From Oscillospiraceae bacterium (GTDB lineage: Bacteria; Bacillota; Clostridia; Oscillospirales; CAG-382): 64,000 nucleotides of DNA. Shown in pieces: positions 1 to 64,000 of the stretch. The stretch is taken from positions 1 through 64,000 of the forward strand of contig SVRF01000001.1 of NCBI GenBank assembly GCA_015064945.1, given 5' to 3'. A program made the position numbers and the translations under genes. Below the pieces are notes generated by a model. That model was not told where the DNA came from and made no database searches. It was given only the letters and a program-made list of their open reading frames with translations. Position 1 is the first letter of the stretch. Each line of letters starts with the position of its first letter.

Positions 1-2
1 CC

Positions 3-881
3 GGCGGTCCCGGCCTTAACGGCGGCTCACATAAGGTTGGCTCTCTTACCTTACCTATGTCCTCAGGTAACACCGAAAGACAGATGCAGTTTATGACCGA
101 CCTTGGCGCTACCATCCTTTGCTGTACTCCTTCTTATGCCGCTTATTTGGCAGAGTCTCTTATAGAAAGCGGGCTTATCAAGGATATCAAGCTAAAAGCA
201 GGTATTTTCGGTGCAGAAGCGTGGACTGCAGAAATGCGCCGTGATATAGAAACAAAACTTGGCATAAAGGCTTATGACATTTACGGACTTACCGAGATGT
301 GCGGCCCCGGTGTTTCCTATGAGTGTAGTGCTCAGGGTGGCATGCATATTAACGAGGACCACTTTATTGCCGAGATTATCGACCCTAAAACAGGTGAAGT
401 GCTTCCCGAAGGATCTAAGGGCGAGTTGGTATTTACGTGTATCTCCAAGGAGGCGTTCCCTCTTATCAGATACAGAACCAAGGATATATGCGTACTTAAC
501 AGAGAAAAGTGCGCTTGCGGCAGAACTCACGTACGTATGTCTAAGCCTATGGGTAGAAGCGATGATATGCTTATTATCAGAGGTGTTAACGTATTCCCCT
601 CTCAGATAGAAACCGTTCTTCTCAAAAAAGGTCTTACCAGTAACTATCAGATAGTTGTTGACAGAGAAAACAACAGCGATAAGATAGAGGTTAAGGTAGA
701 GATGACGCCTGAGCTGTTTACCGATACTGTTTCCGAGCTGGCTAAGATAGAAAAGGACGTTTCCGATGCGTTGAAGTCTATGCTTGGTATTTATGCAAAG
801 GTTAGCATTGTTGAGCCTAAGTCCATAGTTCGCAGTGAAGGTAAGGCAGTACGTGTAATCGACAACAGAAAGCTTTATTAA
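3..881 (+). CDS. paaK: Phenylacetate-CoA ligase (AMP-forming), 3' part
   Basis: The C-terminal 292 residues of an adenylate-forming CoA ligase of the PaaK family; the 5' end lies before the window. The reading frame is open from base 3, ahead of the first ATG at 57, and already encodes family sequence (GGPGLNGGSH). Visible motifs are YGLTEMCGPG (adenylate binding), RYRTKDI, and GRSDDMLIIRGVN in the mobile C-terminal lid. The enzyme activates aryl or arylacetic acids to CoA thioesters through an acyl-AMP. The tandem ACT gene 21 bases downstream is the usual clostridial partner; indolepyruvate ferredoxin oxidoreductase genes often precede this pair, so aromatic amino-acid fermentation is the likely setting (inference). 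Substrate cannot be read from sequence. Confidence 0.93.
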   Translation, partial: GGPGLNGGSHKVGSLTLPMSSGNTERQMQFMTDLGATILCCTPSYAAYLAESLIESGLIKDIKLKAGIFGAEAWTAEMRRDIETKLGIKAYDIYGLTEMCGPGVSYECSAQGGMHINEDHFIAEIIDPKTGEVLPEGSKGELVFTCISKEAFPLIRYRTKDICVLNREKCACGRTHVRMSKPMGRSDDMLIIRGVNVFPSQIETVLLKKGLTSNYQIVVDRENNSDKIEVKVEMTPELFTDTVSELAKIEKDVSDALKSMLGIYAKVSIVEPKSIVRSEGKAVRVIDNRKLY

Positions 882-902
882 AAAAGCGGAAAGGGAAGAG
901 AT

Positions 903-1334
903 ATGGCAATTAAACAAATATCTGTATTTGCAGAAAATAAAAAAGGCACCGCCTTTAGTGCTTTGGATGTTCTTGCTGATGCCGGCGTGGATATAAGAGC
1001 GCTCAGCATCGCAGAAACTACCGAATACGGTATATTAAGATTTATCGTAGCCGATGTTGAAAAGGCAACGGAGCTACTAAAAAACAGCGGTACAATCGTA
1101 ACCGTAACAAATGTTATTGCCGTGCAGATGCCCGACACTCCCGGCGGTCTTGCAGGTATACTTGGCATACTTTCCAATGCGGGTATTAATATTGAGTATC
1201 TTTACGCGTTTGTTGCAACGGTTGCAGGTCACGCTTGTGTTGTTCTTCGTGTTCAGGATAATGAGGAGGCGGAGGCTGTTCTTATTAAGAACGGTATGGT
1301 ACTTCTTACGGACAAAGATATAAAGAAGCTTTAA
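903..1334 (+). CDS. Tandem ACT-domain protein
   Basis: A 143-residue cytosolic protein made of two ACT domains, about residues 1-68 and 70-140. The second carries a typical ACT opening (PDTPGGLAGILGILSNAGINIEYLYA). ACT domains bind amino acids or similar small ligands and regulate enzymes. Proteins of this layout are commonly encoded right after phenylacetate-CoA ligase in Clostridia, as here, so a ligand-sensing role for the ligase or its pathway is likely but inferred. The start is supported by a GGGAAGAG ribosome site just upstream. A terminator hairpin follows the stop. Confidence 0.9.
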   Translation: MAIKQISVFAENKKGTAFSALDVLADAGVDIRALSIAETTEYGILRFIVADVEKATELLKNSGTIVTVTNVIAVQMPDTPGGLAGILGILSNAGINIEYLYAFVATVAGHACVVLRVQDNEEAEAVLIKNGMVLLTDKDIKKL

Positions 1335-1343
1335 AGATGGTGT

Positions 1344-1378
1344 GTGGGGGTGTACTTGGTGTGCACCTCCACGTTTTA
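1344..1378 (+). terminator. Intrinsic terminator after the paaK-ACT pair
   Basis: A 12-bp stem with two G-U pairs (GTGGGGGTGTAC at 1344-1355, GTGCACCTCCAC at 1361-1372) and a 5-base loop, followed by a short T-rich run. It should end transcription from paaK-ACT. No good promoter is visible between it and the lipoprotein gene at 1397, so that gene may depend on read-through. Confidence 0.7.
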
Positions 1379-1396
1379 TAATTTAGGAGGCGAAGT

Positions 1397-2320
1397 GTGA
1401 AAAAGCTATTTTCTGTCATAATTGCTCTTTTTATGGCGGCTGTTACGATTTCTTGCGAAGCTGAGGGTGAAGAAACTATTTCTAAGGAGAGTAGTGCAGG
1501 CGAAGAAAGTGTTGTGTCCGTTGATAGCGATACAACATCTGATGTTGAATCGCTTGATGAAAGCCTGCCTGATAACGATAGCTCTGTACTTAGCGAAGAG
1601 GAAAGCTCCGGCGTTGCAGATGAAACTTCGGAGGAAGAGATATCTGCCCCTGAATATTCTGAGGAAATTTGCGACCCTGAAAGTTATGGCTACGCTAAGC
1701 AAAGGTATACCGAGTTTTTGCTTAACGGCGGCTATGATGATGTACTGTATATAGGAAATTTTGAACATGATACCGTGAAGCTTTATACATATATGCTTGA
1801 TTTAAACGGTGATGGTGGTTATGAACTGTTTATAAAATCCTTGATTGGATATAGCGGGAGATACTGTGCTTTGTTGGGAATAGAAGACGGTACGGTTAAA
1901 GTGCTTGCTGTTGCCGAGGACGGCGGCGGCTCTATGGGCGGCTCATATTTAGATTATATGTATGACAGCAAAAACGATAAGCGGGTTATGGTATACCGCG
2001 GGAACATCCGCGCAGGGGGAACTGCACAGGGCGGACATTTCTACGTGCTTTCCAATGACGAGCTGTACAGTGGCACCAAAGACGAACCGGTATATTCCGT
2101 TAAACACGATTCCAACAAGTTACACTTATCTTATATGGCTGATATGATAGCGGAAATAAAGGTTGTTACAGATGTGTATACAGAAGACGAGGAGTATTTT
2201 TATGCCTATGAAATTAACGGGGTGTATGTAGAAAAAGATGAGTACGAAAGCTCCATTAAAAACTATTCTTCTATTGAGTTGGACTTCTATGAAGGTAGCC
2301 TTGAGGAACCCATAAGATAA
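1397..2320 (+). CDS. Predicted lipoprotein with acidic Ser/Glu-rich linker
   Basis: A 307-residue protein of unknown function. The first 19 residues are a lipoprotein signal peptide ending in a lipobox (TISC, Cys20), so it should be acylated and held on the outer face of the membrane. Residues about 22-90 are low-complexity Ser/Glu/Asp, a flexible acidic linker. The rest is a folded domain of no recognised family, with a calcium-loop-like DLNGDGGYEL around residues 135-144, as in FG-GAP or EF-hand-like loops. The GTG start is set by a strong AGGAGG site. The same linker style occurs in the exported proteins at 14041-15198 and 39163-42153. Confidence 0.8.
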   Translation: MKKLFSVIIALFMAAVTISCEAEGEETISKESSAGEESVVSVDSDTTSDVESLDESLPDNDSSVLSEEESSGVADETSEEEISAPEYSEEICDPESYGYAKQRYTEFLLNGGYDDVLYIGNFEHDTVKLYTYMLDLNGDGGYELFIKSLIGYSGRYCALLGIEDGTVKVLAVAEDGGGSMGGSYLDYMYDSKNDKRVMVYRGNIRAGGTAQGGHFYVLSNDELYSGTKDEPVYSVKHDSNKLHLSYMADMIAEIKVVTDVYTEDEEYFYAYEINGVYVEKDEYESSIKNYSSIELDFYEGSLEEPIR

Positions 2321-2340
2321 AAAATCAGTGCACAAAAAAG

Positions 2341-2375
2341 AACGGTGAGTGTTCAACATGAACTCTCACCGTTTT
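2341..2375. terminator. Bidirectional terminator between lipoprotein gene and clpX
   Basis: AACGGTGAG pairs with CTCACCGTT, extended by GTTC/GAAC after one mismatch, with a 5-base loop. A-rich sequence on one side and T-rich on the other let it work in both directions. It fills the gap between two convergent genes. Confidence 0.85.
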
Positions 2376-2377
2376 GT

Positions 2378-3664
2378 CTAAAATTTTATATGCTCTTTGT
2401 CTATAACAAGCTTTTTAATTTCCTTGTCTGAGGGGACGGTGTACATAAAGCTTTGCATAAGCTTTTCCATTATCGCCCTGAGACCTCTGGCGCCTGTATT
2501 AAGCTCGTGTGCTTTCTCGGCTATCATTTTTGCCGCCTCGGGCGTAAACTCAAGTTCTACGCCGTCAAGCTCAAACAGCTTTTTGTATTGCTTAAACAGG
2601 CTGTTTTTAGGCTCTGTCAATATGCGCACAAACGCATCCGCATCCAAAGGCTCCAACGAGGTTATAACGGGTATGCGCCCAACAAGCTCAGGTATGATAC
2701 CGTATTTAACCAAATCGTGGGGAGTAACCTCTTTAAGCACGCGGCTTTTATCAAGGTTAGAGGAGCTAAGCGTGCTGTTAAAGCCAACAAGCTGTTTGCC
2801 CATACGCTTTTCAATAATACCGTCAAGCCCGTCAAATGCACCGCCGCAGATAAACAGAATGTTCTTTGTGTTTATCTGTATAAACTCTTGGTTGGGATGC
2901 TTTCTTCCACCCTGAGGAGGTACATTGGAAACAGTGCCTTCAATTATCTTCAGCAATGCCTGCTGAACGCCCTCGCCGGAAACGTCACGGGTTATGGAAC
3001 GGTTTTCGCTTCTTCTGGATATCTTATCTATCTCGTCGATATATATAATACCCATCTCCGCCTTCTTAACGTCGAAGTCAGCGGCTTGTATCAGTCGAAG
3101 CAGAATGTTCTCAACATCCTCACCTACATAGCCTGCTTCGGTCAAGGTAGTAGCATCTGCTATAGCAAAGGGAACATCAAGCATTCTTGCCAGGGACTGT
3201 GCCAAAAGGGTTTTACCGACACCGGTAGGACCCAAAAGCAACACGTTGCTTTTTTCAAGCTCTACGGTATCGTTGTCAGCCAAGGGCTTCTTTTTCTTTT
3301 TGCTCGCATCCTGCAAGGAAAGCACACGCTTATAGTGGTTATACACGGCAACGGAAAGCACGGTCTTTGCATCGTCCTGCCCGATAACGTATTTATCAAG
3401 GTGTTCCTTGATTTCCATAGGCTTGGGCATAGTGTCCATTGTAAGGTTTACACCGCTGCCGCCGCTTTTGCGATTAATATAGGTGTCGTTAAAAGCGTTG
3501 TATACGGTAAAGGAGGTGTTTAAACAGTCCTCACATATAAACACGTGATGCTTTTCTAACAGTATGTCGATAAGCGGTACGCCTGAAACACCGCACACCT
3601 CACAGCATTTGCTGTCGTCAAGTGTTGTTTTAATGCCGCCGCGCCCGTTTGTTCTGTCAGCCAT
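2378..3664 (-). CDS. clpX: ClpX, ATP-dependent unfoldase of the ClpXP protease
   Basis: A full-length (428 aa) ClpX. The N-terminal zinc-binding domain has four cysteines in two CxxC pairs (CEVC near residue 22, CEDC near residue 45). The AAA+ domain has Walker A GPTGVGKT, Walker [10 protein letters not shown], and an arginine-rich pore and sensor region. ClpX recognises tagged or damaged proteins, unfolds them and feeds them to ClpP. The ClpP-docking IGF loop appears as VGF. It follows clpP by 5 bases and is last in a tig-clpP-clpX operon. The link to lon found in many Firmicutes is broken here: lon lies 19 kb away on the other strand. Confidence 0.98.
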
Positions 3665-3669
3665 AGTAT

Positions 3670-4251
3670 TTATCTCTTTTCCATTACCTTATCAATTAAT
3701 CCGTATTCCAGTGCCTGCTCGGCAGACATAAAATTATCTCTGTCCGTATCTCTTTCGATAACGTCAAGAGGCTGACCCGTAGCCTTGGAAAGCAAAGCAT
3801 TAAGCTTTTCCTTTGTTCTTTGCAACCAAGCTGCGTGGATGCGTACATCGCTTGCCTGACCCCTTGCACCGCCCAAAGGCTGGTGGATCATAATTTCGCT
3901 GTTTGGCAGTGCATATCTCTTACCCTTAGCACCTGCAGCAAGAAGAAATGCGCCCATGCTTGCCGCCATACCGATGCAGATGGTGGAAACATCGCATTTG
4001 ATAAAGTTCATTGTATCATAAATTGCCATACCTGCGGTAACACTGCCGCCGGGGCTGTTTATATACAGGAATATGTCCTTATCGGGGTCCTGTGCTTCCA
4101 AAAACAAAAGCTGTGCCACCACAAGGGAAGCGGTGGTATCGTTAACCTCATCGGACAGGATAATTATTCTGTCGCTAAGTAAGCGGGAATAAATGTCATA
4201 AGAGCGCTCACCTCTGTCGGTTTGCTCTACAACCATTGGAACTAATGCCAT
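3670..4251 (-). CDS. clpP: ClpP, serine protease subunit
   Basis: A 193-residue ClpP peptidase, the usual length. The catalytic triad is in place: Ser in GMAASMGAF, His in IMIHQPLGG, Asp in [10 protein letters not shown]. ClpP forms a double heptameric barrel that degrades proteins delivered by ClpX. The start follows an AAAGGAAA ribosome site. It lies between tig and clpX, so folding of new chains and removal of failed ones are expressed together. There is no second clpP in the window. Confidence 0.98.
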
Positions 4252-4300
4252 AATAATTTTCCTTTCAGTAAGTCTATGTTGTGCTCAGTTCAAAAGGAAA

Positions 4301-5575
4301 TTATTTTGCGGCATTTTCCTTAATAAGGTCAACGGCCTTTCTCAAAACAATGTCCTTAACCAATGTGTCGGCAGAAAGGGTAGCCTTAACCTTTTCGAGG
4401 TCGGTCTTGTAGCCTTCTGCTATCTTGTTGTATTCTGCTTCGATATCCTCTTCGGATGCTTCAATGTTTTCGGCAGCAACAACACTTTCAAGCGCAAGTC
4501 TTATCTTAAGCTGTCTTTCAGACTGAGGTCTGAAGCTTTCACGAAGCTGTTCCATAGTCTGACCGGTGTACTGGAAGTACAACTGGAGGCTACCGCCCTG
4601 CATCTGCAGTCTGTACTCGTAATCTCTAACGTTCATATCGATTTCGTCTTCAACCATAGGAGCGGGAAGGTCAAGCTCGGTATTAGCAAGGAGGTCGTCA
4701 AGCAGACCTTCTTCGTATGCATACTCAGCAGCCTTTTCCTTTTTCGCTTCTATCTTAGCCTTAATGTCAGCCTTATATTCATCAACCGTATCAAATTCGG
4801 ATACGTCCTTAACAAAGTCTTCGTCAAGTTCGGGAAGCTCGGTACGCTTGATTTCGTGAAGAACTATCTTAAATACAGCGTCCTTGCCTGCAAGGTTTTC
4901 TGCACCGTATTCTTCGGGGAACTTAACGGAAATATCAAAGCTTTCGCCAACGGACTTACCTACTATCTGTTCTTCAAAACCGGGGATAAAGCTACCGGAG
5001 CCAAGCTTAAGGGGATACTTTTCGCCTTTGCCGCCTTCAAATGCAACGCCGTCAACAAAGCCTTCAAAGTCAATAACCGCTTCATCGCCGTTTTCGGCTG
5101 CACCTTCGGTAAGGGTGCTGACTCTTGCAAGACGCTTTCTTGCAGCTTCTATATCAGCATCGATTTCGCTGTCTTCAACGGTAACAGCTTCTTTTTCTGC
5201 GCTGAGACCCTTGTACTTGTTAACCTTAACTTCGGGTTTAACGTATACCTTAGCTTTGAGAACAACGCCGTTTTCGTCTATGGACTCAAGCTCTACTTCG
5301 GGTCTGGAAACAACCTCAAGACCTGCTTCCTTAACAGCGGCTTCATAAACCTCGGGGAAGAGTGCATCGAGGGCGTCAGCGTGGAAGAAAGACTGACCGT
5401 ACATCTTTTCGATGATATGCTTGGGAGCCTTGCCCTTTCTGAAACCGGGAACGGTAATCTTAGATGCCTGCTTGCGGTATACCTTCATTACCTCTGCATC
5501 AAAGGTTTCCTTGTCGATGGACAAAGTTAACTCGCGCAGGTTCTTTTCAATTTCTTTTACTTCTTTTAAGCTCAT
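4301..5575 (-). CDS. tig: Trigger factor, ribosome-bound chaperone
   Basis: A 424-residue trigger factor with the three standard parts: an N-terminal ribosome-binding domain (with the GFRKGKAP signature), a central FKBP-type peptidyl-prolyl isomerase (GDEAVIDFEGFVDG onward), and a helical C-terminal chaperone cradle. It meets nascent chains at the ribosome exit. A longer reading frame begins five codons upstream with TTG at 5590, but that stretch contains the GGAGG ribosome site, so ATG at 5575 is the real start. It is first in the tig-clpP-clpX operon and has its own promoter at 5620-5647. Confidence 0.97.
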   Translation of the reverse strand: MSLKEVKEIEKNLRELTLSIDKETFDAEVMKVYRKQASKITVPGFRKGKAPKHIIEKMYGQSFFHADALDALFPEVYEAAVKEAGLEVVSRPEVELESIDENGVVLKAKVYVKPEVKVNKYKGLSAEKEAVTVEDSEIDADIEAARKRLARVSTLTEGAAENGDEAVIDFEGFVDGVAFEGGKGEKYPLKLGSGSFIPGFEEQIVGKSVGESFDISVKFPEEYGAENLAGKDAVFKIVLHEIKRTELPELDEDFVKDVSEFDTVDEYKADIKAKIEAKKEKAAEYAYEEGLLDDLLANTELDLPAPMVEDEIDMNVRDYEYRLQMQGGSLQLYFQYTGQTMEQLRESFRPQSERQLKIRLALESVVAAENIEASEEDIEAEYNKIAEGYKTDLEKVKATLSADTLVKDIVLRKAVDLIKENAAK

Positions 5576-5619
5576 TTTAAATACCTCCAAATAAGATAAA
5601 ATATAATCCTAACATTACT

Positions 5620-5647
5620 ATTTTATACATTTTAAGGAAATTGTCAA
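5620..5647 (-). promoter_or_regulatory. Sigma-A-type promoter of tig-clpP-clpX
   Basis: On the minus strand, TTGACA (5642-5647) and TAAAAT (5620-5625) are separated by 16 bp, about 45 bp before the tig start. No CtsR- or HrcA-type operator was recognised in the leader. Confidence 0.6.
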
Positions 5648-5708
5648 CCAAAAATTTTGCTTTGATAAAATTTAGGGTTAATTTCAGCAAAAAAATAATA
5701 ATATAGTA

Positions 5709-5737
5709 TTGAAAAGTGCCTATGATTTGGATATAAT
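5709..5737 (+). promoter_or_regulatory. Sigma-A-type promoter of the sortase gene
   Basis: TTGAAA (5709-5714), 17 bp, TATAAT (5732-5737). The sortase GTG start is 33 bases downstream. Confidence 0.75.
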
Positions 5738-5770
5738 ATATATTAATCACAGGATAAAAGAGGTGATTAT

Positions 5771-6943
5771 GTGGCAAAAAAGTCTTTTGATTATGAGATG
5801 GAAGAATATTTTATAAAAAAAGAGGCAGATCATAAAAATTCCTCTGACCGAGACTTGAATCAAAAAACGGTTCAGGCAATAGGGGATGAGCAAACGGTGC
5901 CGATATCAAGCCCCTTACCGAAAGATGTTACCCAAACGGTGGAGGATATTGAAATCGCAGTGGAAGCCAAAGCCCCCGTTGCTACAGGGCCTAAGCTTTT
6001 TGAGCAATCCTTGCTTGCGTTTTCCTCCGCCAGTATACCAAGGCGTAAGCAAAGGAAGAAGAAACGCAAGTTTGATACCAACAGTCTTGTTCGGGCACTG
6101 GCTTTACTTTTGTGTATTGCAACCCTTGGCTTTTCTCTCGTAAATATATTCGCACGTTCTGCAGAGCTTGATGCTTCCCGTAAAAAGAAGGAAGAGGCTT
6201 CCGTTGAGATGCGCAAAACCATAGGCGATCGTTCTATGAAGAGTACGAAGCGTCCCTCCGAAAGTATGGACCTGCTTTCGTATTTGGGTAGCTCTTCAGG
6301 CGGTATTGAGATGTTTGAGTCTTTGGATACCGATAAGCAGGTTTACTATGAAACCCTGCGTGAAATAGTTTATGATAAGAAAAAGATCAATCCCGATTGT
6401 TGGGGCTATGTAGTAATGTCCGATTCTCCGATATCGGAGCCGATAATGAAAGGACCCGACAATCAGTATTACCTGTACCGTCTTGAAGATAAAACAGCAA
6501 ACAGGGGCGGTTCTATATTTGCAGATTCACTCTTGAAGGATGACTACGAAAAGAACCGAAACGTGGTACTGTATGGACACTGTATGACTGACGGCTCAAA
6601 ATTCAGGGGCATAAAGCTGTTCTTTGACGATGATAACAGGTACAGCATAGCACAGGATTTGGAGATTACCGTGGTTACTGACAAAGCTGTTTACGTATAC
6701 GAGTATTTTTCGGGCTACCGTGCCGAGGGCGATGCCTTTGCCACTATATATTCAACAAACTCAAGCGCCGCATCTTTTTATCAGTTCTTAATGGAAAGAC
6801 GCAGGCTGAACACTATAAGTAAGGATGTTGAATATGATGAAAACTCTAAGATCATTACCCTTATAACCTGTACAAACCTTTCCTCTAAGCCTACGGAACG
6901 TTATGTTCTGCATGGCATTCTCAAAAACACATATTACTTCTAA
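5771..6943 (+). CDS. Class B sortase, membrane anchored
   Basis: A 390-residue sortase. Residues 1-105 are charged and presumably cytosolic, with a basic patch just before one membrane segment (about 107-127). The catalytic domain follows outside the cell. Catalytic residues are His270 (YGHC), Cys367 (TLITC) and Arg377 (TERYV), in the order and spacing of class B enzymes. Sortases cleave a C-terminal sorting signal and attach the protein to peptidoglycan or another amine. The long cytosolic N-terminus is unusual. The GTG start has an AAGAGGTGA site. The one clear sorting-signal substrate in the window is the giant protein at 28188-34079 (TPATG), close to the (S/P)PxTG signals reported for the class B sortase of Clostridioides difficile. 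Confidence 0.9.
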   Translation: MAKKSFDYEMEEYFIKKEADHKNSSDRDLNQKTVQAIGDEQTVPISSPLPKDVTQTVEDIEIAVEAKAPVATGPKLFEQSLLAFSSASIPRRKQRKKKRKFDTNSLVRALALLLCIATLGFSLVNIFARSAELDASRKKKEEASVEMRKTIGDRSMKSTKRPSESMDLLSYLGSSSGGIEMFESLDTDKQVYYETLREIVYDKKKINPDCWGYVVMSDSPISEPIMKGPDNQYYLYRLEDKTANRGGSIFADSLLKDDYEKNRNVVLYGHCMTDGSKFRGIKLFFDDDNRYSIAQDLEITVVTDKAVYVYEYFSGYRAEGDAFATIYSTNSSAASFYQFLMERRRLNTISKDVEYDENSKIITLITCTNLSSKPTERYVLHGILKNTYYF

Positions 6944-6983
6944 AAAATATCGGAGGCTTGATATCAAGCCTCCGATATTTTTT
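6942..6983. terminator. Perfect 42-bp palindromic bidirectional terminator
   Basis: A perfect inverted repeat centred on CTTGATATCAAG, flanked by AAAAAATAT on the left and its complement on the right. It fills the space between the convergent sortase and acyl carrier protein genes and overlaps the stop codon of each by two bases. It should stop transcription from both sides. Confidence 0.92.
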
Positions 6984-7206
6984 ATTTATTGTTTTCTATA
7001 TAGTTTACAACGTCTTTGACTGTAAGCAGATGGGGAAGCTCTTCCTCGTCAAACTCTATATCAAAGGTATCCTCACAAAGCACAACAAGGTCTGCAAGCT
7101 CCAAAGAGTTAAAACCGAGGTCGTTAACAAAAGAAGATTCGAGGGTAATGTCATCGGGATTTATGCTCATTTCCTCTGCTAAAAGATTTTTGAATTGTTC
7201 AAACAT
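6982..7206 (-). CDS. Acyl carrier protein
   Basis: A 74-residue acidic helical-bundle carrier protein. The phosphopantetheine attachment serine is in LGFNSLEL, where most AcpP proteins have DSL, so the residue before the serine is Asn rather than Asp. The rest matches the fold (FEQFKNLLAEEM at the start, DVVNYIENN at the end). It is encoded 54 bases after an acyl-CoA/acyl-ACP ligase-like gene on the same strand, away from any fatty-acid synthase cluster. This suggests a dedicated accessory carrier rather than the housekeeping AcpP (inference). Confidence 0.93.
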   Translation of the reverse strand: MFEQFKNLLAEEMSINPDDITLESSFVNDLGFNSLELADLVVLCEDTFDIEFDEEELPHLLTVKDVVNYIENNK

Positions 7207-7260
7207 AATTCAGTATAAACAGCCGTAAAGCTGTATCTCCTTTACTTAAGTATGGTGTAT

Positions 7261-8988
7261 TTAAAGCATAAAACGCTTTATTTTTTGGGAAGAAGTCTTT
7301 TCAAATTCGTTGCGGCGAATTTCCACGTTTCGTATCTGCTTGAAAGAGGGAAGCTGGTTGTTAACAGCCAGAACGCCTTCTTTAATTTTTTCCTGTATGG
7401 CGTTTTCGTCCCCTAAATCAAGCACGCTTTGCTCGGGCAGTATTATGGCGGTAACAACCGCTTCGTCAAGGTTGTTCTTCCTTGCTATTACCGCACATTC
7501 CTTAACGGTGTCAAGGCGCATAAGATACTCTTCTATTTCTTCGGGATAAACGTTTTTGCCGTTGGAAAGAATTATAAGATTTTTCTTTCTGCCCGTTATG
7601 TAGATATAGCCGTCCTCGTCAAGCTTGCCGAAGTCGCCGGTAAGAAAATATCCGTCATCGGTGAATGCGGCCTCTGTTGCGGCTTCGTTTTTGTAATAGC
7701 CAAGCATTACGTTATCGCCTTTTACGGCTATCTCGCCGATCTCGCCCACCTCACATTGCTTGCCGTTGTCATCAATTATCGTAACTTCGCAACAGGGGAT
7801 GGCAGGCCCCACAGATCCGGTCTTGGGGCGAGTATATAAATCAACCGATACTAAAGGCGAGCATTCGGTTATACCGTAACCTTGATAGATGTTTACGCCC
7901 ATATCCTGAAAGCTTTTTACAAGTTCGGGGTCAAGGGCGGCACCGCCGCAGATTATCGTCTTAAGCCTGCCGCCGAGAGAGGCTATAACTTCGGTAAACA
8001 AAGCGCGTCTAAGGTCGATCTTGACCTTTCGCAACCCCTTGGTAAGCTTAAGCGCCTTATCAAATGTGCCTTGCTTGCCCTTCTTCTTGATTTCGTCCTG
8101 TATGCGCTTGTGTATGGTCTGAACGAACAGGGGAACCAAAACAAAACCTGTTGGCTTAAATCTTTTAAGATTGCGGAGCACATATTTAATGCTGTTGTTT
8201 ATACATATCGTTGCACCTAAATGGAGTATTGCCAAGTCAATGGTAGTTTCGTAGGTATGGTGCATAGGCAATACCGAAAGGAAAACGTCGTTACCGTCAA
8301 AGGGCGTATTGTTAGCACACTGGGCGGCGGTAACAAGCAGATTTTTATGGGAAAGCATAACACCTTTGCTTGTACCCGTAGTGCCGCTGGTGAACAGGAT
8401 AGACGCCATAGCATCCTGATCATAGCTTAGGTTGTATATCCCCATATAGCCTACGGAAAGCAGGTGTTGACCGTAAGCACAAAGCTCGTAAAAATTAAGC
8501 TCCTTTTTGGTCGCAAAATCCTCATAGCTGCCTTCGTAGGGAGTATAATTTGACTGTTCCAAGTCAAATATGTAATCAAGCTCCGCTTCCGCAAGCAGCT
8601 CTCCAAGCTTTGTTTTGTAATCGGGAGAGATGAAAAGCGCAGAGCACTCCGCCATCTTTAAAAATCCGATTATCTGCTCGGGCATAAGTTCTTTGTCCAA
8701 GGGGACGATAACCGCCTTGGCACAAAGTGTTGCCAAATACGCCTGCAACCATTCGGGTCTGGACTCGGAAAGCAAAGCTATCTTTTTGTCCTTCAAATTA
8801 AGGCCGTAAAGTGCAGTAGCTGTGTTAATTATATTATCGGAAAAAGCTTTATATGAAAGTTCCTTTACTTCGTCTTTGTTAACTAAATATTTATAAACCG
8901 TCTTTTCGCCGAACTTTCCGCAGTTTGTAATCAAAGCACGTACGTCGGGGAAAACGGCAACTTTTTCTTTTGGTAAATAATTTCTCAT
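7261..8988 (-). CDS. AMP-dependent long-chain acyl ligase (FadD/AAS type)
   Basis: A 575-residue adenylate-forming ligase. Motifs include ILFTSGTTGTSKG (P-loop), YGITECSP, and YFLTGDFGKLDEDGYIYITGRKKN in the hinge and lid. It activates a fatty acid to acyl-AMP and passes it to CoA or a carrier-protein thiol. A longer frame starts at 9006, but those six codons contain the AAGGAGG ribosome site, so ATG at 8988 is chosen. The acyl carrier protein gene lies directly downstream in the same transcription unit, so an acyl-ACP ligase role is possible. A consensus-like promoter precedes it at 9073-9101. Confidence 0.9.
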   Translation of the reverse strand: MRNYLPKEKVAVFPDVRALITNCGKFGEKTVYKYLVNKDEVKELSYKAFSDNIINTATALYGLNLKDKKIALLSESRPEWLQAYLATLCAKAVIVPLDKELMPEQIIGFLKMAECSALFISPDYKTKLGELLAEAELDYIFDLEQSNYTPYEGSYEDFATKKELNFYELCAYGQHLLSVGYMGIYNLSYDQDAMASILFTSGTTGTSKGVMLSHKNLLVTAAQCANNTPFDGNDVFLSVLPMHHTYETTIDLAILHLGATICINNSIKYVLRNLKRFKPTGFVLVPLFVQTIHKRIQDEIKKKGKQGTFDKALKLTKGLRKVKIDLRRALFTEVIASLGGRLKTIICGGAALDPELVKSFQDMGVNIYQGYGITECSPLVSVDLYTRPKTGSVGPAIPCCEVTIIDDNGKQCEVGEIGEIAVKGDNVMLGYYKNEAATEAAFTDDGYFLTGDFGKLDEDGYIYITGRKKNLIILSNGKNVYPEEIEEYLMRLDTVKECAVIARKNNLDEAVVTAIILPEQSVLDLGDENAIQEKIKEGVLAVNNQLPSFKQIRNVEIRRNEFEKTSSQKIKRFML

Positions 8989-9072
8989 CTGTGTGCCTCC
9001 TTGCATTTTTGTATGCCTAAAATAGGTTTAATCAATTATACGCATACCCCCACAACTTAAAATTTATGATTT

Positions 9073-9101
9073 ATTATAGCTTACAAGCGCAAAAAAGTCA
9101 A
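9073..9101 (-). promoter_or_regulatory. Sigma-A-type promoter of the acyl ligase-ACP unit
   Basis: On the minus strand, TTGACT (9096-9101), 17 bp, TATAAT (9073-9078), leaving a leader of about 80 bases before the ligase start at 8988. Confidence 0.7.
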
Positions 9102-9109
9102 TAGCCAAG

Positions 9110-9138
9110 GAATAAATAAAGATTTCCAAGACAAAATA
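9110..9138 (+). promoter_or_regulatory. Possible forespore (sigma-G-like) promoter of spoVAC
   Basis: GAATA (9110-9114), 17 bp, CAAAATA (9132-9138), just before the spoVAC ribosome site. This loosely resembles sigma-G promoters, and the spoVA operon of Bacillus subtilis is under sigma-G. The match is partial and no sigma-A promoter is visible in this orientation. Treat as a candidate. Confidence 0.35.
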
Positions 9139-9157
9139 TGGATGAGGTGACAAATTT

Positions 9158-9595
9158 ATGAAAGACGATTATAAAAAATATGTAGAAGATAGAGCAAAAC
9201 GTTCGCCTTGGCTTCTTAATACTCTAAAGGCGTTTTGCGTGGGCGGATTGATATGCTGTGTCGGCAGAGCAATAACCGATTTGTATGTGCAGTTCGGAGC
9301 AGAGCTTAAAACAGCGCAGACCTTAAGCACCGTTACTCTTATATTTTTGGCGGGGCTTATTACGGGTATAGGCTGGTTCAGCGCCATGGGCAAGTTTGCG
9401 GGCGCAGGCACACTTGTGCCCATAACAGGTTTTGCCAACGCTATAGCATCGCCTGCTATTGAAAACAAGACAGAAGGTCTTATCTACGGCACCTGCGCAA
9501 AAATGTTCGTCATAGCAGGGCCTGTTATTGTTTTCGGCACCTTGGCATCCTCGGTGTACGGAGTTATCTATTATATTGTGGAAAAGGTGATGTGA
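9158..9595 (+). CDS. spoVAC: SpoVAC, spore membrane protein of the dipicolinic acid channel
   Basis: A 145-residue membrane protein with about four hydrophobic segments and the conserved family core (FCVGGLICCVGRAITD, GAGTLVPITGFANA). SpoVAC sits in the spore inner membrane and takes part in moving calcium dipicolinate into the developing forespore and out at germination; in Bacillus it behaves as a mechanosensitive channel. The start follows a GATGAGGTG site. spoVAD begins on the very next base after its stop, so the two are translationally coupled. Confidence 0.95.
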   Translation: MKDDYKKYVEDRAKRSPWLLNTLKAFCVGGLICCVGRAITDLYVQFGAELKTAQTLSTVTLIFLAGLITGIGWFSAMGKFAGAGTLVPITGFANAIASPAIENKTEGLIYGTCAKMFVIAGPVIVFGTLASSVYGVIYYIVEKVM

Positions 9596-10591
9596 TTGAG
9601 CCGACTGTTTGTATTTGAGAATGTTTGCGTAAAAAGCTTTGCTTCTGTAGTGGGTAAGACTGAAAAAGCAGGCCCGCTGGCTTCTTGCTTTGATATGTGC
9701 GAGGAGGACGAGTATTTCGGCAAGAAAACCTGGGAAGAAGCGGAAAGCGAAATGGTACACCGCTGTATAAACATACTGCTAGGCAAATTAGGCCGTACCC
9801 CCGATACCTTAAACCTTATCTGCGGCGGCGACCTGCTTAATCAATGCGTTGCCAGCAGCTTCGGCGTTAAGGAATGGGGCGTTCCGTATTTAGGGCTGTA
9901 CGGCGCTTGCTCCACCTTTGGTGAGGCAATGCTTGTGGGCGGTGCATACGTGTCGGGCGGTTTTGTGCAAAACGCTTTGGGCTTTGCCAGCTCTCACTTT
10001 TGTTCTGCGGAAAAGCAGTACCGTTTCCCGTTGGAGTACGGAGGCCAGCGCACCCCTACGGCGCAGAATACCGTGACGGGTTGCGGCGCCGTGCTGCTCG
10101 AAAAAGGGCAGGGGAAGGTTATGCTTGCCGACGGACTTGTAGGCAGGATCATAGATGCGGGCATAACTGATGTTAACAATATGGGTGCCGCAATGGCAAA
10201 GGCGGCGGCAGACACTCTAAGGCGTTACTTTGCACTCAGTGGCAAAAGCCCCGATGATTTTGATATGATCGCCACAGGCGACTTAGGCAGAGAGGGCTAT
10301 GAGCTTTGCTGCGAGCTTCTGGGAGAAGCCTATGGAAAAATAAAGGACAAATATACCGACTGCGGTATGATGATTTTCGATATGGAAGGGCAGGACGTCC
10401 ATTCAGGCGGCTCCGGTTGCGGCTGCAGTGCTTCCGTTACGGCAGGCTATATGCTTCCACGCTTGGAGCGAGGGGAGATACAGCGCATACTGCTTGTGCC
10501 TACGGGCGCACTTATGAACCCCACAACGGTTTTTCAGGGGCAAAGCATATCGGGTATTGCCCACGCAATTTGCTTTGAAAGGCGGGCTTAA
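9596..10591 (+). CDS. spoVAD: SpoVAD, dipicolinic acid-binding spore protein
   Basis: A 331-residue protein of the SpoVAD family, which has a thiolase-like fold but works as a dipicolinate-binding protein on the spore inner membrane. Conserved stretches include FENVCV near the start, GLYGACSTFGEA, and GGSGCGCSASV near the C-terminus. The start is TTG, directly abutting the spoVAC stop, with an AAAAGGTGA ribosome site inside the end of spoVAC. Middle gene of the spoVAC-D-E trio. Confidence 0.95.
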   Translation: MSRLFVFENVCVKSFASVVGKTEKAGPLASCFDMCEEDEYFGKKTWEEAESEMVHRCINILLGKLGRTPDTLNLICGGDLLNQCVASSFGVKEWGVPYLGLYGACSTFGEAMLVGGAYVSGGFVQNALGFASSHFCSAEKQYRFPLEYGGQRTPTAQNTVTGCGAVLLEKGQGKVMLADGLVGRIIDAGITDVNNMGAAMAKAAADTLRRYFALSGKSPDDFDMIATGDLGREGYELCCELLGEAYGKIKDKYTDCGMMIFDMEGQDVHSGGSGCGCSASVTAGYMLPRLERGEIQRILLVPTGALMNPTTVFQGQSISGIAHAICFERRA

Positions 10592-10592
10592 T

Positions 10593-10952
10593 TTGCTTAT
10601 AGAATATTTAAAGGTGTTTTTGGTGGGCGGAATAATCTGCGCTATAGCACAGGTGTTTATTGATAGGACCGCAATGACGGGCGCACGTATACTTGTTTCC
10701 TTCGTGGTGGCAGGCGTAATTCTTACGGGCATAGGCGTGTATCAAAAGGTGGTAGATTTCGGCACATCCGGGGCAACCGTGCCCATTGTGGGCTTCGGCT
10801 ACACGCTGGCAACCGCAACAAAGGAAGCGGTGGATAAGGACGGACTCCTCGGTGCGCTTACCGGCGGGCTTACGGGTACTGCCGCAGGTATAACGGCGGC
10901 TGTGGTATTTGCGTTTATGTGGTCGCTTGTATTTAAAAGTAAGCAGAAATAA
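10593..10952 (+). CDS. spoVAE: SpoVAE (SpoVAEb type), spore membrane protein
   Basis: A 119-residue polytopic membrane protein matching the SpoVAEb family in length and sequence (EYLKVFLVGGIICAIAQVFID, GATVPIVGFGY). The frame could be extended to an ATG at 10557 inside spoVAD, but a TTG at 10593, two bases after the spoVAD stop and preceded by an AAAGGCGGG site, gives the usual length and is preferred. With SpoVAC and SpoVAD it forms the conserved core of the clostridial dipicolinate channel. No spoVAA, spoVAB or spoVAF is adjacent, as is common in Clostridia. Confidence 0.93.
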   Translation: MLIEYLKVFLVGGIICAIAQVFIDRTAMTGARILVSFVVAGVILTGIGVYQKVVDFGTSGATVPIVGFGYTLATATKEAVDKDGLLGALTGGLTGTAAGITAAVVFAFMWSLVFKSKQK

Positions 10953-10985
10953 TAAAGGAATAAGTGTAAATATTAAGTGAATAAA

Positions 10986-11022
10986 CCATCCCCCTGTAAG
11001 CGTGTTGCCTACAGGGGGATGG
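10986..11022. terminator. Hairpin of the CATCCCCCTGTA repeat, copy 1
   Basis: A perfect 13-bp stem (CCATCCCCCTGTA / TACAGGGGGATGG) around an 11-base loop, between convergent spoVAE and the gene at 11058-13295. The T-run after it is weak on both sides. A near-identical hairpin is at 15576-15608, in the same orientation judged by the loop. Confidence 0.65.
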
Positions 11023-11057
11023 CTTGTGTGGAACGTTGTATTCAGAATTTTGTACGC

Positions 11058-13295
11058 TTAAAATTCGGTAATAAGCTGCGCATCAAACTTTAATATTTGT
11101 GCCGCATCAAGGCTGTTAACTACGCCGTCGCCGTTAACGTCAGCCGCCGCAAGCCCTTCACCTGCAAGAGTAATGAGCTGTGCATCGTGCTTAAGCACCT
11201 GCGCCGCATCAAGGCTGTTGACTATACCGTCGCCGTTGACTTCTCCTATGAGTCGGCAGGATTCCTCTTCAGTGTTGATTGAATCGATTTCCATGATAAA
11301 ACCTTTAATATTTGCATTCGCTTCGTTAAAATCGTTCCATTCAAAGGGAAACGTTCCCAAATACATTTCCACGCCGTCCATGTAGTTTGGTTCTCCTTGG
11401 AGCCAATACGTATATTCAAAAGGTTCGCCGGTTACCCACTCCCATATCCCGTCTTGATCTTCATCCGAAGCTCCGAGCCATAAAGGTACGCCCTCTATGT
11501 TTAATGAATCTATATCCGCCTGTTCATTTTCATCAGAAACGGTCAAAAGATGACCGCCATTAGCTTCACAAAATTCTTTAGCAGCCCTCCACGAAATATT
11601 TTCGTCGTCCACACGGTACAATATGCACACACGACCGTCAAAGTCCTCTTGACTTCGCACTTCATAGATTCTGGAATAATATCGCGCTGTGACAGTAAGG
11701 TCAGAGGTTATGTTACTGTAATCGACATCCCATTCTATAAAGGTGCAACCTGAATGATAAGGGGGGACGGGAGCTATTGCGGCAGAACCATAAGCAACTG
11801 TTTGTGTGCTTATAACGGTGTTGTCCCAATCCATAAATGTTACGGTGTATGAGCTTGTAGCGTAAACTGCCGTTGTGACGATGTCGGTTGTGACGTTTGT
11901 ATAAGGAGTATCCCAATAAGAGAAAGTATAGCCTTCGCTTGTGGGATTGGCAGGAGGTGTAGCGGAACCGCCGTAGGGAACGGTTTCTGTTTTAAGTACT
12001 ACGCCGTTGTAATCCGTAAAGGTAACGGTGTAAGCCGCAGGCGCCCACACTGCGTAAAGGGTTGTATTTCTGTTGTAAGTAAAACTGCTCCCTGCATAGT
12101 ATGCAGGATATGTGGAATTTGGATTTTCAGACCACCCGAGGAATACATAGCCGTCACGGGTGGGGTGAGTAGTGCTTAATATAAGCTCTTCGTCATAGTT
12201 TTTCACTTGCATCGATGGTGCACCGTACCCGCCGTTCGCATCGTAGGCAACCGTACTTTGTACTGACCAAATTTGGTTATTACTTCCGGTATAAGTTTGA
12301 ACGATTACGTTTTGATTGGATTCAACCGTCATAGCGCAGCTTGTATTCATAACGTTGCGTATTACGTAGCCGCCGCTTACTTTTTCAAAATACCACCACT
12401 CAGAAGTTTCACCAAGGTCGTCGTAAATGTTAACGTTACATCCGCTGGATACGGTGTACCCGTAAGAGTTTATCACTCTTGAGGAGCATAACTCAGGTCT
12501 AAGCTTGTATGCACCGTTGCTATTGACATTTATAAAATTCATTTGGAATTCAACAGGCTCGTTTACGGAAGGGAAAGAAAGCTGCCAAGTTCCAACGTTT
12601 TGTGTTTGCGCATCTTTGCAACCATTAACGGATAAGTATAGGCCATCATAATTGTTCTTAATGTAGTACATACCTTCGGCAAAGGTGGAGTAGGTGGGGG
12701 AAGGAGTTTGCTGCGAATTAAAAACTGAATCATACGAAGTTGCGTGGTAAATTTTTTGTATAGATACTTTTGATTTTGCAAGTGCATAATTATATAAAAC
12801 TTTATTCGTAGTGCCAGAATCTCCGTTTGAATGGTAAATGTAATAATAAGTAGCGTCTTCTCCTAAATATATAAAATAATGGTTACCGCCCGTTGATTTC
12901 CATTTCATATGAACGGCATCTCCAACAGAGGGGGATGAAACAACAGTTGCAGTTCTCCAGTTTTGACCAAAGATATAACCAAAACAATATGTAACAAAAC
13001 CGTTGCAGGAATGTCCATTTCCAATACCCATATTTAGTATATCTCGGCCAGAAGGAAGACCACCACGAGAGGGTATTTCGGACATACTGTCTTCGCAATC
13101 GTATGCAGGATATGTACACCCTGCATCATCAAATGCGTTTCCGCTTCTTGTAAAATATGAACCTGTTGGATAAACTGCCACTAAATCATTAATTTTAGAC
13201 TGAACTCCGTTTGTCGCGCTTGCGTTTAACGTACTAAAAGAAACGAGAGTGATTAACAGAACTAGTGTGAGCAACAAAGAAATGATTTTTTTCAT
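11058..13295 (-). CDS. Secreted multidomain protein: cysteine hydrolase, ricin-like, InlB-like, C-type lectin-like, dockerin
   Basis: A 745-residue exported protein with a signal peptide (about 1-28). Residues about 30-190 resemble NlpC/P60 or CHAP cysteine hydrolases: Cys97 in GHSCNGFV and His139 in GGNHYFIYLG are the likely dyad. Residues about 204-347 look like a ricin-type beta-trefoil. Residues about 350-545 hold three InlB-like/bacterial repeats. Residues about 550-675 are C-type-lectin-like (AKEFCEANGGHLLTV, WLGASDEDQDGIWEW, GEPNYMDG). The C-terminal 62 residues are a type I dockerin with two NGDGxVNSLDAAQ loops. It probably cuts cell-wall or surface peptides while bound to glycan and to a cohesin scaffold (inference). 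No cohesin is encoded in the window. GGAGA ribosome site. Confidence 0.85.
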   Translation of the reverse strand: MKKIISLLLTLVLLITLVSFSTLNASATNGVQSKINDLVAVYPTGSYFTRSGNAFDDAGCTYPAYDCEDSMSEIPSRGGLPSGRDILNMGIGNGHSCNGFVTYCFGYIFGQNWRTATVVSSPSVGDAVHMKWKSTGGNHYFIYLGEDATYYYIYHSNGDSGTTNKVLYNYALAKSKVSIQKIYHATSYDSVFNSQQTPSPTYSTFAEGMYYIKNNYDGLYLSVNGCKDAQTQNVGTWQLSFPSVNEPVEFQMNFINVNSNGAYKLRPELCSSRVINSYGYTVSSGCNVNIYDDLGETSEWWYFEKVSGGYVIRNVMNTSCAMTVESNQNVIVQTYTGSNNQIWSVQSTVAYDANGGYGAPSMQVKNYDEELILSTTHPTRDGYVFLGWSENPNSTYPAYYAGSSFTYNRNTTLYAVWAPAAYTVTFTDYNGVVLKTETVPYGGSATPPANPTSEGYTFSYWDTPYTNVTTDIVTTAVYATSSYTVTFMDWDNTVISTQTVAYGSAAIAPVPPYHSGCTFIEWDVDYSNITSDLTVTARYYSRIYEVRSQEDFDGRVCILYRVDDENISWRAAKEFCEANGGHLLTVSDENEQADIDSLNIEGVPLWLGASDEDQDGIWEWVTGEPFEYTYWLQGEPNYMDGVEMYLGTFPFEWNDFNEANANIKGFIMEIDSINTEEESCRLIGEVNGDGIVNSLDAAQVLKHDAQLITLAGEGLAAADVNGDGVVNSLDAAQILKFDAQLITEF

Positions 13296-13344
13296 AAGAA
13301 ATCTCCATTTTAAATTTTATTTAACACTTGAATATTGAAGATGT

Positions 13345-13977
13345 TTACTTTAGTTTGAATGATTCGTGCATAGGAGGTGTAATATCTTGCTCAAGTAATA
13401 TTTTTACCCAATCATCGTATATGTCAAAACATCCCTTATAATACTCTGGGTACTCATTAAGCTCAAGCTCTTGAACCGCCGGATTGTTTACTGCTATAAA
13501 ATATCGATATGACATTAAATCATCTATGGTTCGTATTTGTATAACTTTGTTCTTCACAAGGGCAGCAATTCCTTCTAAATGAACAAGGTAGTTGACAAGA
13601 TGTTGACGGCTTTTTTGCTCAATGTTGAATTTCTTTTTAAAGTTGGTTATATCTTCTTCAGATAATTCACCATTCCGATGCTTGTTGTAAAATTTTTCAA
13701 GCTCCCACTCGATTGTATACATTTTTTCGTTGCTAACAAACTGTTGATTTAGCTCAGTTATGAATTGGGCTTCGTTTAACAATTTGTTTTCTCTGTATTC
13801 CAGCCAAAAAGCAACTGCAGAAATTATGGTTACGATTGTAACAACTGTTTCGGTTATCCAGTTCCATTTAAAATAGTATTGACCGCACAAATAGAAACAA
13901 ACGATGCTTAACATTAATAGTACAAATATCGTTTTTCTTATACCGTTGCGTTCTTTAATTTTTCTCTTTTTTATCAC
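13345..13977 (-). CDS. Unknown membrane protein with two N-terminal membrane segments
   Basis: A 210-residue protein not assigned to a family. It begins with a lysine/arginine-rich stretch (RKIKER), then two hydrophobic segments at about residues 15-33 and 38-60, then a charged, mostly helical cytosolic domain to the end (EFYNKHRNGELSEEDITNFKKK and similar). The tail ends ...ITPPMHESFKLK. The layout resembles small accessory proteins with a membrane hairpin and a cytosolic helical domain, but no function can be claimed. GTG start with an AGGAG site 6 bases upstream. It lies between the dockerin protein and a lipoprotein on the same strand; its base composition is more AT-rich than its neighbours by eye. 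Confidence 0.75.
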   Translation of the reverse strand: MIKKRKIKERNGIRKTIFVLLMLSIVCFYLCGQYYFKWNWITETVVTIVTIISAVAFWLEYRENKLLNEAQFITELNQQFVSNEKMYTIEWELEKFYNKHRNGELSEEDITNFKKKFNIEQKSRQHLVNYLVHLEGIAALVKNKVIQIRTIDDLMSYRYFIAVNNPAVQELELNEYPEYYKGCFDIYDDWVKILLEQDITPPMHESFKLK

Positions 13978-14040
13978 TATTTACTCCTAAAATTATCATA
14001 AATTTCACTCAATTATAGGCGTCGGTAAATAATTATCGGC

Positions 14041-15198
14041 CTAATCGTTGGATTTTGTATAATCACCTGCGCCAACCGTTATGCCCCAAAAGTTTATGTA
14101 TTCCCCGTTTAGATCATAGCTTACGGTCATTATGTCGTTTTCTATTGAAATGTGGCAGGTGCCGCTATTTAAGAAAGAGTCTAAAAATTCAAATGAGCCT
14201 TTTCCGTTGGTCAGGCGCAAGGTGCCGTTACAGTCGGCAATGCTGTAAGCTTGCCCTCTTATAGTAGTAATCGTAACTTTTATCACGTCGCCTTGTTGTT
14301 CAGTTACGTTTACCGTGTATACATCACCGTATTCTGTATGCTTCCACAAACCGGTATAATCGGGCACAGCGGGAGTTTCGTTTTTATCGGGAAACGGTAT
14401 AGAGGGCATAATTGTAGATGAGGAAACATAAAGAGTATCAGAAAAATTAGTGTCGGGATTTGCCGTCCACGAAAAATCAATGGACAGTCCTTTGTATTCA
14501 AACTGTAAAGAGTACAGCCATATGTCATCTATCGCCATATACAGATGCTCTGGTTCACTTAAGCTGATTTCGTTCCCTATAGCTGACTTTATCTCGCCAT
14601 ATGTCATGGCACCGTCGAGATCATCAAGGACTTTTTCGTCTCCGTAGGAAAGAACACCGATGATCACATAACTGTCGCTTATACTTTGAAACGTGGCACC
14701 GAAAACAAACGCTGTCTTTTTGTCTTTGTAATTCATGGTGCTTGAGCCATTAAAGTAATCGTGAGTGAAATCACTTCCGTATTTAGCTTTAACTTCTCCC
14801 GCGGTTTTGCCTATAAAGTCGGATGCCGTTATAACTATGGGTTTGGGTATGTGAACAGAAGTGTCTTCGTCTGATTCGGGTTCGCTTTCAATCCAGCTTT
14901 CACTTTCCGTTGAGTCGTCGGCAGAAATTGGAATTTCTACAGAGCTTTCGATACTTTCTTCAGAAGTTTCGAATGACGACGCTTCTGAGGAAGGATCCCC
15001 CTCAGAAGATTCAACAACAAGGTCGGCTATTGATGAAGATTCCGCAATTGAATCTTCCGATGACGAGGCAAGCGACTCTGAGCTTTCGCTTGCTAAAGAA
15101 TCTTCAGATTCATTTTTGTTTAGTTTGGAGGAGAGACTGCAAGAAACACACGAAAATAAAAGACTGGTAAGAAGTAGTAGGGGAATAATCTTTTTCAT
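14041..15198 (-). CDS. Predicted lipoprotein with long Ser/Glu linker
   Basis: A 385-residue exported lipoprotein. The signal peptide ends at a lipobox-like LLFSC (Cys17) with a second Cys three residues later. Residues about 22-115 are almost entirely Ser, Glu, Asp and small residues, a stiff acidic linker. A globular part follows: about residues 125-280 contain a possible SmpA/BamE-like or copper-amine-oxidase-like repeat pattern (DFIGKTAGEVKAKYG, MTYGEIKSAIGNE), then a beta-rich C-terminus (YTGLWKHTEYGDVYTVNVTEQQGD). No function is recognised. A strong promoter at 15239-15267 drives it, divergent from the XRE regulator. Confidence 0.8.
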   Translation of the reverse strand: MKKIIPLLLLTSLLFSCVSCSLSSKLNKNESEDSLASESSESLASSSEDSIAESSSIADLVVESSEGDPSSEASSFETSEESIESSVEIPISADDSTESESWIESEPESDEDTSVHIPKPIVITASDFIGKTAGEVKAKYGSDFTHDYFNGSSTMNYKDKKTAFVFGATFQSISDSYVIIGVLSYGDEKVLDDLDGAMTYGEIKSAIGNEISLSEPEHLYMAIDDIWLYSLQFEYKGLSIDFSWTANPDTNFSDTLYVSSSTIMPSIPFPDKNETPAVPDYTGLWKHTEYGDVYTVNVTEQQGDVIKVTITTIRGQAYSIADCNGTLRLTNGKGSFEFLDSFLNSGTCHISIENDIMTVSYDLNGEYINFWGITVGAGDYTKSND

Positions 15199-15238
15199 AA
15201 TTTAACAATTCCTTCTATAAATTAAATCTAATGTACAC

Positions 15239-15267
15239 AGTATATAACGTAAAGGTCTATTTGTCAA
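15239..15267 (-). promoter_or_regulatory. Sigma-A promoter of the Ser/Glu lipoprotein gene
   Basis: On the minus strand, TTGACA (15262-15267), 17 bp, TATACT (15239-15244). The expected start near 15232 falls inside the inverted-repeat half-site at 15226-15235. Confidence 0.8.
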
Positions 15268-15287
15268 CTAAAATTTTGGTATATAAT
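15261..15287 (+). promoter_or_regulatory. Weak promoter of the XRE regulator gene
   Basis: A perfect TATAAT at 15282-15287 with TTGTCA (15261-15266) only 15 bp upstream. This -35 overlaps the -35 of the opposite promoter, so the two polymerases would compete. The expected start near 15294 lies within the second half-site. Confidence 0.45.
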
Positions 15288-15344
15288 TTTTACATTAGAT
15301 ATTTTACGCATTATATAACAAAACATTTTGAGGGTGTGGTTGAA

Positions 15345-15572
15345 ATGAAGCTTAGAATTGATGAGATTTTGAAAGAAAAGGGGAAGACAAAATATTGGCT
15401 TTATATACAGCTTGGGCTCAGTTATCAAAACTTTAACAAGATAATAAATAATCAGACCAAGGCTATAAAATTTGAGAATCTTAAGACAATATGCGACATA
15501 TTGGAATGCACCCCCAACGATCTGTTTGACATATATTATAAGCCCAAGTCCGAAGCACCCTCCGAACAGTAA
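15345..15572 (+). CDS. Small XRE-family transcriptional regulator
   Basis: A 75-residue helix-turn-helix protein of the Cro/C1 (HTH_26-like) type: about residues 5-62 form the DNA-binding domain (KLRIDEILKEKGKTKYWLY, NLKTICDILECTPNDLFDI). There is no ligand or dimerisation domain beyond a short tail. The frame is open for 38 more codons upstream, but that stretch overlaps the promoter region; ATG at 15345 with an AGGGTG site is the credible start. It is divergent from the lipoprotein gene and flanked by matching operator half-sites, so autoregulation plus control of the lipoprotein operon is likely. Confidence 0.9.
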   Translation: MKLRIDEILKEKGKTKYWLYIQLGLSYQNFNKIINNQTKAIKFENLKTICDILECTPNDLFDIYYKPKSEAPSEQ

Positions 15573-15575
15573 AAC

Positions 15576-15608
15576 ATCCCCCTGTAAGCGTGCCGCCTAC
15601 AGGGGGAT
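15576..15608. terminator. Hairpin of the CATCCCCCTGTA repeat, copy 2
   Basis: An 11-bp stem (ATCCCCCTGTA / TACAGGGGGAT) with loop AGCGTGCCGCC, differing from copy 1 at 10986-11022 in only two loop bases plus the flanks. On the minus strand it is followed by TGTTTT and should terminate the dnaX-ybaB-recR transcript; on the plus strand it follows the XRE gene. Confidence 0.75.
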
Positions 15609-15622
15609 AAATTATACATAAA

Positions 15623-16210
15623 TTAAAGTTCTGTTCTGCGCTCTATGGCTTTGGAAAGGGTAGAGACGTCAGCGTATTCCAGCGTTGCGCCTACCTGCAA
15701 GCCGTAAGCAAGGCGTGTAACCTTTATTCCGTGAGGAGCGATAAGTTTTTTTAGGTACATTGCCGTTGACTCGCCCTCTATGCTGGGGTTTGTCGCCACG
15801 ATTATCTCTTTGACGCCGTCGTCCAAACGGCGCACAAGCTCCTTTACCGTCAGCTGTTCGGGGCCGATGCCGTCCAAGGGTGAGATAACGCCGCCAAGCA
15901 CGTGGTAAACGCCGCCAAACTCACGGGTTTCTTCAATAGCGCTCATACTGCGGGAGTCCTCCACAACGCAAATAACGCTACTGTCTCTACGTTCGTCCGC
16001 ACAAACGTCGCAAGTATCATACTCGCTAAGTGTTCCGCAAATCTTGCAAAGCTTAACACAGCACTTTGCGCCCGTAAGTGCGGCGGCAAACTCCTTAACC
16101 TCCGTTTCGGGCAGGGAAAGCACGTGGTACGCCAAACGGGTTGCGGTTTTTCTGCCTATGCCGGGCAGCTTGGAAAACTGGTTTACAAGCCGTTCAAGGG
16201 ACGGGGTCAT
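15623..16210 (-). CDS. recR: RecR, recombination mediator protein
   Basis: A 195-residue RecR of typical length. It has the N-terminal helix-hairpin-helix (LPGIGRKTATRLAYH), a four-cysteine zinc finger (CKIC then CDVC) and a Toprim domain (VVEDSRSMSAIE). With RecF and RecO it loads RecA at gaps and stalled forks. It starts two bases after the ybaB stop. The dnaX-ybaB-recR order is one of the most conserved in bacteria. Confidence 0.97.
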   Translation of the reverse strand: MTPSLERLVNQFSKLPGIGRKTATRLAYHVLSLPETEVKEFAAALTGAKCCVKLCKICGTLSEYDTCDVCADERRDSSVICVVEDSRSMSAIEETREFGGVYHVLGGVISPLDGIGPEQLTVKELVRRLDDGVKEIIVATNPSIEGESTAMYLKKLIAPHGIKVTRLAYGLQVGATLEYADVSTLSKAIERRTEL

Positions 16211-16212
16211 AA

Positions 16213-16560
16213 TTAAAACAGACCGGGCATACTAACATTGCCCGTAACCTTGGACATAGCCTCGCTGTTGGTGGTTTCAACAGTCTTGTACGCTTCGTTA
16301 AAAGCGGCAACCAATACGTCCTGAAGGGTCTCTATATCGTCGGGGTCAACTATAGCAGGGTCTATCTCAACGGACTTAACAACCTTGTCACCGCCGATAA
16401 CAACGGTAACAACACCGCCGCCTGCCTTGACCGTGTACTCCTTCTCTTCAAGCTCTGCCTGCAGCTTTTCCATATCCTCCTGCATCTTCTGAGCCTGTCT
16501 TATCATTGCGTTCATATTCTGGGGGCCGCCGCCCATACCCTGAGGAAGTCTTACTTTCAT
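16213..16560 (-). CDS. YbaB/EbfC family nucleoid-associated protein
   Basis: A 115-residue protein of the YbaB/EbfC family, with a Gly-rich start (GMGGGPQNM), a long helix (AMIRQAQKMQEDMEKLQAELEE) and the conserved core ending in the EAYKTVE region. It binds DNA as a dimer and is thought to organise the nucleoid near replication or repair sites. Ribosome site AAGGAG. It lies between dnaX (18 bases upstream) and recR (2 bases downstream). Confidence 0.95.
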   Translation of the reverse strand: MKVRLPQGMGGGPQNMNAMIRQAQKMQEDMEKLQAELEEKEYTVKAGGGVVTVVIGGDKVVKSVEIDPAIVDPDDIETLQDVLVAAFNEAYKTVETTNSEAMSKVTGNVSMPGLF

Positions 16561-16578
16561 AATTTATCGGTACTCCTT

Positions 16579-18117
16579 TTAAAATAATTCTTCAAACAAC
16601 GTGTTCTTTTGCACCTCTGCACCGGGTGCTTTTTCTATTTTCACCGTCATAGGACTGCGCATAACCTCTTGGGCACAAGCCATAAGTAGCTCCATCGCCT
16701 TGGGGGAGGAAAGCCTGTCCTCTGCTATATCGCTGTCTGGCGTAATGAACAGCGCTCCGTCTTTAAGCGCAAAGCCGGCTGTGGAGGCAAAGGCGTATAC
16801 CGTGCCGGCACCTCTTCTTGACAGCGCCTCCAAAAACTCGGCACGCTTGCTGAACGGGGTAGCCTTAGCTTCTGCAGGTGCCGCCTTCGGTATGGGTGTT
16901 TCTGTTGCTTTTGGCTTTTCAGCGGGGACAGCTTTGGGCTGTGCAGGTTTAACGGGTACGCCTGCTTCAAGGGCGGAAACCCTTGCACGTAAGGCATCTA
17001 TACCGCCGACCAGCAGGGGAGTGGAAAGTTTTATAACCGCCATCTCTGCCACAAGCTTTTTGTTCTGTGCGGAATAGCCAAGTCGGGACTGCGCTTCCGA
17101 GAGAACCTCAAAAAAATACAAAAGCTGTTCCTTGGTTACCCTTTTTGCCAAGCCCAAAAGCTCCTCAAACATAGACTTACTAAAGCAGAAAGAACTGCCA
17201 AGCTTGTTAAGCCCGATGCCGGGCAGACTTTGTATAACCATAAGGTCACGGGTCAAATAGTTAAGCTGCCCCACAAGAGTCGCCAAATCACGGGAGTTGC
17301 GATACAGCTTGTCAAGTATCCCCATTGCCTCGGAAACATTGCCTTCCGCCGCATAGCTGAGCAGGGAAACCACTTCTTCGTTGTTGGCTATACCAAGCTG
17401 TCTTTCAGTAGCGGAATACTCTATCTTACCTTCGCCGAGTGCGGCAGTACAAGACTCCAAAAGACTAAGCGCATCTCTCATCGCACCGTCGGAAAGCCTT
17501 GCGATAAGGTTTACGGACTCTTCGTCTATGTCAATCTTTTCTTCGTTACATACGTGCTTAACTCTGTCGCCTATGACCTCCGCATCAATACGCCTGAACT
17601 CAAAGCGCTGACAACGCGATATTATTGTGGAGGGTATCTTTTGCAACTCTGTGGTTGCAAGTACAAACATTACGTACTCGGGCGGTTCTTCCAAGGTTTT
17701 AAGCAGGGCGTTGTTTGCGCTGTCCGTAAGCATGTGAACCTCGTCCACAATATACACACGCTTTTTAAGGGTAGAAGGAGGATAAACCACCTCGTCCCTT
17801 ATGGCACGTATACTGTCAACACCGTTGTTGCTGGCTGCGTCTATTTCCAAAACATCGGTGGCGCTGCCGTTATCGATAGCCGTGCAGGAAGCGCATTTGC
17901 CGCAAGGACTGCCGTCTACGGGGTTTTCGCAGTTAACCGCCTTTGCAAGTATCTTTGCACAAGTGGTCTTGCCCGTACCGTGGGTGCCGCAGAACAGATA
18001 TGCGTGGGACACGGTAGAAGAAAGTACTTGGTTTTTAAGCACGGTTGTTATGTGTTCCTGTCCGCAAACCTCTTCAAAGGCCTTCGGACGCCATTTTCTG
18101 TATAAAGCCCTGTACAC
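16579..18117 (-). CDS. dnaX: DNA polymerase III gamma/tau subunit
   Basis: A 512-residue clamp-loader subunit. It shows Walker A GTHGTGKTTCAK, a zinc-binding module (CENPVDGSPCGKCASC), Walker B with IVDEVHML, sensor 1 (ATTELQKIPSTI) and the SRC motif (SRCQRFEF). A Pro/Ala/Lys linker near residues 400-430 leads to a short tau-like C-terminus. The open frame runs on to an ATG at 18171, but that extension would lie in the SRP RNA 3' end. A GTG at 18117 with GGAGG 7 bases upstream starts the conserved protein (YRALYRKWRPK). First gene of dnaX-ybaB-recR. Confidence 0.97.
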   Translation of the reverse strand: MYRALYRKWRPKAFEEVCGQEHITTVLKNQVLSSTVSHAYLFCGTHGTGKTTCAKILAKAVNCENPVDGSPCGKCASCTAIDNGSATDVLEIDAASNNGVDSIRAIRDEVVYPPSTLKKRVYIVDEVHMLTDSANNALLKTLEEPPEYVMFVLATTELQKIPSTIISRCQRFEFRRIDAEVIGDRVKHVCNEEKIDIDEESVNLIARLSDGAMRDALSLLESCTAALGEGKIEYSATERQLGIANNEEVVSLLSYAAEGNVSEAMGILDKLYRNSRDLATLVGQLNYLTRDLMVIQSLPGIGLNKLGSSFCFSKSMFEELLGLAKRVTKEQLLYFFEVLSEAQSRLGYSAQNKKLVAEMAVIKLSTPLLVGGIDALRARVSALEAGVPVKPAQPKAVPAEKPKATETPIPKAAPAEAKATPFSKRAEFLEALSRRGAGTVYAFASTAGFALKDGALFITPDSDIAEDRLSSPKAMELLMACAQEVMRSPMTVKIEKAPGAEVQKNTLFEELF

Positions 18118-18148
18118 GGCACAGCCTCCGTTCCGTAAAATCAAATAT

Positions 18149-18433
18149 ACAGAATATGACCATACGCCCACCGTCGAACCGAATGAACACGCGTTAATCT
18201 AACTCCGGCTTCAAAACAGGCAACCCCACGGCACATCGAAGATACCGCTTAATGCTGCTTGGTTCCCCACCTGACATGGTTCACGGCTTTCAATTGCGTA
18301 AGACCCATTCATCAACAGCCTTTGATAAATGCAGCCGCACCCACAAAGCCCTCAAAGTGGACATCACCCCTGCTATAGCGGATTGCAGGTACAAGGCACC
18401 GCTAACTCCCCGGATAGTATGGCCATATTCTGT
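18149..18433 (-). ncRNA. ffs: Signal recognition particle RNA, large bacterial type
   Basis: On the minus strand the conserved domain IV hairpin is clear (ATGTCAGGTGGGG, then AACCAAGCAGCATTAAG, around 18254-18283), with GG-GGAA-CC replacing the more usual CC-GGAA-GG, a compensatory change. Upstream is an Alu-type 5' domain (GGTGCCTTGTACCTGCAATCC). The ends were set by pairing: ACAGAATATGGCCATAC at the 5' end is complementary to GTATGGTCATATTCTGT at the 3' end with one G-U pair. About 285 nt, as in Bacillus-type 6S-like scRNA. It lies just upstream of dnaX, as in many Firmicutes, and fills the 465-base non-coding stretch together with two promoters. Confidence 0.92.
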
Positions 18434-18448
18434 ATATCTGTGGCAACC

Positions 18449-18477
18449 ATTATAACAGAAATATTTTTGTTTTGCAA
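18449..18477 (-). promoter_or_regulatory. Promoter of the SRP RNA
   Basis: On the minus strand, TTGCAA (18472-18477), 17 bp, TATAAT (18449-18454), placing the start a few bases before the paired 5' end of the RNA. Confidence 0.8.
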
Positions 18478-18500
18478 TAGTGTTTTTAAAATATTTTCGG

Positions 18501-18529
18501 TTGACAAAATAGTACAGTTAGGGTATAAT
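18501..18529 (+). promoter_or_regulatory. Consensus sigma-A promoter of the DUF2812-to-lysA operon
   Basis: A perfect TTGACA (18501-18506), 17 bp, TATAAT (18524-18529). It lies back to back with the SRP RNA promoter, with 23 bp between the two -35 boxes, and drives the plus-strand operon starting at 18583. Confidence 0.88.
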
Positions 18530-18582
18530 CGTATTTGGTATATAAACGGCAAAATGCATCTTAGCTTCGGAGGTATAAGGGT

Positions 18583-19344
18583 TTGAATAAATCAATAAAT
18601 GCAAGCGTTATCGGTTTGAAGGACGGCACTAAGTTGGAACTGCAAAGAAACGGTTACTACATAGTACGAAAGATGTTTCTTTCCGCCGTGGACGAGGAAA
18701 AATGGTTGAATTTTATGGCTTCTCAGGGCTATGAGTTTTGCAGCAGAAAGTTTAGTAAGTATGTTTTCAGCAAAAACAATACGGCAAATTTGTATTATTT
18801 TTCTGTTGGGTATTCCTTGGTTTCATCTTCAAAGGGAGAGTTGTGCGACCTGACCGCAAAAGAAGCGGAAGGACGCGCCGCAGACAGGTGCGAGCTTATA
18901 TGCACCTATGTCACAAAGGTGTATTATAAGACCGCAAGCACTGCCGCAAATGGGAAAACCCAAGTGTCCGATGCGCCTGTTGAGGATGCGGCTTCCAAGC
19001 GTCGCCACGTGAGGAACCGTTTTGCCTTCAATTTGGGTATGTTTATTTTCTCTTTAAGCCTGCTTTGCTATAACCTTATGTATTGGGTGCGCTTTAACGC
19101 TACAAATTCTTTTGTAAAGTTTACTAACGGTATGCTTAACGATTATCAGGAAAAAGAGCATTCCCTTTGGGATATTGTTCCCGATTTAAGAAGCTGGTTC
19201 GGTGACTATCCCTGCGTTCCGCACATATCCTTTTTCCTTTGTCTTACCGTTGTGTTTCTGCCTTTTGTTGTGTTTTATTTTGACCAATATCTGTATACAA
19301 AGAGCTTTGAAAAAAGCCTTACTAAAAGATGGACAGGCAGATAG
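18583..19344 (+). CDS. DUF2812-like membrane protein
   Basis: A 253-residue protein. Residues about 25-75 resemble DUF2812 (FLSAVDEEKWLNFMASQGYEFCSRKFSKYVF), a cytosolic domain common in Firmicutes and often linked to PadR regulators. Two membrane segments follow (about 148-168 and 208-232), with a 40-residue loop between. Function is unknown. It is read from a TTG start with a GGAGG site and is the first gene after a consensus promoter. Its 3' end overlaps mnmA by 16 bases, so it is likely expressed with the housekeeping genes downstream. No PadR gene is adjacent. Confidence 0.7.
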   Translation: MNKSINASVIGLKDGTKLELQRNGYYIVRKMFLSAVDEEKWLNFMASQGYEFCSRKFSKYVFSKNNTANLYYFSVGYSLVSSSKGELCDLTAKEAEGRAADRCELICTYVTKVYYKTASTAANGKTQVSDAPVEDAASKRRHVRNRFAFNLGMFIFSLSLLCYNLMYWVRFNATNSFVKFTNGMLNDYQEKEHSLWDIVPDLRSWFGDYPCVPHISFFLCLTVVFLPFVVFYFDQYLYTKSFEKSLTKRWTGR

Positions 19345-20351
19345 TTTTAGGGCTTTCGGGCGGGATGGACAGCGCCTATGCGGCGATACAGCTTTTAAAT
19401 GCCGGTTATGACGTTACCGCAGTTTATGCTTTGATGCATGACAGCTGTGACGGCACTGAGGAGGCAAGGACGCTTGCACAGGCACTGAATATTAAGTTTA
19501 TAACCGTCGATAAGCGTGAAAGTTTTGAGGAAAGTGTGATCCTTCCTTTTGTCAGCGATTACGTAAGCGGTCGCACTCCCAACCCTTGCGTCAGGTGTAA
19601 TCCTATCGTAAAGTTTAAAGCTTTGCTTGAGGTTGCGGACCGTCTTGGTATTGAGAAAATCGCTACGGGTCATTATGCCAAACCTTGCTTGTATAACGGA
19701 CGTTACTGCTTTGCTCCTTCCGCAGATAAAAGTAAGGACCAGTGTTATTTTCTCTACGGCTTAGGGCAGGAGGCGATTCGCCGTGTGCTTATGCCCTTGG
19801 CAGATGTTTTAAAAAGCGATATTAAAGAATATTTTGCAAATAATAACGGCTATAACTTTAAAGGCGGTGAAAGTACCGATATATGCTTTGCTGCCGAGGG
19901 GTACCGTAACATTATTGCCAGCCATGCCGCGCTACCGCCGGAGGGTGATTTTGTGGATTTGGAAGGGCGTGTGCTGGGAAGGCATAAAGGTTTACATAAT
20001 TATACCGTCGGGCAAAGAAAGGGCTTGGGGATTGCCTTGGGCAAGCCCGCCTTTGTGAAAGCTTTGGATGCGCAAAATAACAGGGTTGTTCTTTCTTTTG
20101 CAGAGGATTTCATTTCCGCAACATTTAGGGTTAAGGATATTAACTGTATGGCTGTCCCCACGGTAAATGTCGGCGACAGATTTGATGTAAAGGTTAGATA
20201 TAGGGCGGTTGCTGTAAAATGCACGGTTGCAGATATCACAGACGGCGTCTTTACCGTAAGCTTTGACACAGCGCAGAAGCCGCCGGCTACGGGCCAGTCT
20301 GCGGTGTTCTATATAGATGACCTGGTGGCATTCGGTGGAATAATTTGTTAG
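19329..20351 (+). CDS. mnmA: tRNA 2-thiouridine synthase MnmA
   Basis: A 340-residue MnmA, a little shorter than most. It has the PP-loop ATP site (LSGGMDSAYAA), the first catalytic Cys in NPCVRCN, and the second in STDICFA, which form the persulfide/disulfide pair. It puts sulfur on U34 of tRNAs for Lys, Glu and Gln, needed for accurate decoding. The usual SGGVDS is SGGMDS here. The start overlaps the upstream gene by 16 bases, suggesting translational coupling. No cysteine desulfurase gene is adjacent. Confidence 0.93.
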   Translation: MDRQIVLGLSGGMDSAYAAIQLLNAGYDVTAVYALMHDSCDGTEEARTLAQALNIKFITVDKRESFEESVILPFVSDYVSGRTPNPCVRCNPIVKFKALLEVADRLGIEKIATGHYAKPCLYNGRYCFAPSADKSKDQCYFLYGLGQEAIRRVLMPLADVLKSDIKEYFANNNGYNFKGGESTDICFAAEGYRNIIASHAALPPEGDFVDLEGRVLGRHKGLHNYTVGQRKGLGIALGKPAFVKALDAQNNRVVLSFAEDFISATFRVKDINCMAVPTVNVGDRFDVKVRYRAVAVKCTVADITDGVFTVSFDTAQKPPATGQSAVFYIDDLVAFGGIIC

Positions 20352-20369
20352 TATTGGAGGGCGTTTTGT

Positions 20370-21299
20370 ATGGAAGAATACAAGGTTGCGCTTAAGGCTT
20401 TAGTTGATGAGTTTTCTCTTGAGGGCGTGTTTGTGCCCGACAATATAGATGATATTTACGTTGTGCGTTCCGACGTAAGCCGCCCCGGTCTGCCCCTTTG
20501 CGGCTTCTTTGAATTTTTCGAGGGCGGACGTATCCAAATAATGGGTAAGATGGAGCTTAGCTATTTGTTCGGTTTATCCGATGAGGAGCGCAAGAAGTCC
20601 ATAACGGCTTTTTTGTCCCGAAATGTTGTATGTGTTGTTGTTACAACGGGGCTTGATATACCCGAGGAAATGATAGACTATTTCAAGCAGTACAACACTC
20701 CTTTATTCAGAACCGCATCCAATACTTCTGACTTTATGGCGGCGCTTATTGCATCACTTAACATCCATTTGGCAGAGCGTGTTTCTTTACATGGCGTGCT
20801 TGTGGAGGTTTACGGTGAAGGTGTGCTGTTACTTGGAGACAGCGGCATGGGTAAAAGCGAAACGGCTATAGAGCTTGTAAAGCGCGGCCACCGTCTTATT
20901 GCGGATGATTCCGTTGATATTAAGAGAGTTTCTGCAAAGACTCTTGTGGGCTCTGCGCCGGAGCTTATACGTCATTATGTGGAAATGCGTGGCATAGGTA
21001 TAGTTGATATACGACGCATTTTCGGTATGGGTTCAGTAAAGCTCAGCGAAAAGATAGACCTTATTATAAACATAGAAAATTGGGTCGAGGGCAAGATGTA
21101 CGAGCGTTTCGGTTTGGATGATGAGTACACGGATATATTGGGTATAAAGATACCTTCCATAACCGTGCCTGTTACCCCGGGTCGTAATTTGGCGGTAATA
21201 ATAGAGATAGCCGCAATGAACCACAGACAAAAGAAGATGGGCTATAACACGGCTGAAGAGTTTAATAAAAAGCTTATGAATATGTACGGAGAGGATTAG
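20370..21299 (+). CDS. hprK: HPr kinase/phosphorylase
   Basis: A 309-residue HprK/P. The N-terminal domain is followed by a catalytic domain with the P-loop GDSGMGKSE, the family signature EMRGIGIVDI and a C-terminal helix. It phosphorylates HPr on Ser46 in sugar-rich cells and removes that phosphate when energy is low, thereby steering CcpA-dependent catabolite repression. It is four bases ahead of a glucokinase gene, so glucose phosphorylation and carbon-state sensing are expressed together. GGAGGGC ribosome site. Confidence 0.97.
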   Translation: MEEYKVALKALVDEFSLEGVFVPDNIDDIYVVRSDVSRPGLPLCGFFEFFEGGRIQIMGKMELSYLFGLSDEERKKSITAFLSRNVVCVVVTTGLDIPEEMIDYFKQYNTPLFRTASNTSDFMAALIASLNIHLAERVSLHGVLVEVYGEGVLLLGDSGMGKSETAIELVKRGHRLIADDSVDIKRVSAKTLVGSAPELIRHYVEMRGIGIVDIRRIFGMGSVKLSEKIDLIINIENWVEGKMYERFGLDDEYTDILGIKIPSITVPVTPGRNLAVIIEIAAMNHRQKKMGYNTAEEFNKKLMNMYGED

Positions 21300-21303
21300 T
21301 TGT

Positions 21304-22260
21304 ATGTACACAATAGGTATAGATTTAGGCGGCACCAATATAAAGGCAGGTATTTGCGACGGGGAAGGTAAGCTTATTAAGAAAATGTCCTTGCCTACTA
21401 AGAAAGAGGACACTGCAGACAGCATAACCGATGCAATGGCAAAGCTTTGCTTTATGCTTTTGGAAGAAACGGGAGTTCAAGAAGAGGAGCTTGAATATGT
21501 AGGCATTGCTGCCCCCGGCACGGTGGATCTGGAAAAATGCGAAGTCGTTTTTTGCAACAACCTTCCTTTTTTGCATTACCCTTTGGAAGAGGAGTTTACC
21601 AAGAGGTTTCCTGCCAAGAAGCTGTATTTGGAAAATGATGCAAATGCAGCCGCATTGGGCGAGGTCGTATGCGGCGGAGCTAAGGGCGTTAAAAGTGCCG
21701 TTATCGTGACCTTGGGTACAGGTGTCGGCAGCGGTATAATCATAGACGGCAAGATTTATTCGGGCTTTAATTATGCAGGCGGCGAGATAGGCCATATAGT
21801 TATACAAATGAACGGCAGGGAATGTACCTGCGGCAGGAAGGGCTGTTTTGAGGCGTATTCCTCCGCTACGGGTCTTATAAAGACTACAAAAGAAGCAATG
21901 GATGTAAATCCTGAGTCTGCAATGTGGTCGGTTGCAGAGGAAAACGGAGGTAAGGTTAACGGTCAAACTGCGTTTATAGCTGCCGGCATGGGTGACGAGG
22001 CGGCTAAGCAGGTGGTTGCCGATTATATCGAATCTCTGTCCTGCGGTATAATCAACATAATAAATATCTTCCAGCCCGAGGTTGTGTGCATCGGCGGCGG
22101 TATTTCCAATGAGGGGGACAACCTCTTCAAGCCTCTTATGGAATATGTTGAAAAAGAACAGTATTCCAGATACTGTAGTAAGACAACCGATATTCGCATG
22201 GCGCTTTTGGGCAACGATGCAGGTATTATCGGTGCCGCAATGTTGGGTAGACAGCAGTAA
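21304..22260 (+). CDS. glcK: ROK-family glucokinase
   Basis: A 318-residue ROK kinase. Features are the ATP site IDLGGTNIKAG at the start, LENDANAAALGE with the catalytic Asp, and the zinc motif (CTCGRKGCFEAY). There is no DNA-binding domain, so it is an enzyme and not a ROK repressor. It likely phosphorylates free glucose brought in without the PTS. It sits directly after hprK and before lon in the plus-strand operon. Sugar specificity beyond glucose cannot be excluded. Confidence 0.93.
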   Translation: MYTIGIDLGGTNIKAGICDGEGKLIKKMSLPTKKEDTADSITDAMAKLCFMLLEETGVQEEELEYVGIAAPGTVDLEKCEVVFCNNLPFLHYPLEEEFTKRFPAKKLYLENDANAAALGEVVCGGAKGVKSAVIVTLGTGVGSGIIIDGKIYSGFNYAGGEIGHIVIQMNGRECTCGRKGCFEAYSSATGLIKTTKEAMDVNPESAMWSVAEENGGKVNGQTAFIAAGMGDEAAKQVVADYIESLSCGIINIINIFQPEVVCIGGGISNEGDNLFKPLMEYVEKEQYSRYCSKTTDIRMALLGNDAGIIGAAMLGRQQ

Positions 22261-22287
22261 TATTTTAAGGAGTTAACATTTTATATA

Positions 22288-24624
22288 ATGCAAAAGATGA
22301 CCGAGTATGTGGAAAAGCAGGTGTTACCGGCAATAGCTTTGCGTGGCATTGTGGTTTTTCCCAATATAGTAACAAGCTTTGAGCTTGCAAGAAAGCAGTC
22401 CATACGCGCCCTTAAGCGGGCGGAAAACGGGGACGGTAAGATCTTTCTTGTGGCTCAAACTGACCCTTCCGTACTTGACCCCGCAGTATCCGATTTGCAG
22501 ACGGTGGGCGTTGTTGCAAAGATCGAACGCAGTTTTAAACTTCCAAACGGCAACTATCAGGTAGTTGCAGAGGGCCTTTTCCGTGGTGAGCTTCAAGCCT
22601 TGGAGCTTAGCGACAACGGGCTTACAGCGTCTGTTTTTGTGCGTAAAGTTAATTATGAATCTTATGACGAGCTGGAACAGCTCAACGCAATAAAAGATGC
22701 GTGGGCGTCACTTACGGAATACCTTAAGTATACTCCCAACCAATCCCGTGAGGTGACGGAAGCGGCTCGCAACATAAACGATGCGGCATCGCTGGCAGAC
22801 TATTTGGCATCCTCTTTTCTTGTAAAAGCTGAAGACAGACAGGCTGTACTGGATATATATGAACCGGTTGAGCGTTTAAATAAGTTTACAGCGTTAATAC
22901 GAGCCGAGCTTGAGTATATGTATTTGGATACGGATATCCAAAACAAGGTGCGCATAAATCTTCAGCGCAGTCAAAGAGATGCGTATCTGCGCGAACAACT
23001 CAGGGTTATACATTCCGAGCTTGGGAGCGGAGAGGACGAGGAAAGCTTTACGGATGACGAGGATCTGACCGAGGAGATAAAAAAACGGCAGCTTCCCATA
23101 GAGGTCAGGGCAAAGCTGTTAAAAGAAGCGGCAAAGCTTAATAAAATGCCTTTCGGGTCTCAAGAAGCGGCAGTTATCCGAAATTACATAGAGATTTGTT
23201 TGGAATTGCCTTGGGAAAAGTATACCAACGACAGACTTGATGTAGAAAAGGCAAGCAAGATACTGGAAAAAGACCATGACGGTCTTAAAAAGGTTAAAGA
23301 ACGTATTCTTGAGTATATTGCGGTTAAAAAGCTTTCGCCTGAAATTTCAGGTCAAATACTATGTCTTGTAGGACCTCCCGGCGTTGGCAAAACCTCCATA
23401 GCACGCTCCATAGCCCGTGCCCTTAATAAGAAATATGTTCGTGTTGCTTTGGGCGGCGTAAGAGACGAGGCTGATATACGCGGACACCGCAAGACCTATG
23501 TGGGCTCAATGCCGGGCAGAATCGTTAACGGCTTGAAGCTTGCAGGCAGTTCTAATCCGGTTATGCTTTTGGACGAGATAGATAAGCTTACAAGGGACGC
23601 GCACGGCGACCCTGCATCTGCTTTGCTTGAGGTTTTGGACTCTGAGCAAAACAAAACTTTCCGTGACCACTTTTTGGAATTACCCCTCGATTTGTCACGT
23701 TGTATGTTTATAACTACGGCAAATACATTGGAAACTATTCCAAGCGCATTGCTTGACAGGCTTGAGGTTATACAAATGGATAGCTATTCGGAAAAAGAAA
23801 AGCTTTCCATTGCCCTTAACCATCTCATACCCAAACAGCTTAAGCAACACGGCTTGACAAAACGCAATCTCGGTTTTACCGAAGACGGCATAAAAATGCT
23901 TATTAATTCTTACACCAAAGAAGCAGGCGTAAGAAATCTTGAGCGTGAGATAGCCAATATTTGCCGCAAGGTGGCAAAGCTTGTTGTAAGCGGCGAAGTA
24001 AAGAGTTTTACTGCAGATGCCAAAGGAGTAAAACAGCTCCTCGGGGCAGAGCATTTTACACCCGACAAGATATATTCTACTAACGAAATAGGCGTTGTTA
24101 ACGGTTTGGCTTGGACCGCTGTCGGCGGTGAAATGCTTAGGATTGAGGCTTTGTCTATGGCAGGTAACGGTAAGCTGGAGCTTACGGGAAACTTAGGCGA
24201 CGTTATGAAAGAGTCTGCCAAGGCAGCAATAAGCTATATTCGTTCGCACAGCGATGTGTTCGGTGTTAACCCCAAGTTTACCGAAGAGAAAGATATACAC
24301 ATTCACGTGCCGGAGGGTGCAGTACCCAAGGACGGTCCCAGCGCAGGTATAAGTATTGCCTGTTCTGTGCTTTCCGCACTTACCGGTAGGGCAGTAAAGC
24401 AAAGCGTTGCTATGACGGGTGAGCTTACCCTTACGGGCAGGGTGCTTAAGATAGGCGGACTTAAGGAGAAGGCTATGGCGGCATATAAGGCAGGTGTCAG
24501 CACCGTCATCATCCCTGAGGAGAACTTGGCGGATGTTGAAGAGTTTGATGAGGAAATTAAAAACGCCTTAAGCTTTTTGCCTGTCAACAGCTTTTTACAG
24601 GTGGCTAAGTCCGCCCTTGAATAA
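22288..24624 (+). CDS. lon: Lon ATP-dependent protease
   Basis: A 778-residue LonA. It has an N-terminal substrate domain (LPAIALRGIVVFPN), an AAA+ domain with Walker A GPPGVGKTS and Walker B MLLDEIDK, and a C-terminal Ser-Lys protease domain (catalytic Ser in PKDGPSAG, Lys in IGGLKEKAMAA). It degrades misfolded and short-lived regulatory proteins in the cytosol. It is followed 12 bases later by engB, the common lon-engB pair. An AAGGAGT site lies about 14 bases before the ATG. Confidence 0.98.
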   Translation: MQKMTEYVEKQVLPAIALRGIVVFPNIVTSFELARKQSIRALKRAENGDGKIFLVAQTDPSVLDPAVSDLQTVGVVAKIERSFKLPNGNYQVVAEGLFRGELQALELSDNGLTASVFVRKVNYESYDELEQLNAIKDAWASLTEYLKYTPNQSREVTEAARNINDAASLADYLASSFLVKAEDRQAVLDIYEPVERLNKFTALIRAELEYMYLDTDIQNKVRINLQRSQRDAYLREQLRVIHSELGSGEDEESFTDDEDLTEEIKKRQLPIEVRAKLLKEAAKLNKMPFGSQEAAVIRNYIEICLELPWEKYTNDRLDVEKASKILEKDHDGLKKVKERILEYIAVKKLSPEISGQILCLVGPPGVGKTSIARSIARALNKKYVRVALGGVRDEADIRGHRKTYVGSMPGRIVNGLKLAGSSNPVMLLDEIDKLTRDAHGDPASALLEVLDSEQNKTFRDHFLELPLDLSRCMFITTANTLETIPSALLDRLEVIQMDSYSEKEKLSIALNHLIPKQLKQHGLTKRNLGFTEDGIKMLINSYTKEAGVRNLEREIANICRKVAKLVVSGEVKSFTADAKGVKQLLGAEHFTPDKIYSTNEIGVVNGLAWTAVGGEMLRIEALSMAGNGKLELTGNLGDVMKESAKAAISYIRSHSDVFGVNPKFTEEKDIHIHVPEGAVPKDGPSAGISIACSVLSALTGRAVKQSVAMTGELTLTGRVLKIGGLKEKAMAAYKAGVSTVIIPEENLADVEEFDEEIKNALSFLPVNSFLQVAKSALE

Positions 24625-24636
24625 AGAGGTGCTTTT

Positions 24637-25242
24637 ATGGAAATGAAATTCGGCGACCTGAATTTACACAATACAGAGCTTGTTTTAACTGCGGGTCTTG
24701 ATAAACAGCTTATAAAAGCGGGTCTTCCTCAGGTTGCGTTTTCAGGTAGGTCAAATGTGGGCAAAAGCTCGCTTATCAATTCGTTGCTCGGCAGAAAAAA
24801 GCTGGCACGTGTCAGTTCCGAGCCCGGTAAAACAATAACCGTTAATTATTACTGCATAGATAAAAAATTAAGCTTGGTGGACTTGCCGGGCTACGGTTTC
24901 GCAAGAAGGAGCAAAACCGATATCGCAAAGTGGTCTAAGCTTACTGCGGGATATTTCGAAGAGAACAGCTCCCTTAAGTTGGTTCTTCAGCTTATTGACA
25001 GCCGTGCAGGTATAACCGCCGACGACAGGCAAATGCTTGACTGGCTTTATCACTACGATATCCCCTATATGCTTGTAATTACAAAATGCGACAAGCTTAA
25101 TAAAACGGAGCTTACCAAGCAGGTCGATAAAATAATAAACGACCCCGCTGTTAAGCCTCAAACACAATGCGTGCTTTACTCATCTCTTAAAGGTTTGGGT
25201 AGGGAAGCGCTGATGAACAGTATTATAGAAAAGGTGATGTAA
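24637..25242 (+). CDS. engB: EngB (YsxC/YihA), ribosome-assembly GTPase
   Basis: A 201-residue GTPase of the TrmE-Era-EngA-EngB superfamily. It has G1 GRSNVGKSS, G3 DLPGYGFA and G4 ITKCD in order. It assists late assembly of the 50S subunit. In the lon-engB arrangement typical of Firmicutes, followed by lysA one base after its stop. Confidence 0.97.
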   Translation: MEMKFGDLNLHNTELVLTAGLDKQLIKAGLPQVAFSGRSNVGKSSLINSLLGRKKLARVSSEPGKTITVNYYCIDKKLSLVDLPGYGFARRSKTDIAKWSKLTAGYFEENSSLKLVLQLIDSRAGITADDRQMLDWLYHYDIPYMLVITKCDKLNKTELTKQVDKIINDPAVKPQTQCVLYSSLKGLGREALMNSIIEKVM

Positions 25243-25243
25243 T

Positions 25244-26539
25244 ATGTTACATAGAAACTTAGGCATTTCAGCCGACAACCATCTTACTATACGTGGCTTC
25301 GATACGGTAGAGCTCGCTAAGAAATACGGGACGCCCCTTTATGTTCTTGATACAGATATGGTTTATGAAAACTGTGTTATGTATAAAACTCTTATTGAAA
25401 AGTATTTCGGCGCAGGCAGTATGCCTCTTATAGCGTCTAAGGCTTTATCCTGTAAGGAAGTGTACAGGATAGCGGCGGCGGCAGGCATCGGTACCGATAT
25501 GGTGTCCGGCGGCGAGATCTACACTGCATATACAGCAGGTTTTCCTATGGAGAGGGCGTATTTCCACGGAAATAATAAGACCGATGCTGATATAAGATTT
25601 GCTCTTGACTGCGGTGTCGGTTGCTTTGTTGTGGATAACAATGAGGAGATAGCGGCGCTGGAGACAGAGGCGACAAAGAGAAACATAGCAGTCAAGGTTA
25701 TGCTAAGGGTTAGCCCCGGTATCGACCCTCATACACATAAGGCTGTTGTTACCGGCTCTGTTGACTCTAAGTTCGGCGTTGCAATAGAAACTGGTCAAGC
25801 CCTTGAAACCGTTAAAAATATACTTGCCTGCGAGCATTTGAAGCTTGAAGGCTTGCATTGCCACATCGGCTCTCAGATTTTTGAATACGAGCCTTTTGCA
25901 TCCGCCGCAGATATAATGATAGCTTTTATCGCACAAATAAAAAAAGAAACAGGCTATGCTGTTTCTGCGCTTAATCTGGGCGGTGGCTTCGGTGTAAGAT
26001 ACGTGGAAGAAGACCCTGTTTATGACTATGAAAAGGCACTTGCCGATATAGCGGCTTCTATGGAGAGAGCGTATGCAAAGCACGGCGTTGAAAGATTGCG
26101 TGTTTATTTCGAACCCGGTAGGTCTATGGTTGCGGCAGCAGGGCTTACTCTCTACACAGTCGGCTCTCACAAGACCATTACAGGCTATAAATCTTACGTT
26201 TCCATAGACGGAGGAATGCCCGACAACCCTCGTTACGCATTGTATCAATCAAAATACACCTGCCTTATTGCAAATAAAGCAGGTGATGAAAAGACGGATA
26301 CGGTTACCGTTGCAGGCAGATGCTGCGAAAGCGGCGACCTTATTCAAGAGGAAGCACCTCTTCAGCCTTGCGGCAGGGGAGATATACTTGCGGTTCTTGT
26401 GACCGGCGCATATAACTACTCAATGGCATCCAATTACAACCGTCTCCCAAGACCTGCTATGGTTGGTGTGGGCAAAGACGGCGATCGCATTATAATCAAG
26501 CGTGAATCTTTCGAGGACTTGGTTAAAAACGATATTTAA
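25244..26539 (+). CDS. lysA: Diaminopimelate decarboxylase
   Basis: A 431-residue fold-type III PLP enzyme. The PLP lysine is in ASKALSC, the glycine-rich phosphate loop is LNLGGGFGVRY, and the active-site cysteine is in CCESGDL. It makes L-lysine from meso-diaminopimelate in the last step of the pathway. It is last in the plus-strand operon. Its 3' end overlaps the convergent pseudouridine synthase gene by 17 bases. No lysine riboswitch is visible, since it follows engB almost directly. Confidence 0.95.
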   Translation: MLHRNLGISADNHLTIRGFDTVELAKKYGTPLYVLDTDMVYENCVMYKTLIEKYFGAGSMPLIASKALSCKEVYRIAAAAGIGTDMVSGGEIYTAYTAGFPMERAYFHGNNKTDADIRFALDCGVGCFVVDNNEEIAALETEATKRNIAVKVMLRVSPGIDPHTHKAVVTGSVDSKFGVAIETGQALETVKNILACEHLKLEGLHCHIGSQIFEYEPFASAADIMIAFIAQIKKETGYAVSALNLGGGFGVRYVEEDPVYDYEKALADIAASMERAYAKHGVERLRVYFEPGRSMVAAAGLTLYTVGSHKTITGYKSYVSIDGGMPDNPRYALYQSKYTCLIANKAGDEKTDTVTVAGRCCESGDLIQEEAPLQPCGRGDILAVLVTGAYNYSMASNYNRLPRPAMVGVGKDGDRIIIKRESFEDLVKNDI

Positions 26540-27476
26540 AAAGCTTTAAAAATGAAGGGGTAGAGGCATAAAACACCTTCCCGTCCAAGTATGAAAGGCT
26601 GTCTTCGACAGTTGCTTCAAACTTAAGCTTATAAGAACATAAAGACTGATGGCTGTAACCTTGCTGTCGGTCTTTTTTGTTTACTGCATATTTGCCGTCC
26701 CCAAGCAAGGGGTGGCCTATTGCGGCAAACTGTGCTCTGATTTGGTGTGTACGTCCCGTTACAAGTTCGGCTTCCACCAAAGATATATCTTTGGCAGTCT
26801 CAAGCACTCTGTATTTTGTTACGGCGTTTTTTTCATCAGCGTGTTTTTTGTCCTTGCTTAAATATACACGGTTAGCGCCGCTGTCCTTGCGTATGTAATC
26901 GTTTAATGTGCCGTTTTTGGCGCTTGGTATACCGTGTACAGCCGCAAGATAGCGTTTGTTTACAGAGCGCTCCTTGATTCTTCGGTTCATATCCCTAAGG
27001 GCGTTTGCGGTTTTTGCCGCAATTACAATACCGCAGGTATTCCTGTCAATACGGTTGCACAGGGCGGGCGCAAAGGCTTCTTCTCCCGTATATTCGCCTT
27101 TTTTCGCTAAATATGCTTTTATGTGGTTTATTAGGGTGTTATAACCTTCCTTGTCGTCGGAATGGCACAAGAGTCCCACGGGCTTATCGACCAAGATAAT
27201 CTCATTATCTTCATATATAATATTAAGCTTTGGTGTGATGTGGGTAAAAGCCTTTTCTTCCGTATCTTCGGCAAAGAATTCATCGGATATATAAAGGTTT
27301 AAAACATCACCCGTTTCAACAAAATCCCCCGGGGCGGCTTTTTTGCCGTTAAGCTTTATTCGCTTTGTGCGCAAGAATTTGTATACCAAGGCTTGCGGCA
27401 TAGTCTTAAAACGCTTGCTTAAAAATTTATCAATGCGTTGACCGCCTTCGTTTTGTCCTATTGTCATTTCTCTCAT
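26523..27476 (-). CDS. RluA-family 23S rRNA/tRNA pseudouridine synthase
   Basis: A 317-residue enzyme. It has an N-terminal S4 RNA-binding domain (QRIDKFLSKRF) and a catalytic domain with the active-site Asp in NRIDRNTCG (usual RLDxxTSG; Cys replaces Ser) and GRTHQIR. It isomerises uridine in 23S rRNA or tRNA. The exact site (RluC, RluD or other) cannot be told from sequence alone. It has its own promoter at 27494-27522. Its stop lies inside the end of lysA. Confidence 0.92.
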   Translation of the reverse strand: MREMTIGQNEGGQRIDKFLSKRFKTMPQALVYKFLRTKRIKLNGKKAAPGDFVETGDVLNLYISDEFFAEDTEEKAFTHITPKLNIIYEDNEIILVDKPVGLLCHSDDKEGYNTLINHIKAYLAKKGEYTGEEAFAPALCNRIDRNTCGIVIAAKTANALRDMNRRIKERSVNKRYLAAVHGIPSAKNGTLNDYIRKDSGANRVYLSKDKKHADEKNAVTKYRVLETAKDISLVEAELVTGRTHQIRAQFAAIGHPLLGDGKYAVNKKDRQQGYSHQSLCSYKLKFEATVEDSLSYLDGKVFYASTPSFLKLFKYRF

Positions 27477-27493
27477 AATTAATCACCGCTATC

Positions 27494-27522
27494 ATTATAA
27501 CACTGTACGGCAATAAAATCAA
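27494..27522 (-). promoter_or_regulatory. Sigma-A promoter of the pseudouridine synthase gene
   Basis: On the minus strand, TTGATT (27517-27522), 17 bp, TATAAT (27494-27499), 18 bases before the start codon, so the leader is very short. Confidence 0.72.
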
Positions 27523-27544
27523 TTGCTTTTAATACAAAAAGAAA

Positions 27545-27566
27545 GGTCGCTGTATTTCAAGCGACC
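27545..27566 (-). terminator. Terminator after mazF
   Basis: GGTCGCT / AGCGACC stem (7 bp) with an 8-base loop, followed on the minus strand by TTTCTTTTT. It separates mazF from the pseudouridine synthase gene. Confidence 0.82.
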
Positions 27567-27578
27567 CAAAAATTAAAG

Positions 27579-27968
27579 CTAAGCGGTAAAAAAAGTCTGC
27601 GCTTCGTCTGTAGATAGCCCAAAGCTTACGCTTATTGCTTCGTTGACTTTTGTCATAACATTTTCATCCAAATGCCCCATTTTTTCTTTAAGCCTGCGTT
27701 TATCTATAGTTCGTATTTGCTCCAGCAAAATTACAGAATCCTTCGCAAGCCCTGCCGTTGCCATAACATCTATGTGTGTAGGTAGACGGGTTTTGCCCGT
27801 TTGGCTTGTTATTGCCGCCGCAATAACGGTGGGGCTGTATTTGTTTCCTATATCGTTTTGAACAATAAGCACCGGCCTAATACCGCCTTGTTCAGAACCT
27901 ACAACGGGACTAAGATCGGCGTAATAAATGTCGCCTCTTCTAATCCCTTGACAGTTTGTTACATTCAT
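27579..27968 (-). CDS. mazF: MazF/PemK-type endoribonuclease, no adjacent antitoxin seen
   Basis: A 129-residue protein matching the Firmicute EndoA/MazF family: [20 protein letters not shown] with the catalytic Arg, [12 protein letters not shown], and [17 protein letters not shown]. These enzymes cut single-stranded mRNA at short sequence motifs. In Bacillus the antitoxin gene lies immediately upstream; here the 219 bases upstream on the minus strand hold no open frame for one. It has its own terminator and stands alone between the pseudouridine synthase and the giant surface protein. Either an antitoxin is elsewhere or the protein acts as a regulated RNase. Confidence 0.93.
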
Positions 27969-28105
27969 AACTTAACACGTCCCATCAACAGTTTATTCCA
28001 ACACTTATATTTTTGCCAAAAGAGCAAGGATTATACTGTAGCACATTATTTTATTTCGATGCTTTAATATTCTCTGGAATTAATATAATATGCAAAAAAA
28101 TATTG

Positions 28106-28134
28106 TTGACATATCACAAAAAGAATGATATAAT
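28106..28134 (+). promoter_or_regulatory. Consensus sigma-A promoter of the giant surface protein
   Basis: A perfect TTGACA (28106-28111), 17 bp, TATAAT (28129-28134), then a leader of about 47 bases with an AGGAAGAGAGG ribosome site. This points to strong constitutive expression. Confidence 0.9.
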
Positions 28135-28187
28135 ACACTGTATAATACCATAGGTAGCTTTATCTTTAGGAAGAGAGGTACTAAATT

Positions 28188-31100
28188 ATGAAGAAAGCAC
28201 CGGCGAAGAGACTACTTGCTTTATTCATAGCCTGTCTTATGGTTGTCAGCACTTGCCTGACTATTACCATAAACGCCGACTATGAAATTGTTGAGTGGGA
28301 CTATCTTGACGAGGGCACAGGTATGCCTGATCCCAATGACCCCACTGAGGGTTTACCTTTTCCTGACTTGGAAGGTGTTGACCCCATTATCTCCGAGTAT
28401 TATTTTACTTATAAGCCCACGGTTTATGCTTACGGTACAGACGGCAAGGTTGATATGACTACCCCCGTTACCTCCGTTAAAGCAGGCGATGTGTTTTGGC
28501 TTAAGATAGCTTGTACCGATATTGAAAAGGACAAGCTGCTTGAAAAGTATGAAGGTTTTTATGACTTTGAGGGCTTCTATACTTATGACGTTGAAGCAAT
28601 TGACCGTTATTACGGCGGTAAGAATGTAAGTCTTACTCCCGGTAAGACCGGTATCCTTGACACCACTTGGTTTAAAAAGTTTATCAATATCGATAAGCTT
28701 GAAGGTATGGCAGACTTTGAAATAGAGATGAACTGGGCAAATGTTTTCACCCCCAGTATTCCTCCTACGCCTGATTTCCCCACGGCTATCAACGGTATGG
28801 GTCAGCATTTCTCTTTCTTGGTTATGGGTGTTGAATACGGCGACTTCGGTATTATAGAAGACGAGCAATTCTATTTCTGCGTTCCTTTGGTAATAAAGGC
28901 TGACGCTGAGGACGGTGAAGAATATACCTTTACCGTTCCTTATCCCGGTTTGGAACAGTTTGCTGATGCTTACTATTGGAATGATGAAGACGGTTATCTT
29001 TATCACGACTCCGTATACGGTCGCGGCGGCGCATATACAATAGTTGTTGATAACCATGACAGCGTAGCGGCAAACCTTGCAACCAACGCACTTTATGCCA
29101 TTGATTACGGCTACGGCGACAGTTACGGCGAGTATGTTAAGGGCTTCCTTAACGACCGCAGATATCCTCTTACCGAAAAGTCCGATTACGATATTTTTAA
29201 TCTTGCAAACAGCGGCGTTCTTTCCGTTGATATGAAGCTTGAAGCATTGTCTTCCGTTGACAGTGTTGTTGTTACCTTCAACGATACCGCCGATGCCGAT
29301 TTACCTTCTTCTGTAGAAGTTTATGGTATTGATGCAGAAGGCAACGAAGTATTCCTTGGCGAGGCTGCTGAAGGCTCTGCGTATTACACAGGTGTTACCG
29401 ACAGTACCAATTATGCTTCTACCGTTACCGTAAATGCAGCTAATGCATATCAGTATGAGATAAGCGGCTTTGATTCCGGCAGATTTACAAACATCGTTGT
29501 TAGAGCCTATGGTGAAGGCAAAATTGCTATGGGTGAAGTTGAAATCAACGGCGAAGCTGCAAAGGTTTCCGTTACTATCAAAGACGGCGTTATAGACGGC
29601 GCTTCTTCCGATAACCTTTATTATCCCGGTGATGTGCTTACCATTACGGCAGATGAACTCGCACATAAGAGCTTTACCGAATGGACAACCGAAAACGGTA
29701 CCGGCTCTTTTGAAGATAACAACGGCGTTTGGACCTTTACCGTAGGTAACTCCGACGAAGTGATAGTTGCAAACTATGAAGATGTTTATTACAACTTAAC
29801 CGTACATAACGGTATTTTTGATGACGGTAATACAGAAGGTGAGTTCCTGTATGACAGCGTTGTAACTATTATTGCTGACGACGCTGAAGAAAACAAAGTG
29901 TTTGACCGTTGGATAGTTGTAGGTGACGCCATTGTTGAAGATGCAGAGAATCCCGAAACTACAATAACCGTACACGGCAACGCAACAGTTACCGCCACCT
30001 ACAGAGATACTTGTATGTTGGCAGTAACCAACGGTAGCGGCACGGGTTCTTATAACCCCGGTGCAACCGCAAACATTTCTGCGGATGCTGCAGACGAAGG
30101 CTATGTATTCTACAAGTGGGAAGTTGTCAGCGGTGATGTTGTTATAGCAGATGAATATTCTGCAACGACAACTGCTGTTGTAAATACCAATGCAGAAGTA
30201 AAAGCTACTTATGTATGGGCATATAAGGATGTTCCCGAAAACCTTGTAACCGAAAACACTCCCGTTACCATGGAACAGGGCAGTGTTGTTGGCGGAAATG
30301 TTGATTATACTAAGGATCAGCTCTATCCTCTCCTTTCCGACGGTAATTGGCTTATCGCTACCGACAGTAAAGGTGTAGTTCTTTCCTACGACCTGGGTCA
30401 GGCGTACGATGTATCCAAAGTTGTTCTTAATTTCTCTAAGCTTCAGGACTATGTTTTGACCGATGAAGTTATTATCTACGGTGCAAACGATGCAAGTCTT
30501 GCCGATAAAACACAGCTTGTAAAGTTTGCCGTTGCTTCTACGGATACTGACCTGAGCTTCGAAGACGGTATTAATTTAGTAGCAAATTCTTCTCTCCTTA
30601 ACATTGATGTAAACGATACAACCGGCTACAGATACATAGTTATAGAACTTTCTACCGACTATTATCTGAATTACCCCGGTCTTGGCATATTCCAGAACAG
30701 CCAGATTGCTATCGGCGAAGTTGAAATCTACGGTGAATATGCAAGATACGATATAACCGTTGACGGTGCCGATATCAGCTACGAAGGCAGTGATGATGTA
30801 ACCGACGGTTATTTGGCAGGCAGCGAAATCATTCTTACTCCCGTTGTTCCCGAAGGTTGTGAGCTTGAAGGTTGGGAAACAACTGCAGGTGAAGTTGTTT
30901 ACGAAGACGGCGAATACAAGTATGTTGTTGAAGGCGATGCTGAAATTACAGCAGTTTACACCGAAGTAAACCAGCCTGTTCCCGACAACTTGGCTCCCAA
31001 CTCTTCCGTACAGCTCGTTGCAGGCACTCTTAACTCTGATGCTGCTACCGGTGACTATGTAAACGACCAATTGTATCCTATGACAAGCGGTGCATATTGG

Positions 31101-34079
31101 GCTGATTATTACGGCGACAATAACGAAGAGATTAAGTTTATCTTTGACCTTGGTGATTACTACGATATCACTTCCGGTAACGTAACAGTTCATGCAGGTG
31201 ATGTTCTTGCACAAATTTTGATGCAGGAAGGCGTTAAGTTTGAAGGCTCCAACAATGCAGACGGCTCTGATGCTGTTCTCATTGGTCAGATAGCTTCCGG
31301 CTGTCTTGAACCTGAAAATTATACCGTTCTTGAATTTGCAGATTTCGGTGTTGACTCTGCACTTACAAGCGTGGCTTACAGATATGAAATAAAAGCAACG
31401 AACGACGTTTCTTGCCGTTATGTAATCGTTACGCTTTCTACCGAATACCAAAGTCTTATAGATACTTATTATCCCAATCCCGTTCTCAGACTCGGTGAAA
31501 TTGAGATCTATGGTACCGAGAGTGAGTTCAAGGTAACTATGGGTGAAAACGGTACAATAATTAATCCTTCCGAAGACGACCTTTATGATGATGGCGATGT
31601 TATTGAAATAACCGCTGACGAGATACCTCACAAGCAGTTCGTTGGTTGGGTTGTTGACGGCGAGGGCGAATTTGCTAACGCTGAAGATGCAAACACCACG
31701 TTTACTGTTGGTTCTTCCGACGCAACAATAACCGCTGTTTACGAAGATGTTCTTTACGGTTTGGTTGTTGAAAACGGTACCGGTGATGGCGAATATGCAT
31801 TCGGTACCACCGTTACTATCGTCGCTGACCAGAACGCAGATCCCGAAAAAGTGTTTGATAAGTGGGTTGTAACAGGCGACGCACAGGTTGCTGACGTAAA
31901 CAATCCGAATACCACAGTTATTACAGGTACAGACAGTATTGTTACAGCAACATATAAGGATAGAGTATATCTCTTGACGGTTGAAAACGGTACAGGCAGC
32001 GGCAACTATGCAAATGCTACGACCGTTACGATCACTGCCGATGCTCCTGCACAGCATATGGAATTCTCCCACTGGGAAATCGTTACAGGTGACGGCGTGA
32101 TAGCTGATGTGAACTCCGCAACTACTACTATAATCACATCCAATGAAGCTACAACAGTTCGTGCGGTATATAAAGACGTACTTTATGATGTTACCGTTAA
32201 CTACGGATATGTTGATCCCGAAAACTTGCCTGAAGAAGGCGGCTACAAGGTTGGCAGTGAAGTAGATATTTTCGCTAATCATCCTGCTGCGCACAAGCAG
32301 TTCGCTGGTTGGAAGGTTGTATCCGGTGATTGCACAATAGCTGACCCGAGCTCCGCAACAACCACCCTTACCGTTTTAGGCGGCGATGTTGTTGTTGAAG
32401 CAACCTACAGCGATGTAGAATACACCGTAACAGTTATCGGCGGTGAAGGTAGCGGCGATTACATCTATGATGCAAATGCTACCATCAAGTTTACTCCTCC
32501 CGCAGGTGCTTTGTATGTATTTAACGGTTGGACAGTTGAAGAAGGCGAAGCTGTTATAGCGGATGCTGCAGCTGAAGAAACCACAATCACCGTTAAGGGT
32601 GACGCTACTATCAAGGCTAACTACACAGTAGTATACAATGTTGACGTTATAAACGGTACTGTTTCCGAGGATGACGTTGCGGACTACTATTACAGTGGTG
32701 AAGTTATCACCGTGATCGCAGACGAAGTTCCCGCAGGTAAATACTTTGCAGGTTGGGTAATCGTTGAAGGTAACGGTACTATTGAAGATGCATCCGCTCT
32801 TACCACCACAGTGACTATCGGCACAAGCGATCTTGTTATCCGTGCAGAGTACGAACCTATTATGGTTGAACTTACCGTTAACAACGGTAACGGCAGCGGT
32901 AGTTACGCTCTTGGTTCCTCTGCAGAAATCAGCGCTGTTATTCCCGAAGGCTATATCTTCACAGGTTGGGAAGTTGTAAGCGGCGATGCTGTTATTGCTG
33001 ACGAAACCGCTGCTTCCACAAGCGTTATTGTTAATTCCGATGCTGTTGTCACAGCAAACTATGTTGAGGTATACAATGTAGAGGTTATAAACGGTAGCGT
33101 TGATGAGGAAAGCGCTAAGGATTATTATCTCAGCGGCGACGTTGTTAACATAGTTGCAGATCCCGCCGAAGACGGTATGAGATTTGCAGGTTGGACGGTT
33201 GTTGAAGGCGATTGCACTATAGAAAATGCAAGTGCTGCAGTTACAACCATTACCGTAGGCTCTGCTGACGTTGTAATTCGTGCAGAATTTGAAGAAATTC
33301 CCGTTGAACCTGAAACTGTTTATACCTTGACGGTAGAAAATGGTCTCGGCGGCGGTGAATACACAGAAGGCACAGTTGTAACAATTACTGCAGACATACC
33401 CGAAGGTTATGTATTTACCGGTTGGACAGTAACTGCCGGCGACGTTGTAATAGCTGATGTAACCGCTGTTGAAACAACGCTTGTTCTTACAGGTGACGCA
33501 ACCGTTACAGCTAACTACGTAGAGGCTTTGTATGTGGATATCGTTAACGGTGTAATCGACGGCGAAGAAGATTATTACCTTGAAGGCGATGTAATTACAA
33601 TAATTGCCGATGCCGCTCCCGAACATATGCACTTTGACAAGTGGGTATTGGTTGAAGGCGACGCTGAGATCGCAGATATCAATGCATCTACAACCACAGT
33701 AACCATTGGCAGCGGCGATGTTGTTATCCGTGCTGAATACACCGATAATCTTTATGATGTAACAGTTGAAAACGGCGTTATTACCAACGCTGATGAAGGC
33801 GGTTATGTAAACGGCACTGTATTGAATATTACTGCCGATGCTCCCGCTGAGGATTATGTATTTGATAAGTGGATTATCGTTTCCGGTAACGGTGAATTTG
33901 CAAACGAAAACGATGCAAACACCGCCTTCACGGTAGACGGTGATGCAGTTATCCGTGCAACCTACAAGGTTGTAAGCGACACTCCCGCAACGGGCGACAG
34001 CGGTATTGCAATATTCGCTATCCTCTCTGTTATAGCAGCAGGTGCCGCAGCAATTGTTGTTAAAAAGAAGTCTAAGTAA
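28188..34079 (+). CDS. Giant sortase-anchored surface protein with InlB-like repeats
   Basis: A 1963-residue cell-wall protein. A signal peptide (about 1-30) is followed by a unique domain (about 50-290). Three discoidin-like segments lie at about 294-457, 678-850 and 928-1111, each ending in a GEVEIxGE-type strand. Fifteen InlB-like/bacterial repeats of 70-80 residues occur as three (about 460-678), one (about 852-926) and eleven in tandem (about 1112-1927). Each repeat reads roughly VxNGxGxGxY, TITAD, VFxxWxVxxGD, TTITV, ATVxAxY. The C-terminus is a sorting signal: TPATG at 1932-1936, a hydrophobic helix and a KKKSK tail. It probably forms a long stalk carrying glycan-binding modules (inference). 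The class B sortase at 5771-6943 is the natural partner. Confidence 0.93.
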   Translation: MKKAPAKRLLALFIACLMVVSTCLTITINADYEIVEWDYLDEGTGMPDPNDPTEGLPFPDLEGVDPIISEYYFTYKPTVYAYGTDGKVDMTTPVTSVKAGDVFWLKIACTDIEKDKLLEKYEGFYDFEGFYTYDVEAIDRYYGGKNVSLTPGKTGILDTTWFKKFINIDKLEGMADFEIEMNWANVFTPSIPPTPDFPTAINGMGQHFSFLVMGVEYGDFGIIEDEQFYFCVPLVIKADAEDGEEYTFTVPYPGLEQFADAYYWNDEDGYLYHDSVYGRGGAYTIVVDNHDSVAANLATNALYAIDYGYGDSYGEYVKGFLNDRRYPLTEKSDYDIFNLANSGVLSVDMKLEALSSVDSVVVTFNDTADADLPSSVEVYGIDAEGNEVFLGEAAEGSAYYTGVTDSTNYASTVTVNAANAYQYEISGFDSGRFTNIVVRAYGEGKIAMGEVEINGEAAKVSVTIKDGVIDGASSDNLYYPGDVLTITADELAHKSFTEWTTENGTGSFEDNNGVWTFTVGNSDEVIVANYEDVYYNLTVHNGIFDDGNTEGEFLYDSVVTIIADDAEENKVFDRWIVVGDAIVEDAENPETTITVHGNATVTATYRDTCMLAVTNGSGTGSYNPGATANISADAADEGYVFYKWEVVSGDVVIADEYSATTTAVVNTNAEVKATYVWAYKDVPENLVTENTPVTMEQGSVVGGNVDYTKDQLYPLLSDGNWLIATDSKGVVLSYDLGQAYDVSKVVLNFSKLQDYVLTDEVIIYGANDASLADKTQLVKFAVASTDTDLSFEDGINLVANSSLLNIDVNDTTGYRYIVIELSTDYYLNYPGLGIFQNSQIAIGEVEIYGEYARYDITVDGADISYEGSDDVTDGYLAGSEIILTPVVPEGCELEGWETTAGEVVYEDGEYKYVVEGDAEITAVYTEVNQPVPDNLAPNSSVQLVAGTLNSDAATGDYVNDQLYPMTSGAYWADYYGDNNEEIKFIFDLGDYYDITSGNVTVHAGDVLAQILMQEGVKFEGSNNADGSDAVLIGQIASGCLEPENYTVLEFADFGVDSALTSVAYRYEIKATNDVSCRYVIVTLSTEYQSLIDTYYPNPVLRLGEIEIYGTESEFKVTMGENGTIINPSEDDLYDDGDVIEITADEIPHKQFVGWVVDGEGEFANAEDANTTFTVGSSDATITAVYEDVLYGLVVENGTGDGEYAFGTTVTIVADQNADPEKVFDKWVVTGDAQVADVNNPNTTVITGTDSIVTATYKDRVYLLTVENGTGSGNYANATTVTITADAPAQHMEFSHWEIVTGDGVIADVNSATTTIITSNEATTVRAVYKDVLYDVTVNYGYVDPENLPEEGGYKVGSEVDIFANHPAAHKQFAGWKVVSGDCTIADPSSATTTLTVLGGDVVVEATYSDVEYTVTVIGGEGSGDYIYDANATIKFTPPAGALYVFNGWTVEEGEAVIADAAAEETTITVKGDATIKANYTVVYNVDVINGTVSEDDVADYYYSGEVITVIADEVPAGKYFAGWVIVEGNGTIEDASALTTTVTIGTSDLVIRAEYEPIMVELTVNNGNGSGSYALGSSAEISAVIPEGYIFTGWEVVSGDAVIADETAASTSVIVNSDAVVTANYVEVYNVEVINGSVDEESAKDYYLSGDVVNIVADPAEDGMRFAGWTVVEGDCTIENASAAVTTITVGSADVVIRAEFEEIPVEPETVYTLTVENGLGGGEYTEGTVVTITADIPEGYVFTGWTVTAGDVVIADVTAVETTLVLTGDATVTANYVEALYVDIVNGVIDGEEDYYLEGDVITIIADAAPEHMHFDKWVLVEGDAEIADINASTTTVTIGSGDVVIRAEYTDNLYDVTVENGVITNADEGGYVNGTVLNITADAPAEDYVFDKWIIVSGNGEFANENDANTAFTVDGDAVIRATYKVVSDTPATGDSGIAIFAILSVIAAGAAAIVVKKKSK
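31520..33975 (+). repeat. Eleven tandem InlB-like coding repeats
   Basis: Protein-level tandem repeats, each about 210-240 bases, encoding the FxGWxVxxGD core. The DNA copies are well diverged, so this is an old array under selection for fold and not a recent expansion. Four more copies lie upstream (about 29565-30215 and 30745-30965). Confidence 0.9.
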
Positions 34080-34116
34080 ATCTTTAAAACTAATAACAGC
34101 AAGTTTTAAATAAGCC

Positions 34117-34157
34117 TCCCCCTATGACGGTTATTGCCGTCATAGGGGGACTTTTTT
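34117..34157 (+). terminator. Strong intrinsic terminator after the giant gene
   Basis: A perfect 14-bp stem (TCCCCCTATGACGG / CCGTCATAGGGGGA), 6-base loop, then CTTTTTT. It isolates the giant gene from the next operon. Confidence 0.95.
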
Positions 34158-34224
34158 GTACCGCATAGTAGTTGTAATTTTGTGAGTGGCTTACAATAGT
34201 GCCGCTTTAGATAGTGCATTTATA

Positions 34225-34253
34225 TTGACAAAAATTAATGTTTGGTGTATACT
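34225..34253 (+). promoter_or_regulatory. Sigma-A promoter of the PfkB-fold/murI operon
   Basis: TTGACA (34225-34230), 17 bp, TATACT (34248-34253), 65 bases before the first start codon. Confidence 0.85.
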
Positions 34254-34317
34254 GCACTATGTGTATTGATGTAAAATATCAAGGTCGTTTAAATTTGCGT
34301 CTTATCGGAGGTGCTTT

Positions 34318-35235
34318 ATGAGAGATTCTGTTCTTACCATCGGTACAGCCACAATGGATGTGTTGCTTAACGTGCCTTATGCACCAAACGGGGGCAGGGT
34401 TGTTAACTCTAAGGATAGGTATTCTTTTACACCGGGTGGTAACGGAGCTTATACTGCAGTCGCTGTAAGCCGTTCTCAAACAGCCTCTACGCTTCTCTCC
34501 AGGGTTGGTGAAGACGAGCAAGGCGACAGGCTTATAAGATACTTAAAAGACGACGATGTTGATACAAATTTTATTGTTAAAGACCCTGTAAATCAAACAG
34601 GACTATCCGTATATTTACTTGAGGAATACGGTCTTGGCGGCGGTGTCAACTTTAAAGGTGCGTCCGCAAAAGTATCCTGTAATAATGTAGAGACGGCTTT
34701 TAGGTCGGAGCCTGCTGTTGTTACCGCAAATTTGGAAGCGGACGGTGAAGTGCTTAACTATACGGCGTCCCTTTGCAGAGAATACGGTTTACCTTTAATT
34801 TTAGATACGGTTGGCGCTTATGAAAATGTAAGACTGCATACTTTGGACGGAGATAACATAATAATTACAGGTGATAAAGAAATAGAAATACTAACAGGTA
34901 TACGGGCAGATTCCACGCAAAATTATTTGCGCGCTTGTATAGCTTTGTTTGACAAGATGCCTTTAAGATTTGCCGTGCTAAAATTAGGTACTAAAGGTGC
35001 CTATATTTATGATGGTAAATATTGTGAGCTTTTAATGTCACCCGGATTGCAAATTGTTGATACCACTGCAGAGCATCAATGCTTTGTCGGTGCGTTTTGC
35101 AGTGACTTTTTGAGGAATTATGAGGTCGATAAAGCGGCAAAATATGCGCTTGCCGCATCAAATCTTGCCGCCTCTAAGGTGGGCGGTTTTGCTTCTATAC
35201 CTACAAAGGCAGAAATAGATAATATTCTTGACTGA
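34318..35235 (+). CDS. PfkB/ribokinase-fold protein lacking the catalytic motif
   Basis: A 305-residue protein with the full length and fold features of the ribokinase family: GGNGAYTAVAVSR in the N-terminal signature region and VLKLGTKGAYIY near the ATP site. The C-terminal signature, normally DTTGAGDxFxGAF, reads DTTAEHQCFVGAF (residues 248-260). The GAGD anion hole is gone and the catalytic Asp is Gln254. The NxxE magnesium motif also looks altered (GDKE). As a sugar or nucleoside kinase it is probably inactive, unless the chemistry differs; a binding or regulatory role is possible. GGAGG site. First gene of an operon with murI. Confidence 0.85.
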   Translation: MRDSVLTIGTATMDVLLNVPYAPNGGRVVNSKDRYSFTPGGNGAYTAVAVSRSQTASTLLSRVGEDEQGDRLIRYLKDDDVDTNFIVKDPVNQTGLSVYLLEEYGLGGGVNFKGASAKVSCNNVETAFRSEPAVVTANLEADGEVLNYTASLCREYGLPLILDTVGAYENVRLHTLDGDNIIITGDKEIEILTGIRADSTQNYLRACIALFDKMPLRFAVLKLGTKGAYIYDGKYCELLMSPGLQIVDTTAEHQCFVGAFCSDFLRNYEVDKAAKYALAASNLAASKVGGFASIPTKAEIDNILD

Positions 35236-35255
35236 TTTTAACGGAGCGTGAGCAG

Positions 35256-36050
35256 ATGGCAACAACTGTCGGAATTTTTGACTCAGGCTTGGGTGGACTT
35301 ACCGCCGCCGCTGAGTTTGAAAAGCTGTTTGATAATAAAAAATACATATATTTCGGCGATACGGCGAGAGTGCCCTACGGCACAAAATCTGCAGATACCA
35401 TTTGCCGCTATGCGACACAAGATACAAGGTTTTTACTGGATAAGGGAGCATCTCTTATTATAGTTGCCTGCGGTACCGTAAGCGCCAATGCCATAGACCA
35501 TCTCAAAAGAAATTTTGATGTGCCCATCATCGGTGTTGTAGAGCCTGCCGCAAAAAAAGCTGTGGAATTAGCTTTATGCGGCAAAGGCAGAGTAACCGTG
35601 CTCGGAACCTCAGCGACCGTGAAAAGCGGCGCTTATGAGAGAGCCATAAAAAAACTTGATGCTTCTATCGAGGTGCGCTCCGTGGCATGCCCTATGTTTG
35701 TTCCTCTCGTTGAAAACGGATATACAAGCGGAGAAGCAGCTGAGCTTTTTGTCAAAGAATATTTACAGCCCACCGTTGACTTTGAAGCAGATGCGGTTAT
35801 TTTGGGTTGTACCCACTATCCCCATTTAAGCGGGGTGATAGGGTCGGTTTTGCAGGGTAGTACCTTGGTAAACTCCGGTAAAGAGGCTGTTATCGCCGCA
35901 TCCTATCTTTTGGGCAATGACAGCGTAAGTGTTGGCGGTCCGGAGTTTTATGTAAGTGACGCCCCTGAAAGTTTTGAACGGCTTGCAAGCATTTTTATGC
36001 AAAAGGACGCAGTAGGTCAGGTTAATTGTATTGATATAGAGAGTTATTAG
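35256..36050 (+). CDS. murI: Glutamate racemase
   Basis: A 264-residue MurI. It has the N-terminal FDSGLGGL, one catalytic Cys at residue 72 (VACGTVSANA) and the other at 185 (LGCTHYPHL). It makes D-glutamate for peptidoglycan. The first motif is usually ACNTASA; here Asn and Ala are replaced by Gly and Val, an unusual but intact cysteine site. It starts 20 bases after the PfkB-fold gene and is followed 4 bases later by the DUF1934 gene. Confidence 0.92.
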   Translation: MATTVGIFDSGLGGLTAAAEFEKLFDNKKYIYFGDTARVPYGTKSADTICRYATQDTRFLLDKGASLIIVACGTVSANAIDHLKRNFDVPIIGVVEPAAKKAVELALCGKGRVTVLGTSATVKSGAYERAIKKLDASIEVRSVACPMFVPLVENGYTSGEAAELFVKEYLQPTVDFEADAVILGCTHYPHLSGVIGSVLQGSTLVNSGKEAVIAASYLLGNDSVSVGGPEFYVSDAPESFERLASIFMQKDAVGQVNCIDIESY

Positions 36051-36054
36051 TATT

Positions 36055-36510
36055 ATGAAAATGCCAGTTGAAATAATGGTAACAAATAAAAAGCTGAATT
36101 ATAGAGATATGTGTGTTGCGGGAGACATACCGGAAGCTCACGAAAGCACCGAAAATTATAACGGTTTTATGGTAATAAACGGTGAAAAGCTATCCTTGGA
36201 TTATGATGAGGTTTTTGATGACGGTATCACCGCAAGCACATCTGTTATGTTGCAAAACGGCATTGCGCTTATAAGTCATAGGGGCGAAATAAATACAAAT
36301 CTTGTGTTTTTGCCGGGTGACAGCTGTGACTGCGTCTGTAACAACGGTTACAGAACTATGAATTTGCGTGTGAATACACAAAGCTTAAAAAGCAATATCG
36401 GCCCGCTTGGCGGCAAGCTTAAGATAGATTACACTATAGAGATTATGGGTAACGTAGCGGAAAAAAACAGCATTTGCGTATCTGTATGTCCCTCTGACAG
36501 CGCAAGCTGA
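36055..36510 (+). CDS. DUF1934 (YwiB-like) beta-barrel protein
   Basis: A 151-residue cytosolic protein matching DUF1934, with the C-terminal pattern GGKLKIDYTIEIMGNVAEKNSICVSV. The family is predicted to form a calycin-like beta-barrel; its function is not established. It lies between murI and the dnaD gene. In many Firmicutes it is near cell-wall or tRNA-synthetase genes. Confidence 0.82.
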   Translation: MKMPVEIMVTNKKLNYRDMCVAGDIPEAHESTENYNGFMVINGEKLSLDYDEVFDDGITASTSVMLQNGIALISHRGEINTNLVFLPGDSCDCVCNNGYRTMNLRVNTQSLKSNIGPLGGKLKIDYTIEIMGNVAEKNSICVSVCPSDSAS

Positions 36511-36549
36511 TACTTAAATACAGGGGTAATGCCCAAAAGGATGTTTATA

Positions 36550-37470
36550 ATGGCAACAAAGAAAAATTTGCGGTTGGATGCCAATGTGGGCGACTGCTTT
36601 ATAATGACAAAAATAAAGGCAGAAGCCTTTAAAACATACGGCGAGGCAGAGCTCAAAGTGCTTCTTTGCGTGGCGCAGGAAGGAACTGTCGACCTTGCAA
36701 GGATTTCTGCAACGCTTGGTATGGAACAAGCCGCAATAGATACCGCCGTTAACAAATTATGTGAGGACGGACTTCTCTGTGCGGGCGAGGAAAAGGCAAA
36801 GAGAATTTCTAAAAACATTGCGTCAAGCTACGATAACGAGGATTTGGCGGATGCCATAGATAATGACAAGGGCTTTAGGGCTGTTACGAACTTTACTTGT
36901 GATATATTGGAAAAACAGCTTAATCGCAACGATCTTAATACATTATATTCCCTGTACGATTATTACGGTATGAGTGCAGAAATGATATGCGGAATTGTAG
37001 AGTATTGCGTTTCCACAGGCAAACGCAGTATGTCGTATATTTTCAATACTGCTATGTCCATACGTGATGACGGTATCACATCCTATGAGGCGCTGGAGGG
37101 ATACATAAAAGCTAAGCGCAGTGTTAACAGTAAATCTACACGTTTCAGAAAACTTTGCGGTATAGGTAACAGAGAACTCACTTCCAAAGAACGCGGTTAT
37201 ACCGACCGCTGGTTTGGTGAGATGAAGCTTAGCTTTGATCTTGTAAAAAAAGCATACGAGCTTACTGTTGACCGTATCGGTGAGCTTAAATTTCCTTATA
37301 TGTCAAAAATAATAGAGCAATGGTATGCAAAAGGTGTACGTACCGTTGAGGATGCAGAAAAGCTGGACTCAAAGCATAAGGAGACAAAGGCGGCAGAAGG
37401 CAGTGAATACGATATTGAAAAATATTTCACCGCCGCTGCAAAAAAGGGATATATTAAACAGGACGAATAG
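36550..37470 (+). CDS. DnaD-domain replication protein
   Basis: A 306-residue protein with an N-terminal winged-helix-like region (YGEAELKVLLCVAQEGTVDLARISATLGM) and two DnaD/DnaB_2 domains (about 115-190 and 215-285), the second ending in the family motif KIIEQWYAKGVRTVEDAE. DnaD proteins help open DNA and load the replicative helicase. A longer frame starts at 36529, but the ATG at 36550 has an AAAGGAT site at good distance. A DnaC-like ATPase gene follows 23 bases later, the usual clostridial pairing. Confidence 0.92.
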   Translation: MATKKNLRLDANVGDCFIMTKIKAEAFKTYGEAELKVLLCVAQEGTVDLARISATLGMEQAAIDTAVNKLCEDGLLCAGEEKAKRISKNIASSYDNEDLADAIDNDKGFRAVTNFTCDILEKQLNRNDLNTLYSLYDYYGMSAEMICGIVEYCVSTGKRSMSYIFNTAMSIRDDGITSYEALEGYIKAKRSVNSKSTRFRKLCGIGNRELTSKERGYTDRWFGEMKLSFDLVKKAYELTVDRIGELKFPYMSKIIEQWYAKGVRTVEDAEKLDSKHKETKAAEGSEYDIEKYFTAAAKKGYIKQDE

Positions 37471-37493
37471 TTTTGTCCGCTTGAGGTGTGTGT

Positions 37494-38465
37494 ATGTCGT
37501 ACGAAGAAAGAAACCACGCTTTTGCCGAGCTGGATAATAAAAGGATGCGTGCCCTTGAAGAGGCAAGGCTTAGAGAGCAGGAGCTTGAAAGTAAAATTCC
37601 AACACTTAAGGACGTTAACAGAGCAATAGCATCTATCGGTCCTAGACTTTTAAGCTTGGGAATGTCAGGTGACCCTGATTTTGAAAGCAAGTCCGAGGCT
37701 TTGTATAAAGAGCACGAAGCGCTTATAGAAAAAAAGCATAGCCTGCTTACGAAAAACGGCTATCCTACGGATTACGATATGCCCATATATTCTTGCAAGC
37801 TGTGTAACGATACCGGATATAATGATACAAAAATTTGCAATTGTGTAAGGGAAGCTATAGCAAAACGTGCTTATTACAGCTCGGGTTTGGGCAAAGCCTT
37901 GGAAAGCCAAAGCTTTGATGCCTTGGATATGATGTATTATACCGGCACTACGGAAAGCGGCGCTTCCGTTAAGGAGCAAATGAGCTTTGTGGTAGATTAC
38001 TGCAAACGTTACGCAAAATACTTTTCGCCCGGTGCTGAAAGCCTTTTGATGATCGGCGGCGCTGGTAGGGGAAAGACCCATTTGGCATCTGCCATCGGTA
38101 TGGAGGTTATACGTAAGGGTTATACGGTTGTATACGAAAATGCCGCAAATATATTTAACACCTTTGAAGCAGAGCGCTTCGGTAGAGATATAAAGGCAGA
38201 CCCGGAAAGATATTACGACTGTTCGCTTTTAATAATCGATGATTTGGGTACGGAGTTTAATACGCAGTTTACTCTTTCGGTGCTGTTTAATCTTATTAAC
38301 CACCGAATGATCAACGGACTTTCTACCATTGTCACTACAAACCTAAGTCTTAAAGAGATTGAGAACAATTATAAAGAGCGCATATTTTCTCGCCTTAGCG
38401 GCGAGTATACGGTACTGCCTTTCTGTGGCAAGGATATACGCAGACTTAAAAAGGAAGCACTATGA
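37494..38465 (+). CDS. DnaC/DnaI-like helicase-loader ATPase
   Basis: A 323-residue protein. The N-terminal half is helical with a cysteine cluster ([14 protein letters not shown]) that may bind zinc. The C-terminal AAA+ domain has Walker [13 protein letters not shown] and Walker [12 protein letters not shown]. It loads the DnaB/DnaC helicase together with DnaD. ATG at 37494 is preferred to the GTG at 37488 because GAGG lies 7 bases before it. It overlaps rnhA by 4 bases (ATGA), so the two are coupled. Confidence 0.92.
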
Positions 38466-38944
38466 AAAATGTAGAGATATATACGGACGGTGCGTGTAGA
38501 GGTAATCCTGGTAAAGGCGGCTATGGCACGGTGCTTGTGTATAACGGCAGAGAAAAGGAATTGTCTGCAGGTTACACGCTTACCACCAACAACAGAATGG
38601 AGCTTATGGCAGCAATTGCAGGTCTTTCGGCTTTAAAAGAGACCTGCAATGTAACGTTGTACAGCGACTCTAAGTATTTAGTGGATGCCGTAACCCTTGG
38701 TTGGGCAGAGGGATGGAAAAAACGGGGCTGGAAAAAGGCGGACAAGCAACCGGCGCAAAACCCGGACCTTTGGGAAACGCTTCTCACGCTTTTAAAAAAA
38801 CACAATGTAAATCTTGTATGGGTAAAAGGTCATGCAGGACACGCCTATAATGAAAGATGTGACCTTTTGGCAACTACCGCCGCAGACGGGGACTGTTTGC
38901 TTACTGATAGCGTCTTTGAAGACAAGAACGGGGAGGCGATTTAG
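38462..38944 (+). CDS. rnhA: Ribonuclease HI
   Basis: A 160-residue RNase HI with all four acidic residues of the family: [16 protein letters not shown], an Asn/Arg/Met-Glu-Leu motif (NNRMELMA), [10 protein letters not shown] and the His-containing loop [15 protein letters not shown]. It cuts the RNA strand of RNA:DNA hybrids, e.g. R-loops and primers. It overlaps the DnaC-like gene by ATGA. The helicase-loader/RNase H linkage fits replication upkeep. Confidence 0.96.
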
Positions 38945-38945
38945 C

Positions 38946-39143
38946 TTGAAATATTTGGTTGGTGAAACGCCGATGGAGCAGGGACAGCGTGTTATAATCA
39001 CCTTCTCCGATGGAAAAAGTGTAAGCGCTGTGTATAAAGATACCTACGGCTATAACCACAGCTTTGAAACGGAAACAGGCAGTACGGTTACCTTAAGTAA
39101 TCATTTTATGAGGTTGAAAGGAATCAGGGTAAAGCCTGAATAA
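38946..39143 (+). CDS. Small hypothetical protein (65 aa)
   Basis: A short frame, 65 residues from a TTG start two bases after the rnhA stop, with a GGGAGG site inside the end of rnhA. It reads like a compact beta-rich protein (GQRVIITFSDGKSVSAVYKDTYGYNHSFETETGSTVTLSNHFMRLKGIRV). No family is recognised. A longer open frame upstream is the rnhA shadow. The placement, coupling and sensible composition support a real gene. Confidence 0.55.
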   Translation: MKYLVGETPMEQGQRVIITFSDGKSVSAVYKDTYGYNHSFETETGSTVTLSNHFMRLKGIRVKPE

Positions 39144-39162
39144 ATAAAAAGGGGAGAATGTT

Positions 39163-42153
39163 ATGAAAAGATTTTTAGCTTTAGTTTTGGCGGCTGTAAT
39201 GATATTGCCTACAGCATTTACAGCAACCGCATTGCCTATATTTACGGGCGAAAACGACGGTAGCACCGCTGAAATATATGACGGTGTTTACTTTACAAAA
39301 CTGGCTCTTGCCAAGACCAGTCAGTTCGGTTTGCAGAAAGTAAATATTGTGGAATTTGACCTTGCAGACAAAACTCTTGATTTGGAAATCCTCAAGCGTG
39401 ACAGCATAGCCGGTAAAAATTACCTTACCACTTATGTTACCGATTACAATACGGTTAACACAGACAGCGATGTTGTTGCGGCAATAAACGGTGACCTTTG
39501 GATGACACAGGTTCACAGCAATACCAATGTTACAACCCAGGTTCTTACCATTCCCCGCGGCGTTCTTGTTGACGACGGTATTGTTTACTGCTCTTCTCAG
39601 ATAGAAAACGAATGTACCTACACCACCAACGGTGAAGGCTTCGGTTATTTCTGGGCTTTCGGTATAACTAAGGATTATGAGCCTATGGTAGGTCAGCCTC
39701 TTGTTTCTTTGGATGTAAGAAATACAAGCAAGGGCATCGCTACCACCACAACTGCTCTTAACCGTCTTCCTGCTCACGATACCTTGGTTGTTTACACAAG
39801 CGACCTTACCAATAATTACGCACTTGCAGATGCTTACGAAATAGAACTTACCGACATAGAGGGTGAGTTTAGGTTTGGCAGCACCGTAAAGGGCACAGTG
39901 TCTGCAATCTATCCTGCAGAAAGCGCAACAAAAGCTACCCTTGGTGACGGTAAGGTTGTGCTTACCGCAAGAGGCACAGCTATCGAAAATGTTAAAGACT
40001 ATGTCGTTGGCGATAAGATAGAAATCGATATCAGCGTAAGCGATGTTTCAGGAAGAAACAACAATTGGGAAGACGCTAAGCTTGTTATCGGCGGTCACGG
40101 TCCCGCTGTTTTGGACGGTGCTTCCACAGGCTTGACAGGCAACGACCCTTATCCTTCCACAATAATAGGTTGGAAGAACGACGGCAAACTTTTCTTCCTT
40201 CAGAACGATGGCAGAAACGCTATGTGGAGCGCAGGCTTTAAATTTTCGGACCAGGCAGACTTCCTTTTGCAGATGGGCGTTAACAGCTGTATCAATGTAG
40301 ATGGCGGCGGCTCCTCCACAATGGTTGTAGGTGAAGAGCTTGTAAATCGCCCCAGTGACGGTTCTATCCGTTCCGTAATCAACGGTGTAGCCTTGGTTAC
40401 CACTACCGAACGTGCAGAACAGAGTGCTTTTGAACCTGTTATCCCCATGCGTTACGATGCAAGCTATCTAAGATTTGATAATGAAGCTGCATTCAGAATC
40501 ATAAACAGCGGTTTTCAATATCACGCAACAGCAAGCTTTGTTGATAACAACGTAAGACTTACTGTTCCCACCGACGGTTGTAACGACCCTCAGATATATT
40601 ACAGCCTTTCCGGTGGCATAAATACTCTCAGCGCCGATGAATACAAGTACATTGTAATGAAGTATAAAACAGGTGGCGGTGTAACCACTCCCGAAACCGA
40701 GTTTTTCCTTTGCGCAGGCGACGTAACAGGGCCTACCGGGGGCAGGTCTGTAAGATTCAACCACGAAAAGGCAGAGGGCGAATGGACAGCAAAAATAGTT
40801 GACCTTACCGGTGTTGACTATTGGAACGGCGACATATACGGTATTCGTATTGACTTTTTTGCAGGTAACGCAGACCAAGGCGAATATATGGATATCGAAT
40901 ACATAGCGCTTGCAAAAACCTTGGAAGAAGCAGAGGCGATCGCAAACGGTACCGCAACTCCTCCCGTTGTTCCCGAAGAAGATAATACCATAAGCGTTGC
41001 GGACGGTTGTGATTACCAAATTGAAGGCGATACTCTTATTAATGTTCCTTATGGCACATCCGTATATAAGTTTATCAAAAACCTTAACGGACCCAAGCTT
41101 GAGGTTCGTAACGCTGACGGCGATGTTGTAAGAAACACTAAAGTTCAAACTGGCTTTACTGTATGCGCTTATAACATGAAGCTGGAGAAGACTGACGAGC
41201 TTACCATAATTGTAAACGAACGTGACCCCAACTATAGCGAAGAAGAAAGCTCTGAGGAAGAATCCGACGACCTCCCCGAGGTTGTTCCCAGCGAAGGCAA
41301 TATACTTTTCCGCAAGTCTTATACCATATCCGCAAACACTTCCGCTATATCCGATGACGGTATTATGGCTACCGACGGACGTTACCGCGGTGACGGTTAT
41401 GTTCAGTGGAACGGCGATCTTAAGAATGATTATCATACTTCTGAATGGTTGGGTACGGGCAAATCCATAACCTATACTTTCAATTTTGACGAACCTATTA
41501 ATATTGATGAAATCGTGTTTAAGAGGGTTCGCATAGCTTCTAACAGAGCCTTCGGTACTCTGGTTATTAACGGTAGCAATATATTTATGTCCAGTCAGTT
41601 GACCAAGACCCCTGTTGAAGGTGCGCCTCTTTACGGAGACACCAACGACAATCAGTTTTTTGACGTTTCTGCCCCTGTAGAGCTTAACGGCATAACAACT
41701 CTTGAAATAATGATTATAACCGATTTGTATTGCTGTCAATTTGACGAAATTGAAGCATACGGTTCTGAAGTTGATGACTCTTCTGTTGTAGACTCTTCCG
41801 AAGATATTTCTGTTGAAACATCCGAAGAAATTTCCGAAGACGCTTCTTCCGAAGAACTTTCTGATAACGTATCCTCCGAGGACAGCTCCGAGGACAGCTC
41901 CGAGGACGAAAGCTCTGAAGATGTAACAGACCGTGCATACGGTGATGCAAACGGCGACGGCGCAGTTAACAGCCTTGACGCCGCACAAACCCTTAAGCAC
42001 GATGCTAAGCTTATCACTCTTGACGGTGTAGCCTTGCTTGTTGTTGACGTAAACGGCGATGGCGTGGTTAACAGTCTTGACGCTGCACAAATTCTGAAGT
42101 TCGACGCAAAGCTTATTGAAAGTTTTTCCGTTGAAGATGTAATTAGTGATTAG
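39163..42153 (+). CDS. Dockerin-tagged phosphodiester glycosidase (NAGPA/DUF2233) with discoidin-like module
   Basis: A 996-residue secreted protein. A signal peptide (about 1-23) is followed by a NAGPA-type phosphodiester glycosidase domain (about 60-420), with the signature NVDGGGSSTMVV and VINGVALV; such domains remove N-acetylglucosamine-phosphate or similar phosphodiester sugars. Residues about 435-590 are a beta-rich carbohydrate-binding-like module, then a small domain and a Ser/Glu linker (about 690). A discoidin-like module follows (about 700-860), a second Ser/Glu linker and a type I dockerin (about 925-985) with two NGDGxVNSLDAAQ loops. It probably docks on an unseen cohesin scaffold. 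It precedes apbE by 2 bases. AAGGGGAG site. Confidence 0.9.
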   Translation: MKRFLALVLAAVMILPTAFTATALPIFTGENDGSTAEIYDGVYFTKLALAKTSQFGLQKVNIVEFDLADKTLDLEILKRDSIAGKNYLTTYVTDYNTVNTDSDVVAAINGDLWMTQVHSNTNVTTQVLTIPRGVLVDDGIVYCSSQIENECTYTTNGEGFGYFWAFGITKDYEPMVGQPLVSLDVRNTSKGIATTTTALNRLPAHDTLVVYTSDLTNNYALADAYEIELTDIEGEFRFGSTVKGTVSAIYPAESATKATLGDGKVVLTARGTAIENVKDYVVGDKIEIDISVSDVSGRNNNWEDAKLVIGGHGPAVLDGASTGLTGNDPYPSTIIGWKNDGKLFFLQNDGRNAMWSAGFKFSDQADFLLQMGVNSCINVDGGGSSTMVVGEELVNRPSDGSIRSVINGVALVTTTERAEQSAFEPVIPMRYDASYLRFDNEAAFRIINSGFQYHATASFVDNNVRLTVPTDGCNDPQIYYSLSGGINTLSADEYKYIVMKYKTGGGVTTPETEFFLCAGDVTGPTGGRSVRFNHEKAEGEWTAKIVDLTGVDYWNGDIYGIRIDFFAGNADQGEYMDIEYIALAKTLEEAEAIANGTATPPVVPEEDNTISVADGCDYQIEGDTLINVPYGTSVYKFIKNLNGPKLEVRNADGDVVRNTKVQTGFTVCAYNMKLEKTDELTIIVNERDPNYSEEESSEEESDDLPEVVPSEGNILFRKSYTISANTSAISDDGIMATDGRYRGDGYVQWNGDLKNDYHTSEWLGTGKSITYTFNFDEPINIDEIVFKRVRIASNRAFGTLVINGSNIFMSSQLTKTPVEGAPLYGDTNDNQFFDVSAPVELNGITTLEIMIITDLYCCQFDEIEAYGSEVDDSSVVDSSEDISVETSEEISEDASSEELSDNVSSEDSSEDSSEDESSEDVTDRAYGDANGDGAVNSLDAAQTLKHDAKLITLDGVALLVVDVNGDGVVNSLDAAQILKFDAKLIESFSVEDVISD

Positions 42154-42155
42154 CA

Positions 42156-43160
42156 ATGAAAAGGCTTTTCGCATTAATTCTTTGTATATCAGCAATTGCC
42201 CTGTCTTCCTGCGTGGGAGACGGGGCAGAGCCTTATTATGTGTATGGCTCTGCTATGGATACCAATGTTTCCATTTGTCTGTACGGCGGCGATAAGGAGC
42301 TGGGCAACGCTTGCTTAGAGCTTTTATACGGTATGGAATCAGAGCTTTCCGTTACCGTAACGGGAAGTAAGTTGTATGCTTTAAACAGCGGACAAACCGT
42401 AAAAGATACGGGGCATTTTTTCACCCTTTGCGGATTGGCAAGCGAGCTTCGTACGTTAACAGGCGGCGCGTATAACCCTTGTATCTATCCTTTGGTAAAG
42501 CTTTGGGGCTTTACTGCAGACAAGTGTTCCGTTCCCAATGACGAAGATATAGCGACGGGTATAGAACTGGCTAAAAACTCCCAAATATCCTTTACAGATG
42601 AGGGTATAAAAATTGAGGGAGGCGGTCAAGCGGATTTCGGCGGCATAGCAAAAGGGTACGCCTCCGATGTACTGCGTGATTATTTAAAATCCAACGGTGT
42701 GGAAGCTGCGGTTGTTTCCCTTGGGGGTAACATTGTAACTGTAGGCAAAAAGCCCGACGGAAGTGATTGGAAGATAGGCATAAACTCTCCTAAGGGAGGT
42801 GGGAGCCTTTTGGGCACGCTTTCGGTAGGCGAATGCGCCGTGGTTACAAGCGGCTCCTATTTCCGTAATTTCACGGAAGACGGTAAGCTTTACCACCACA
42901 TTATAGACCCTGAAACGGGTATGCCTGCAGACAACGGTTTGGTTTCCGTGACGGTTGTAGCCGATGATGCAGCTTTGGCAGACGGGTTGTCTACTGCGTT
43001 TTTTGTAATGGGGATGGAAAAAGCTCTAAGTATTGCACAAAGCCTGGATGTGCAGACGGTTTTTGTTACTGAAAACCAAATATTTGTAAGCGGTGGCCTT
43101 AAAGAAAAATTCACCCCCGACGGTACCGTCGAAGGTGAATACGAAATTATATACAATTAA
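42156..43160 (+). CDS. apbE: ApbE, FAD:protein FMN transferase (lipoprotein)
   Basis: A 334-residue ApbE/Ftp with a lipoprotein signal peptide (LSSC lipobox, Cys19), so it works outside the membrane. Family motifs are GGQADFGGIAKGYASD, VSLGGNIVTVG and the DPETGMPA region, with a magnesium-binding Asp/Thr segment (DDAALADGLSTAFF). It attaches FMN to Thr of flavoproteins such as Rnf or Nqr subunits. The target is not in the window. It begins 2 bases after the dockerin protein, likely cotranscribed. Its 3' end carries the terminator of the opposite operon and it overlaps mtaB by 4 bases. Confidence 0.93.
   Translation: MKRLFALILCISAIALSSCVGDGAEPYYVYGSAMDTNVSICLYGGDKELGNACLELLYGMESELSVTVTGSKLYALNSGQTVKDTGHFFTLCGLASELRTLTGGAYNPCIYPLVKLWGFTADKCSVPNDEDIATGIELAKNSQISFTDEGIKIEGGGQADFGGIAKGYASDVLRDYLKSNGVEAAVVSLGGNIVTVGKKPDGSDWKIGINSPKGGGSLLGTLSVGECAVVTSGSYFRNFTEDGKLYHHIIDPETGMPADNGLVSVTVVADDAALADGLSTAFFVMGMEKALSIAQSLDVQTVFVTENQIFVSGGLKEKFTPDGTVEGEYEIIYN
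43101..43139 (-). terminator. Terminator of the alaS-mtaB operon, encoded inside apbE
   Basis: On the minus strand TTCACC-TTC-GACG, a GTAC loop, then CGTC-GGG-GGTGAA form a 13-bp stem (two G-U pairs), followed directly by TTTTTCTTT. It lies just past mtaB but within the last 20 codons of apbE, so it ends the minus-strand transcript. On the plus strand no T-run follows. Confidence 0.85.
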
Positions 43161-44404
43161 ATATCAGTACAGATAAGCTTTCCGTCCTTTGCGTCCGTTA
43201 TACGGCATTCGATAATGTCGCCGGGTGCAACAGGGCGGTTTGTTTTTACCGTGGCTTCGCAAAAATCATCGCTGTGACCTACAGCGCACCCCTCAGCGAG
43301 TTTTTCCACCAACACTGAGGTTTTTGCACCAAGCTTGGAAAAGAGTATGCTGTTCTTGATGTTATCGCATACGCTTAAAAAATGAGCCATACGACGGCGC
43401 TTTTCTTCTTCCGGAATTTGTCCGGCCATAACAGCCGCCTCTGTATCGGGACGTTTGGAATAGGGAAAGGCGTGGATGTGCAAAAAGCCTATATCTTTTA
43501 TAAACTTTAGGGTTTCGTTGTACTCCTCTTCCGTTTCGCCGGGAAATGCGCAAATAATGTCTGCGGAAAGCATAATGTTGGGTCTTGCCTTTTTTAATGC
43601 ACTAATGCGTTCTTTTGCCGTTTCCGCTGTGTAAGGCCGTTTCATCCTTTTAAGTACATCGGTGCTTCCCGACTGTATGGAAAGATGAAAGTGGGGCATA
43701 AGCTTAGGCGTTTCAGAAACAGTTTTTATAAAAGCATCGGTCAAAACGTTGGGGTCAAGAGACCCAAGGCGTAATCTTTTAAGCCCATCTATTTCCGCAA
43801 CTTTTTTTATCAGCTCGTAAAGCGGCATAAAGTTGTATGCGGCAGTCTCGATCCCTGTAAGAATTATTTCCTTGTAACCTAAACCCACAAGCCGTTTCGC
43901 TTCGGCAATAATCTCTTCTGCAGGTCGGGAGCGACTTTTGCCCCTTAGCTTGGGAATTATGCAGTATGTGCATTTGCCGCTGCACCCGTCTTGTATTTTT
44001 AGGTATGCTCTGGTTTTTGATACGCCTATCAGCTTATCGGGATGCGTATGTCCTATATTCAGCAGTTCATAGCCGCGGTCGGTTTTGGCGTGTGTGCAAA
44101 AGTCCTGCAAAGCACCTTTGTCAAAGCAGTCTGTTATGCGCTTTACACCTTCGAATTTACCGCAAAGCTGTGAGTAACATCCGCAAACACGCACATCGGG
44201 GCAGTTTTTTAAAGCACGGCGTATCATTTGCGCGCTTTTGCGCTGACTTTCCTCGGTAACAGCGCAGGTATTTACAACACAAACATCGCATTTCTCGCCG
44301 AATGGTACAGCACGGTAACCGTTGTTTACAAACAGCTCCGCCAAAGCTCGTGTTTCGTATTGATTAACCCGACACCCAAGGGTGCAAAAGGATACGGTTT
44401 TCAT
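43157..44404 (-). CDS. mtaB: MtaB, tRNA ms2t6A methylthiotransferase
   Basis: A 415-residue radical SAM methylthiotransferase. The N-terminal UPF0004 domain starts FCTLGCRVNQYET and holds three cysteines. The radical SAM cluster is CSGKCTYC. A TRAM domain ends the protein. It converts t6A37 to ms2t6A37 in tRNAs reading ANN codons. It overlaps the RNase M5-like gene by 4 bases (ATGA) at its start and the convergent apbE stop at its end. Confidence 0.95.
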   Translation of the reverse strand: MKTVSFCTLGCRVNQYETRALAELFVNNGYRAVPFGEKCDVCVVNTCAVTEESQRKSAQMIRRALKNCPDVRVCGCYSQLCGKFEGVKRITDCFDKGALQDFCTHAKTDRGYELLNIGHTHPDKLIGVSKTRAYLKIQDGCSGKCTYCIIPKLRGKSRSRPAEEIIAEAKRLVGLGYKEIILTGIETAAYNFMPLYELIKKVAEIDGLKRLRLGSLDPNVLTDAFIKTVSETPKLMPHFHLSIQSGSTDVLKRMKRPYTAETAKERISALKKARPNIMLSADIICAFPGETEEEYNETLKFIKDIGFLHIHAFPYSKRPDTEAAVMAGQIPEEEKRRRMAHFLSVCDNIKNSILFSKLGAKTSVLVEKLAEGCAVGHSDDFCEATVKTNRPVAPGDIIECRITDAKDGKLICTDI

Positions 44405-44985
44405 TTAAGTTTCTCCATAATCTCAAAAAAATAGGTCTTGCCGCCCAAAATGTTTACAGCCTCTCTTAAAGCTTTTGGGCTAAGGCTCGGCGGCAAGGAT
44501 GCCATAAGGCAAAACTCTTTTCGTTTTGCTTCGCTTCCGTCGCATCCCACAAGCCCACAGTTGTAAAGCTCTGCGGCTGTTATGTCCTCCGTCGGTTTGG
44601 CTTCTCCGTCTGCCGAGTAGGGAAGCAGTAGCTTGTATAAAACATCATCACTCATTCCCTCAACGCCCAAAAGTCCTTCTTTTGACGGAGCTTTTTTGCG
44701 TCTTTCCTTACCCTCCAGGGCAGGTGTGTAAATATTTATAATGCTTTCGGCCCCCAAAAAGCCTTTAAGCTTGTTTCTGATAAGCCTGCCTGCATTGTCG
44801 CTGTCCGTTAATATCAAAAGCTTACCGTTTTCGGTTATTTTTCTTAGAAGCGCCAGCTTCTCCTTGGCATTGAATATGCCAAAGCCGCCGCCTGTTATAA
44901 CCGTGCCTTGCGCAACGGCGCACACACGCTTTTTGTCGTAGCTGCCTTCCACAAACAAAGGATATTTAAGCTTAATTCTTTTCAT
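44401..44985 (-). CDS. rnmV: RNase M5-like Toprim protein (DUF4093)
   Basis: A 194-residue protein with an N-terminal Toprim domain (FVEGSYDKKRV and LILTDSDNAGRLIRN carry the acidic residues) and a DUF4093-like C-terminus. RNase M5 matures 5S rRNA in Firmicutes. This clostridial form is often annotated as an RNase M5-like or DUF4093 protein; exact activity is unproved. A TTG start at 44994 is possible, but the ATG at 44985 has GAGG 10 bases upstream. It overlaps the end of holA by 14 bases. Confidence 0.82.
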   Translation of the reverse strand: MKRIKLKYPLFVEGSYDKKRVCAVAQGTVITGGGFGIFNAKEKLALLRKITENGKLLILTDSDNAGRLIRNKLKGFLGAESIINIYTPALEGKERRKKAPSKEGLLGVEGMSDDVLYKLLLPYSADGEAKPTEDITAAELYNCGLVGCDGSEAKRKEFCLMASLPPSLSPKALREAVNILGGKTYFFEIMEKLK

Positions 44986-46012
44986 AAGCCGCAAGCCTCA
45001 ACAAGAAGATCTCAACAGTACAGGCGGGGTCGTTTCTATAGCTTTTCAGCGCAACCGCACACTCGTTACATTTGTCTGCCGCATAATCCAAAAAGTCAAA
45101 TCCTACCTTCCGTGCGTAGGGTGCATAGTTGCGCACCGCCCACTCGAAGGTTTTAAGGGATTTTGCAATATCGCCTATAGTTTTGCCGTCCTCCAAGCCT
45201 GCCTTTGTTACGGTTATATCCGTTATGCAAGAGGACAGCATATTTATAAGCATATAAGGCGAAACGCCGCTGTTTATTAAAAAATTATATATGTCGTGCA
45301 CCCTTGCACTGTTGCCGGCTGTTAAAGCTTTAGTAAGGTCAAACACCCTGAAACTTTTGTTGGAGCAACAAACATTAATAACGTCATCGTCGATAACTTT
45401 TCGTCCCTTACAGTATGCAATAAGCTTTAAAGCCTCGCCTTTAAGGGTATACATATCCTCGCCGCATACGTTAATCATAGTCTCGGGAACGCTTTCCGCA
45501 ATCTCAGTGCTTGACGCATCAAAGTGGCGCTTTATCCATTTTTTTAGCTTTGCTCCTGTTTCTTTCTCAAAAACAGTAAACACACCGTTTTTTTCTGTAA
45601 AATCTATCAAAGCGCTTACGGGCGCTTTTTCTTTTTTGCCTATTATTTTTGCCGAAAGCTCGTTGCTTTTTGCTACAAATAAAACGTTTACATATTCCGG
45701 CATTGTTTCCAAGGCAGTAACGATGTCTGCTACTGAGTTCTCGCTAAGTTTGCCGTAATCAAGTTCTTCCACTGTAACAAGCTTATAGTCAGACATATAG
45801 GGTAGTTCTTCCAATGCTGTCGCAAAGGAAAAGGTATTAAAATCCTTGCCGCTGTAGCGTATCAAATTGAACTCGGGCATAGGGGAAGACTCCACTCGCT
45901 TGAGCATAAGCTTTACGTAGTGGTCCTTTGTATACTCCTCTTCTCCGCAAAGGAAAAAGCACTTTCCGGAAGCCTCGGACTTTATGCAGGATTTCAATAA
46001 ATCTTCGTTCAT
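44972..46012 (-). CDS. holA: DNA polymerase III delta subunit
   Basis: A 346-residue HolA (delta) clamp-loader protein with the family's N-terminal AAA+-like region (FFLCGEEEYTKDHYV) and the helical C-terminal collar. It opens the beta clamp in concert with DnaX (at 16579-18117). A longer ATG at 46027 lies in the ribosome site (GGGAGG), so the ATG at 46012 is right; it overlaps the comEC stop as ATGA. comEC-holA is a common clostridial pair. Confidence 0.92.
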   Translation of the reverse strand: MNEDLLKSCIKSEASGKCFFLCGEEEYTKDHYVKLMLKRVESSPMPEFNLIRYSGKDFNTFSFATALEELPYMSDYKLVTVEELDYGKLSENSVADIVTALETMPEYVNVLFVAKSNELSAKIIGKKEKAPVSALIDFTEKNGVFTVFEKETGAKLKKWIKRHFDASSTEIAESVPETMINVCGEDMYTLKGEALKLIAYCKGRKVIDDDVINVCCSNKSFRVFDLTKALTAGNSARVHDIYNFLINSGVSPYMLINMLSSCITDITVTKAGLEDGKTIGDIAKSLKTFEWAVRNYAPYARKVGFDFLDYAADKCNECAVALKSYRNDPACTVEIFLLRLAAYEKN

Positions 46013-48138
46013 CCCTTTACCTCCCATAATCCGTCTTTTCCAAATCTAAGCTCAATACTGTTTTTGTATTCCGTAACAGTATCGGCTTTCTTCTTCAAAG
46101 TTTCGGTAAAATAAGTGTCTTCGGTTTTATGAATGTACAAGCTGTCATAATTTGTCGGTACCAATGGCTTTGCCAGCTCTCTTTCTATACACTTTTTCGT
46201 CACAATAAGCCCGTTGCAAGGGGTGGAAAAGCCCGTTTTGTTGCCGCCAAGCAGGCATAAACTGATGTCGTTATTTACAACCCGTAAGGAATAATGCCCA
46301 TTGCTTTCCTTAAGTACTAAACCAAATTCTGACAAGCTTTTATCATAGTATAACACATCACAGCCCGTTTTCGCAATACGTGTTTCAAAACTCCCGCCGG
46401 CGTATCTTTTGGGAATATACACAGCATCCACGCTTATATAGCAATTTGTTTGATAAAACCTTTCTTCGGCAGATCGGGTGCAGTCGGTCATTATATATGC
46501 ATCTAAATGAGTAACACATCTGTCAAGTATTACGCCGCTGCATTTCTCGGTTCCGTGTCCGTCCACAAGCACGGTGTAACTGCCGTTATTATAAAAAACA
46601 AAACTGCTATCTCCGCTGTCGTTTACATAAATAAAACTATTGGCTTTTAGTGCGTTGTTGTATCCTAAAACACAAGAACCGACAATAAGAAAAATCACAA
46701 GCAGACATAAGCTTGCCGCCTTCAAAATATATTTGCGTTTAAGGCTTAGTGCACACACGATTGCCGCTGCTGCAGGTACAATAATTAACTTGATATATGG
46801 CAGAGAGGCAGAGAAAGTCGCAAAGGATAGGGAAGCAGCAAAGTCCGATATTGACTTTATAGCCTTGAAGATAAAGTCGTTAACCGTAACAAGCTCGCTA
46901 AGATTTGGGTAAAAGGCAAATATCGGTAAGGATAAAACCGATACGGCAAGGGACGGCCCTATTAAAATATTCACTGCTAAATTGCTGAGGGGTGCGATGA
47001 TGGATACATAATCGAAACTACAAAGCAAAACGGGCAGACAAAAAAGGTTAGCCGCAAAGGTTATAAGGGTAGGGGTTACTATCAAAGTGAAAAGTTTTGA
47101 GCGTAAAAAGCCTCTTCTCCTGCGCCTTGTTATTTCGCTTAATGTTAAAATACCCAAGGTTGCCAAAAATGAAAGCTGCAGACCAACGCTTGCGGCAGCA
47201 TAAGGAGAGAACAATAGTATACCTGCAAGTGCGGCACAAAGCACTGAGATACTGTCAAAATATATTCCTGCAATGTTTGCGGCAAAAACAGCACAGCACA
47301 TAATGCAAGCTCTAAGTATCGGCGGAGTTGCACCAACCAACAGGGTGTAGAATACTGCAAGCACTATGCATATACCGCTGGAGAGCTTCTTGCGCTGAAC
47401 CGTCAACATAAGTATGCTGTATATACTGTAAACCAATATGGAAAAATGCTGGCCCGAAATAGCAAGGATGTGTGATAGACCCGATCTGGAAAAACTACCG
47501 TTTAAATTATCGTCAATGCCGCTTCTGTCGCCTGTTATAATTGCATTGTAAAAGCCTGCAGACTCCTCACCGAAATTGTTGTATATGGCATCGGAAATGT
47601 GTTTTCGCATTGCCAAAAGCTCATATTTAAAACCTTTGATCTGTATTTTGTCGCTTTTGCATATCGAACCAAATGCGTTGTAATCAACACCGTTTCCCTT
47701 AGAGCTAAGGCTTGCTTCTTTTAAAGTGGCTTCAACGTAAACACCGTCACCTGCTTCCGGCAGCTCGTTTGTGTAAATGTATAAAGTTTTTCCGTCCAGT
47801 CCGTCTTCACTTTCAAGTATGTCGACAGTGGCTCTGTTCCCGTTTTCAGTGGCACGTGCTTCCGTAATCACGCCGGTAAAGAAGTAGACTTTTTCGGTAT
47901 CTATCCCGGAGCTTACCAAAAAGTTTTGGTAAACCGTGCCGTAAAGAGAAGCGGCTCCGAAGAAAAACGTAGCCGTTATCAAGATAATTCTAAACCGTCG
48001 TGCAGGACGGATAAGCATAGTCAATGACCATGCTAATGACATAAGGACAATGGGTACCCAAAAATCAAAATACAGACCCACCGCAATGCCTGCGGAAACC
48101 GCAAGGCATACTAAAGCGGCAGGTCTGTATCTCAACAT
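46009..48138 (-). CDS. comEC: ComEC/Rec2 DNA-uptake channel with degenerate beta-lactamase-like domain
   Basis: A 709-residue membrane protein. The N-terminal OB-like (DUF4131) region is followed by the competence domain with about ten membrane segments, including the family motif HILAISGQHFSIL. In most ComEC proteins a C-terminal metallo-beta-lactamase domain cuts the incoming strand, with a THxHxDH motif. Here that region (about 505-709) keeps the fold start (VNDSGDSSFVFYNNGSYTVLVDG) but its metal motif reads MTDCTRSAEE, with no histidines. The nuclease is thus probably dead while the channel could persist. No comEA is adjacent. Confidence 0.9.
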   Translation of the reverse strand: MLRYRPAALVCLAVSAGIAVGLYFDFWVPIVLMSLAWSLTMLIRPARRFRIILITATFFFGAASLYGTVYQNFLVSSGIDTEKVYFFTGVITEARATENGNRATVDILESEDGLDGKTLYIYTNELPEAGDGVYVEATLKEASLSSKGNGVDYNAFGSICKSDKIQIKGFKYELLAMRKHISDAIYNNFGEESAGFYNAIITGDRSGIDDNLNGSFSRSGLSHILAISGQHFSILVYSIYSILMLTVQRKKLSSGICIVLAVFYTLLVGATPPILRACIMCCAVFAANIAGIYFDSISVLCAALAGILLFSPYAAASVGLQLSFLATLGILTLSEITRRRRRGFLRSKLFTLIVTPTLITFAANLFCLPVLLCSFDYVSIIAPLSNLAVNILIGPSLAVSVLSLPIFAFYPNLSELVTVNDFIFKAIKSISDFAASLSFATFSASLPYIKLIIVPAAAAIVCALSLKRKYILKAASLCLLVIFLIVGSCVLGYNNALKANSFIYVNDSGDSSFVFYNNGSYTVLVDGHGTEKCSGVILDRCVTHLDAYIMTDCTRSAEERFYQTNCYISVDAVYIPKRYAGGSFETRIAKTGCDVLYYDKSLSEFGLVLKESNGHYSLRVVNNDISLCLLGGNKTGFSTPCNGLIVTKKCIERELAKPLVPTNYDSLYIHKTEDTYFTETLKKKADTVTEYKNSIELRFGKDGLWEVKG

Positions 48139-48151
48139 ACCCGATTACCCG

Positions 48152-48490
48152 TTATGCCATATTCTCGTTCAGCTTTTTGCCGCCGAGTATATGAAAATGT
48201 AAATGCTTAACGGACTGACATCCGTCATCGCCGCAATTGGAAATTACTCTGTATCCATTATCAAGCCCTAAGTTTTTTGCTATCTGAGGGATCATCACAA
48301 AAATGTGCTTTACGCTTTCTGCGTTGTCTGCATTAACCTCGTTCATAGAGCTTAAGTGAAGCTTGGGAATAACCAAAACGTGCACAGGCGCTTGGGGGTT
48401 TATATCCTTAAAGGCATAAATCTTGTCGTCTTCGTACACTTTTGCTGAAGGAATTACACCTTCAATAATTTTACAAAACAAGCAATCCAT
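48152..48490 (-). CDS. HIT-family nucleotide hydrolase
   Basis: A 112-residue HIT protein with the catalytic triad motif HLHFHILGG and the N-terminal CLFCKIIEG (zinc-binding or structural Cys). HINT-like enzymes hydrolyse nucleoside phosphoramidates such as adenylylated lysine from tRNA synthetase by-products, which fits its position 13 bases after alaS. A longer frame runs upstream into the alaS stop, but ATG at 48490 with AGAGGTAG is the start. Confidence 0.93.
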   Translation of the reverse strand: MDCLFCKIIEGVIPSAKVYEDDKIYAFKDINPQAPVHVLVIPKLHLSSMNEVNADNAESVKHIFVMIPQIAKNLGLDNGYRVISNCGDDGCQSVKHLHFHILGGKKLNENMA

Positions 48491-48503
48491 ATATACTACC
48501 TCT

Positions 48504-51143
48504 TTATTTGATCTGACCTTCAAGAACAGCCTTGATTGCGTCAAGAGCTTCTTCGGTCTTTGCGGAGTTCTTACCGCCGCTGGAAGCGTTATCGGGTCTG
48601 CCGCCGCCGCCACCGCCTACGATGGGGGAGATGTTCTTAAGAATCATACCTGCGTGTGCACCCTTAGCAACAGCTTCCTTACCGCAGCCTGCGGCAAAGG
48701 TAACCTTTTCGCCGTCAACGGAAGCGAATACGCAAACTGCCAAGGGCTCCTTATCCTTAACGGCGTCGATAGCGGATCTCAAAGCGTCTGCACCTACACC
48801 GTCAAAGCGTGCCTTGACAAGCTTTACGCCCTTTACGTTTTCTGCGGAATCGGCAGCTTCCTTAACCTTGGCAAGCGCTGCTTTTTGATTAAGGGTGTCA
48901 AGTTCCTTCTTAAGCGCTTTTGTTTCGTTAACAAGACTCTCAGCCTTGTGCAAAAGCTCTGCTTTGTTAGCGGCTTTAAGGGTAGCGCCTATTTTGTTTA
49001 CAAGGGCCTCTTCTTCCTTCATCTGGAATATAACGTTAAGACCTGTGATACCCTCTATACGTCTTACGCCTGCGGCAACCGAGCTTTCGGAAACGATTCT
49101 GAACAAGCCAGCCTTAGCGGTGTTATCCAAATGGGTACCGCCGCAAAGCTCGGTGGAAAAATCTCCCATCTTAACAACACGAACAACGTCGCCGTATTTT
49201 TCGCCGAACAAAGCCATAGCGCCCATTGCCTTTGCCTCTTCAATGGGCATCTCTGTACAGGTGATGGGAGAGCCTGCCAAGATCTCGTTGTTAACCAAAG
49301 CTTCAACCTTGCCGAGTTCTTCGGGAGTGAGGGCAGAGAAGTGGGTAAAGTCAAATCTAACTCTGCTACCGTCAACAAAAGAGCCTGCCTGTTCTATGTG
49401 GTTGCCTAAAACCTTTCTGAGCGCCGCCTGTAAAAGGTGTGCGGCAGAGTGGTTACGTGCTATAAAGTTGCGTCTGATCTTATCAACAGTAGCAGTAGCC
49501 TTGCCTAAAGCCACAACGCCTTCCTTAAGTTCGCCGAAGTGCAGATACTGACCGTCTGCAGTCTTCTTTGTGTCAGTAACGTTAAACACGCCGTCTGCGG
49601 TTGAAATAACCCCGGTATCGCCAACCTGACCGCCGGACTCGGCATAGAAGGGGGTTTGGTCTAAAACAAGTATGGCACCGCCTCCGCTTATTTCGGAAAC
49701 TGCCTCGCCGTCCTTGATGATGTACTTGATTTCAGCCGCGCTTTCGGTTTCGCCGTAGCCGGTGAATACTGTTTTTACGTTCTTGTCAATTATCTCGCCA
49801 AGGTCTGTGCCGCCGCCCATATAGTCGGTTGCAAAGCTTCTTGCCGCTCTTGCACGTTCCTTTTGAGCCTTCATTAATGCCGTAAAACCGTCTATGTCGA
49901 CTGTAATGCCATGTTCAGCACTTATTTCTCTTGTAAGGTCAAGAGGGAAGCCGAACGTGTCGTTAAGCTTAAAGGCATCGTCGCCGGAAATTTGCTTGAT
50001 GTCGGAAACGCTTGCTTTGTCAATAAGGTTCATAAGCATACCCAGACCCGCATCTATCGTCTGTGCAAAACGCTCTTCCTCTATGAGTATAGCCTTCTTT
50101 ATGTATTCGCGCTTTTCTTCAAGTTCGGGATAACCCGCCTTGCTTTCCTCTATAACGGTGTCAGCTAAGTCGGAAAGGAAAAGCCCTTTGATGTTCAAAA
50201 GTCTGCCGTGTCTTGCCGCACGTCTGAGCAAACGGCGAAGAACATAGCCTCTGCCTTCATTAGAAGGGATAACGCCGTCACTTATAAGGAATACGGTGCT
50301 TCTTATATGGTCGGTGATAACACGCAAAGAAATGTCCTTATCAGAGCCGCTTGCCTCGTAGCTTACGCCTGCAAGGTCGCAAACTTTCATCATAACGTTA
50401 CGTATCGTATCAACCTCGAACAGGTTGTTTACGTCCTGCATTACGCACGCCAAACGTTCAAGACCCATACCGGTATCGATGTTAGGATGCTCAAGTCTTT
50501 CGTAGTTGCCGTTACCGTCGCCGTCAAACTGTGTAAATACTATGTTCCAAATTTCTATAAATCGGTCACAGTCACATCCGGGTTTACAGTCGGGACTTCC
50601 GCAACCGTATTTAAGACCCCTGTCAAAGTATATCTCAGAGCAAGGGCCGCAAGGACCTGCGCCGATTTCCCAAAAGTTGTCTTCCTTGCCCATTTTGTAT
50701 ATGCGTTCAGCGGGCACGCCTGTCTTAAGCCAAATATCTCTTGCTTCGTCGTCGTCCAAATAAACGGAAACGGAAAGCAATTCCTCAGGTATCTCCAAAA
50801 CTTTGGTCAAAAATTCCCAAGCCCAAGGAATAGCTTCGCTTTTGAAATAATCGCCAAAGGAGAAGTTACCTAACATTTCAAAAAATGTGCCGTGTCTTGC
50901 CGTGATACCTACACGCTCAATATCGGGGGTGCGTATACATTTTTGGCAAGTGGTAACTCTCTTTCTGGGGGGCACCTGTGTGCCGGTAAAATAAGGCTTA
51001 AGGGGTGCCATACCTGCGTTGATAAGCAACAGGGAATTGTCGTTTTGCGGAACTAAGGGGAAAGAGTTGAGGCGTAAATGTCCCTTGCTTTCATAAAAAG
51101 CCAAGAATTTCTCCCTCAAAACATTAAGTGATTCGTTTTTCAT
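48504..51143 (-). CDS. alaS: Alanyl-tRNA synthetase
   Basis: An 879-residue AlaRS of full length. It has the class II catalytic core (TTCQKCIRT, RHGTFFEMLGNFSFGDYFK), the editing domain (RNHSAAHLL, CGGTHLD), and a C-terminal C-Ala/DHHA1 region with the Gly-rich GGGGGRPD. It charges tRNA-Ala and clears misacylated Ser or Gly. It leads the minus-strand operon alaS-HIT-comEC-holA-rnmV-mtaB. The leader is too short for a T-box. Confidence 0.97.
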   Translation of the reverse strand: MKNESLNVLREKFLAFYESKGHLRLNSFPLVPQNDNSLLLINAGMAPLKPYFTGTQVPPRKRVTTCQKCIRTPDIERVGITARHGTFFEMLGNFSFGDYFKSEAIPWAWEFLTKVLEIPEELLSVSVYLDDDEARDIWLKTGVPAERIYKMGKEDNFWEIGAGPCGPCSEIYFDRGLKYGCGSPDCKPGCDCDRFIEIWNIVFTQFDGDGNGNYERLEHPNIDTGMGLERLACVMQDVNNLFEVDTIRNVMMKVCDLAGVSYEASGSDKDISLRVITDHIRSTVFLISDGVIPSNEGRGYVLRRLLRRAARHGRLLNIKGLFLSDLADTVIEESKAGYPELEEKREYIKKAILIEEERFAQTIDAGLGMLMNLIDKASVSDIKQISGDDAFKLNDTFGFPLDLTREISAEHGITVDIDGFTALMKAQKERARAARSFATDYMGGGTDLGEIIDKNVKTVFTGYGETESAAEIKYIIKDGEAVSEISGGGAILVLDQTPFYAESGGQVGDTGVISTADGVFNVTDTKKTADGQYLHFGELKEGVVALGKATATVDKIRRNFIARNHSAAHLLQAALRKVLGNHIEQAGSFVDGSRVRFDFTHFSALTPEELGKVEALVNNEILAGSPITCTEMPIEEAKAMGAMALFGEKYGDVVRVVKMGDFSTELCGGTHLDNTAKAGLFRIVSESSVAAGVRRIEGITGLNVIFQMKEEEALVNKIGATLKAANKAELLHKAESLVNETKALKKELDTLNQKAALAKVKEAADSAENVKGVKLVKARFDGVGADALRSAIDAVKDKEPLAVCVFASVDGEKVTFAAGCGKEAVAKGAHAGMILKNISPIVGGGGGGRPDNASSGGKNSAKTEEALDAIKAVLEGQIK

Positions 51144-51182
51144 TATAATACATACCTCTCGTACATAAATCTACATTATATA

Positions 51183-51211
51183 ATTGTAACCTAAAGATTC
51201 CGTTTTGTCAA
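51183..51211 (-). promoter_or_regulatory. Sigma-A promoter of the alaS operon
   Basis: On the minus strand, TTGACA (51206-51211), 17 bp, TACAAT (51183-51188); the start codon is 40 bases downstream. Confidence 0.85.
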
Positions 51212-51260
51212 CACAAATAAACAAAACAAAGTTTTTATTATCGCTTTTTGCATAAAAGTA

Positions 51261-51289
51261 TTGACAACGCGGGCGATTAATGCTATCAT
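51261..51289 (+). promoter_or_regulatory. Sigma-A promoter of the GHL10 gene
   Basis: TTGACA (51261-51266), 17 bp, TATCAT (51284-51289). The leader is about 78 bases with an AGGAGG ribosome site. Confidence 0.75.
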
Positions 51290-51373
51290 AACCATAAGTA
51301 AAAATGTATATATGGGTGGATTATGCCCATTTCCGTTTTTATAAACACGAAAACCTTTTAGGAGGTACAGAAG

Positions 51374-54300
51374 ATGAGAAGAATGTTATCATTAGTGTTG
51401 GCGCTTGTTATGTGCTGGTCTATGGTCTATGTCCTTGTCCCTGCGAAAGAAGCTTCTGCGGTTGAGACAGGTAATGCGACACTTACGGGTGAACGTTATA
51501 CTGTGGACTGGACTATACCTGAGATAGGTAATGCCGATATGACCACTGCGGGGTCTCCCGGTGTCGGCACGGCTATTGAAGACCTTACGTACGAGGTACT
51601 CGGTTACGTAAGCCCCAAGTATCCCGACAACCGTGCAACCAACTATTCCGAAGATGGCGTGGGTGAACTTGTTGATGGCACTAAGGGCACAAATCATTAT
51701 CTTAACGATCCTTGGGTTGGTCTTTACGGGAACGAGAAAAATGCTGTGCTCATCGACTTAGGTGCTTTTTATACCAACATAAGTGATGTTACTCTTAATT
51801 TGCTCAGCGACCCTGAGCTTGGTATTTTCTTGCCCAGTAAGATAACCGTTGCTTCTTCTGCAGACGGTGTTACGTTCAACCATGTAGGCGTTGTAAATAC
51901 AATGTCGGGTCACGCTCCCGGTGTCACCATAGACTCTATTATGTATTCAGTTCCTACAGAATACTTGAGTGTTATATACGATGCGACATATTCTCCCAAC
52001 AATTCACTGTTTAAAGGTCAATACATACTTTTGGTTTTTGAACACGAAGCGGGTGAAGATGGGTTTGACAGATTTTGGACTTTTATTTCCGAAATCTCTG
52101 TAAAGACCAGTGGCGACATAGTGGTAGACGATTTTACCGGTGTTGGCGCAATGGAGCTTTATCAAAAACCGACAGATGCAGACGCCTATGATGTCAATGT
52201 TGCTTTAAATTCTTCTTATCAGATAATCGGCTCCGTTGGTTCGGGTAAGTTTGCCGATACAGGCAGAATAGAACTCACCGACGGTATATACAAAGATGAT
52301 ACTGATATTAACACATCGGCTGACTATGTTTCCATATCTCCTGCCGACGGATCTTTCGGTATTCAGCTTGACTTGGGGATGTCCACCAAAAACATTACTT
52401 CCATCGCTCTTTCCGGCCTTGGCGGCGGCTCTTCAAGCTTTGTTGTTCCTACATCTGTAGCTCTTTACGCGTCCAATGACCGAGAAACTTTTTATTCCGT
52501 TGGACTTGGAACTATAGCTACCGATGCGACAGGAACAGTTTATACAATTAGCTATGATGTAACAGACAATAAAGCTTTTACAGCACGTTACATTACATTA
52601 ATAGTTTTTGCAGACGGTGATGTTTTGCTTGACGAAGTTATTATAAAGACCACAAACGAATCCGAAGTTATTAAAAACGTGGCTTTAGACGGTCAGTATA
52701 AATACCTTCTCAAGACGGCAAGTTCTGCTTTCAATGATGATTATTGGGCTGGCAGCAAAAACACTAATGAGCTCCCCGTGTTAAACACCTATAGTACAGG
52801 CGATCTTAACAATGGCATTTCTGCTACCGGTTCATTCCTTGACCCCGCCTGGGTTGGTTACAACTATTCCGGTGCTGCCTCTGATTATGTCGATATTGTA
52901 TTCGACCTTGGCGAGGAAGTTGAAGGCATAAACAATGTAAGCTTTAAGCTTTTGGAATACACAAACAGTACCACAATAACAGCATCTTCTGTTCCGGAAA
53001 GCTTTACTGTTTTCTATTCCAATACTGCCGACAGCTTTAATGCCAAAGCTTCCGTTATCGGTAATGTTGGCGCTGATGAGTATGATACGCTGGTAGTAAA
53101 TACTACCGAAAACAGAAGACAGGTTTATTACAATTACGAAGCTACGCTTAACGATGTAACCGCACGTTATGTAATGGTTCGTATACCAAAAGCAAAGAAG
53201 GAACTGCACATTGATGAAATAAAGATATGTACAGGTAACATTGCTCCTCAGCCCGAGGTTGAAGGTGACTATGCAACTCTTAACTATGATATTATAAGCG
53301 GTGTTTGGCTTGATATCTTTAACATTACAGATCTTTATCTTGTTCAGGGTACATATCAGGCTGACGAACAAACCTATAGGATTCGCCTTAATAATTATCT
53401 CACCGCAATGGTCGAGGGCGGTATTAATACCGTAATGATACATACCCGTGCACACGGTGACGCGCTTTACGGTGATTACACTTTTGACTCAATGTCTCCT
53501 GTTTCCAAGAGATATACGGGCTCTTTGTATGCCGTATCTACTTATGATGCTTTTGAAATATTTATTGAAGAAGCGCATAAGGTTGGTATCTCCGTACACG
53601 CATGGATCAATCCTTTGCGTATAGGTTACGCATCGGATTTAAACACGTATGACAACAAGTATGATATTAAGAAGTTCTACATCGGCAATTATAACGGCGT
53701 TGAACGTAGTGACTATGTAGGTATGTCCAGTGATAACCTGTATTGGCTCAATATCGGTTATGAATCGGTAAGACAGCACATAGTAAACTCTGTACTTGAG
53801 ATAGTTAACAATTATGATGTTGACGCGATCATAATGGACGACTATTTCTATCCTGCAGGCGCAACGACCGATTTTGATGCAGAGTGTTATGCTGAATTAG
53901 GTGCAGGTGAAGACCTTGGCAGTTGGAGAAGAGAAAACACTAATTTGCTCGTAAGAGCTCTTTATAAACATATTAAGCTTGCAAAGTCTGATGTTTTGTT
54001 CGGCATTTCCCCTGCAGGTAATGTTGAGAATTATGAAAACAGCTATAATTACTCAACGATGTACGCTGATGTTAGAAAGTGGTGTCAGCAAACATGGAGT
54101 GATGGCACAAACACATATCTGTATATGGACTACATATCTCCTCAGTTATACTGGGCACCTGATGAACAGTTTGCTACAGTGACACAATACGGTAGCTGGT
54201 GGAACAAAAATTATGTTATAGGCGGTTATTTGGGTGATTGGATGAACTTTAACTTTGTAAACACAAGTACAACCTTTAACAATAAGGGCGTTAAGCTTGT

Positions 54301-54655
54301 TGTTTCTCTTGGCGCCTATAGAAACTTTGATACCACAATTGACAACGCATACTACAAAGATAATGTAATTTTCAACCAACTTGAGCTAATGAGGCAGTAT
54401 CTCCTCGATAAAGATGGCGTAAGAGAGTTTAATCCCGTTAATGCAAGCGGTCAAGGCTTAGGCTTGGTATACGGTCAGATCTTGTACAACTCTCACAGCT
54501 TGTATGATAAGTTTGACATCGATGTAACAAAAGATAATTCAGGTTGGGCAACCAGCGAGGCGTTTGGTTTGCAAAAGAGTCTTGATGTGCGCAATGAGCT
54601 TTTGGCGTATTGGCAAGGCGATTTGAAGACAGGCTGGGATGGCAGCGAAAACTAA
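51374..54655 (+). CDS. Secreted GHL10-type glycoside hydrolase-like protein with discoidin-like modules
   Basis: A 1093-residue secreted protein. After a signal peptide (about 1-30) come three discoidin-like (F5/8 type C-like) segments (about 50-245, 265-425 and 430-620), each with DLG and YVxVxI-type strands. Residues about 632-1090 are a GHL10/DUF187 (family-10-like) TIM barrel: GGINTVMIHTRAHGDALY, ISVHAWINPLRIG, DYDVDAIIMDDYFYP-like stretch, LFGISPAGN, and YISPQLYWA. It is predicted to act on surface or host glycans; substrate unknown. It has no LPxTG-like signal or dockerin, so is likely free or bound through its modules. Followed by PIG-L and isomerase genes. Confidence 0.88.
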   Translation: MRRMLSLVLALVMCWSMVYVLVPAKEASAVETGNATLTGERYTVDWTIPEIGNADMTTAGSPGVGTAIEDLTYEVLGYVSPKYPDNRATNYSEDGVGELVDGTKGTNHYLNDPWVGLYGNEKNAVLIDLGAFYTNISDVTLNLLSDPELGIFLPSKITVASSADGVTFNHVGVVNTMSGHAPGVTIDSIMYSVPTEYLSVIYDATYSPNNSLFKGQYILLVFEHEAGEDGFDRFWTFISEISVKTSGDIVVDDFTGVGAMELYQKPTDADAYDVNVALNSSYQIIGSVGSGKFADTGRIELTDGIYKDDTDINTSADYVSISPADGSFGIQLDLGMSTKNITSIALSGLGGGSSSFVVPTSVALYASNDRETFYSVGLGTIATDATGTVYTISYDVTDNKAFTARYITLIVFADGDVLLDEVIIKTTNESEVIKNVALDGQYKYLLKTASSAFNDDYWAGSKNTNELPVLNTYSTGDLNNGISATGSFLDPAWVGYNYSGAASDYVDIVFDLGEEVEGINNVSFKLLEYTNSTTITASSVPESFTVFYSNTADSFNAKASVIGNVGADEYDTLVVNTTENRRQVYYNYEATLNDVTARYVMVRIPKAKKELHIDEIKICTGNIAPQPEVEGDYATLNYDIISGVWLDIFNITDLYLVQGTYQADEQTYRIRLNNYLTAMVEGGINTVMIHTRAHGDALYGDYTFDSMSPVSKRYTGSLYAVSTYDAFEIFIEEAHKVGISVHAWINPLRIGYASDLNTYDNKYDIKKFYIGNYNGVERSDYVGMSSDNLYWLNIGYESVRQHIVNSVLEIVNNYDVDAIIMDDYFYPAGATTDFDAECYAELGAGEDLGSWRRENTNLLVRALYKHIKLAKSDVLFGISPAGNVENYENSYNYSTMYADVRKWCQQTWSDGTNTYLYMDYISPQLYWAPDEQFATVTQYGSWWNKNYVIGGYLGDWMNFNFVNTSTTFNNKGVKLVVSLGAYRNFDTTIDNAYYKDNVIFNQLELMRQYLLDKDGVREFNPVNASGQGLGLVYGQILYNSHSLYDKFDIDVTKDNSGWATSEAFGLQKSLDVRNELLAYWQGDLKTGWDGSEN

Positions 54656-54672
54656 TTACTGTTAAAATTTAT

Positions 54673-54701
54673 AATACCCCCAATGGAAAATTGGGGGTAT
54701 T
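54673..54701 (+). other. Perfect hairpin without T-run after the GHL10 gene
   Basis: AATACCCCCAAT and ATTGGGGGTATT form a perfect 12-bp stem with a GGAAA loop. It is 18 bases past the GHL10 stop and 7 bases before the ribosome site of the next gene. Without a T-run it may protect mRNA ends or weakly attenuate rather than terminate. Confidence 0.6.
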
Positions 54702-54718
54702 ACTGTAGGAGAAGTATT

Positions 54719-55411
54719 ATGACAAAAACAATTATGGCAATAGGCGGACATATCGGTGATATGGAGCTTACTGCAGGCGGTGTTTTGGCAACGGCCGCTT
54801 TACAGGGTGCAAAAATAATTACGGTAGCATTAACGGCAGGCGAAAGGGGCAACCCTCCTCACCTTTCTGTTGCGGAATACAGAAAGCAAAAAGAGGGCGA
54901 GGCAAAAGCTTTTGCCGAGATGCTTGGCGGGGAAGCGGTTGTTTTTCCTTACTGCGACGGGGAACTTCCCGAAAATGACGAAGTCGCATTTATGCTTTGT
55001 GACCTTATAAGACTTCACAAGCCCAACGTTTTAATCACACATTGGAAAAACAGTATGCACAAGGACCACATTGCAACTCATAATATAGTTAAAAAGGCCC
55101 AATTTTATGCAGGACTTAAGTCTATAGAACGTGAACTTCCCGGTCATTATGCGGACGGTCCTTACTACGCAGAAAATTGGGAGGACGCAGAAGGCTTTGT
55201 GCCGTATGTGTATTCCGAAGTAAGTCCCGAAGGCTTTGAGCTTTGGGAAAAGGCGATAAACACCCAATGGTTTGCAATTAACAGTACGTCCTATAGGTAT
55301 AAGGAATATTATTGTAACCTTATGCGTACACGTGGTATCTTTATCCGCAAGCAGTACGCTGAGGCGTTTCAGATAGACGATTACAAAAAGTACATAATTA
55401 AACAGCTTTAA
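54719..55411 (+). CDS. PIG-L (LmbE-like) N-acetylglucosamine deacetylase-family protein
   Basis: A 230-residue PIG-L/LmbE protein. The family's N-terminal AHPDDE motif reads GGHIGDME (residues 9-16): the two zinc ligands, His11 and Asp14, remain but the usual general-base Asp is Gly13. A downstream HKDHIATH supplies further histidines. Family members remove acetyl groups from GlcNAc-containing molecules. A longer frame starts at 54683 in the hairpin; ATG at 54719 with AGGAG is chosen. It lies between the GHL10 and isomerase genes, suggesting a shared glycan pathway (inference). Confidence 0.88.
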   Translation: MTKTIMAIGGHIGDMELTAGGVLATAALQGAKIITVALTAGERGNPPHLSVAEYRKQKEGEAKAFAEMLGGEAVVFPYCDGELPENDEVAFMLCDLIRLHKPNVLITHWKNSMHKDHIATHNIVKKAQFYAGLKSIERELPGHYADGPYYAENWEDAEGFVPYVYSEVSPEGFELWEKAINTQWFAINSTSYRYKEYYCNLMRTRGIFIRKQYAEAFQIDDYKKYIIKQL

Positions 55412-55432
55412 TTTTTTATAAGGCGGTGCTAT

Positions 55433-56296
55433 ATGAAGGTCTCTACAGAGATAGCTTCGATTTCAAGGCTTGTAGGGGAAGAAAAAGCCATAGAGCTTGT
55501 TGCCAAAGCAGGCTATGACGCTTGGGATTTTTCTATGTTTTCTATGTGCAAATACGACAGAAAAACAAAAACACTCTTGCCTAATGACCACCCCTTGGCA
55601 TCCCGTGAATACTTAAGCTTTGCTAAGCGTTTAAAAAAGGTTGCGGACGATAACGGAATCGTGTGTAATCAATCCCACGCTCCGTTTCCCGTTTCCTGTA
55701 AAGATATCAGATCTCACCTTAAACGTGCAATAGAATGCACTTCGGCGGTCGGTGGCGATATCTGTGTTATACATCCCGATAATAATAGATCTTCAAGGTC
55801 TAATATGAAGATGTATTTGGAGCTGTTGCCCTTCGCAAAATCCTGCGGTGTGCGCATAGCAACGGAAAATATGTGGAATTGGTGCAAGTTGTTAGACAAA
55901 AGCTGTTTTGCCGCATGCTCAACTGCTAAAAGCTTTGTTAAGCACATCGATGCAGTGAACGATCCCAGTTTTGTTGCCTGCTTGGATATCGGTCACGCTG
56001 AAATGAAGGGAAGCGGAGGCGGTGCGGCAAATATGATAAAAGCCCTAGGTTCAAGACTTCAGGCACTTCATATACATGACAATGACCGCCGGCACGATTC
56101 TCATCAAATACCTTTTTCTATGGATATCGATTTCTACCCCATAGTAAATGCTTTGAAGGAGATAGGTTATAGCGGCTACTTTACTTTGGAAGCAAGTAAA
56201 TATCTTGGTGGATTTAACGCTGATGATTGTTTTCTCGCAGTAAAAGAGCTGTATAATTCCGTGCGTCGCTTAAGTGATATGTACGACTCCTTATAA
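55433..56296 (+). CDS. Sugar phosphate isomerase/epimerase-like TIM-barrel protein
   Basis: A 287-residue protein of the xylose isomerase-like TIM-barrel (AP endonuclease 2) superfamily. Characteristic stretches are GYDAWDFSMF near the start, NMWNW, CLDIGHAEMKG, LHIHDND and a metal-site Glu in YFTLEASKY. Members isomerise or epimerise sugars, inosose or similar. The substrate is unknown. It follows the PIG-L gene after 21 bases and ends at a terminator, so the three genes from 51374 form one unit. Confidence 0.88.
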   Translation: MKVSTEIASISRLVGEEKAIELVAKAGYDAWDFSMFSMCKYDRKTKTLLPNDHPLASREYLSFAKRLKKVADDNGIVCNQSHAPFPVSCKDIRSHLKRAIECTSAVGGDICVIHPDNNRSSRSNMKMYLELLPFAKSCGVRIATENMWNWCKLLDKSCFAACSTAKSFVKHIDAVNDPSFVACLDIGHAEMKGSGGGAANMIKALGSRLQALHIHDNDRRHDSHQIPFSMDIDFYPIVNALKEIGYSGYFTLEASKYLGGFNADDCFLAVKELYNSVRRLSDMYDSL

Positions 56297-56300
56297 TATT

Positions 56301-56341
56301 AACACCCTTACGCCTAAAACAAAGGCAAAGGGTGTTTTCTT
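56301..56341 (+). terminator. Terminator after the isomerase gene
   Basis: AACACCCTT / AAGGGTGTT arms with an inner CCT/AGG pairing and a loop, followed by TTCTTT. It separates the GHL10 unit from the small-protein operon. Confidence 0.8.
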
Positions 56342-56353
56342 TAAAAAAGAGGA

Positions 56354-56382
56354 TTTACAAAAGCTTAAAGTTTTGCTATAAT
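56354..56382 (+). promoter_or_regulatory. Sigma-A promoter of the small-protein/PstS-like operon
   Basis: TTTACA (56354-56359), 17 bp, TATAAT (56377-56382), 50 bases before the first start codon. Confidence 0.72.
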
Positions 56383-56432
56383 AAGTGAAGAGTTGCTGTG
56401 GCTTTCTGTGCAAATAGTTATGGAGGTTCTTT

Positions 56433-56684
56433 ATGTTTGGTATTCTACTATTTGACGTGTTGTTCCTTGCAATACCAATCGCTTTGATTGTGTTGTTAGG
56501 CGTCAGCCTATATCATTATTTGTATGCAAAGAAACAAAACAAGACAGAACCCGGTACATTTTCTGACGGCGAAATAAAGAAACGTAAAATTACGCTGATT
56601 ATACTATCAGTTATTGCCGGTGTTTTCGCGGCGATCGTTATTGGCTTTATTGCGCTTATGTTTATGGCTGTAGCCTTTATGTGA
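56433..56684 (+). CDS. Small two-helix membrane protein (83 aa)
   Basis: An 83-residue protein with membrane segments at about 5-28 and 52-80 and a charged loop of about 20 residues between (KKQNKTEPGTFSDGEIKKRK). No family is recognised. GGAGG site 8 bases before the ATG. It is the first gene of a three-gene operon with its own promoter, followed 9 bases later by another tiny membrane protein. Confidence 0.75.
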   Translation: MFGILLFDVLFLAIPIALIVLLGVSLYHYLYAKKQNKTEPGTFSDGEIKKRKITLIILSVIAGVFAAIVIGFIALMFMAVAFM

Positions 56685-56693
56685 TATGTAGAT

Positions 56694-56840
56694 ATGAAAG
56701 AACGCACATTTTTAATAATACTTTTTTCGGTTATAGGTGTATGTCTTGCACTCACCATAGCACACTTTATTTATGCGATCTATTCTTATGAACATTGCTC
56801 CATAATCTATTTTATTGGGAAGGAGCTGTGGGGTAAATGA
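56694..56840 (+). CDS. Tiny membrane protein (48 aa)
   Basis: A 48-residue frame with one long hydrophobic segment (about 5-30), a Cys at 17 and another at 35. The last bases overlap the next start as ATGA, which is the main support: the same coupling as real operon neighbours. The ribosome site is weak (GTGATATGTAG). Too small to assign to any family. Confidence 0.6.
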   Translation: MKERTFLIILFSVIGVCLALTIAHFIYAIYSYEHCSIIYFIGKELWGK

Positions 56841-57823
56841 AACTTACTAAGCAAATTGCGACTATTGTATTGATAGTTGCGGTGTTTGCGGCATTTAATC
56901 TGAGTATGTATCAGTTGCTTACACGCAGACTCTCCAATAACTTCAGCGATGCAACACAAGCTCAAATGATCGATGTTAGAAGTTATCTTCCTCATAAAAA
57001 AGGATCTGATCTTCCGAAGATACATTCCTCTTTAAAACTAACCGATAACCTTCCTGTTCTTGACGGAGCTGCCGCATTAGTTCCGGTTTACGCTGCTGTT
57101 ATCGACAATGTATATCCTAATGGTTGTGTTACTTACGATGGGGGCGAATTTTCAGACGACAATTATTACGGCGAAAACTTCGCTGAAGATAGCGCAATGC
57201 AGTATAACAATACTGTTCGTGGTTATCAAGCAATTGTCGATGGAACAACTGATATATTGTTTTGTGCCGCTCCTTCCGATGCGCAAAAACAGTATGCGGA
57301 AGAAAAAGGTGTAGAATTAGTTTATGTCCCTGTCGGATTGGAGGGATTTGTGTTTTTTGTAAATGAAAATAATCCTGTTGATAACCTTACTGTTGAACAG
57401 ATCCGAAAAATATATGCGTGTGAATACACAAATTGGTCAGAAGTTGGTGGAGCAAATCGAATTATTAACCCCGTAACAAGACTCGAAGGCAGTGGGAGTC
57501 AAACAACTTTTGAATTGTTTATGGGTGATTATAAGCTTGGGCGAAAATCTCTATTAGCAATTACAGGAGCATCTATTGGGTTTTCATTTCGATACTATAT
57601 GGACGGCATCGTACAAAACGATTCAGTGAAAATGCTTTCGTTGAATGGTGTATATCCAAATACGGAGAACATTAAAAATCGTAGTTATCCTATTGTCGCG
57701 CAGTTTTATGCTATTTACAGAGCTGATAATGACAACGAAAACATACCTGCTTTAATTGATTGGCTTTTATCTGAAGAAGGTCAAACGCTTATTGAAGAAA
57801 CGGGATATGTGCGTATAAATTGA
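56837..57823 (+). CDS. PstS-like phosphate-binding protein with N-terminal anchor
   Basis: A 328-residue protein. The first hydrophobic stretch (about 5-26) has no lipobox or clear cleavage site, so it is likely a signal anchor. The remainder is a PBP-like_2 (PstS-type) binding fold: DGAAALVPVYAAVID at the start, DILFCAAPSDAQ, VYVPVGLEGFVFFVN, and the phosphate-loop-like RLEGSGSQTTFELF. PstS normally feeds PstCAB, but no transporter genes are near. Instead it follows two tiny membrane proteins in a coupled operon, hinting at a sensor or scavenging role (inference). Confidence 0.87.
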   Translation: MKLTKQIATIVLIVAVFAAFNLSMYQLLTRRLSNNFSDATQAQMIDVRSYLPHKKGSDLPKIHSSLKLTDNLPVLDGAAALVPVYAAVIDNVYPNGCVTYDGGEFSDDNYYGENFAEDSAMQYNNTVRGYQAIVDGTTDILFCAAPSDAQKQYAEEKGVELVYVPVGLEGFVFFVNENNPVDNLTVEQIRKIYACEYTNWSEVGGANRIINPVTRLEGSGSQTTFELFMGDYKLGRKSLLAITGASIGFSFRYYMDGIVQNDSVKMLSLNGVYPNTENIKNRSYPIVAQFYAIYRADNDNENIPALIDWLLSEEGQTLIEETGYVRIN

Positions 57824-57911
57824 GGAATAATAAACAATATCCTTTTGTTTGAGCCAACAATCGTACGGAAGCGATTTTGATAGAATTTAAATCAAATTAC
57901 AAGGAGTATCT

Positions 57912-59132
57912 ATGAAAAACATTTTTTCTTTTTACACAAAAACGCCTTTGATCTTGCGTATTGCTATAGGGCTGACCGTAGGTGTATTGTTGGGACTGTT
58001 TGTGCCGCAGGCAACATTTGTAAGCGTTTTCGGCACCGTGTTTGTTGGGGCGCTTAAGGCAATAGCACCTGTCTTGGTGTTTGTGTTGATAATTGCATCC
58101 CTCGCAGGCGCAGGCAAGGGGATAGGCGGAAGGTTTAAAACCGTTATAGTACTGTATATGTTAAGCACTTTCCTTGCGGCGGTGGTTGCCGTTGCAGGCA
58201 GCTACATATTCAAAGTTACTCTTCCGCTGGGCGAAGCGGTAGATAAAACCGCTCCTGCGGGACTTGGTGAGGTTTTCCAAAGCTTGCTTGAAAAAATGGT
58301 TTCAAATCCCGTAACATCAATTATTGAAGGTAATTATACGGGTATTCTTACCTGGTCGGTTATTTTTGGGCTTGCGTTGCGCTCTTCAAACGATAATACC
58401 AAGTCGGTTTTAAACGATATTTCTGGGGGCGTATCAAAAGCAGTTGCTTGGGTAATACAGATAGCACCTTTTGGTATTCTCGGTCTTGTATATTCCTCTG
58501 TTGGCGAATACGGACTTGAAATTTTTACCGATTACGGCAAGATTTTGCTTTTGTTAGTAGGCTGTATGCTTGCAGTTGCTTTGATAGTAGATCCCATTGT
58601 TGTGGCAATAACCCTTAAAAGAAATCCTTATCCCTTGGTATTAAAATGCTTTAAGGAGTCGGGCATTACCGCTTTCTTTACAAGAAGCTCTGCTGCTAAT
58701 ATCCCCGTTAATATGAAACTGTGTGAAAAATTGGGGCTTGATAAGGAGTACTACTCTGTTGCTATTCCTTTGGGTGCAACCATAAATATGGACGGTGCGG
58801 CTATAACTATTACCGTGATGTCTCTTTCCGCCGCTTTCTCGCAGGGTATAAACGTAAATATCTTTGTTGCGATATTGCTTAGTCTTGTAGCTACATTAGG
58901 CGCCTGCGGTGCGTCGGGCGTGGCAGGCGGCTCTTTGTTGCTTATCCCTATGGCGTGCTCTTTGCTGGGGGTCGGTCAGGACGTGGCAATGCAGGTTGTT
59001 GCAGTCGGCTTTATAATCGGCGTTGTTCAGGACTCTCTTGAAACCGCCATAAATTCCTCCGGTGATGTCATTTTCTGCGCCACAGCAGAATACAGTGACA
59101 GGATGAAAAAGGGCGAGAAGGTTAAATTTTAG
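57912..59132 (+). CDS. sstT: SstT, sodium/serine-threonine symporter
   Basis: A 406-residue DAACS-family transporter with about eight membrane helices and two hairpin loops. It shows the family signature TINMDGAAITIT-type segment (NMDGAAIT) and the serine-rich loop (TRSSAANIPVNM). It takes up serine and threonine with sodium. AAGGAG ribosome site; no distinct promoter could be fixed in the 88 bases upstream. Followed by a deaminase gene. Confidence 0.93.
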   Translation: MKNIFSFYTKTPLILRIAIGLTVGVLLGLFVPQATFVSVFGTVFVGALKAIAPVLVFVLIIASLAGAGKGIGGRFKTVIVLYMLSTFLAAVVAVAGSYIFKVTLPLGEAVDKTAPAGLGEVFQSLLEKMVSNPVTSIIEGNYTGILTWSVIFGLALRSSNDNTKSVLNDISGGVSKAVAWVIQIAPFGILGLVYSSVGEYGLEIFTDYGKILLLLVGCMLAVALIVDPIVVAITLKRNPYPLVLKCFKESGITAFFTRSSAANIPVNMKLCEKLGLDKEYYSVAIPLGATINMDGAAITITVMSLSAAFSQGINVNIFVAILLSLVATLGACGASGVAGGSLLLIPMACSLLGVGQDVAMQVVAVGFIIGVVQDSLETAINSSGDVIFCATAEYSDRMKKGEKVKF

Positions 59133-59148
59133 CAAGTAGGTAAGTTCT

Positions 59149-59544
59149 ATGGATAAAGTATGGACAGATATGCAAAACGCCGCTAAGGCGGTGCTTAACG
59201 AACGCCGAATATCTGATTACGTGACCTGCGGTGAGGTAGCCGCTGCCGTGCTTTCCAAATCGGGGAAGATTTATACGGGCGTGTGCATCGATACCTGCTC
59301 CACCCTTGGTATTTGCGCCGAGCGTAACGCAATTTTTAATATGATTACCAATGGCGAACAGGAGATAGAAAAAGTTCTTTGCATAATGCCCGATGGCTCA
59401 AACGGCGCACCCTGCGGTGCTTGCCGAGAGCTTATGGTACAGCTTATGGCAGGCAATTATTACGATGTTGAGATAATGCTTGACTATGCAACGGGGCGTA
59501 CCGTAAAGCTGGGGGAGATAACCCCTGAATGGTGGATAAAGTAA
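59149..59544 (+). CDS. Cytidine deaminase-like zinc enzyme
   Basis: A 131-residue deaminase with the zinc motif: Cys-Ala-Glu (CAERNAI) and Pro-Cys-Gly-Ala-Cys (PCGACREL). Instead of the classical cytidine deaminase stretch with FNVENAS it has GVCIDTCSTLG, as in cytidine deaminase-like or blasticidin S deaminase-like clades. The substrate is probably a cytosine nucleoside; it is not certain. It follows sstT closely and ends at a terminator. Confidence 0.85.
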   Translation: MDKVWTDMQNAAKAVLNERRISDYVTCGEVAAAVLSKSGKIYTGVCIDTCSTLGICAERNAIFNMITNGEQEIEKVLCIMPDGSNGAPCGACRELMVQLMAGNYYDVEIMLDYATGRTVKLGEITPEWWIK

Positions 59545-59550
59545 AATATA

Positions 59551-59583
59551 AAGCTCTGCATCAAACAGTGCAGAGCTTTTTGT
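59551..59583. terminator. Bidirectional terminator between deaminase and YgjV-like genes
   Basis: AAGCTCTGCA / TGCAGAGCTT form a 10-bp stem with an 8-base loop, followed by TTTTTG on the plus strand and T-rich sequence on the minus strand. Confidence 0.88.
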
Positions 59584-60138
59584 TTACTGATTTTTATTTT
59601 CATCGTCGGCTTTTTTGTACCTTATCAGCGCAATAACTATCGAAATAATTGTAAGTATATTTCCTATAGCCGAGCCGTATGCCTTGCTTATCATATTGTA
59701 GGCAAACCAAAAAGGAGCGCCGAATAGGGAAACCCAGCGGATTGCTTTTTCACTGCTAAGCCACAGGGCGTTAATTTCAAACAACACACCTGCAAGGGAC
59801 AAAATATCGACATAGCTTTTGTTATACCAAACCATGGCACAACCAAGAAATATAATGACAGCATTCATACATAGTACAACGATGATGATATGCTCTTTAA
59901 TGAACTTTCTATGCTTTTTACCTGCTACTACCGAGGAGCCTGCGGCAAGGACGTCAAATACCGCGCCCGAAAAAGCACCTAACAGTAAATACTGTAATAT
60001 GTATAAAAATCTCGAAATCAGGTTAAGCAATATAATGCCCTTGCGCTTTTTCTGTTGATAGCTTAAAAGAAAAGCTGCAACCGCTAAAATTCCAATAATT
60101 TGTGCCGCTATTATCATAACACTATCCTTTATAAACAA
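59584..60138 (-). CDS. YgjV-family membrane protein
   Basis: A 184-residue membrane protein with about five hydrophobic segments, matching the YgjV/Imp family (AAFLLSYQQKKRKGIILLN near the start, ISRFLYILQYLLLGAFSGAVFD). The function of the family is unknown. It follows the DMT transporter gene by three bases on the same strand. Confidence 0.8.
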   Translation of the reverse strand: MFIKDSVMIIAAQIIGILAVAAFLLSYQQKKRKGIILLNLISRFLYILQYLLLGAFSGAVFDVLAAGSSVVAGKKHRKFIKEHIIIVVLCMNAVIIFLGCAMVWYNKSYVDILSLAGVLFEINALWLSSEKAIRWVSLFGAPFWFAYNMISKAYGSAIGNILTIISIVIALIRYKKADDENKNQ

Positions 60139-60141
60139 TAA

Positions 60142-61065
60142 CTATTTTTTTATAGGCTTTTCCTTCCTCTCATATCCCCAAAGTATGATACCGATGCAGA
60201 TCATAATTAAAGCGATTATAAGATTGGCCGTCGAAACCCCTCCGTCTTCGCTTAACAAAAAAGCAGAAAAGATTACGCCGAAAACCGGTGTCATAAAGCT
60301 GTAAATAGTAATACTTGACGGGGGATTGTGCTTTAGCAGAAAAGTCCACAGTGTATAAGAGACTGCATAAATAACCGTTAATCCCAAGAAGACGGGCAAA
60401 ATGTCGATAATATTAATTTTGCCTTTCAGCGCTGTACCGATCAAGGTCAAAACTATTCCGCCCAAGGACATTTGGTAACCGCATAATGTTATGGGGTCTT
60501 CGTTTTTGGCAAAAAGCTTTGTCATAACAACTGAGAAGGAGTAAGAAAGAATCGCAAGCAGAACCAGTCCGTCGCCAACGGGGCTTATATTTAAACTAAG
60601 ACCGTCAAGGTTCATAATAATTATGCCCAAAAAACCGATTATACACGATACAAGCTTTTTTGCGGTAAGCTTTTCGAATTTGAAAAGCAAGCTTGAAATC
60701 AATGCGACAAAGAATACGTCCGTGCTTTTTAAAATAGCGCCCTTAACCGAGCTTGTGTACAGCAGTCCAACATACAGAAGGGAATATTGTAACACCGTCT
60801 GCAAGCAAGAGATAACGGCAACACCTTTGAGACTCTCTTTTTTTGGGAATACAAGCTTTTTTTGAAAAACGCTGTACACACCTATAGTCAAAAGGCCGGA
60901 AGCAATAAATTGCAGACCAACCCATAGAAGCAACGATGGTATATGTGTTGCGTCGATATAAGCGTAGCCCATCTTTACGATAGGGGTAGATATCCCCCAT
61001 AAAGCGCAGCATAAAAGTGCCGAAAAAACAACGAATGTTTTATTTTTGTAAAAAATACTTTTCAT
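60142..61065 (-). CDS. EamA/DMT-family transporter
   Basis: A 307-residue drug/metabolite transporter with two EamA repeats (about ten membrane helices). The open frame extends to 61110, but ATG at 61065, with GAGG upstream and the promoter at 61099-61127, is more likely; the N-terminus reads SIFYKNKTFVVFSALLCCALWG. It exports or imports small metabolites; the substrate cannot be read. Cotranscribed with the YgjV-like gene. Confidence 0.88.
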   Translation of the reverse strand: MKSIFYKNKTFVVFSALLCCALWGISTPIVKMGYAYIDATHIPSLLLWVGLQFIASGLLTIGVYSVFQKKLVFPKKESLKGVAVISCLQTVLQYSLLYVGLLYTSSVKGAILKSTDVFFVALISSLLFKFEKLTAKKLVSCIIGFLGIIIMNLDGLSLNISPVGDGLVLLAILSYSFSVVMTKLFAKNEDPITLCGYQMSLGGIVLTLIGTALKGKINIIDILPVFLGLTVIYAVSYTLWTFLLKHNPPSSITIYSFMTPVFGVIFSAFLLSEDGGVSTANLIIALIMICIGIILWGYERKEKPIKK

Positions 61066-61098
61066 AGTACTGTAGCCTCGACAATAACACTGTGTTGG

Positions 61099-61127
61099 AT
61101 TGTAGCACAATAAGTAAATAATTACAA
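61099..61127 (-). promoter_or_regulatory. Promoter of the DMT transporter gene
   Basis: On the minus strand, TTGTAA (61122-61127), 17 bp, TACAAT (61099-61104). Confidence 0.55.
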
Positions 61128-61169
61128 TATTTTATCGCAATTTTATGGCAACAAATAGAATAAGCATAT

Positions 61170-61472
61170 TTAAAAATTAAAATACGGATGAGATTTATAG
61201 CGTGGCGGAAGTTTTTTTCCAAGATCTGTCCAACCGATGTTTTTCACAAGCACCGATTTTTGTTCGGGGAAAATATATTTGTTAAGATAATCGATAAAAT
61301 CCGCTTCGTTATAACATACACCTTGGCTTGTTCTGTATTTCTCGGCATAAGGACTGTTCCAAAGCCATTCGTCGCAAAATTCGGTGCAGTATTCCTCTAA
61401 ATTGTCGGCAACTACATCGGGTACTAAATACACTTTGCTGTCCCCGTCGGAACTTAAAATAATTTCTTTCAA
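61170..61472 (-). CDS. Hypothetical protein (100 aa)
   Basis: A 100-residue, soluble, mixed-charge protein with no family recognised. It contains a Cys/Glu/Trp-rich middle (EYCTEFCDEWLWNSPYAEKY) and a basic tail (LGKKLPPRYKSHP). No signal peptide or membrane segment. It stands alone between the DMT transporter gene and ppdK, with a start set by nearby A-rich leader only. Confidence 0.6.
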   Translation of the reverse strand: MKEIILSSDGDSKVYLVPDVVADNLEEYCTEFCDEWLWNSPYAEKYRTSQGVCYNEADFIDYLNKYIFPEQKSVLVKNIGWTDLGKKLPPRYKSHPYFNF

Positions 61473-61544
61473 TTGTCGTCACCTAACCTTATATAAATAC
61501 TTACTTTATATTATGACAAAAAATCGTGCCGTTTGCAACAGAAA

Positions 61545-61570
61545 ATCCGCCCGAATTTCTTCGGGCGGAT
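61545..61570 (-). terminator. Terminator of ppdK
   Basis: ATCCGCCCGAA / TTCGGGCGGAT form an 11-bp stem with a GAAA loop, followed on the minus strand by TTTCTG. It is 22 bases beyond the ppdK stop. Confidence 0.9.
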
Positions 61571-61591
61571 AGTTTTGCTTCATAAATCTAA

Positions 61592-64000
61592 TTACTTAGA
61601 TTCTTTGATTGCAGCCTGTGCGGCAGCAAGGCGAGCTACGGGCACTCTGAAGGGAGAGCAGGAAACGTAGTCAAGGCCTATCTTATGGCAGAACTCAACA
61701 GAAACGGGGTCGCCGCCGTGTTCGCCGCAGATGCCAACGTGAAGCTTGCTGTTTACGGGTTTGCCGAGAGCGATAGTGGTCTCCATAAGCTTACCAACGC
61801 CGCTTACGTCAAGCTTTGCAAAGGGATCGTTTTCAAATATCTTTGCATTGTAGTAGTAGTCAAGGAACTTACCTGCGTCATCACGGGAGAAGCCGTAGGT
61901 CATTTGTGTAAGGTCGTTGGTACCGAAGCAGAAGAAATCAGCCTCAGGAGCGATTTTATCAGCTGTAAGAGCCGCTCTGGGAATCTCTATCATAGTACCC
62001 ACTTCGTATTCAAGAGAGGCGCCTGCAGCTGCGATTTCGGCATCAGCAGTTTCAACAACTATTGCCTTAACAAACTTAAACTCGTTAACGTCGCCTACAA
62101 GGGGAATCATTATTTCGGGCTTAACGTTCCAAGTGGGATTTTCTTTTTGAACATTTATAGCTGCACGGATAACAGCCTTGGTCTGCATCTTTGCTATTTC
62201 GGGGTAGGTTACGGAAAGACGGCAACCTCTGTGACCCATCATGGGGTTAAACTCGTGGAGGGAAGCGATAATGTCCTTAATAGCCTGAACAGACTTGCCC
62301 TGTGCTTCTGCAAGCTTCCTTATGTCTTCTTCTTCGGTGGGAACAAACTCGTGAAGAGGAGGGTCGAGGAAGCGGATGGTAACGGGAGTGCCTTCCAAAG
62401 CCTTATAAAGCTCTTCAAAGTCTTTCTGCTGGATTGGAAGGATCTTATCGAGCGCTGCTTCTCTTTCAGCAACTGTGTCGGAGCAGATCATTTCACGGAA
62501 AGCGGCAATTCTGTCGGTTTCGAAGAACATATGCTCAGTTCTGCAAAGACCGATGCCTTCTGCGCCAAGCTCACGTGCCTTCTTTGCGTCTGCGGGAGTG
62601 TCTGCATTGGTGCGTACCTTCATTGTACGGTACTTGTCAGCCCAGTTCATTATTCTTTCAAATTCGCCTGCTATAGTTGCATCAACAGTGGGAATAATAC
62701 CGTCATAGATATAGCCGGTAGAACCGTCAAGAGAAATATAATCGCCTTCAACATAGGTCTTGCCTGCAAGAACAAACTTCTTGTTTTCTTCGTCCATCTT
62801 TATGTCGCCGCAACCGGAAACACAGCAAGTACCCATACCTCTTGCAACAACTGCCGCATGGGAGGTCATACCGCCGCGAACGGTAAGTATGCCCTGTGCC
62901 GCCATCATGCCCTCGATATCTTCGGGGGAGGTTTCAAGACGAACAAGTACAACCTTTTCGCCCTTTTCTGCCCACGCCTTAGCATCGTCAGCGGTGAATA
63001 CTATCTTACCGCAAGCCGCACCGGGAGATGCACCCAGGGCTTTGCTTACATACTTTGCTTCCTTAAGTGCCTTTGCATCAAACTGAGGATGCAAAAGGGT
63101 ATCAAGGTTTCTGGGGTCTATCATTGCAACAGCCTGCTTTTCGCTTATCATACCTTCGTCAACAAGGTCGCAAGCAATCTTAAGTGCCGCCTGTGCGGTA
63201 CGCTTACCGTTTCTGGTCTGCAACATAAAGAGTTTCTTATCTTCAATGGTAAACTCCATATCCTGCATATCTCTGTAATGGTCTTCAAGGGTGTTGCAAA
63301 TCTTAACGAATTGCGCATAAACCTCAGGCATAACCTCTTTAAGTTGATCTATCTTTTGAGGAGTGCGAACGCCCGCAACAACGTCTTCGCCCTGTGCATT
63401 CATAAGAAACTCGCCCATAAGCTTCTTTTCGCCTGTAGCGGGGTCACGGGTGAAAGCAACGCCTGTACCGGAAGTGTTACCCATATTGCCGAATACCATT
63501 TCCTGTACATTAACGGCGGTACCCCAAGAGTAGGGGATGTCGTTCTGGCGGCGGTAAACATTAGCTCTGTCGTTGTTCCAAGAACGGAAAACAGCCTTTA
63601 CAGCGGCCTTTAATTGAACACGAGGATCAGAGGGGAAATCTTCACCGATCTTAGCCTTGTATTCTGCCTTGAACTGGTTAGCCAACTCACGAAGGTCCTC
63701 GGCGGTAAGGTCAACGTCCTGAGTAACGCCCTTTTCTTCCTTCATTTTGTCGATAAGCTCTTCAAAATATTTTTTGCCGACTTCCATAACCACGTCGGAA
63801 AACATTTGTATAAATCTTCTGTAGCAGTCCCAAGCCCAGCGGGGGTTACCGGACTTAACGGCACGCGCTTCAACAACTTCTTCATTAAGACCAAGGTTGA
63901 GGATGGTATCCATCATACCGGGCATAGAAGCCCTTGCGCCGGAACGAACGGAAACGAGAAGGGGGTTCTCTTTATCGCCGAATTTTTTACCTGTTAAAGT
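61592..64000 (-). CDS. ppdK: Pyruvate phosphate dikinase, 5'-truncated by window end
   Basis: 802 residues of PPDK are visible; the frame is open to the window edge and the missing start lies beyond 64000. It begins within the ATP-grasp nucleotide-binding domain (SVRSGARASMPGMMDTILNLG). Next come the phosphohistidine swivel domain (GGMTSHAAVVARGMG, with the catalytic His) and the C-terminal PEP/pyruvate-binding TIM barrel (GHRGCRL, catalytic Cys in CGEHGGDP). It interconverts PEP and pyruvate with AMP/PPi, working in glycolysis or gluconeogenesis in anaerobes. An antisense frame of 642 codons opposite it is a shadow. Confidence 0.97.
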   Translation of the reverse strand, partial: TLTGKKFGDKENPLLVSVRSGARASMPGMMDTILNLGLNEEVVEARAVKSGNPRWAWDCYRRFIQMFSDVVMEVGKKYFEELIDKMKEEKGVTQDVDLTAEDLRELANQFKAEYKAKIGEDFPSDPRVQLKAAVKAVFRSWNNDRANVYRRQNDIPYSWGTAVNVQEMVFGNMGNTSGTGVAFTRDPATGEKKLMGEFLMNAQGEDVVAGVRTPQKIDQLKEVMPEVYAQFVKICNTLEDHYRDMQDMEFTIEDKKLFMLQTRNGKRTAQAALKIACDLVDEGMISEKQAVAMIDPRNLDTLLHPQFDAKALKEAKYVSKALGASPGAACGKIVFTADDAKAWAEKGEKVVLVRLETSPEDIEGMMAAQGILTVRGGMTSHAAVVARGMGTCCVSGCGDIKMDEENKKFVLAGKTYVEGDYISLDGSTGYIYDGIIPTVDATIAGEFERIMNWADKYRTMKVRTNADTPADAKKARELGAEGIGLCRTEHMFFETDRIAAFREMICSDTVAEREAALDKILPIQQKDFEELYKALEGTPVTIRFLDPPLHEFVPTEEEDIRKLAEAQGKSVQAIKDIIASLHEFNPMMGHRGCRLSVTYPEIAKMQTKAVIRAAINVQKENPTWNVKPEIMIPLVGDVNEFKFVKAIVVETADAEIAAAGASLEYEVGTMIEIPRAALTADKIAPEADFFCFGTNDLTQMTYGFSRDDAGKFLDYYYNAKIFENDPFAKLDVSGVGKLMETTIALGKPVNSKLHVGICGEHGGDPVSVEFCHKIGLDYVSCSPFRVPVARLAAAQAAIKESK

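Follow-up and report, generated by a model that had tools for sequence, protein, structure and literature searches.

The nearest described case of a PfkB-type protein with a role other than catalysis is that of the plant proteins FLN1 and FLN2, components of the plastid RNA polymerase complex for which the excerpts available of PMC3409070 and PMC9698557 report a role in plastid transcription and no fructokinase activity. According to the same excerpts the FLNs are eukaryotic, keep the catalytic aspartate (GSGD, ASGD or QSGD) and carry longer N-termini and insertions. Yeast Gal3p, cited in the excerpt of PMC3409070 as a sugar-kinase fold turned regulator, belongs to the galactokinase family of unrelated fold and binds galactose and ATP, whereas the substrate contacts of the protein described here are mostly gone. 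For ribokinase of E. coli (RbsK), the available part of PMC9604405 lists Asn14, Asp16, Gly42, Lys43, Asn46, Glu143 and Asp255 as ribose contacts, and Asp255 is described there and in the available part of PMC10339645 as the catalytic base. To judge by its title, PDB entry 9a6b is a model of an RBSK-GUDB complex, a ribokinase contacting a partner, and offers a lead for a non-catalytic role. Pseudoenzymes are defined in the abstract of PMC10211241 as lacking conserved catalytic motifs by sequence. The open-access literature searched yielded the plant FLNs and no bacterial PfkB pseudokinase, and no relevant paper on ribokinase moonlighting or RbsK-GudB.

The window, the whole stretch of 64,000 nucleotides that was analysed, contains an open reading frame of 305 codons with an ATG start, a TGA stop and no internal stop, consistent with the original prediction that the frame is intact. 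The features of the locus are:

34117..34150, forward strand: terminator-like hairpin between the upstream surface-protein gene and the pseudokinase operon
34225..34253, forward strand: sigma-70-type promoter TTGACA-17-TATACT (11 of 12 consensus bases)
34307..34311, forward strand: GGAGG, likely ribosome-binding site, from the sequence
34318..35235, forward strand: predicted ribokinase-fold pseudokinase, 305 aa (PF00294, 107 bits against a cut-off of 25.8; AlphaFold2 model)
34435..34452, forward strand: GGNGAY (residues 40-45) replacing GGKGAN, with RbsK Lys43 and Asn46 substituted, from the alignment
34870..34881, forward strand: GDKE (residues 185-188) replacing NxxE, from the alignment
35068..35079, forward strand: AEHQ (residues 251-254) replacing A/GAGD, the anion hole and catalytic Asp255, aligned with E. 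coli RbsK
35256..36050, forward strand: murI, glutamate racemase (TIGR00067, 209.8 bits against a cut-off of 146.65)
36055..36510, forward strand: DUF1934 protein (PF09148, 54.1 bits)

The PF00294 score places the protein in the PfkB family. Its AlphaFold2 model (pLDDT 85.7) matched E. coli ribokinase (1RKD) with a TM score of 0.90, and ribokinases were the best structural matches as well as the nearest relatives by profile and by sequence. The ribokinase profile TIGR02152 scored 153.2 bits, below the equivalog cut-off of 299.65 that the E. coli RbsK control exceeded at 360.8 bits; three intact orthologs from the family scored 268-274 bits, likewise under the cut-off. Pfam revealed no DNA-binding domain. 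A viral origin of the gene was rejected, IMG/VR holding no relative of the protein. Besides the fold, the protein shares with RbsK its length, the GG motif, Asp16, Gly42, Glu143 and the DTT..F signature frame, and differs in the replacement of Asp255, anion-hole Gly254, Lys43, Asn46 and Asn14 and in not lying in a ribose operon.

The second PfkB signature reads DTTAEHQCFVGAF, with the flanks DTT and FVGAF kept as had been predicted. Residues 251-254 align with A252-A253-G254-D255 of E. coli RbsK, which bears out the earlier claim that AEHQ stands in for the catalytic GAGD with Gln254 at the position of the aspartate; the small anion-hole residues have given way to a Glu-His pair. At the NxxE site, which we take to be the metal/phosphate motif, the asparagine is Gly185 and Glu188 is kept, so that the loss of this asparagine was also rightly noted. 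Further substitutions from RbsK to the window protein are Lys43 to Asn42, Asn46 to Tyr45 and Asn14 to Thr12, leaving three of the seven ribose contacts (Asp14, Gly41 and Glu140 as numbered in the window protein). The protein thus falls under the sequence definition of a pseudoenzyme. It is not of the FLN type, having lost the aspartate and lacking an N-terminal extension at 305 aa.

In order to evaluate conservation of the motif, 99 relatives were searched. An ortholog was present in all six genomes of the same genus (g1) in addition to the window's own. Of these seven proteins, four have AEHQ and three AEHE; the Ala, Glu and His do not vary even where overall identity is as low as 43%, and none of the seven has the aspartate of the G/A-x-G-D signature, which excludes within the genus the alternative that orthologs keep the motif intact. 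Asp14, Gly40, Gly41, Gly43, Tyr45, Ala251, Glu252 and His253 are invariant in all seven. The contacts equivalent to Lys43 (the lysine of GGKGAN), Asn46 and Asp255 are lost in 7/7 and that of Asn14 in 5/7, and either Asn or Glu of the NxxE site is missing in each. That the named genomes of the genus were assembled from metagenomes speaks for AEHQ as a product of sequencing, assembly or binning error. However, the same motif recurs across seven assemblies, six of which trace to goat cecum, sheep rectum and 'Lapin' (read as rabbit) samples, and the frame is intact. Moreover, the PfkB genes elsewhere in these genomes are normal: the 26 PfkB hits in the seven genomes comprise the seven orthologs and 19 others, 18 of which have GxGD and the remaining one GTGC, presumably the usual form in ThiD. 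An error is therefore exceedingly improbable and was rejected on the recurrence of AEH in 7/7 genomes. The results support the pseudokinase reading of the original prediction by the AEHQ motif, the lost contacts and their genus-wide occurrence.

The wider family comprised 63 genomes, 62 with some match and 57 with a single-copy ortholog usable for the active-site table. The other six were G007, with an ortholog split over two contigs that nevertheless reads AAGD, G039, with an end fragment, and G024, G029, G035 and G047, which lack a complete ortholog. Among the 57, 39 orthologs are intact, 17 are full-length degenerate and one is partial degenerate. The intact proteins, ribokinase-like by sequence, keep the catalytic aspartate in 39/39 and all seven ribose contacts in 38/39, the exception having Ser in place of Asn14; with the degenerate ones they share the single-copy ortholog group, the promoter pattern and, for the g9 group, the ancestral locus. 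The standard ribose operon is not the setting of most intact orthologs either, since rbsD is absent from 61/63 family genomes. The 18 degenerate sequences are distributed as AEHQ or AEHE in g1 (7), GASE (8), GTEA (1) and a partial sequence that stops before the motif (1) in g9, and GCRE in g11 (1). The GASE group has also replaced Asp16 with Arg and Asn46 with Leu, and the degenerate g9 group as a whole fixed residues other than those of g1 (Arg, Arg, Ser, Leu, GASE). A ribokinase fold was likewise predicted for a GASE-type protein (pLDDT 87.8, TM 0.89 to 1rka). The catalytic position is Glu in 12 of the 17 full-length degenerate proteins and Gln in the window protein. A more distant homolog from Oscillospiraceae SIG658 (L107:6001-6900) reads AAAP at this position and sits on a very long branch; it may represent a further separate loss.

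Changes and constraints were also compared by column. In the intact orthologs, 77 columns reach a conservation of at least 95%. Changes affect 25 of these columns in g1 and 21 in the g9 group, with 13 in common against 6.8 expected (p 0.0011), many of them at the active site. Pocket columns are nevertheless invariant more often than the rest within g1 (8/14 versus 76/291, p 0.017) and within the g9 group (11/14 versus 142/291, p 0.027), which suggests remodelling of the pocket followed by fixation, and not drift.

The degenerate genes appear to be under purifying selection. By the method of Nei and Gojobori, dN/dS was 0.05-0.13 in the seven of ten degenerate pairs that were computable, dS being saturated in the other three, all from g1. 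The window gene and its nearest relative gave 0.053, a rough ratio with dS near saturation, and the two AEHE species 0.098, also rough with dS above 3; five GASE pairs gave 0.07-0.13, compared to 0.04-0.09 for four intact pairs. The TTGACA-17-TATACT site is the top-scoring promoter-like site within 34080-39000, in line with the strong promoter claimed earlier. A family pattern, TTGACn-16/18-TAnnnT within 150 bases upstream, was found for 51 of 55 orthologs (16/17 degenerate, 35/38 intact, 7/7 in g1), against a background of 24/2350 other windows of the same loci and 24/285 other open reading frames; L135 and L136 were outside both this count and that of gene order. The promoter has thus been conserved although the neighbours shifted from spoIIID or pyrH to murI. 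These results bear on whether the gene is a relic on its way out, with selection slowly relaxing and no present function. G047 (94% complete) lies inside the degenerate g9 clade and has no full ortholog, from which the protein is not indispensable, and degenerate branches are longer than those of most intact orthologs. Set against this are the intact frame in 17/17 full-length degenerate cases, the low dN/dS, the retained promoter and the invariance of AEH, which together make a relic very unlikely. The window gene shows neither a broken frame nor relaxed selection, and a pseudogene was rejected on its frame, purifying selection and conserved promoter; the statement that the gene is no decaying pseudogene holds across 7/7 genomes.

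The number of losses was evaluated from gene trees, an rpoB tree and gene order. The gene tree from all columns grouped the 19 degenerate rows with support of 100/98. Removal of seven stretches around the active site, in a tree that excludes L107, L068, L069 and L136, reduced the support to 81/36. The branches of the degenerate proteins are long, and the grouping is read here as probable long-branch attraction because g9 as one clade was not rejected in the gene-tree test (p 0.456). The rpoB tree, a single-gene tree with quick support values, covers 50 of the 63 genomes; the 13 others, G005 and G053 among them, had no match, had fragments only or were absent from the set. It placed all of its 20 g9 genomes in one clade (SH-aLRT 99), with g1 elsewhere. 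Within g9, a degenerate clade of ten that includes G047, which has no full ortholog, forms a sister pair with an intact clade of equal size that includes G039, which has only a fragment. G099 bears the label GASE in the rpoB tree even though its sequence stops short of the motif, the Arg/Arg/Leu changes being present in its N-terminal half. On rpoB, the AU test rejected the grouping of the degenerate genomes into one clade (p 0.0089 for a set of 17 rows and 0.006 for one of 16). Split matches also suggest an RpoB insertion near query residues 806-820 in the intact half of g9 and in g10 that is missing from most of the degenerate g9 half and from g1.

Neighbours named by Pfam are SpoIIID, RRF, a UppS-type prenyltransferase, a CdsA-type cytidylyltransferase and Ddl; PyrH is the name assumed here for a neighbour that Pfam identifies no further than amino acid kinase, and MinD is presumably the right name for another neighbour gene. 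The spoIIID gene lies 50-140 bases upstream of 9/9 full-length degenerate g9 genes and equally of 15 intact orthologs from g4, g5, g7, g9 and g10, which places the degenerate g9 genes at the ancestral locus and makes orthology the simplest account of them. In the intact g9 loci themselves spoIIID is not directly upstream in 8/11 (in one it is downstream on the other strand, and some flanks are short). In 12 intact loci from g2, g3, g6 and g8, pyrH is the gene that comes next, at a distance of up to about 700 bases. Since the rpoB tree rejects one degenerate clade and gene order agrees, catalysis was probably lost at least twice in the family; g11 with GCRE would be a third loss, on one long branch. 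Ancient paralogs with differential loss, in place of independent degeneration, are a possible explanation that the all-column gene tree favours by grouping the degenerate proteins, but the rpoB tree and the locus that degenerate g9 genes have in common with intact orthologs speak against this.

The murI gene starts 20 bases past the stop codon of the window gene, and to this extent the operon with murI in the original prediction stands; the arrangement is special to the genus. It adjoins the gene in the four AEHQ species, whereas ddl lies in between in the three AEHE species and elsewhere in the four AEHQ species. The idea that murI is the ancestral context was rejected, the ancestral neighbour being spoIIID. 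Within the genus, ddl left the operon on the very branch on which Glu254 became Gln (L075-L080); with one event each, this coincidence proves nothing. Directly upstream of the operon (28188-34079, forward strand) is a gene for a repetitive, probably secreted cell-surface protein of 1963 aa with a strong terminator-like hairpin at its end. The sole Rfam hit in the window is the large bacterial SRP RNA (RF01854, 164.8 bits) at 18160-18422 on the reverse strand, and no tRNA was found in the window.

It has been suggested, in the original prediction, that the protein is a sugar or nucleoside sensor. As stated this is not supported by the residues, since four of the seven ribose contacts are gone and Glu-His takes the place of the small anion-hole residues, which makes binding of the original sugar or of ATP doubtful. 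A modified form of the idea changes the ligand: the rebuilt pocket (Asp14, Tyr45, Glu252, His253, Gln/Glu254) would bind a different small molecule and report it to a partner through opening and closing of the lid. The eight invariant residues from Asp14 to His253 and the above-average conservation of the g1 pocket columns are as expected for such a metabolite sensor, but with the genus-wide loss of contacts, the lack of a DNA-binding domain and the different residues fixed by the g9 group, which make a shared ligand unlikely, this explanation is on balance rather unlikely. Alternatively, the protein could still be an enzyme, through weak phosphotransfer with Glu (or Gln) for Asp or through a new reaction of the Glu252-His253 pair. 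Glu at the catalytic position in 12/17 proteins, which would allow for residual or new chemistry, and the invariant Glu-His pair in g1 are consistent with this. However, the window protein has Gln, its anion-hole Gly is His, and Lys43, Asn46 and the Asn of NxxE are lost; moreover, the plant FLNs keep even the aspartate, yet no fructokinase activity is reported in the excerpt of PMC9698557. Continued enzymatic activity is thus quite improbable. Pocket conservation is the main evidence for both the sensor and the new enzyme, and a working, remodelled pocket would fit it better than a pure scaffold.

The separate degeneration of a second lineage shifts the best reading to a non-catalytic role older than the loss. 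With a probability of roughly 0.55, the protein is a non-catalytic pseudokinase derived from a ribokinase-like protein that was single-copy and constitutively expressed in a family of uncultured gut Clostridia. The ancestor would have been such a protein, phosphate transfer would have been lost in its degenerate descendants, and selection would maintain a non-catalytic function, in which the ribokinase fold most likely binds a partner protein or a ligand; for the window protein we infer a binding or scaffolding role. Since the protein was retained by separate lineages that had lost catalysis, this function probably goes back to the active ancestor, which would have been a moonlighting enzyme. 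An ancestral second function is the simplest cause of independent losses combined with retention, and convergent recruitment is a possible alternative. Enzymes of D-amino acids and of peptidoglycan precursors are the first candidate partners because the g1 gene shares an operon with murI and, in three species, ddl, a link that is weak. A fuller version can be advanced only tentatively: the non-catalytic job would be important family-wide and older than the loss, at least two lineages would have dropped the enzyme and kept the protein, and the g1 copy, moved beside ddl and murI, may act on enzymes of D-amino acids or peptidoglycan precursors.

Pseudoenzymes are common in general, and the protein, judged from its sequence and predicted fold, is a real and unusual variation on the known pseudokinase theme, with a proposed non-catalytic function. 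Single-copy orthologs that repeatedly and separately lost one and the same active site, yet kept their promoter and predicted fold, constitute a natural experiment. It would mean that catalysis is not what selection keeps in this family, and suggests that a sugar kinase of ordinary appearance has a second, hidden function.
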